A stretch of 20,080 nt of DNA from a virus. The translations under genes were made by a program, and so were the position numbers. Below, one piece after another: positions 1 through 20,080 of this stretch. The stretch covers positions 1 through 20,080 of IMG/VR virus record IMGVR_UViG_3300042288_000287; one strand, given 5' to 3'. How positions within the stretch are numbered: the first letter of the stretch is position 1; every line of letters starts with the position of its first letter. The notes beneath the pieces were generated by a model. That model saw only the letters and a list, made by a program, of their open reading frames with translations, did not search any database and was not told the origin of the DNA.

Positions 1-60
1 GAGATATAAGAAAGAAATATAATAAATATATATATATATATATATAAAATATACTATTTT
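1..60. other. AT-rich tract with (AT)n run
   Basis: The first 60 bases are almost pure A/T, with an uninterrupted alternating AT run at about 26-46, in a window that is otherwise of roughly balanced composition. A perfect TATAAT lies at 18-23, but any -35 partner would be at or beyond the window edge. The tract could be a promoter region for the small terminase gene, an easily melted segment, or the end of an upstream intergenic region. The sequence does not decide between these. Confidence 0.5.
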
Positions 61-216
61 AAGTCTAATCAATGACTTACGAGCGTCCAATTCTTTCATG
101 TCGAGGGGTATTATTTCGTAGAAAGAAATGGGGTAGCAGGTTTCGGGTTGCTCAAGCAGGTAGCGGCCTATATACTCAAGCACTAGGCAACGGGCTAACC
201 ATGGGAGCGCGTAAAC

Positions 217-768
217 GTGACGGAGAAGACGCAAGAGGCAACGAACAAGCAGGGGGGCTACCTAGGTAGCGGGTCAGTCGAGAAAGCCGCTCAGAGCGTC
301 CTAGAGCGTCAAGATGAGAAAGCCGGTGTTATACATAACCACAACACCAGTTCGGCCATAGCCACTATAAAAGACAGTCGCAAGCATCCAGACGCGGCAG
401 TTGCTCAGACAGTTGCTCAGATGGTGTTCGCAGGGATGACGCAAGACACGATAGCCAAAGTCCTAAAGATCGGCCTAGACACGCTCCACACGCACTACAA
501 GCATGAGTTAGACACGGGACAGGCAAGCATGGTGACCGACATTGCCCAAAGTCTCGCGCAACGTGCAAAGGCGGGAAGTGATACCGCTGCGATCTTCTTG
601 CTTAAGACACGGGGAGCCGGAAAGTTTACGGAGCGCAACGGGATAGAGCTAACGGGGAAAGACGGTGGAGCAATCGAGATCGCGCAACGTACGGAGATAC
701 TCCAGACTGTCAGCGGCTTACTGAATAAGGGGATCACGATAGACGGGGAAGCCGAGCCCCTAGACTGA
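217..768 (+). CDS. putative terminase small subunit (HTH DNA-binding protein)
   Basis: This is a 183-residue protein starting at GTG 217, the first possible start after an in-frame stop at 196-198, with a GGGAG ribosome site 9 bases upstream. The middle (about residues 65-95) reads as a helix-turn-helix of the kind found in phage small terminase proteins: an 'AGMTQDTIAKVLKIGLDTLHTH' type segment. It is followed by an alpha-helical part and a 'FLLKTRGAGKF' to 'ELTGKDGG' stretch that I recognise from phage proteins encoded just before terL. The expected role is to recognise viral DNA and hand it to the large subunit for packaging. It is separated from terL by a minus-strand cassette and three small genes. 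A generic phage HTH protein is the alternative. Confidence 0.6.
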   Translation: MTEKTQEATNKQGGYLGSGSVEKAAQSVLERQDEKAGVIHNHNTSSAIATIKDSRKHPDAAVAQTVAQMVFAGMTQDTIAKVLKIGLDTLHTHYKHELDTGQASMVTDIAQSLAQRAKAGSDTAAIFLLKTRGAGKFTERNGIELTGKDGGAIEIAQRTEILQTVSGLLNKGITIDGEAEPLD

Positions 769-772
769 GCGC

Positions 773-798
773 AAAAAAAAAGGGGGAGAAAATCCCCC
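773..798 (-). terminator. intrinsic terminator of the minus-strand cassette
   Basis: Read on the minus strand, a GGGGGA / TCCCCC stem (793-798 with 782-787) and a five-base loop are followed directly by nine T residues (773-781). Read on the plus strand there is no T tract after the stem, so it should stop only minus-strand transcription. It lies 27 bases beyond the last minus-strand gene and just after the stop of the plus-strand gene ending at 768. Confidence 0.85.
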
Positions 799-824
799 CC
801 CTAGTGTTGAATTGTGGCGGCTTG

Positions 825-1013
825 TTAGGCGGCTTCGACTATTTCGGCAACGGTCGACCCTGCTCTAATTCTGTACCCTGTTTCGATTCTCTCAAGCCGA
901 AATGTTTTCTTGTTTCTTCGATACCCTTTTAACAATTTAGCGATTTTTTCTCGCGTTTCTATTTCTTGAATCATTGGACTATCAACGAATCGGAAAATAA
1001 ATTGCTTTTTCAT
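825..1013 (-). CDS. hypothetical protein, last gene of antirestriction cassette
   Basis: This is a 62-residue basic protein I do not recognise. It begins with a short beta-like stretch (MKKQFIFRFVD), continues with a charged helix (about residues 15-37) and ends with a second beta-rich part and the tail AEIVEAA. Its ribosome site (AGGGGAAACAAC before ATG 1013) is good, and only 11 bases separate it from the stop of ardC, so the two are almost certainly co-transcribed. A terminator follows. The only functional hint is position: a small gene beside ardC could be another anti-defence or regulatory protein. Its last 13 coding bases are identical to the last 13 of ardC. Confidence 0.7.
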   Translation of the reverse strand: MKKQFIFRFVDSPMIQEIETREKIAKLLKGYRRNKKTFRLERIETGYRIRAGSTVAEIVEAA

Positions 1014-1024
1014 GTTGTTTCCCC

Positions 1025-1921
1025 TTAGGCGGCTTCGGTAACGTCTTCGGCTTCGGCTTTCCCCGTGAGCATTTCGGCGGCTTCACGCGCTAGGCTTGCG
1101 GCTTTGAAAATGGCTTTCTTATCTTGCTTCAATACCGTGAGCCAGTTGTTAAGATACTGAGCGTGATCGACTCGCGGTTCGTTTGAAATACTGAGAGCAG
1201 CACAGCAAAAAGCCGCACCTAACTCTGCGACCAATTCTTCAAAGGCGTAGGCATTGCTTCCGAAATTGTTCAGAAGTTTGCGATTCTTGCGCGACTCATG
1301 GCCTGTCCAATGTACCAATTCATGCGCGAGTGTTGAGTAATAGCACTCCGTTGCGCTACTGGTTGCCGTTGCCGTGAATAGTTGTTTCTCCGGCATTTTG
1401 ATAACGTCAAGCATAGGCGAGTAACAGGCTCGCGGCTCCATGGAGTGCCGGATATTCGCGCCAGTATTTCGCGCCCATGCTTCTACACGCTCGATAGTTT
1501 CAACATCGTTCTTATGATCGTCTTCGGTAACGTATCGGCAACGCTCCGCCAATGCTCCGTCAACTTGATCGGCATTAAAGACATTGAAGTATTTAAGCAT
1601 CGGAAAAACAGACTTCTTGCCAGTTTGCTTATCTTCTTTCTCTAACTTAGTGAAGAAGACGACAATGCTGCTTTTCTGCCCTTTCTTAACTGAACATCCG
1701 GCGGCTTGCCATTGCTTGAATGACGCAAACGCGCAAGATTCGAACGGAGTGAAATTCAGAAGAAGACTATTCATTCCCCGATAGTTTTTTCCCGTTGTCG
1801 CGTTATATGGCCGGAGCGCGTTTCTCTTTTTGTTGAATGGGTTAGTCCAATTCTTGCCGGAAGTCTCCATCTGTTTGATGACTTGATCGGTTACGGACTG
1901 ATAGAGATCGAATGTTGCCAT
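1025..1921 (-). CDS. ardC: ArdC-like antirestriction protein (zincin metallopeptidase fold)
   Basis: This is a 298-residue two-domain protein. Residues about 1-120 match the N-terminal ArdC / DUF1738 single-strand DNA-binding domain: 'YQSVTDQVIKQMETSGKNW' then 'RPYNATTGKNYRGMNSLLL', 'F.SFKQWQAAGCSVKKGQKSS' and 'FNVFNADQV'. Residues about 130-290 are the zincin-like metallopeptidase domain, with HELVH at 200-204, WTGH following, and a glutamate-bearing 'EELVAELGA' helix at about 228-236 that would supply the third metal ligand. ArdC proteins protect entering DNA from host restriction; this is known for plasmid members and inferred here. The start ATG 1921 follows a CTAGGGAA ribosome site. The gene is second in a minus-strand cassette with its own promoter and terminator, opposite to all structural genes. 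Confidence 0.92.
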   Translation of the reverse strand: MATFDLYQSVTDQVIKQMETSGKNWTNPFNKKRNALRPYNATTGKNYRGMNSLLLNFTPFESCAFASFKQWQAAGCSVKKGQKSSIVVFFTKLEKEDKQTGKKSVFPMLKYFNVFNADQVDGALAERCRYVTEDDHKNDVETIERVEAWARNTGANIRHSMEPRACYSPMLDVIKMPEKQLFTATATSSATECYYSTLAHELVHWTGHESRKNRKLLNNFGSNAYAFEELVAELGAAFCCAALSISNEPRVDHAQYLNNWLTVLKQDKKAIFKAASLAREAAEMLTGKAEAEDVTEAA

Positions 1922-1937
1922 TTGTGCTATTCCCTAG

Positions 1938-2078
1938 TTATTTGTTGATATTGATGACGCAAAGAATCCAGAGCGTTACGAAAAGAAAGCAATTTAGGCG
2001 AAAGAGAAAAACGTCCATTTTTTTGCTCATAAGAAAGTGATTAAGCCGGAAAAGAAAAGCGTTTGATTTTTTGCTCAT
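1938..2078 (-). CDS. 46-residue ORF with internal 16-residue tandem duplication
   Basis: The first gene after the minus-strand promoter is a 46-codon ORF starting at ATG 2078, with AGGGA placed 7 bases before the start. Residues 1-16 (MSKKSNAFLFRLNHFL) are repeated as residues 17-32 (MSKKMDVFLFRLNCFL). Both copies begin ATG AGC AAA AAA, and the two 48-nt copies match at 37 of 48 bases. The last 14 residues (FVTLWILCVININK), with the preceding FLFRLNCFL, form a hydrophobic segment that could span a membrane. It ends 16 bases before ardC. No function is recognised; a small membrane protein or a translated leader controlling ardC are both possible. Confidence 0.6.
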   Translation of the reverse strand: MSKKSNAFLFRLNHFLMSKKMDVFLFRLNCFLFVTLWILCVININK

Positions 2079-2111
2079 GGTGCTATCCCTAGTTGGTTAT
2101 TCGACGGGGAT

Positions 2112-2140
2112 ATAATGAGCGCAAGCCGTTTGTGTGTCAA
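2112..2140 (-). promoter_or_regulatory. sigma70-like promoter of minus-strand cassette
   Basis: On the minus strand a perfect -35 TTGACA (2135-2140) is separated by exactly 17 bases from a -10 of CATTAT (2112-2117, 4 of 6 consensus). An alternative -10, TTATAT, lies at 2110-2115 with a 19-base spacer. Transcription would start near 2105, leaving a leader of about 27 bases before the 46-codon ORF, then ardC and the 62-codon gene, ending at the terminator at 773-798. Confidence 0.75.
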
Positions 2141-2430
2141 CATATATTTATCCCCCCATGATGCTATGTAATTCTGACTAGTATTTAGTTGCAGATAGTG
2201 GCGGCAAGATTGGTGCAAGAATGAGAACGGAAAGCAATGCGCGAATGATTCTCAAAAAGTCCCTGAGACTCCCTATCAACTGAAAATGAGAATCAGTCGC
2301 ATGGGTGCTGGCATGGGGGAGCGCGAAAACGACACACGGGGGTACGGGTCCCATCTGCCCAAACAATCTCCCAACCCCACTCCAACTTTTACTTGCCCTA
2401 CCCCCTTGCGCACGTTTACTCTAGGGTCCC
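2141..2430. other. non-coding interval between antirestriction cassette and late genes
   Basis: About 290 bases hold no convincing gene. The open frame that crosses it is proline/arginine-rich and out of frame with the real gene at 2431. It contains the imperfect inverted repeat at 2241-2300 and the first two members of a cluster of GGGTCCC/GGGACCC palindromes (2346 and 2424). I found no good plus-strand promoter in it. Confidence 0.6.
2241..2300. repeat. 14-bp inverted repeat (stem-loop candidate)
   Basis: GCGAATGATTCTCA at 2241-2254 pairs with TGAGAATCAGTCGC at 2287-2300 with a single mismatch (13 of 14). The 32-base loop contains a small AGTC/GACT hairpin. There is no T tract, so it is not an ordinary terminator. 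It lies between the cassette promoter and the first late gene. Confidence 0.6.
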
Positions 2431-2985
2431 ATGCTATATACCGGAGCCGCCCCCCTACCCCGCCACACCTACTGCTACGTGCAGCCCGACACATTCGGCA
2501 ACGAAGACTGGGTACGGGTAGCGTGGTTTGGATTGGTGAGTCATCCGGGCAGAACGTGGGGATGTCATGTGATGTTGGAATGTGGGGCGGTGTACCGGAA
2601 CGTCCCGCTGCACAAGCTCGCGCACAAAATCACAGGGACCCCTTGGGACCCCGCCGACGCACAAACGTGGGATTGCTACGGGAACCAGTTCAGCGTGCTG
2701 GAGTATCCGTTTCTCGAAGGGACCCGAATGCGTACCCGGCTACGGTCTAAGCAGGAACACACCGGTAACTACTTGTTTACCGCGATCCCGATGATGGACG
2801 GATTCAGTCTAGAGCCGGAGCAGAGCAAGGAGTTCTACTTCATCAAACTGGACAACGGGCGTTATACAGCGCAACCTACGAACCACGTTTTGGTGCTAGA
2901 TAAATCGTTCATCACCGAAGCCAACTGGCCGAAGTTGAAGCGTCAAACTGAGATTTGGAGTGTTGACAATGGCAACGAAGTCTAA
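2431..2985 (+). CDS. conserved phage protein of unknown function
   Basis: This is a 184-residue protein starting at ATG 2431 with an AGGG ribosome site. It is rich in aromatics and cysteine, including 'DWVRVAWFGLVSHPGRTWGCHVMLECGAVYRNVPLHKL' (about residues 26-63) and 'SLEPEQSKEFYFIKLDNGRYTAQPTN' towards the C-terminus. I recall similar proteins in phage packaging regions but know of no assigned function. No signal peptide or membrane segment is evident. It overlaps the next gene by 17 bases, which suggests translational coupling. The gene contains three GGGACCC palindromes (2635, 2645, 2719). Confidence 0.85.
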   Translation: MLYTGAAPLPRHTYCYVQPDTFGNEDWVRVAWFGLVSHPGRTWGCHVMLECGAVYRNVPLHKLAHKITGTPWDPADAQTWDCYGNQFSVLEYPFLEGTRMRTRLRSKQEHTGNYLFTAIPMMDGFSLEPEQSKEFYFIKLDNGRYTAQPTNHVLVLDKSFITEANWPKLKRQTEIWSVDNGNEV

Positions 2986-3151
2986 AGTAAACGCAGCGGG
3001 TAACTACACGAAACCCGAGATGCGCAAGAAGTTGTTTAACGAGATTAAGGCATCCGCAACCCAAGGCACCGCAGCAGGCCAATGGTCAGCCCGTAAGGCG
3101 CAGCTCTTAGCCAAACGCTACAAAGAGAAGGGCGGCGGGTACAAGGACTAA
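2969..3151 (+). CDS. small basic conserved phage protein
   Basis: This is a 60-residue, lysine-rich protein. I prefer ATG 2969 (MATKSKVNAAG...) over an upstream in-frame GTG at 2960, because a GGAG ribosome site sits 8 bases before the ATG. The core 'GNYTKPEMRKKLFNEIKA' to 'GQWSARKAQLLAKRYKEKGGGY' is a pattern I recognise from small ORFs of many environmental phages; its function is unknown. Its charge would allow nucleic-acid binding or a minor virion role. It overlaps the preceding gene, and the next gene starts 3 bases after its stop. Confidence 0.8.
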   Translation: MATKSKVNAAGNYTKPEMRKKLFNEIKASATQGTAAGQWSARKAQLLAKRYKEKGGGYKD

Positions 3152-3154
3152 GCC

Positions 3155-3388
3155 ATGAAAGCACCTCAGAAATCTCTTAAGGATTGGACCGCGCAAGAAT
3201 GGCGCACCAAGTCAGGCAAGCCGTCATCGCAAACTGGCGAGCGGTATTTACCTAAGGCAGCGATCAACGCGCTTTCTCCGCAGGAATATGCAGCCACCAC
3301 TCGTGCTAAGCGTGAGGGCAAGGCGCAGGGTAAGCAGTTTGTAGCGCAGCCGAAGAAGATTGCGAAGAAGACCTCGCGATACCGGTAA
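3155..3388 (+). CDS. small basic conserved phage protein
   Basis: This is a 77-residue protein with the signature 'SLKDWTAQEWRTKSGKPSSQTGERYLPKAAINALSPQEYAATTRAKR' followed by a basic tail 'AQPKKIAKKTSRYR'. I have seen this architecture in many phages next to terminase genes; the biochemical role is not known. AAGGA precedes the start at 8-base spacing. It lies 3 bases after the previous stop and 3 bases before terL, so it belongs to the packaging operon. Confidence 0.8.
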   Translation: MKAPQKSLKDWTAQEWRTKSGKPSSQTGERYLPKAAINALSPQEYAATTRAKREGKAQGKQFVAQPKKIAKKTSRYR

Positions 3389-3391
3389 TCC

Positions 3392-4882
3392 ATGTCGCAA
3401 CAAGCGTCTGGGACCCCGCCCAAAGTTGATCTCAACGATCCGCTGATCAAGGAGCTGAATAAGCTACCGCTGCCGGATTTGTTGGCATACAAGAGCCGGT
3501 TGGAGTGGGCGAGTAAACGTCACAAACACCAAAAGCCGCCGAAGGGTGATTGGACTGTGTGGTTGATGCTCGCTGGTCGTGGCGCGGGTAAGACTCGTGC
3601 GGCAGCGGAGTGGGTGTGGTGGCAGGCGTACAAAGCGCCGGAAACGAGATGGCTGGTGTGCGCACCGACCTCGGCTGACATTCGCGACACTTGCTTTGAG
3701 GGTGATTCCGGTTTGATCTCGGTCATGCCAGAGAAAATCGTGGGCGAATACAACCGCTCGCTCTCGGAGATTATTTTAACCAATGGGTCCCTGATCAAAG
3801 GGATCAGCGCGGAGACTCCCGACCGGCTCCGTGGTGGTCAGTGGCATGGTGCGTGGACGGACGAGCTGGCTGCGTGGCAGTACGACCAAGAAGCGTGGGA
3901 CATGATTATGTTTGCGCTACGTCTAGGGTCCCATCCACGAATCGTTGCCACCACCACTCCGAAGCCCAAGGCCATCATTCGGGATCTGGTGGAGCGTGAC
4001 GGAGCCGATGTACACGTTACGAGGGCCTCGACTTACGAGAACATTGCGAATCTAGCGCCGACTTTCCAGCAACAGCTCTTGAAGTTTGAGGGCACGACGC
4101 TCGGACGGCAGGAAATTCACGCCGAAGTCTTAAATCCGGAAGAGCAGGGCATCATCAAGCGCCCTTGGGTTCAGCTCTGGCCAGCGAAAAAGCCCCTGCC
4201 CATACTGGAACACATCGTGATGAGCCTAGATACGGCCTTTACGGAGCAGACTCGCGACAAGAAAACCTCAGATTCCGACCCCAGTGCGTGTGTGGTACTC
4301 GGACTTTTCTACGAAAACGAGAAACCAAACATCATTTTGCTCGATTGTTGGGAAGATCGGCTTGGAATGCCCGATTTGATCCAGCGAGTGAAGCGAGAGA
4401 TGGAGGTTTTCTACGGCGACGATGAGCAAAAGCCGATGATTAAGCCGAAATTTGGTCCCGGTCGCATGTTAAACACCGGAAGAAAGCCCGATACCATCGT
4501 AATCGAAGACAAAGGCAGCGGAATTTCGCTTCGGCAGATGCTGGCACGCGAGGGAATCATCGCTCACGCTTACAATCCGGGAAAAGCGAGCAAACTCACT
4601 CGATTGCACATGGTTTCGCACCTATTTGCGAGCGGAATGGTGTGGTTTGTGGAGTCTGATAAGCGAAAAGGTCAGATTCGCTCGTGGGCGGAGCCATTGT
4701 TGTATCAACTGTGCTCGTTTTCGGGTGAGGGAACCATCAAGCATGACGATTTGATGGACGCTTGCACCCAAGGTTTACGTTTCCTTGCCGATAAAGATAT
4801 GATAAGCGTGAGTAAGCCTAAGCCGTTGCAGCCTAGGATGATTGTGAACGAGCGCCCAAGAGGTAATCCGTATGGCGTCTAA
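3392..4882 (+). CDS. terL: terminase large subunit
   Basis: This is a 496-residue DNA-packaging motor and nuclease. The N-terminal ATPase carries Walker A LAGRGAGKT (residues 60-68), Walker B 'WTDE' with D157 and E158, and a coupling motif ATTTP (186-190). The C-terminal RNase H-like nuclease shows acidic residues in the expected order: D280 in 'MSLDTAF', E372 in 'VIEDKGSG', and D452/D453 in 'HDDLMDA'. All key residues are present and the length is normal. The protein would dock on the portal, translocate DNA into the prohead and cut the concatemer. Its final 11 bases overlap the next gene. The ribosome site before ATG 3392 is weak, so translation may be coupled to the preceding small gene. 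Confidence 0.97.
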   Translation: MSQQASGTPPKVDLNDPLIKELNKLPLPDLLAYKSRLEWASKRHKHQKPPKGDWTVWLMLAGRGAGKTRAAAEWVWWQAYKAPETRWLVCAPTSADIRDTCFEGDSGLISVMPEKIVGEYNRSLSEIILTNGSLIKGISAETPDRLRGGQWHGAWTDELAAWQYDQEAWDMIMFALRLGSHPRIVATTTPKPKAIIRDLVERDGADVHVTRASTYENIANLAPTFQQQLLKFEGTTLGRQEIHAEVLNPEEQGIIKRPWVQLWPAKKPLPILEHIVMSLDTAFTEQTRDKKTSDSDPSACVVLGLFYENEKPNIILLDCWEDRLGMPDLIQRVKREMEVFYGDDEQKPMIKPKFGPGRMLNTGRKPDTIVIEDKGSGISLRQMLAREGIIAHAYNPGKASKLTRLHMVSHLFASGMVWFVESDKRKGQIRSWAEPLLYQLCSFSGEGTIKHDDLMDACTQGLRFLADKDMISVSKPKPLQPRMIVNERPRGNPYGV

Positions 4883-5573
4883 ATATGGCAAGTTTGGATT
4901 CAAGCGTTTTTCCGAGGGTGGCCTTGGTTACGAGGAAGATCCGCCGGAGTTTCGCGCAGATCGTAAAGGCGAGGCAGCTCGCAAGTCTGTTATCAAGAAG
5001 TCCAACGAGATTAAGGCTGTTGAGAGCAAGAAAGAGAGTGCTCGCGGCCCGTCTACTCGTAAGAGCTTCGGCACTAAGTCTGAATCTCGTGTTTCCAGAA
5101 AAGAAACGGGACTTCCGAGTGATCGCGCTACTGGCTATCGCAGCCAAGTAGAAGAAACCGGCATGACTGCTGAAGAGCGCAAAAACTTGGTTAAGAGTGG
5201 CGCTTTGGCTGCGGCTTCGATGCTCCCGGCTGGTCGTGCTTTGAGGGCTGGTGATAAGGCGTATGATGCCGCCAAGGCCGCTAAGGCTGCGCAGAAAGCA
5301 GAAGATGCTGTTGTGGAAAAGGCTGCGCGTGGATTGTCGCGTCGTGATATGCCGAGCTACTCCGAAAGATACCGTGCCCGTAAGCGAGCCGAGGAGCAAA
5401 GGGCTGCTAAGCGTGAAGGCCGAGAGCCTAGAGACATTCCAGATTGGCGCGGCAATATAGACGTAGCAACTGGTAAGCCGGGGCCGGGACAAGGGTTTAG
5501 AGACAACGAAGTCTTTAAGAAAGGCGGCGCTGTGCGCAGTAAGAAGTCCAAGAGCTATTTTTCTAATTACTAA
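4872..5573 (+). CDS. very basic protein between terL and portal
   Basis: This is a 233-residue protein, exceptionally rich in Lys, Arg, Ala and Ser. AGAGG precedes ATG 4872, which overlaps the end of terL. Residues 1-105 are charged and probably disordered. Residues about 106-155 ('NLVKSGALAAASMLPAGRALRAG', then an Ala/Lys-rich stretch) look helical, and the tail is basic. Two copies of an aromatic-x-[KE]-G-G motif occur, FSEGG at 13-17 and FKKGG at 215-219; the same motif recurs in the products of 14706-15029 and 15042-16028. The function is unknown. Charge and position suggest a DNA-associated or minor virion protein. Confidence 0.75.
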   Translation: MASKYGKFGFKRFSEGGLGYEEDPPEFRADRKGEAARKSVIKKSNEIKAVESKKESARGPSTRKSFGTKSESRVSRKETGLPSDRATGYRSQVEETGMTAEERKNLVKSGALAAASMLPAGRALRAGDKAYDAAKAAKAAQKAEDAVVEKAARGLSRRDMPSYSERYRARKRAEEQRAAKREGREPRDIPDWRGNIDVATGKPGPGQGFRDNEVFKKGGAVRSKKSKSYFSNY

Positions 5574-5584
5574 TGGTGAGCGCC

Positions 5585-8107
5585 ATGTCATCTGAGCCGA
5601 ACGATCTGGACGAAGCCCAAGAAGACCTTGGTGAGATGTTTGAACTCCCTGAGGAGGTTTCGGACGTTGAAGACACCGAGGATGGTGGGGCGATTGTTCG
5701 CTTTGGCGAGGATGAGGAAGAGCCGTCGGGTGAAAGCGAGTTCTATGCGAACTTAGCGGAGAAGCTCCCTGAAGGCGTCATGGACGAGGTGGCTCAAGAC
5801 TTCTTGGGTCTGATTGCGAAGGACAAAGAGGCGCGTAAGAAGCGCGATGAGCAGTACGAAGAGGGAATCCGACGCACAGGACTTGGTGACGATGCACCGG
5901 GCGGCGCTCAGTTTCAGGGCGCAAGTCGGGTCGTCCATCCCATGCTCACTGAAGTCTGCGTGGACTTCTCTGCCCGAGCTATTAAGGAGCTTTTCCCGCC
6001 CGAAGGACCCGCCAAGGACCACATCGTAGGCGACGAAACTGCCGATAAGGTAGCCAAAGCCAAGCGCAAGACGCGGTATCTGAACTGGCAGATGACCCAG
6101 CAGATGCCGGAGTTCCGTGCAGAGTTGGAGCAGTTGCTCACTCAGGTTCCGCTCGGTGGCGCTCAGTATCTCAAGCTTTCTTACGATCCGAACAAGAAGC
6201 GACCGGTGCCCCTCTTTATCGGCATCGACGATGTGTACCTGCCCTATGCGGCAACGAACTTCTACAGCGCGGAGCGCAAGACGCACGTTCAGTACGTGAC
6301 GGAGATTGAGTATCTCCAGCGCGTGAAGTCGGAGATGTACCGGGATGTGGATCTCGCTCCGACGACGATGGAGCCGGATGTTTCGAAGGCTGAGAAAGCC
6401 AACAACAAGATCGAAGGCCGTGATGGCAGCGCGTATGACGTTGATGGTCTGCGCACGATCTTTGAGATTTACGCCATTGCTGACATCGAAGAGGAATATG
6501 GACTCGCGCCGTATATCTTCTCCATCGACAAAGTGACGGGCAAGGTCCTCGCGGTTTATCGCAACTGGGAAGAGGATGACGAGACGCTGCAAGAGATGCA
6601 GTGGATTGTGGAGTTCCCGTTCGTTCCGTGGCGTGGTGCGTATCCAATCGGCATCCCGCAGATGATCGGCGGTATCTCAGCAGCGGCGACGGGTGCATTA
6701 CGCGCTTTGCTCGACTCTGCACATATTGCGAACTTCCCCGGCATGTTGAAGCTCAAGGGCGGTCGTGAGGGCGGACAGTCCGAGCGTATTGATCCGACGG
6801 AAGTCAAAGAGATTGAGGGTGGTGCATTCTCGGATGACATTCGCAAGATTGCGATGCCGTTGCCGTTTAATCAGCCCTCCCCGGTTCTGTATCAGCTCCT
6901 AGGATTCTTGGTTGAGTCGGGTAAGGGCGTTGTTCGCACTACATTAGAGGACATTGCCGACAATCAGGGCAATATGCCGGTTGGCACGCAGTTGGCGCGT
7001 ATTGAGCAGGGCATGGTGGTGTTTAACGCCATTCACGCTCGCTTGCATGATGCGATGGGTCGCACGCTCAAAGTGTTGCACCGCATCAACGCGATGTATC
7101 TGGAGAACGACGAGGTTAAGGACGAGACGGGGCAGTTGCTCGTTCGCCGTTCTGACTTTGAAGGCCCGATGGATGTGGTGCCGGTTTCGGACCCGAACAT
7201 CTTCTCTGAGGCCCAGCGTTTTGCTCAGGTTCAGGCGCTTTCTCAGCGTGCGATGGCGCTCCCTCAGGTCTACAACATCCGCAAGGTTGAAGAGCGCATT
7301 CTTCAGCAGCTACGGGTTCCGAACGCCAAGGAACTGCTCGTTGCAGCTCCCGAGCCGAAGGAGATGAATGCGATCAATGAGAACGTCGCAGCGACGTTGG
7401 GTCGTCCGATTTCGGCATTCCCAGAGCAGGACCATCTTGCTCACTTGCAAGTGCATTTGGACTATTTGACCAGTCCCATTTTGGGATCTTCAATGCTGAT
7501 GGCTCCGACTTTTGTTCCGGGCATTTTGAATCACATCAAGGAGCACATTGCGCTGTGGTACGCGACTCATGTGTTTGAGGTTGCATCCAAAGCAGCGGGT
7601 CAAGACATCAGCGAGTTCCAGAAGATCCGAGACGTTGAGGTCAAGAAGAGCTTTGACCAGCTTCTGGCTGCGGCTTCTCAGAAGGTCGTTCCGGATGCGA
7701 CTCAGGCGTTTGGCGCTATTCCGCAGATCGTGCAGCAGGCCATGGGTATGTTGCAGCAGCTCTCGGGTATGAACGCGCCGCAAGACCCGCGTATGGCAGC
7801 TCAGATGGCCGAGACGCAGCGTAAAGCTCAGGCCGATCAAGCCTCGTTGCAAGTCAAGCAGGCCGAGTTGCAGCTTGAACAGGCGAAGGCCCAACAGGCA
7901 GCGGCAGAAACCGCGCAGCGTCAGTCGGATAACCTCAAGCGCGAGATGATCAAGCAAGATCGCCTTGACAACCGTCAGGCTGCGGAGCTTGAAGTTAAGA
8001 TGATAACGAACCGTGAAGACAACGATACGGCGAAGCAAATTGCCGCGATGGAAGCGATCACGGGCGAGAAGGTTGGTGTTTCAACAGGTACGGGTATCAA
8101 TCCTTAA
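5585..8107 (+). CDS. portal protein (P22-like)
   Basis: From ATG 5585 this is an 840-residue portal. I prefer this start over the in-frame ATG at 5573 because GGTGAG lies just upstream of it, while the 5573 ATG has no ribosome site. The acidic N-terminus (about 1-60) is followed by a body typical of large P22-type portals: 'GASRVVHPMLTEVCVDFSARAIKELFPPEGP', an Asp/Tyr-rich 'IGIDDVYLPYAATNFYSAERKTH', and a 'GIPQMIGGISAAATGALRALLDSAHIAN' helix. Residues about 730-820 form a long Gln/Ala/Lys-rich helix, probably a coiled coil like the P22 barrel. The portal forms the dodecameric DNA channel and docks terminase and connector. It is somewhat longer than the P22 portal (about 725 residues). Confidence 0.92.
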   Translation: MSSEPNDLDEAQEDLGEMFELPEEVSDVEDTEDGGAIVRFGEDEEEPSGESEFYANLAEKLPEGVMDEVAQDFLGLIAKDKEARKKRDEQYEEGIRRTGLGDDAPGGAQFQGASRVVHPMLTEVCVDFSARAIKELFPPEGPAKDHIVGDETADKVAKAKRKTRYLNWQMTQQMPEFRAELEQLLTQVPLGGAQYLKLSYDPNKKRPVPLFIGIDDVYLPYAATNFYSAERKTHVQYVTEIEYLQRVKSEMYRDVDLAPTTMEPDVSKAEKANNKIEGRDGSAYDVDGLRTIFEIYAIADIEEEYGLAPYIFSIDKVTGKVLAVYRNWEEDDETLQEMQWIVEFPFVPWRGAYPIGIPQMIGGISAAATGALRALLDSAHIANFPGMLKLKGGREGGQSERIDPTEVKEIEGGAFSDDIRKIAMPLPFNQPSPVLYQLLGFLVESGKGVVRTTLEDIADNQGNMPVGTQLARIEQGMVVFNAIHARLHDAMGRTLKVLHRINAMYLENDEVKDETGQLLVRRSDFEGPMDVVPVSDPNIFSEAQRFAQVQALSQRAMALPQVYNIRKVEERILQQLRVPNAKELLVAAPEPKEMNAINENVAATLGRPISAFPEQDHLAHLQVHLDYLTSPILGSSMLMAPTFVPGILNHIKEHIALWYATHVFEVASKAAGQDISEFQKIRDVEVKKSFDQLLAAASQKVVPDATQAFGAIPQIVQQAMGMLQQLSGMNAPQDPRMAAQMAETQRKAQADQASLQVKQAELQLEQAKAQQAAAETAQRQSDNLKREMIKQDRLDNRQAAELEVKMITNREDNDTAKQIAAMEAITGEKVGVSTGTGINP

Positions 8108-8119
8108 ACGGGGTGAGTT

Positions 8120-8290
8120 ATGGAAAAGCAATTCATCAAGCAGCACAAGTTGCTCGCGATGGGCGTGAAATTGGACGGTCAGAAGATGCCTTCTGGCGGA
8201 AAGATGGGAGCCGATACTGGCTCAAAGGGTGTTAAGGGCGACCCTAAGGCAACGCCTGCAATGATCTCAAAGGGTAAACAAAACGCATGA
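8120..8290 (+). CDS. small lysine/glycine-rich protein
   Basis: A 56-residue ORF starts at ATG 8120 with GGGGTGAG just upstream. It begins MEKQFIKQHKLLAMG and continues as a flexible Gly/Lys-rich chain ending KGKQNA. Its stop overlaps the next start (ATGA at 8287-8290), a classic coupled junction, which together with the ribosome site supports a real gene despite its size. No family is recognised. Confidence 0.7.
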   Translation: MEKQFIKQHKLLAMGVKLDGQKMPSGGKMGADTGSKGVKGDPKATPAMISKGKQNA

Positions 8291-8484
8291 TTGAACGCAT
8301 CATTGACGAATTGGAGTTGGCCAAGGCTCGCGTTGCACACGACGCGATGAAGCGGCAACTGGAAGGTAAGGATGCTTCGTTTGAATATGGCAAGGCAGTG
8401 GGCACTTACGCCGGGTTGCAGGCCGCATTAACTTATATTGATCGTCTTCTCAAAGCCGACGAAGAAGACGGAGAGGAGTTCTAA
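8287..8484 (+). CDS. small helical hypothetical protein
   Basis: This 65-residue protein has alternating hydrophobic and charged residues throughout (MIERIIDELELAKARVAHDAM..., then 'YGKAVGTYAGLQAALTYIDRLLKADEEDGEEF'). It is predicted almost entirely alpha-helical with an acidic tail. It is coupled to the preceding ORF by an ATGA overlap and abuts the next gene directly (stop 8482-8484, next ATG 8485). The function is unknown; small helical proteins here are often head-assembly accessories, but that is inference. Confidence 0.8.
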   Translation: MIERIIDELELAKARVAHDAMKRQLEGKDASFEYGKAVGTYAGLQAALTYIDRLLKADEEDGEEF

Positions 8485-8883
8485 ATGTCAGCATTGGAAG
8501 AGGCTTTCCCTAGTGTAGAGCCGGGTTTGATTCCGTTTGGTTCGCGAGTCCTCGTGCAGATTCGCTCAGCAAAAAAGACTTCTGCTGGTGGCATTATTTT
8601 GCACACCGAAACTCGTGAGACTGAGATCTGGAATACCCAGATCGCAAAAGTTGTAAAGCTTGGGCCGTTGGCTTTCAAGAATCGCAACACGATGGAATCT
8701 TGGCCGGAAGGTAATTGGTGCAAGGACGGCGAGTTCGTCCGTGTACCGAAGTACGGCGGTGATCGTTGGAAGGTGCCGTTTGGCAAAGACGGGGAAGAAG
8801 AAGCCCTGTTTGTAATCTTTAACGATCTCGACATCGTGGGTGGTGTAGTGGGTGACCCGCTTGCCATCAAAGCGTTTATTTGA
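8485..8883 (+). CDS. GroES-like co-chaperonin (Cpn10 fold)
   Basis: This is a 132-residue protein whose pattern follows GroES. 'GSRVLVQIRS' (19-28) matches the first strand. 'KKTSAGGIIL' (30-39) matches the GroEL-binding mobile loop, including the hydrophobic tripeptide (IIL, 37-39). 'AKVVKLG' (54-60) matches the 'GEVLAVG' strand, 'DGEFVRVPKYGGDRW' (81-95) the dome region, and 'ALFVIFNDLDIVGGV' (107-121) the 'EVLIMSESDILAIV' end. A role as a phage co-chaperonin acting with host GroEL, as T4 gp31 does, is inferred from fold and from its place beside scaffold and capsid genes. It is longer than bacterial GroES (about 97 residues) because of extra residues at the N-terminus and between strands. 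Confidence 0.82.
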   Translation: MSALEEAFPSVEPGLIPFGSRVLVQIRSAKKTSAGGIILHTETRETEIWNTQIAKVVKLGPLAFKNRNTMESWPEGNWCKDGEFVRVPKYGGDRWKVPFGKDGEEEALFVIFNDLDIVGGVVGDPLAIKAFI

Positions 8884-8893
8884 GGGCTAAATC

Positions 8894-9907
8894 ATGGCTA
8901 AAGATAACGTGTTATCGGAAGACGATGACAAGGGAGTGGAAGAATATGTGGCAGTTGAAACTCCTGTGGATCAACCTGAAGTGGAAGGTGAAGAGCCTTC
9001 TGGGCAAGTTGCGCAAGGATCAGATGATAGTGACGCCGACTCCGACGACGACTATCAAGAAGACGCCCGACTCTCCGAAGAAGAGTCCGAAGAAGATGAA
9101 GGCAAAGGTTCGAAAAGGCAGCTAACGCCTGACGAGAAGCGTGCTCAGCGTCAGAACCGCAAGTTCCGAAGGCGAGCTGCTATTGAGCACAAAGAGCGCG
9201 AGCTGGCGTTCCTGCGTGCGGAGAATGAGGAGTTCAAGCGCCGCTTATCAAGCGTCGAAAAGCAGACCTCCCAGTTCAATATCAGTGCGGTTGACCAGAA
9301 GCTGAACGAGGCCATTAACGAAGCCCAGTTGGCTGAGCGCATCATGGCGAAGGCCATTGAGCAGGGTCAGGGCGAAGATGTCACCAAGGCACTTCAGATC
9401 CGTGATCAGGCTTTAGAGCGTGCGCGTCAACTGAAGGCGGTCAAGGAAGAGGCTGAGAAGCCCCGCCAACCGGCTAAGCCCCAGAAAGATCCCCGCGTGG
9501 CTGCGTATGCCCAAGAGTGGGTTCAGGCCAACAACTGGTACGACCCGTCCGGCAAGGATGAGGATTCGGCCATTGTGAAGGTCATCGACCAGCGTCTTGC
9601 CGCTGAGGGCTTTAACCCGGCTTCGGAAGATTACTGGATTGAGCTGGATAACCGCGTAGCAAAGCGTCTACCGCACCGATATGCAGAGGATACCCCGATG
9701 GAAAAAGCCAAACCGGCTGCGAAACGGGGCGGTCCCCCGGTGGGTGGTAAGCGCGAATATGCCGCGCCGTCTACCCGAAAAGAGGTTTATATCAGCCCTG
9801 AGCGCAAGCAGGCGCTCATAGATGCAGGCGTCTGGGATAACCCAGAGTTGCGTCAACGCTACATAAAGCGTTATGCTGAATATGATCGTAATTCTTCTTC
9901 TCGCTAA
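8894..9907 (+). CDS. putative capsid scaffolding protein
   Basis: This is a 337-residue protein with the composition of a scaffold. Residues 1-75 are strongly acidic (Asp/Glu/Ser runs) and probably disordered. Residues about 76-195 are highly charged helix suited to coiled coils ('EKRAQRQNRKFRRRAAIEHKERELAFLRAENEEFKRRL', then Gln/Ala/Glu-rich). A 'DPRVAAYAQEWVQANNWYDPSGKDEDSAIVKVID' block (about 203-236) precedes a basic C-terminus ending in a helical 'PELRQRYIKRYAEYDR'. A basic C-terminal helix that binds coat protein is typical of P22-type scaffolds. Its place between portal and capsid genes agrees. Identification rests on composition and order, not on a named motif. Confidence 0.75.
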   Translation: MAKDNVLSEDDDKGVEEYVAVETPVDQPEVEGEEPSGQVAQGSDDSDADSDDDYQEDARLSEEESEEDEGKGSKRQLTPDEKRAQRQNRKFRRRAAIEHKERELAFLRAENEEFKRRLSSVEKQTSQFNISAVDQKLNEAINEAQLAERIMAKAIEQGQGEDVTKALQIRDQALERARQLKAVKEEAEKPRQPAKPQKDPRVAAYAQEWVQANNWYDPSGKDEDSAIVKVIDQRLAAEGFNPASEDYWIELDNRVAKRLPHRYAEDTPMEKAKPAAKRGGPPVGGKREYAAPSTRKEVYISPERKQALIDAGVWDNPELRQRYIKRYAEYDRNSSSR

Positions 9908-9925
9908 AAAAGGGAGCGAGTTATC

Positions 9926-10462
9926 ATGAGCGATGAAAGACTGAAGAAAGTTCTTGGCGAAGGGCGGGAAAATCGGCTTGCGTATGATCGCGCAGCAACT
10001 GAGAACCGAGAGTTGTCAGACGATGCCCGAGTTGAGATGTTTCGACAGCAGTTTATTCAGGCCGCGTTGCCTGATCTGCCAAAGATTCCGGGTTACCACA
10101 CTTGCTGGTTGACCACCACAAATCCGAGAGATTCGATTCAGGCTCGCATTCGGCTGGGTTATGAGCCGATTAAACCCGAAGAGGTTCCCGGTTGGGAATA
10201 CTGTTCGATTAAGACTGGCGAATGGACAGGTTTTGTTGGGGTTAACGAGATGCTTGCGTTCAAGCTTCCTCTTTCGCTGTACAAAAAGTACATGCAGGCG
10301 GTGCACTTCGATGCCCCCAATGAGGAAGAAGAACGGCTGGTCGGCACGAATGAGCGTATGCGTGAGCAGGCTGAACGTGCTGGTTCAAGAGTGGACGAAG
10401 GTGATGGCATGTCGGCAATACGGGATTCCGCTAAGGTACGCGCACCAATAGAGTGGGCGTAA
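9926..10462 (+). CDS. conserved phage head-region protein of unknown function
   Basis: This is a 178-residue protein with GGGAG upstream of ATG 9926. The conserved-looking core 'LPDLPKIPGYHTCWLTTTNPRDSIQARIRLGYEPIKPEEVPGWEYCSIKTGEWTGFVGVNEMLAFKLPLSLYKKYMQ' (about residues 49-125) is a pattern I recall in many environmental phages, always just before the capsid gene. The N- and C-terminal parts are charged helices. No catalytic motif is visible. A structural or assembly function in the head is likely from context only. Confidence 0.8.
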   Translation: MSDERLKKVLGEGRENRLAYDRAATENRELSDDARVEMFRQQFIQAALPDLPKIPGYHTCWLTTTNPRDSIQARIRLGYEPIKPEEVPGWEYCSIKTGEWTGFVGVNEMLAFKLPLSLYKKYMQAVHFDAPNEEEERLVGTNERMREQAERAGSRVDEGDGMSAIRDSAKVRAPIEWA

Positions 10463-10474
10463 TTAGTAATTACG
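10458..10474. promoter_or_regulatory. near-perfect palindrome upstream of capsid genes
   Basis: CGTAATTA at 10458-10465 and TAATTACG at 10467-10474 are exact reverse complements around a single G, followed by TTTT at 10475-10478. It overlaps the stop of the preceding gene and precedes the 186-residue structural gene. It could be an operator-like site for a dimeric protein, or a weak hairpin terminator (CGTAA stem). Confidence 0.4.
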
Positions 10475-10493
10475 TTTTGTGAGGATTTAAATT

Positions 10494-11054
10494 ATGCCTT
10501 CGACCAGTGCAGCTTTTGGCCTGCGTCCGGCTTTTCATCCGTCGGGAGTTGTTCGTCCCGTCGCGATGACTATTGAGTCGGGCTACAACGCCAACATTCT
10601 CCAGTTCCAGCCAGTCCTGATTAGTGCCACGGGCAACATTCAGGCTGCTGGTGCCAGTACCCCGTTCGTGGGTTCGTTCATGGGTGTCGAGTTCACCGAT
10701 ACCGATGGTCGCCGCCGCGTTAGCAACAAGTGGACCGCTGGCACTTCTGCCACGGACATCATTGCTTATGTGACGACCGATCCGGCTATCGTCTACGAGA
10801 TCCAATCGGATGCGACCTTGACGATTGCGGATATTGGTTCCCAGATGGACTTTGACAGTGTGACCGCTGGTAGCACGACGACTGGCCTCTCTGCGGCTAT
10901 GTTGGACGTTGCTTCCAAGACCACTTCGGGAAGCGCTCTTTGCCGTGTTGTTAACCTCCAGCCGGATGTCAACAACAACTGGGAAGACGCTTATGTCGTT
11001 GTTCAAGTCCAGATCAGCGAGCACCAGTTTGTCGCTGACCGCGTAGCCATTTAA
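10494..11054 (+). CDS. putative capsid decoration / head structural protein
   Basis: This 186-residue, Ser/Thr/Ala-rich protein starts at ATG 10494 after a GAGGA ribosome site. It has an N-terminal 'FGLRPAFHPSGVVRP' followed by mostly beta-type sequence (repeated T-x-T-x and hydrophobic alternation) and ends 'DAYVVVQVQISEHQFVADRVAI'. It lies directly before the major capsid gene, 13 bases apart. The 'GLRP..HPSG' opening is one I associate with small head proteins in environmental phages, and a capsid-stabilising role is inferred. A vertex or fibre protein is the alternative. Confidence 0.65.
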   Translation: MPSTSAAFGLRPAFHPSGVVRPVAMTIESGYNANILQFQPVLISATGNIQAAGASTPFVGSFMGVEFTDTDGRRRVSNKWTAGTSATDIIAYVTTDPAIVYEIQSDATLTIADIGSQMDFDSVTAGSTTTGLSAAMLDVASKTTSGSALCRVVNLQPDVNNNWEDAYVVVQVQISEHQFVADRVAI

Positions 11055-11067
11055 GGAGGACTAGAAC

Positions 11068-11982
11068 ATGGCAGTCCCAATGCGTAGTACTGACTTTCGT
11101 TCCATCGTCGAGCCTATTCTTAACGAGGCTTTCGATGGCGTTTATGACCAGCGTGCTGACGAGTGGAAGCAAGTCTTCGTCCAGCAGCAGGGCATTCCCC
11201 GCAACTACCACGAAGAGCCGGTTCTGTACGGATTCGGCGCTGCTCCGGAACTTCCGGACGGCACCGCTGTCACGTATGACGCTGGCGGCGTGCTCTTCTT
11301 GCAGCGTTACGTCTACAAGGTCTACGGCCTTGCGTTCGCGCTCACGAAGGTGCTCGTGGAAGATGGTGACCACATCCGTATCGGCCAGACCTATGCCAAG
11401 CACTTGGCGCAGTCGCTGATCGAAACGAAGGAAACCCTCTGCGCTAACGTGTTGAACCGCGCCTTCACGCCCGGCTTCAACGGTGGCGACGGCGTGACGC
11501 TGGTGAATACGGCTCACCCGATTGCTCAGGGTACGTTCAGCAACCAGCTGACGACTCCGGCAAACCTGTCGCAGACCTCACTTGAGCAGATCCTCATTCA
11601 GATCCGCAACGCTGTTGACAACAACGGCAAGCGCATCCGTTTGAACCCGGAGAAGCTCGTTGTGTCGCCGTCGAACGTGTTCCAAGCGGAAGTGCTCCTC
11701 AAGAGCGTTCTCCGTACCGGCACGGCTGACAACGACATCAACCCGGTGAAGTCGATGGGCCTCCTCGCTGGCGGTCAGGCTAACCTGTCGCGTTTGACTT
11801 CAACCACTGCCTGGTGGGTGAAGACGGATGCTCCGGAAGGCTTGAAGTTGATGATGCGTCGCGGTCTTGAGAAGTCTATGGAAGGCGACTTCGAGACTGA
11901 TTCAACTCGCTTTAAATCGACAGAGCGTTACGCAGTTGGGTTCACGGACCCGCGCACTGTGTACGGCACGGCTGGCGTTTAA
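11068..11982 (+). CDS. major capsid protein
   Basis: This is a 304-residue protein with the strongest ribosome site in the window (AAGGAGGA at 11053-11060, 7 bases before ATG), fitting very high expression. Recognisable features are the N-terminal 'STDFRSIVEPILNEAFDGVYDQRADEW', the 'DAGGVLFLQRYVYKVYGLAFALTKVLVEDGDH' segment, the 'VTLVNTAHPI' turn (about 145-154) common to HK97-fold capsid proteins, and a C-terminal 'WWVKTDAPEGLKLMMRRGLEKSMEGDFETDS' to 'ERYAVGFTDPRTVYGTAGV'. It would self-assemble on the scaffold into the prohead shell. No N-terminal cleaved delta domain is evident, consistent with a separate scaffold gene. Confidence 0.9.
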   Translation: MAVPMRSTDFRSIVEPILNEAFDGVYDQRADEWKQVFVQQQGIPRNYHEEPVLYGFGAAPELPDGTAVTYDAGGVLFLQRYVYKVYGLAFALTKVLVEDGDHIRIGQTYAKHLAQSLIETKETLCANVLNRAFTPGFNGGDGVTLVNTAHPIAQGTFSNQLTTPANLSQTSLEQILIQIRNAVDNNGKRIRLNPEKLVVSPSNVFQAEVLLKSVLRTGTADNDINPVKSMGLLAGGQANLSRLTSTTAWWVKTDAPEGLKLMMRRGLEKSMEGDFETDSTRFKSTERYAVGFTDPRTVYGTAGV

Positions 11983-11984
11983 GT

Positions 11985-12007
11985 CCTTGATTTGTAAGGG
12001 ATTTTTT
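11985..12007 (+). terminator. weak terminator after capsid gene
   Basis: A short CCTT/AAGG stem (11985-11988 with 11996-11999, 7-base loop) is followed after two bases by six T residues (12002-12007). The stem is too short to be efficient, so it would give attenuation and leave much read-through into the endonuclease region. GATTTGT near 11989 can alternatively pair with ACAAATC at 12014-12020. Confidence 0.35.
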
Positions 12008-12010
12008 CTC

Positions 12011-12040
12011 TAGACAAATCCTTGCCCGGCTCTGTATGAT
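12011..12040 (+). promoter_or_regulatory. sigma70-like promoter for homing endonuclease
   Basis: A -35 of TAGACA (12011-12016, 5 of 6 consensus) and a -10 of TATGAT (12035-12040, 5 of 6) are separated by 18 bases. Transcription would start near 12047, about 23 bases before the endonuclease ATG. The left arm of the hairpin at 12021-12087 lies inside the spacer, so a transcript from this promoter would lack it. Confidence 0.6.
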
Positions 12041-12087
12041 GGTTGCCTACTTTGAAACAGGTAATCATTATGCAGCAGCCGGGCAAG
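12021..12087 (+). promoter_or_regulatory. inverted repeat enclosing endonuclease ribosome site and start codon
   Basis: CTTGCCCGGCT (12021-12031) and AGCCGGGCAAG (12077-12087) are an exact 11-bp inverted repeat. The 45-base loop contains the AGGT ribosome site (12059-12062) and the ATG (12070), and the right arm covers codons 3-6. On read-through RNA from the capsid gene the stem would sit in the ribosome footprint. After a two-base mismatch, three more A-T pairs can form outside the stem. Confidence 0.6.
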
Positions 12088-13008
12088 TTTTATGTGTATG
12101 TTTATCTTGATCCCCGTCCGGGGAAAGGGCTTCAGCCCATCTACGTCGGCAAAGGCACCGTAGATTTAGACCGCGCCAGTTATCACTGGGAACGTCGGTG
12201 CGTTAATCCTTTTTTGCAGAGCGTGCTGGATAAAATCCGGGTGGCCGGTCTTGTTCCGCAGATCACTATTGCCGCGTACATGGAGGACGAAGAAGATGCG
12301 TTCGCTATGGAGCGCGACTTAATTGCCCAATACGGGCGGCGAGATTTGCGTACTGGGTCTCTTTGCAATTTAACCGAAGGTGGCCAAGGCACTGCTGGCC
12401 TAAAGTACAGCGAAGAAAGGCTACGTAAAAAGCGCGAGCAATGCTCTACTCCAGAATGGAAAGCTTTAATGTCAAAGCTAGCCTCAGAAAACTGGACATC
12501 TACTGAGTACAGAGAAAAAACTCTTAATGCCAGAAGAGTCTATGAACAAGACCCCGCCTACCGCGCTCGTCTCCGCGAAGCCATCCTGAAGAGCCGCACC
12601 GAGCAAGTTCGCAACAAGATCAGCGTAGCCATGCGCACCAACTGGGAGTCCGAGGAGTACCGGACTAAGCAGGCAACGTCACGAGCAGAAGCGCACGCAC
12701 GACCTGAGGAGAAAGTCCGTAAGAGCAAAGCCTCGAAAAAGGTGTGGACAGAGCATGGCGATAAGATTAGATTAGCGATTAAGACCGCGAAATCGACTCC
12801 GGAGCGAAAGGCCGAGGCTTCTAGAAAGTCAAGGCAGTATTACGAGAGTGAAGAAGCTCGTAAGAAAGCAGGGGAGTATTCGAAGGCGTACAACACGCCA
12901 GAGGTTCGCGCAGCGAAGGCAGAATTGTTGAAGCAGCGTTGGGCCGACCCCGAGTTCAGAGCAAAGATGCTGGCAAACCGGAAACCCAAGGCTGCAAAGG
13001 GTGTTTAG
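12070..13008 (+). CDS. free-standing GIY-YIG homing endonuclease
   Basis: This is a 312-residue protein from ATG 12070, preferred over an upstream TTG at 12043 because AGGT lies 7 bases before it. The N-terminal nuclease has 'YVYVYLDP' (8-15) and 'PIYVGKG' (23-29) as GIY/YIG elements, then R35 and H39, the metal-binding glutamate in 'MERDLIAQYG' (E81) and the closing 'LCNLTEGGQGTAG' (99-110). From about residue 115 to the end is a chain of degenerate helical repeats of the type W/Y-x-x-[SDT]-x-E-[YF]-R (NWTSTEYR, NWESEEYR, YYESEEAR, RWADPEFR), probably the DNA-recognition part. Such enzymes cut a target in related genomes and are copied in by repair. It sits between the capsid gene and the next structural gene. 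Confidence 0.9.
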   Translation: MQQPGKFYVYVYLDPRPGKGLQPIYVGKGTVDLDRASYHWERRCVNPFLQSVLDKIRVAGLVPQITIAAYMEDEEDAFAMERDLIAQYGRRDLRTGSLCNLTEGGQGTAGLKYSEERLRKKREQCSTPEWKALMSKLASENWTSTEYREKTLNARRVYEQDPAYRARLREAILKSRTEQVRNKISVAMRTNWESEEYRTKQATSRAEAHARPEEKVRKSKASKKVWTEHGDKIRLAIKTAKSTPERKAEASRKSRQYYESEEARKKAGEYSKAYNTPEVRAAKAELLKQRWADPEFRAKMLANRKPKAAKGV

Positions 13009-13023
13009 TTCTAGGTGTAACCA

Positions 13024-13077
13024 GCTCATCTGACCGGCCTAGCGGACGATGCACAGACAGATGAGCGACTCGTGCAT
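13024..13077 (+). promoter_or_regulatory. pseudoknot-like stem pair upstream of a ribosome site
   Basis: GCTCATCTG (13024-13032) pairs exactly with CAGATGAGC (13058-13066), and ATGCAC (13049-13054) pairs exactly with GTGCAT (13072-13077). The order a-b-a'-b' is that of an H-type pseudoknot, or of two mutually exclusive stems. The last arm touches the GAGGA ribosome site (13078-13082) of the gene at 13090. Confidence 0.45.
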
Positions 13078-13089
13078 GAGGATATTTCA

Positions 13090-13323
13090 ATGGGATCGAC
13101 GACATTTTCTGGGCCGGTTAACTCGCTGAATGGGTTCTCTGGCACCATCCTTTCTAACTCGGCCAACATCACCAATCTTGTTTGCAGCACGCTGACGATT
13201 GGTTCGACTCAGCTCACCAACGGTTCTGTGTCTGGCACGGTCGCCACTCAGGCGGGTCGCATTCCCGTTCTCGTTGGAAGCACCACGCTCTACATCGCTC
13301 TGTACAGCAGCCTGACGCCGTAA
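13090..13323 (+). CDS. small structural protein, probably fibre- or head-associated
   Basis: This is a 77-residue protein from ATG 13090, chosen over GTG 13072 because GAGGA lies 7 bases before the ATG. It is rich in Ser, Thr, Gly and Asn ('MGSTTFSGPVNSLNGF', 'NSANITNLVCSTLTIGSTQLTNGSVSGTV'). This resembles the repeat style of the fibres further downstream, and the C-terminus 'RIPVLVGSTTLYIALYSSLTP' is hydrophobic. I recall ORFs opening with this 'GSTTFSGPV' phrase after capsid genes in environmental phages. It is followed immediately by a strong terminator. The role is inferred from composition and position. Confidence 0.75.
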   Translation: MGSTTFSGPVNSLNGFSGTILSNSANITNLVCSTLTIGSTQLTNGSVSGTVATQAGRIPVLVGSTTLYIALYSSLTP

Positions 13324-13329
13324 TGACGA

Positions 13330-13349
13330 GGGGGCTTCGGCCCCCTTTT
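13330..13349 (+). terminator. intrinsic terminator closing the capsid transcription block
   Basis: A perfect GGGGGC / GCCCCC stem with a UUCG tetraloop (13330-13345) is followed by TTTT and then CTC. The cUUCGg loop is exceptionally stable. It lies 7 bases after the stop at 13323 and separates the head genes from the tail genes. Read-through or a further promoter is needed for the genes after it. Confidence 0.85.
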
Positions 13350-13377
13350 CTCAATGTGATTGTGAGGGAAAGCAACC

Positions 13378-14007
13378 ATGCGTCCTATTAGTTTTACAAG
13401 ATCACAACCGGCGGCAGATGCGGACAGTATCGTTTCAGCCCAGTCGCTGAGCGTATCTGGCGCGATTACGTTGGATGGAGTGTTGGTATCGAACGGCGTA
13501 GCCGTGTTGACGGTACCGGCTGTCTTGACAGCAACTAATGCAGCCTCTTCTACCATCAACTTTGTGGTGACCGGTACGGGTCCTGCGGGGCAGTCTCAGG
13601 TTGAGACACTGGCTCTGACGGCTTCGGGTACGGTGACGGGTTCGCTGTCGTTTGCGACGGTGACCGGCATTACGTCAAGCGCAGCAGCGGCATCTACCAT
13701 CAGCATCGGCAACGGTGTGTCTGGGTATACGTCGTGGATTCCGCTCGACATCTACACGCCGAACCAAGTGACCAACATCTCTGGCAAGACCAGCGGTACG
13801 GTCAACTACTCGGTTGAGTACACGAACGAAGATCCGTTTGATCTTAGCATCCAGCAGTTAGCGGTTCCGCACCCAAATGCGAGCCTGACAGCAGCGAGCG
13901 GCGATGAGACGCAGTTCACGACCACGTTGATGCGAGCGGTTCGCTTGAAGATTAATTCGGGCGGTGGTTCGGTTCGCTTCACGATCGTCCAGCAATCGAC
14001 GGCTTGA
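13378..14007 (+). CDS. beta-rich virion protein of unknown function
   Basis: This is a 209-residue protein with GAGGG before ATG 13378. It is dominated by Ser, Thr, Ala, Gly and Val in alternating beta-type order ('LSVSGAITLDGVLVSNGVAVLTVPAVLTATNAASSTINFVVTGTGPAG'). This suggests stacked immunoglobulin-like or other beta-sandwich folds, ending in a strand 'VRFTIVQQST'. No catalytic motif is seen. It is the first gene after the terminator and lies 3 bases before the C1q-like fibre gene. It is probably a tail or head-tail structural protein. Confidence 0.75.
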   Translation: MRPISFTRSQPAADADSIVSAQSLSVSGAITLDGVLVSNGVAVLTVPAVLTATNAASSTINFVVTGTGPAGQSQVETLALTASGTVTGSLSFATVTGITSSAAAASTISIGNGVSGYTSWIPLDIYTPNQVTNISGKTSGTVNYSVEYTNEDPFDLSIQQLAVPHPNASLTAASGDETQFTTTLMRAVRLKINSGGGSVRFTIVQQSTA

Positions 14008-14010
14008 TAA

Positions 14011-14706
14011 ATGGCTAACATCAAGATCACCGATCTTACGGCGGCGACTGCGCTTGGCGGGACTGAGCTGTTTGAAGCGGTTCAGTCTTCCTCGTCAGTC
14101 AAGGCATCGGCTCAGCAAATCAAAACGTATGTTGGGAGTTCTCTTAACATCACGGGCGGTGTGCTGGGATCGGTCACGATCACCAATGGCGTAGGTAGCT
14201 TTAGCTCGCTTTCGGTAACGGCGGGAACAATCCCGTTTAACACCATTACGAATCGCGCTATTGGCCAGTTTGAATCTCACATTGATCAAACAGCCGCATC
14301 AGCTAACGTCGGTTATGTCGTGCAGATGAATAACGCAGCCGACTTTAACGCTGGAATTACGATTGCTTCTAGCACAAACGTCACGGTAGCAGCTACTGGT
14401 GTCTATTCTATTAATGCTAGCATTCAGTTTGCAAACTCTGACAGCACCAACCACACATCGACGTTCTGGTTCACTAAAAACGGAACAAACATTCCGAACT
14501 CTGCATCCATTATTTCTGTGCCTAAGGTAGCGGATGGCGGTAAAACACTGGCTCAAGTGACTATTTTTGAGTCAATGACTGTTAGCAGTTATGTACAGTT
14601 GGTTTGGTCTGCAAACAATATCGCTGTTAGTTTGGATTACTCGTCTGCAACCGTAACTGCTCCGGAAGTTCCCTCTGTTATCTTCAACATGCAGAGAATT
14701 AAGTGA
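14011..14706 (+). CDS. fibre protein with C1q-like C-terminal domain
   Basis: This is a 231-residue protein. The first 45 residues ('ITDLTAATALGGTELFEAVQSSSSVKASAQQIKTYV') have the pattern of an N-terminal fibre attachment segment, also seen in looser form at the start of the 732-residue fibre. A short Gly/Ser/Thr repeat part (about 46-80) follows. Residues about 85-231 resemble the C1q/TNF jelly roll: 'VAATGVYSINASIQFANSDSTNHTSTFWFTKNGTNIPNSAS', then 'VSSYVQLVW'. Such domains form trimeric heads at the ends of phage fibres and bind surface ligands. It overlaps the next start (TGATG). Confidence 0.72.
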   Translation: MANIKITDLTAATALGGTELFEAVQSSSSVKASAQQIKTYVGSSLNITGGVLGSVTITNGVGSFSSLSVTAGTIPFNTITNRAIGQFESHIDQTAASANVGYVVQMNNAADFNAGITIASSTNVTVAATGVYSINASIQFANSDSTNHTSTFWFTKNGTNIPNSASIISVPKVADGGKTLAQVTIFESMTVSSYVQLVWSANNIAVSLDYSSATVTAPEVPSVIFNMQRIK

Positions 14707-15029
14707 TGAAGATTCGCGGTAACTGGGAAGACTGGGAAGACTTTGAGAACTTTGCCAAGGGCGGCGGTGCATTTAAGACTGGAGCTTGGCAACGCAAGGC
14801 TGGAAAAAATCCAGAAGGCGGCTTGAACGAAGCTGGTCGTCGTAGTGCGAAGCGTGAAGGGATGAACTTGAAGCCGCCAGTGAGCGCGAGCCAAGCAAAG
14901 AAATCTCCAAAAGCAGCGGCACGACGCAGATCGTTCTGTGCGAGGATGTCCGGAATGCCGGGTCCAATGAAAGATGACAAGGGCAGGCCGACGCGCAAAG
15001 CGTTGTCTCTCCGTAAATGGGATTGTTAA
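14706..15029 (+). CDS. conserved basic phage protein with C-terminal 'SFCARMSGMPGPMK' signature
   Basis: From ATG 14706 (overlapping the previous stop; an in-frame GTG lies at 14703) this is a 107-residue basic protein. 'GLNEAGRRSAKREGMNLKPPVS' (39-60) and 'RRRSFCARMSGMPGPMKDDKGRPTRKALSLRKWDC' (73-107) form a signature I recall from many marine and freshwater phages (I believe DUF6321; unchecked). Its function is unknown. It carries one FAKGG motif (16-20) like the neighbouring 328-residue protein, and both proteins end in cysteine. Confidence 0.8.
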   Translation: MKIRGNWEDWEDFENFAKGGGAFKTGAWQRKAGKNPEGGLNEAGRRSAKREGMNLKPPVSASQAKKSPKAAARRRSFCARMSGMPGPMKDDKGRPTRKALSLRKWDC

Positions 15030-15041
15030 GAGGAAACCATC

Positions 15042-16028
15042 ATGGGCGTTAAGTACGTTAAAGATTTTGCTTTCCCGTCTGACCGTGGTTTCCACGGATC
15101 AAACAAAATGCCGCGAGCCGCGATGGCTTCTGAGCGCGGAATGCCGCGAGTCGTTCGCCGCCCGATGCCTTTGACGCCGGTTCCGGAAGAGCCGATGTAT
15201 GGCAAAGGCGGAAAAGTTACAAAAGTTCCTGCTAAAGCCAAAGAGTCTTATAAAGATGTTCCTGCTCGCGCTAAACCAAATGCACCTGCGCGTGGCGCTC
15301 CGAAGATGGAATCCAAGCCTAAAGTTGGCAAGGGACAGGGTTACGCCGAGGGCGGATACGTTCCGGGTTACGAAATGGATCGTCTTCCGGCCAAGAAGCC
15401 GCCGGGTCGCGGAATGGACTTGGCTCCGTCAAAGCGATTCAAGGGCGAGTACGAAGGCTACGCCAAGGGCGGTAACGTAAAGGGCAAGAAGATCGCTAAA
15501 GTCATGCGCGAGTACAAAGAGGGCAAGCTGCACTCAGGTTCCAAGAAGGGTCCTGTGGTGAAGAACCCGAAGCAAGCGATGGCGATTGCGCTGTCGGAAG
15601 CTCGTGCTGCGAAGAAGGCCGCGGGTGGCGCTGTTGACAGAGATTACGACGATGTTATGAAAAAGTTCGTGCCTTACGAGTCCAAGGGTCCGAAGACTCG
15701 CTATACCGCTGCTAAGGGTCGTCGTATGGCGAAAGAGCGTGCCATGGAACGTCGTGCTTTGGATAAGGCGCGTCACGCTGAGAAGTATGCTCCGGGCCTG
15801 AGTTTGGATATGGAAGACGAGAGCATGGTCCGTGAGGGCAAGATGCTCAAGTACGCCAAAGGCGGAAAGGCCAAGCATTCTGATGTGAAGATGGACAAGG
15901 CCGTGGTGAAGAAGGCTGTCCACAAACATGAGAAGGCGATGCATCCGGGCAAAAAGCTAACTAAGCTTAAGCATGGTGGTGTCCCCGCTCATGGACGTAA
16001 GCCAATGTACGGCGGCGGTAAGTGCTAA
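15042..16028 (+). CDS. Lys/Gly-rich protein with repeated Y-x-[KE]-G-G motifs
   Basis: This is a 328-residue, highly basic protein with AGAGGAAACC before ATG 15042. Motifs of the type Y-x-[KE]-G-G recur at about residues 53, 101, 140 and 271, with looser GG forms near 194, 311 and the end (YGGGKC). Residues about 150-192 ('IAKVMREYKEGKLHSGSKKGPVVKNPKQAMAIALSEARAAKK') match a small domain I recall as DUF6496 in phage proteins (unchecked). The rest looks disordered or helical and highly charged ('RRMAKERAMERRALDKARHAEKY'). The function is unknown. Charge suggests contact with DNA or a packed internal virion protein. Confidence 0.75.
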   Translation: MGVKYVKDFAFPSDRGFHGSNKMPRAAMASERGMPRVVRRPMPLTPVPEEPMYGKGGKVTKVPAKAKESYKDVPARAKPNAPARGAPKMESKPKVGKGQGYAEGGYVPGYEMDRLPAKKPPGRGMDLAPSKRFKGEYEGYAKGGNVKGKKIAKVMREYKEGKLHSGSKKGPVVKNPKQAMAIALSEARAAKKAAGGAVDRDYDDVMKKFVPYESKGPKTRYTAAKGRRMAKERAMERRALDKARHAEKYAPGLSLDMEDESMVREGKMLKYAKGGKAKHSDVKMDKAVVKKAVHKHEKAMHPGKKLTKLKHGGVPAHGRKPMYGGGKC

Positions 16029-16093
16029 AATAACTTCCGTGTAGTCAGAGGGGTCTGCTCAGTGCAGTGGACCATGGCGCAAGAGGGACCCTG

Positions 16094-17089
16094 ATGGCGA
16101 CTTCCGGTACAGTTTCGACAACTCAATTCACGACTAGGCAGGTCATTGACCATGCCTTTAGGCGTTGTCGCTTGGGTGCGCAGCAGATCACCTCTGAGAT
16201 GATCGACGTTGCGAATGACCAGCTTTATCTGATTCTGTCTAATCTGGCTAACCGTGGCGTTCAGCTCTGGTGTATTGAGCGGTTGATTATGCCGCTGTAT
16301 GAGGGTAACGGTGCTGTTGTTCTGCCGTTGGGAACGGTGGATGTTCTTAATACGAACTTGCGCACGCTCCAAGAGGCGACGGGTACAACGGCTACGACAT
16401 CAACGACGTATCAGAATTACAGCGTAGATGGCCTGACGGTTACGACGGTAGGCATCAAATGGTCTGCCGTATCGGAGCCGTTTGTTATTGAGCAGTCTAA
16501 TGACGGCATTCTTTGGACGGCGGTAGAAACTCAAGAGCCCACTAGCGCTCCTACTCAAGTAGCGGGTGAGTGGCTTTGGGTTGATACCGAAGTTCCAGTG
16601 ACCACAGATTATTTCCGTGTTCGCGTAACAAGCGGAACCCTATCGGCCTCGGAGATTTACTTTGGGAACACGCCCAACGAGATCCCTATTGCACGATTGA
16701 ATCGTGATGACTATACGGCGCTGCCCAACAAGTCTTTCCTTGGCCGTCCTTTGCAGTTTTGGTTTGATCGTCAGCGTGATCAACCAGTGATGCGTCTCTG
16801 GCCGGTGCCGAATGCGCAGGCAGAAACCCAGCAGATCGTGTTGTGGCGTCACCGCTACATTCAGGACGTTGGAACCATGACTCAGGAGCTGGATGTTCCG
16901 CAGCGTTGGTTCGATGCGATTGTCGCTATGCTGGCTTCTAAGCTTGCGGAGGAGACTCCGGAAGTGGATGCCAACTTGATGCCGATCTTGGAAGCCAAGG
17001 CTGAGAAGGCGCTGGCTCAGGCGGAGAACGAGGAACGAGATAACTCGCCAATTTATTGGACTCCGAACCTTAGCATGTATACGAGGTAA
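16094..17089 (+). CDS. P22 gp4-like head-completion / tail connector protein with discoidin-like insert
   Basis: This is a 331-residue protein from ATG 16094, preferred over GTG 16067 because GAGGG lies 6 bases before it. The N-terminal helical part ('TTRQVIDHAFRRCRLGAQQITSEMIDVANDQLYLILSNLANRGVQLW') and C-terminal part ('ELDVPQRWFDAIVAMLASKLAEETPEVDANLMPILEAKAEKALAQAENEERDNS') fit head-tail adaptor proteins that sit under a P22-type portal. Between them (about residues 110-192) is a beta-rich insert ending 'WLWVD' to 'YFRVRVTSGTLSASEIYFGN', resembling the end of an F5/8 type C (discoidin) domain. The expected role is to close the portal after packaging and join the tail. Placement within the P22-type set is supported by the portal. 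Confidence 0.75.
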   Translation: MATSGTVSTTQFTTRQVIDHAFRRCRLGAQQITSEMIDVANDQLYLILSNLANRGVQLWCIERLIMPLYEGNGAVVLPLGTVDVLNTNLRTLQEATGTTATTSTTYQNYSVDGLTVTTVGIKWSAVSEPFVIEQSNDGILWTAVETQEPTSAPTQVAGEWLWVDTEVPVTTDYFRVRVTSGTLSASEIYFGNTPNEIPIARLNRDDYTALPNKSFLGRPLQFWFDRQRDQPVMRLWPVPNAQAETQQIVLWRHRYIQDVGTMTQELDVPQRWFDAIVAMLASKLAEETPEVDANLMPILEAKAEKALAQAENEERDNSPIYWTPNLSMYTR

Positions 17090-17091
17090 TC

Positions 17092-17406
17092 ATGGGTTTG
17101 TACCTAGATACTCGTGGATTAACTTACGCAGCGATTGGCATTTGTGATCGTTGTTCTCGCAAGTTTCCTTTGGCAGAGCTGATGCCTGATCGAAACTCTC
17201 CGGGTCTTCGGGTCTGCAAAGTAGATTGGGATGAGCTTGATCCGTATCGCTTGCCTGCGCGTCAAACAGAACGAATTACGCTTCCGTTTGTAAGACCAGA
17301 CGTTCCGCTCACTTCGCAGCCGTATGGCGTGATTAGTGAGGACGGCAATACGTTCTTGGTTAATGAATCGGATGATAATTATCTTGAGCCGGAGCAACCG
17401 CTGTAA
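17092..17406 (+). CDS. small cysteine-containing conserved phage protein
   Basis: This is a 104-residue protein 2 bases after the gp4-like gene, with AGGTAATC before its ATG. 'ICDRCSRKFPLAEL' gives C18 and C21, and 'GLRVCKVDWDELDPYRLPAR' gives C42. This looks like a zinc-ribbon knuckle in which the fourth ligand is not a cysteine in the expected place (D45 instead). The C-terminal half is Pro-rich ('LPFVRPDVPLTSQPYG'). I recall this CxxC to 'GLRVC..D..DPY' pattern next to connector genes in environmental phages. Its function is unknown. Its stop overlaps the fibre start (TAATG). Confidence 0.75.
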   Translation: MGLYLDTRGLTYAAIGICDRCSRKFPLAELMPDRNSPGLRVCKVDWDELDPYRLPARQTERITLPFVRPDVPLTSQPYGVISEDGNTFLVNESDDNYLEPEQPL

Positions 17407-19604
17407 TGGCTAACGTCCCAAGTAATTTGATCCCATCGCGGATCAGCCAGTTACCGGAAGCGCCAAACGCAGATCCGGCTGGATACTTTCCGATTACGAT
17501 TTCTGGCACGACCTATAAGGTTCAGTTCAGCCAGATGATGTCGAACATCGAAGTTCCGGCTTCTCGTGTGATTAATGCGGGGACGGGGCTGACGGGTGGC
17601 GGTTCGCTTTCAGCGGACATTACGATTGCCGTAGCCAATGATGGCATCGGTGATCAACAGCTTGATGTAACGGGTGTTAGCGCCGGGACGTATGGTAGTG
17701 GGGCAAATGTCCCTGTTATCACGGTCAACACGAAAGGTCGTGTTACTTCTGTTAGCACGACTCCGCTGGTCATTAGCGGCTACGTTCCGGATTCGCGCCA
17801 GATCGTTGCGGGCACAGGTTTATCCGGAGGGGGAAACCTTAGTGCCAATCGCACTCTGGCCATCGACTTCTCCAGCGCCAACCCTCAGCCCCTAGGCTCG
17901 GTCACAGCGGGTACGGGTGTTAATGCAGCGCGTGATGATCACGTTCACCCGGCGGTGGATCTGTCGGATGCAAATGAAACTACTGGCGTTCTGCCGATGG
18001 GTCGCGGTGGTACTGGCTCAGCGATGTCGCCGGTTGCGGGTGCGGTCGTTGTCAGTAACGGAACTAACTTTGATCTGACAACCGTGGGTTCGCCGGGGCA
18101 AGTTCTGGCATCTACCGGGGCTGGTATCCCAACTTGGCAGACGCTGACTGGTGCGGGTACGGTCACCAGCATTGACGTAAGCAGTACTGTTTCGGGCGTG
18201 GTGTTCACAGGCGGTCCAGTTACGGCTGCGGGTGTCATCACGATGTCCGGAACGCTTGCCATCAGCAATGGCGGCACAGGCGCGAGCACGGCATCGGGTG
18301 CTAGAACTAATTTGGGATTGGGTTCGATTTCAACCCAGAACGCCAATGATGTGTCGATTTCCGGCGGTAGCATATATGTTACTACTGTCGGAGCGGCAAG
18401 CGGCGCGGTTACCAACTTAACTGGTACCAATTTAGGCTTTACGAATGTAGATACATCAGATCTGTCGGCTACGGTTGGCACGATCCCAACGCTAACAGGT
18501 GATAGCTGGACGGTTACCAATTTCACCGCAACCAGCGCGACGATCAGCAACTTTACGTTTACGTCTTCGACCGTTACACATTTAACGGCAACGAATCTGA
18601 CGGCGACGAGCGCAACGGTTACGACGCTGACCAGCCCGAGTGCGGGAATTACAACGCTCTCTGGAACATCGCTCGGTTACAGCAGCGGTAATGTCACAAC
18701 GCTGACGAGTGGATCGTTGACGGCGACGAATCTGACTGCAACTAGCGGAACGGTTACGACCTTAGCGGCAACTTCAGCGGTTGTAACTAATCTTGCAGTT
18801 ACTAGCCTGACCGTTAGCAGTTTGTCTTTGGCTAACGCCTCGTTCACTAGCGCAACCATTACGACGCTAACGAGTACGAGCGCAGGCATCGCCACAATAT
18901 CGGGTACGTCACTGACGTATGGCAGTGGTGATATTACGACGCTTACTAGCGGGTCTTTGACGGCAACGAATCTGACCAGCACGAGTGGCACGATCAGCAC
19001 GCTGTTTTCAACTTCGGCTTCGGTCACTAATCTAGCCGTTACGAGTTTGACGGTTAGCAGTTTGTCGTTGGCAAATGCCTCGTTCACCAGCGCCACGATT
19101 ACAACGCTAACTTCGACTTCGGCAGATATTACTACTCTGTCGAGCGGGTCTTTAACGGCTACGAATTTAACGAGCACCAGCGGAACTATCAGTACGCTGA
19201 CCTCAACTTCAGCCGCGATTACCACGGTATCGGGTACGGCGCTGGGATACAGCAGCGGAAACATCACGGTTCTGACCAGTGGTTCTGCTACGCTGACCAA
19301 CCTGACGGCTACGAGTGGTACAGTTACAACGCTAACTTCTGGTTCAGCCAGCATTACAAACTTGGCTGTTACAAGCCTGACTGTTAGCAGTCTGTCGCTC
19401 TCTAATGCGACCTTTACTAGCGCAACGATCACAACGCTGACTAGCGTCTCAGCAGGTATTACGAACCTGTCCTTGGGCAGTCTTGTGATCAGCTCTAATA
19501 CGCTGGTAGCGAACCTCAACGCCGATTTGCTTGATGGGCAGACCGGAAGTTATTATTTGGATCTGGCGAATGCCACGGGAACCCTTAGCGGGGGAGCTTA
19601 CTAA
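17406..19604 (+). CDS. long tail fibre with five-residue repeat array
   Basis: This 732-residue fibre starts at ATG 17406 overlapping the previous stop. Residues 1-50 ('ISQLPEAPNADPAGYFPITISGTTYKVQFSQMMSN') form the virion-attachment segment. Residues about 57-250 hold fibre modules seen in many phages: 'AGTGLTGGGSLSADITIAV' and its repeat 'AGTGLSGGGNLSANRTLAI', plus 'RDDHVHPAVDLS' and 'MGRGGTG'. Residues 250-369 form a transition with another 'NGGTG'. Residues 370-699 are 66 consecutive five-residue units of the form xTxLT/xTSxx, likely a beta-solenoid or triple-helical shaft. The end carries 'NADLLDGQTGSYYLDLANATG', a motif common near fibre tips. No cleavage or enzymatic domain is visible. 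Confidence 0.9.
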   Translation: MANVPSNLIPSRISQLPEAPNADPAGYFPITISGTTYKVQFSQMMSNIEVPASRVINAGTGLTGGGSLSADITIAVANDGIGDQQLDVTGVSAGTYGSGANVPVITVNTKGRVTSVSTTPLVISGYVPDSRQIVAGTGLSGGGNLSANRTLAIDFSSANPQPLGSVTAGTGVNAARDDHVHPAVDLSDANETTGVLPMGRGGTGSAMSPVAGAVVVSNGTNFDLTTVGSPGQVLASTGAGIPTWQTLTGAGTVTSIDVSSTVSGVVFTGGPVTAAGVITMSGTLAISNGGTGASTASGARTNLGLGSISTQNANDVSISGGSIYVTTVGAASGAVTNLTGTNLGFTNVDTSDLSATVGTIPTLTGDSWTVTNFTATSATISNFTFTSSTVTHLTATNLTATSATVTTLTSPSAGITTLSGTSLGYSSGNVTTLTSGSLTATNLTATSGTVTTLAATSAVVTNLAVTSLTVSSLSLANASFTSATITTLTSTSAGIATISGTSLTYGSGDITTLTSGSLTATNLTSTSGTISTLFSTSASVTNLAVTSLTVSSLSLANASFTSATITTLTSTSADITTLSSGSLTATNLTSTSGTISTLTSTSAAITTVSGTALGYSSGNITVLTSGSATLTNLTATSGTVTTLTSGSASITNLAVTSLTVSSLSLSNATFTSATITTLTSVSAGITNLSLGSLVISSNTLVANLNADLLDGQTGSYYLDLANATGTLSGGAY
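18513..19502 (+). repeat. 15-nt-phase coding repeat (pentapeptide array)
   Basis: Sixty-six in-frame five-codon units (fibre residues 370-699) keep phase without one insertion or deletion. Larger blocks recur within it: a unit opening TNLAVTSLTVSS returns after 80 residues (240 nt) and again after 110 residues (330 nt). Copies are nearly identical in protein but differ at many third codon positions. Confidence 0.9.
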
Positions 19605-20080
19605 TGCCTACTATCCTGACGAAAAAGAGTGACACTCCGGGTGCGGTTCCGAGTACTGCTAACCTGACCAACTTGGCTGGCGGTGCAGAATTGGCGGTTA
19701 ACACTGCCGATAAGCGCTTGTTCTCCATGAACAGCAGCAGCGCCATCATCGAAGTAGGTACGAACCCCTCTAGCCTGACTTGCGCGGATGCATCGTTTAC
19801 GGTTGCTCGGGTGGGCAGTCTCACGATTACGAGCTTGACGCTGACCAACGCAACAGTGACTTCAGCTACGGTCACGACGTTGACGGGTACAAGTGCCAAC
19901 ATCACGACTCTTTCAGGTACAAACCTGAGCTACGGTTCTGCCACGATCACCACCGGCAACCTTGCTTTCACCGGCACCGCCCAGCGCATCACGGGCGACA
20001 TGAGCAATGCGACTAATAGCAATCGCTTGGCGTTTCAAACCAGCACGGCAAATAGCAGTACCTCGCTTTTTGTTATCCCA
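19604..20080 (+). CDS. second tail fibre, partial (runs off the window)
   Basis: An open frame starts at ATG 19604, overlapping the stop of the long fibre (TAATG), and stays open for 159 codons to the window end. The N-terminal 'LTNLAGGAELAVNTADKRLFSMNSSSAIIEVGTNPSSL' is the module common at the start of environmental phage fibres. Residues about 71-118 ('SLTITSLTLTNATVTSATVTTLTGTSANITTLSGTNLSYGS') are a close relative of one block of the 732-residue fibre's repeat array. The following 'RITGDMSNATNSNRLAFQTST' begins a new, non-repetitive domain, perhaps the receptor-binding part. The true C-terminus is not in the window. Confidence 0.85.
   Translation, partial: MPTILTKKSDTPGAVPSTANLTNLAGGAELAVNTADKRLFSMNSSSAIIEVGTNPSSLTCADASFTVARVGSLTITSLTLTNATVTSATVTTLTGTSANITTLSGTNLSYGSATITTGNLAFTGTAQRITGDMSNATNSNRLAFQTSTANSSTSLFVIP

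What the first reader, a model, noticed from the sequence alone, without database searches (positions are those of the whole stretch)
12011..12087. Endonuclease start codon inside a hairpin that its own promoter can bypass
An exact 11-bp GC-rich inverted repeat (12021-12031 / 12077-12087) encloses the ribosome site and ATG of the GIY-YIG endonuclease. Its left arm lies between the -35 (TAGACA) and -10 (TATGAT) of a promoter whose start would fall near 12047. RNA reading through from the capsid gene could therefore form the hairpin and hide the start, while RNA from the internal promoter lacks the left arm and stays translatable. Phage T4 I-TevI, also a GIY-YIG enzyme, is controlled on this principle. 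If it holds here, it is an independent case for a free-standing endonuclease placed after a capsid gene.
Basis: partly seen in the sequence, partly recalled or inferred. Interest (0 to 1): 0.72.

Follow-up and report, generated by a model that had tools for sequence, protein, structure and literature searches.

The report
Promoter-bypassed hairpin hiding endonuclease start
In a group of uncultured phages, a selfish DNA-cutting gene sits just after the capsid gene behind a very stable RNA hairpin that hides its start codon, and a promoter built into the hairpin can make a shorter RNA without the lock; this repeats, in phages unlike T4, a control trick known from T4-type phages.

Summary
The 11-bp arms are the base of a 28-bp helix (12021-12048 with 12059-12087, one bulge, 10-nt loop; MFE -58.1 kcal/mol, z -10.5) that buries the ribosome site and ATG of a GIY-YIG endonuclease. 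Freeing the start costs about 23 kcal/mol on read-through RNA and about 5 on RNA starting near 12047; other genes in the window cost 2-12. The -10 hexamer TATGAT pairs exactly with ATTATG, which contains the start codon. Eighteen distinct copies of the element keep the helix with compensatory changes, and G-U rather than A-C pairs point to the + strand RNA as the folded molecule. Hexamer spacing never changes; TATGAT is kept in all but one endonuclease-bearing copy. Two endonuclease-deleted remnants keep the helix but have lost the -10 box. HEG-less relatives usually have a terminator after the capsid gene; this family has none. It is a new case of a known kind (T4 I-TevI, segB; Aeh1 mobE). 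New are the non-T4 phage group, the sigma70-like promoter, capsid-gene read-through and a second covarying hairpin over the -35. Timing is unknown.

The parts
11068..11982 (+). Major capsid protein gene upstream; source of presumed read-through RNA
   Evidence: PF25209 Phage_capsid_4 E 1.4e-13; relatives 82-97% identical
11989..12020 (+). Hairpin 1: GATTTGT/ACAAATC outer stem and AGGGA/TCTCT inner stem, overlapping the -35 box
   Evidence: fold; inner-stem pairs with double changes in relatives (helix 1)
12011..12016 (+). -35 hexamer TAGACA
   Evidence: invariant in all 18 elements, including L149/L154 where hairpin 1's outer stem is partly lost
12021..12048 (+). Left (blocking) arm of hairpin 2; contains the -10 box
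12035..12040 (+). -10 hexamer TATGAT; in RNA pairs with 12067-12072 ATTATG, which includes the start codon
   Evidence: kept in HEG-bearing copies except L149 (CATGAT), lost in HEG-deleted remnants L107 (TGTGAT) and L116 (CGTGAT)
12046..12048 (+). Predicted transcript start (6-8 nt after the -10 box); inferred
   Evidence: Opening cost of the start stays at or below 7.4 kcal/mol for any start from 12035 on
12059..12087 (+). Right arm of hairpin 2: ribosome site AGG (12059-12061), ATG, codons 2-6; bulge at 12076
12070..13008 (+). GIY-YIG endonuclease gene, 312 aa
   Evidence: Invariant Y8-Y12 motif, Y25-x-G27, R35, E81, N100, H39 nearly so; Foldseek: GIY-YIG restriction enzyme 9u75 prob 1.00, I-TevI catalytic domain 1ln0 prob 0.92; phrog_314 homing endonuclease 1.4e-8

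Best explanation
The module (hairpin 1, promoter, hairpin 2, GIY-YIG gene) is a free-standing mobile endonuclease gene with a built-in translation lock. RNA that reads through from the capsid gene folds hairpin 2, hiding the ribosome site and the AUG, so the endonuclease is not made from that RNA. The promoter whose -10 box lies in the left arm makes an RNA beginning near 12047; it lacks nearly all of the left arm, so its start is open and is translated. Shown by sequence: the helix, its conservation with compensation, the + strand RNA bias, promoter retention and its loss with the gene. Inferred: that the promoter fires, that capsid RNA reads through, and that translation differs.
For: Fold and z-score; open short RNA (cost of opening the ribosome site and AUG 19-25 kcal/mol long, 2.4-7.6 short across 18 elements; 2-12 for other genes in the window). 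Compensation: covariation score 0.188 against 0.132 +/- 0.009 shuffled and at most 0.079 slid; pairs 44/93 and 45/92 CU/AG to UG/CA in 5 sequences, with amino acid 3 changing Q to T, while the bulge base varies freely. 48 G-U cells on 12 pairs against 4 A-C cells on 3, pointing to + strand RNA as the folded molecule. The AUG's G pairs with the -10 box's first T as a U-G wobble in 16 of 18, which suits a promoter and a start codon at once and pairs only in RNA. Spacer 18 in all 18 and -35 invariant. The -10 A is mutated in both HEG-deleted remnants and in no HEG-bearing element. No terminator after the capsid gene in the family, whereas 47 of 77 HEG-less relatives have one by a strict test. Precedent: PMC2988022 section 12.
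Against: No transcript or translation data. The promoter is a consensus match of a kind expected by chance about once in 2.5 kb, and its conservation is partly explained by pairing. Only two outer-stem pairs of hairpin 2 show double changes, possibly a single event spread by recombination; 11 of 21 pairs never vary, and the count of pairs with double changes alone is not above shuffles (168/500). L149 has CATGAT with an intact gene. The phage host is unknown.
Confidence: 0.77

Rival explanations
1. The hairpin acts mainly on the capsid RNA: as a terminator-like or RNase III-processed structure closing the capsid transcript in place of the terminator that relatives have; hiding the start is a by-product.
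For: The GC-rich stem is followed by TTTTATG; a canonical terminator is absent in this family but common in relatives; the review cites intrinsic terminators inside T4 mobE and segF.
Against: Only four U in a row, and those are codons F7-Y8. Both HEG-deleted remnants keep the hairpin and still carry a canonical terminator right after it, so it seems not to suffice. A terminator does not need a right arm that overlaps ribosome site and AUG in every copy, nor a promoter in its left arm.
Confidence: 0.1
2. The inverted repeats work at the DNA level, as an operator for the endonuclease (I-TevI-like autorepression) or a cruciform or single-strand site for mobility.
For: Hairpin 1 overlaps the -35 box; I-TevI represses itself at an operator that overlaps its promoter (PMC2988022).
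Against: Variation is G-U tolerant (48 G-U against 4 A-C cells), which marks + strand RNA; T-G would be a mismatch in DNA. No similarity above shuffles between the promoter region and the endonuclease-free site in six of seven relatives, the seventh unconvincing.
Confidence: 0.06
3. The internal promoter is inactive; the hairpin simply silences the endonuclease on capsid RNA, with rare translation by breathing or through a different activator.
For: No measured start; L149 has a weakened -10 with an intact gene.
Against: Invariant spacing, invariant -35 including bases unpaired in hairpin 1, and -10 loss linked to gene loss.
Confidence: 0.07

Closest known systems
Phage T4 segB (free-standing GIY-YIG homing endonuclease)
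   Same: Free-standing GIY-YIG gene with an RNA structure over its ribosome site and a predicted late promoter placed to bypass it (PMC2988022).
   Different: T4 tRNA region, T4-type late promoter; here a capsid gene upstream, sigma70-like promoter, unrelated phage group, and a second conserved hairpin.
Aeromonas phage Aeh1 mobE
   Same: Free-standing endonuclease whose ribosome-site hairpin is described as shown to reduce translation initiation (PMC3014915, PMC2988022).
   Different: HNH enzyme inside nrdA; here GIY-YIG after an intact capsid gene.
Phage T4 I-TevI
   Same: GIY-YIG fold; start hidden on long RNA, exposed on RNA from an internal promoter.
   Different: Intron-encoded; td read-through is early/middle and the bypass promoter late. 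Here there is no intron, and the read-through gene is a capsid gene.
T4 gene e (lysozyme) leader
   Same: Same lock-and-bypass principle on an ordinary phage gene (PMC3014915).
   Different: Not a mobile gene; T4 late promoters.

Membership tests
Promoter-bypassed start-sequestering hairpin of phage homing endonucleases (I-TevI, segB, mobE type) | Stable helix pairing ribosome site and start codon on the long RNA | tested here: met
   MFE -58.1, z -10.5; 21-24 of 26 nt around the start paired upstream in the intact close relatives folded; covariation
Promoter-bypassed start-sequestering hairpin of phage homing endonucleases (I-TevI, segB, mobE type) | Promoter placed so that its RNA lacks the 5' arm | tested here: met
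   Sequence and spacing; short-RNA opening cost. Promoter activity itself untested
Promoter-bypassed start-sequestering hairpin of phage homing endonucleases (I-TevI, segB, mobE type) | Bypass promoter is a T4-type late promoter (TATAAATA) | tested here: not met
   TAGACA-18-TATGAT is sigma70-like. No phage sigma factor found in 7 records, some partial. Promoter type is regarded here as lineage-specific, not essential to the principle; so 'works like' rather than 'T4-type member'
Promoter-bypassed start-sequestering hairpin of phage homing endonucleases (I-TevI, segB, mobE type) | Translation repressed on long RNA and active on short RNA | not testable with these tools
   Needs reporters or infection data
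GIY-YIG nuclease | GIY-YIG motifs, catalytic R, E, N and fold | tested here: met
   Invariant residues in 38 sequences; Foldseek 9u75 prob 1.00, 1ln0 prob 0.92. Sequence HMMs in Pfam/NCBIfam give no GIY-YIG hit
Homing endonuclease | Cuts the gene-free allele and is copied into it | not testable with these tools
   Presence/absence at one site in related phages is consistent
I-TevI-type autorepressor | Operator resembling the homing site over the promoter | tested here: inconclusive
   Similarity not above shuffles in six of seven HEG-free relatives; one score (L030 minus strand 14.5 against shuffled maximum 12.0) above
Intrinsic terminator | GC stem followed by a U tract | tested here: inconclusive
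   Stem followed by TTTTATG; not called

The most novel reading that the evidence does not exclude
The timing is the reverse of T4: the sigma70-like promoter makes the endonuclease early, and the abundant late capsid read-through RNA, locked by the hairpin and possibly running through the promoter, switches the endonuclease off when capsids are made; the lock then stands in for the terminator that relatives keep after the capsid gene.
Probability: 0.25. Interest if true: 0.68.

Novelty: new member of a known kind. Interest (0 to 1): 0.56.

Why it matters
It would show that phage endonuclease genes outside the T4-type phages reached the same lock-and-bypass control, using host-type promoters and a capsid gene as host transcript. 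The family offers 18 distinct element copies and two natural endonuclease-deleted remnants in which the lock survives and the bypass promoter has lost its -10 box, so the selective reason for each part becomes testable. The -10 box and the start-codon-blocking strand being the same six bases is a neat double use.

Tried and rejected
Rfam search of the hairpin: only a chance match to mir-944. Covariance-model search of 90 loci (capsid relatives, distant GIY-YIG relatives, Caulobacter phage RW and the window): the window only, plus chance L085 at E 0.79, so the element travels with this endonuclease. Relaxed pattern scans found no further contig with the element beyond those already known (L236 is the contig of L154). 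Distant GIY-YIG relatives (about 25-42% identity) mostly have no comparable helix. Phage RNA polymerase search uninformative, since its control rang nowhere; sigma factor search negative. Genome contigs: two distant MAG hits only. Tree of the gene: the UG/CA stem type appears in three places, but recombination may explain this, so I do not count three events. Synonymous conservation of codons 2-6 (0.12) is no lower than of codons 10-40 (0.12), so it is not evidence for the stem by itself.

Full report
WHAT WAS CLAIMED. An exact 11-bp inverted repeat encloses the start of a GIY-YIG endonuclease after a capsid gene, with a promoter whose RNA would lack the left arm.

CHECK. The arms and hexamers are where stated. 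Folding 11983-12100 shows the 11 bp are the base of a helix of 28 pairs with one bulge and a 10-nt loop (MFE -58.1; 200 dinucleotide shuffles -25.8 +/- 3.1; z -10.5). The site holds the two most stable of 1998 sampled 118-nt stretches of the window. RNA from 12047 has no such structure. Within the helix the -10 hexamer 12035-12040 pairs with 12067-12072, ATTATG, so the same six bases serve as promoter element in DNA and as the strand that covers the start codon in RNA; the initiator G meets the first T of the -10 box as a U-G wobble.

ENERGETICS. The cost of opening the ribosome site and AUG is 23.0 kcal/mol on the long RNA and about 3-7 on the short one, depending on its 5' end and on how much downstream sequence is included; any transcript start from 12035 on gives 7.4 or less. 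Other genes of the window cost 2-12 in the same test. Across 18 distinct elements the long RNA costs 19-25 and the short 2.4-7.6.

RELATIVES. Searches of IMG/VR found close relatives of the endonuclease (76-100% amino acid identity), and those with readable flanks have the same module between a capsid gene and the next virion gene. Eighteen distinct elements were aligned (A3). With the stated structure, 96.1% of cells pair; covariation score 0.188 against 0.132 +/- 0.009 in shuffles (0 of 500) and at most 0.079 when slid. Double changes in hairpin 2 sit at two adjacent pairs in five sequences and go with an amino-acid change at codon 3, while the neighbouring bulge base changes freely. Eleven of the 21 outer pairs never vary, and the number of pairs with double changes is not itself above shuffles (168/500), so the compensation evidence is good but rests on few events, with recombination possible. 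The inner part of the stem has changed greatly in sequence yet is still paired in each copy folded.

STRAND. On the structure there are 48 G-U cells over 12 pairs and 4 A-C cells over 3 pairs, and the + strand always folds better than the - strand. This points to RNA read in the gene's direction rather than to a DNA palindrome.

PROMOTER. The -35 TAGACA is invariant in all 18, including two bases unpaired in hairpin 1 and two copies (L149, L154) in which hairpin 1's outer stem is partly lost; the spacer is 18 in all. The -10 TATGAT is kept in all endonuclease-bearing elements except L149 (CATGAT). Two endonuclease-deleted remnants, L107 (same sequence in L111, L115) and L116, keep hairpin 1 and hairpin 2 with the first codons of the gene but have TGTGAT and CGTGAT, losing the key A; each has a canonical terminator right after the hairpin, then another GIY-YIG gene with its own promoter-like site. 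Two cases are few, but they are what the bypass model predicts.

CONTEXT. By a strict test, 47 of 77 endonuclease-free relatives have a terminator within 110 nt after the capsid gene, and many of the others show GC-rich hairpins that missed my criteria; no member of this family has one. Against the near relative L033, the module replaces a stretch of terminator plus promoter. Read-through is therefore likely but unmeasured.

PROTEIN. Pfam and NCBIfam give no GIY-YIG hit, but phrog_314 homing endonuclease matches at 1.4e-8, 38 sequences share Y8-Y12, Y25-x-G27, R35, E81, N100, and the AlphaFold model matches GIY-YIG nuclease 9u75 (prob 1.00) and the I-TevI catalytic domain 1ln0 (prob 0.92). The C-terminal two thirds is predicted as a string of helices, presumably the DNA-binding part (inference).

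LITERATURE. The principle is established for I-TevI, I-TevII, I-TevIII, T4 segB and Aeh1 mobE (PMC2988022 sections 9-12; PMC3014915). The same review places T4 segD between genes 23 and 24 (gene 23 is the major capsid gene, from my own knowledge), so an endonuclease beside a capsid gene also has a precedent. The present case is outside T4-type phages (nearest named capsid relatives: Caulobacter phages RW, KcrB, RLK and GB2A at 75% DNA identity).

TIMING. In T4 the read-through RNA is early/middle and the bypass promoter is late. Here the read-through RNA is that of a capsid gene and the bypass promoter is sigma70-like; no sigma factor was found in seven records, some of them partial, and the RNA polymerase search was uninformative. 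The reverse order is therefore possible but not shown.

VERDICT. Observation confirmed and larger than described; interpretation supported short of experiment; a new, well-conserved member of a known kind of control.

Noticed in passing
window 13024-13083 (alignment A5), before the gene at 13090: A strongly covarying pseudoknotted RNA element (P1 CTCATCT/AGATGAG, P2 CCG/CGG, pseudoknot ATGCAC/GTGCAT abutting the GAGG ribosome site) upstream of the gene that follows the capsid gene or endonuclease. 14 of 16 pairs show double changes; covariation 0.750 against 0.256 +/- 0.027 shuffled. Present with and without the endonuclease in many capsid relatives; no Rfam match. Looks like an undescribed riboswitch-like or autoregulatory leader.
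   Followed up: partly
L025, L047, L049, L107, L116 (GIY-YIG); L030, L052, L103 (possible HNH-type short ORFs): The site after the capsid gene looks like a hotspot for different endonuclease genes; the GIY-YIG ones follow a canonical terminator and appear to have an open ribosome site.
   Followed up: partly
L173 near 3930-4001; L191 near 3935-4001: Distant GIY-YIG genes with other candidate start-region hairpins: L173 has TATAAATA, like T4 late promoters, at the top of the left arm; L191 pairs GACTGTCT with AGACAGTC over its ribosome site.
   Followed up: no
window 12100-12130: Codons 11-20 of the endonuclease are almost free of synonymous change (0.012 against about 0.4 over most of the gene), at CCCCGTCCGGGG and GGGCTTCAGCCC; reason unknown.
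   Followed up: no
window 12424-12550: Residues about 119-160 of the endonuclease are much more variable than the rest and look mosaic between relatives, as if the DNA-reading part is swapped.
   Followed up: no
window 11989-12020: Hairpin 1 over the -35 box covaries in its inner stem (three pairs with double changes), yet its role is unexplained; it is absent from the short RNA.
   Followed up: partly
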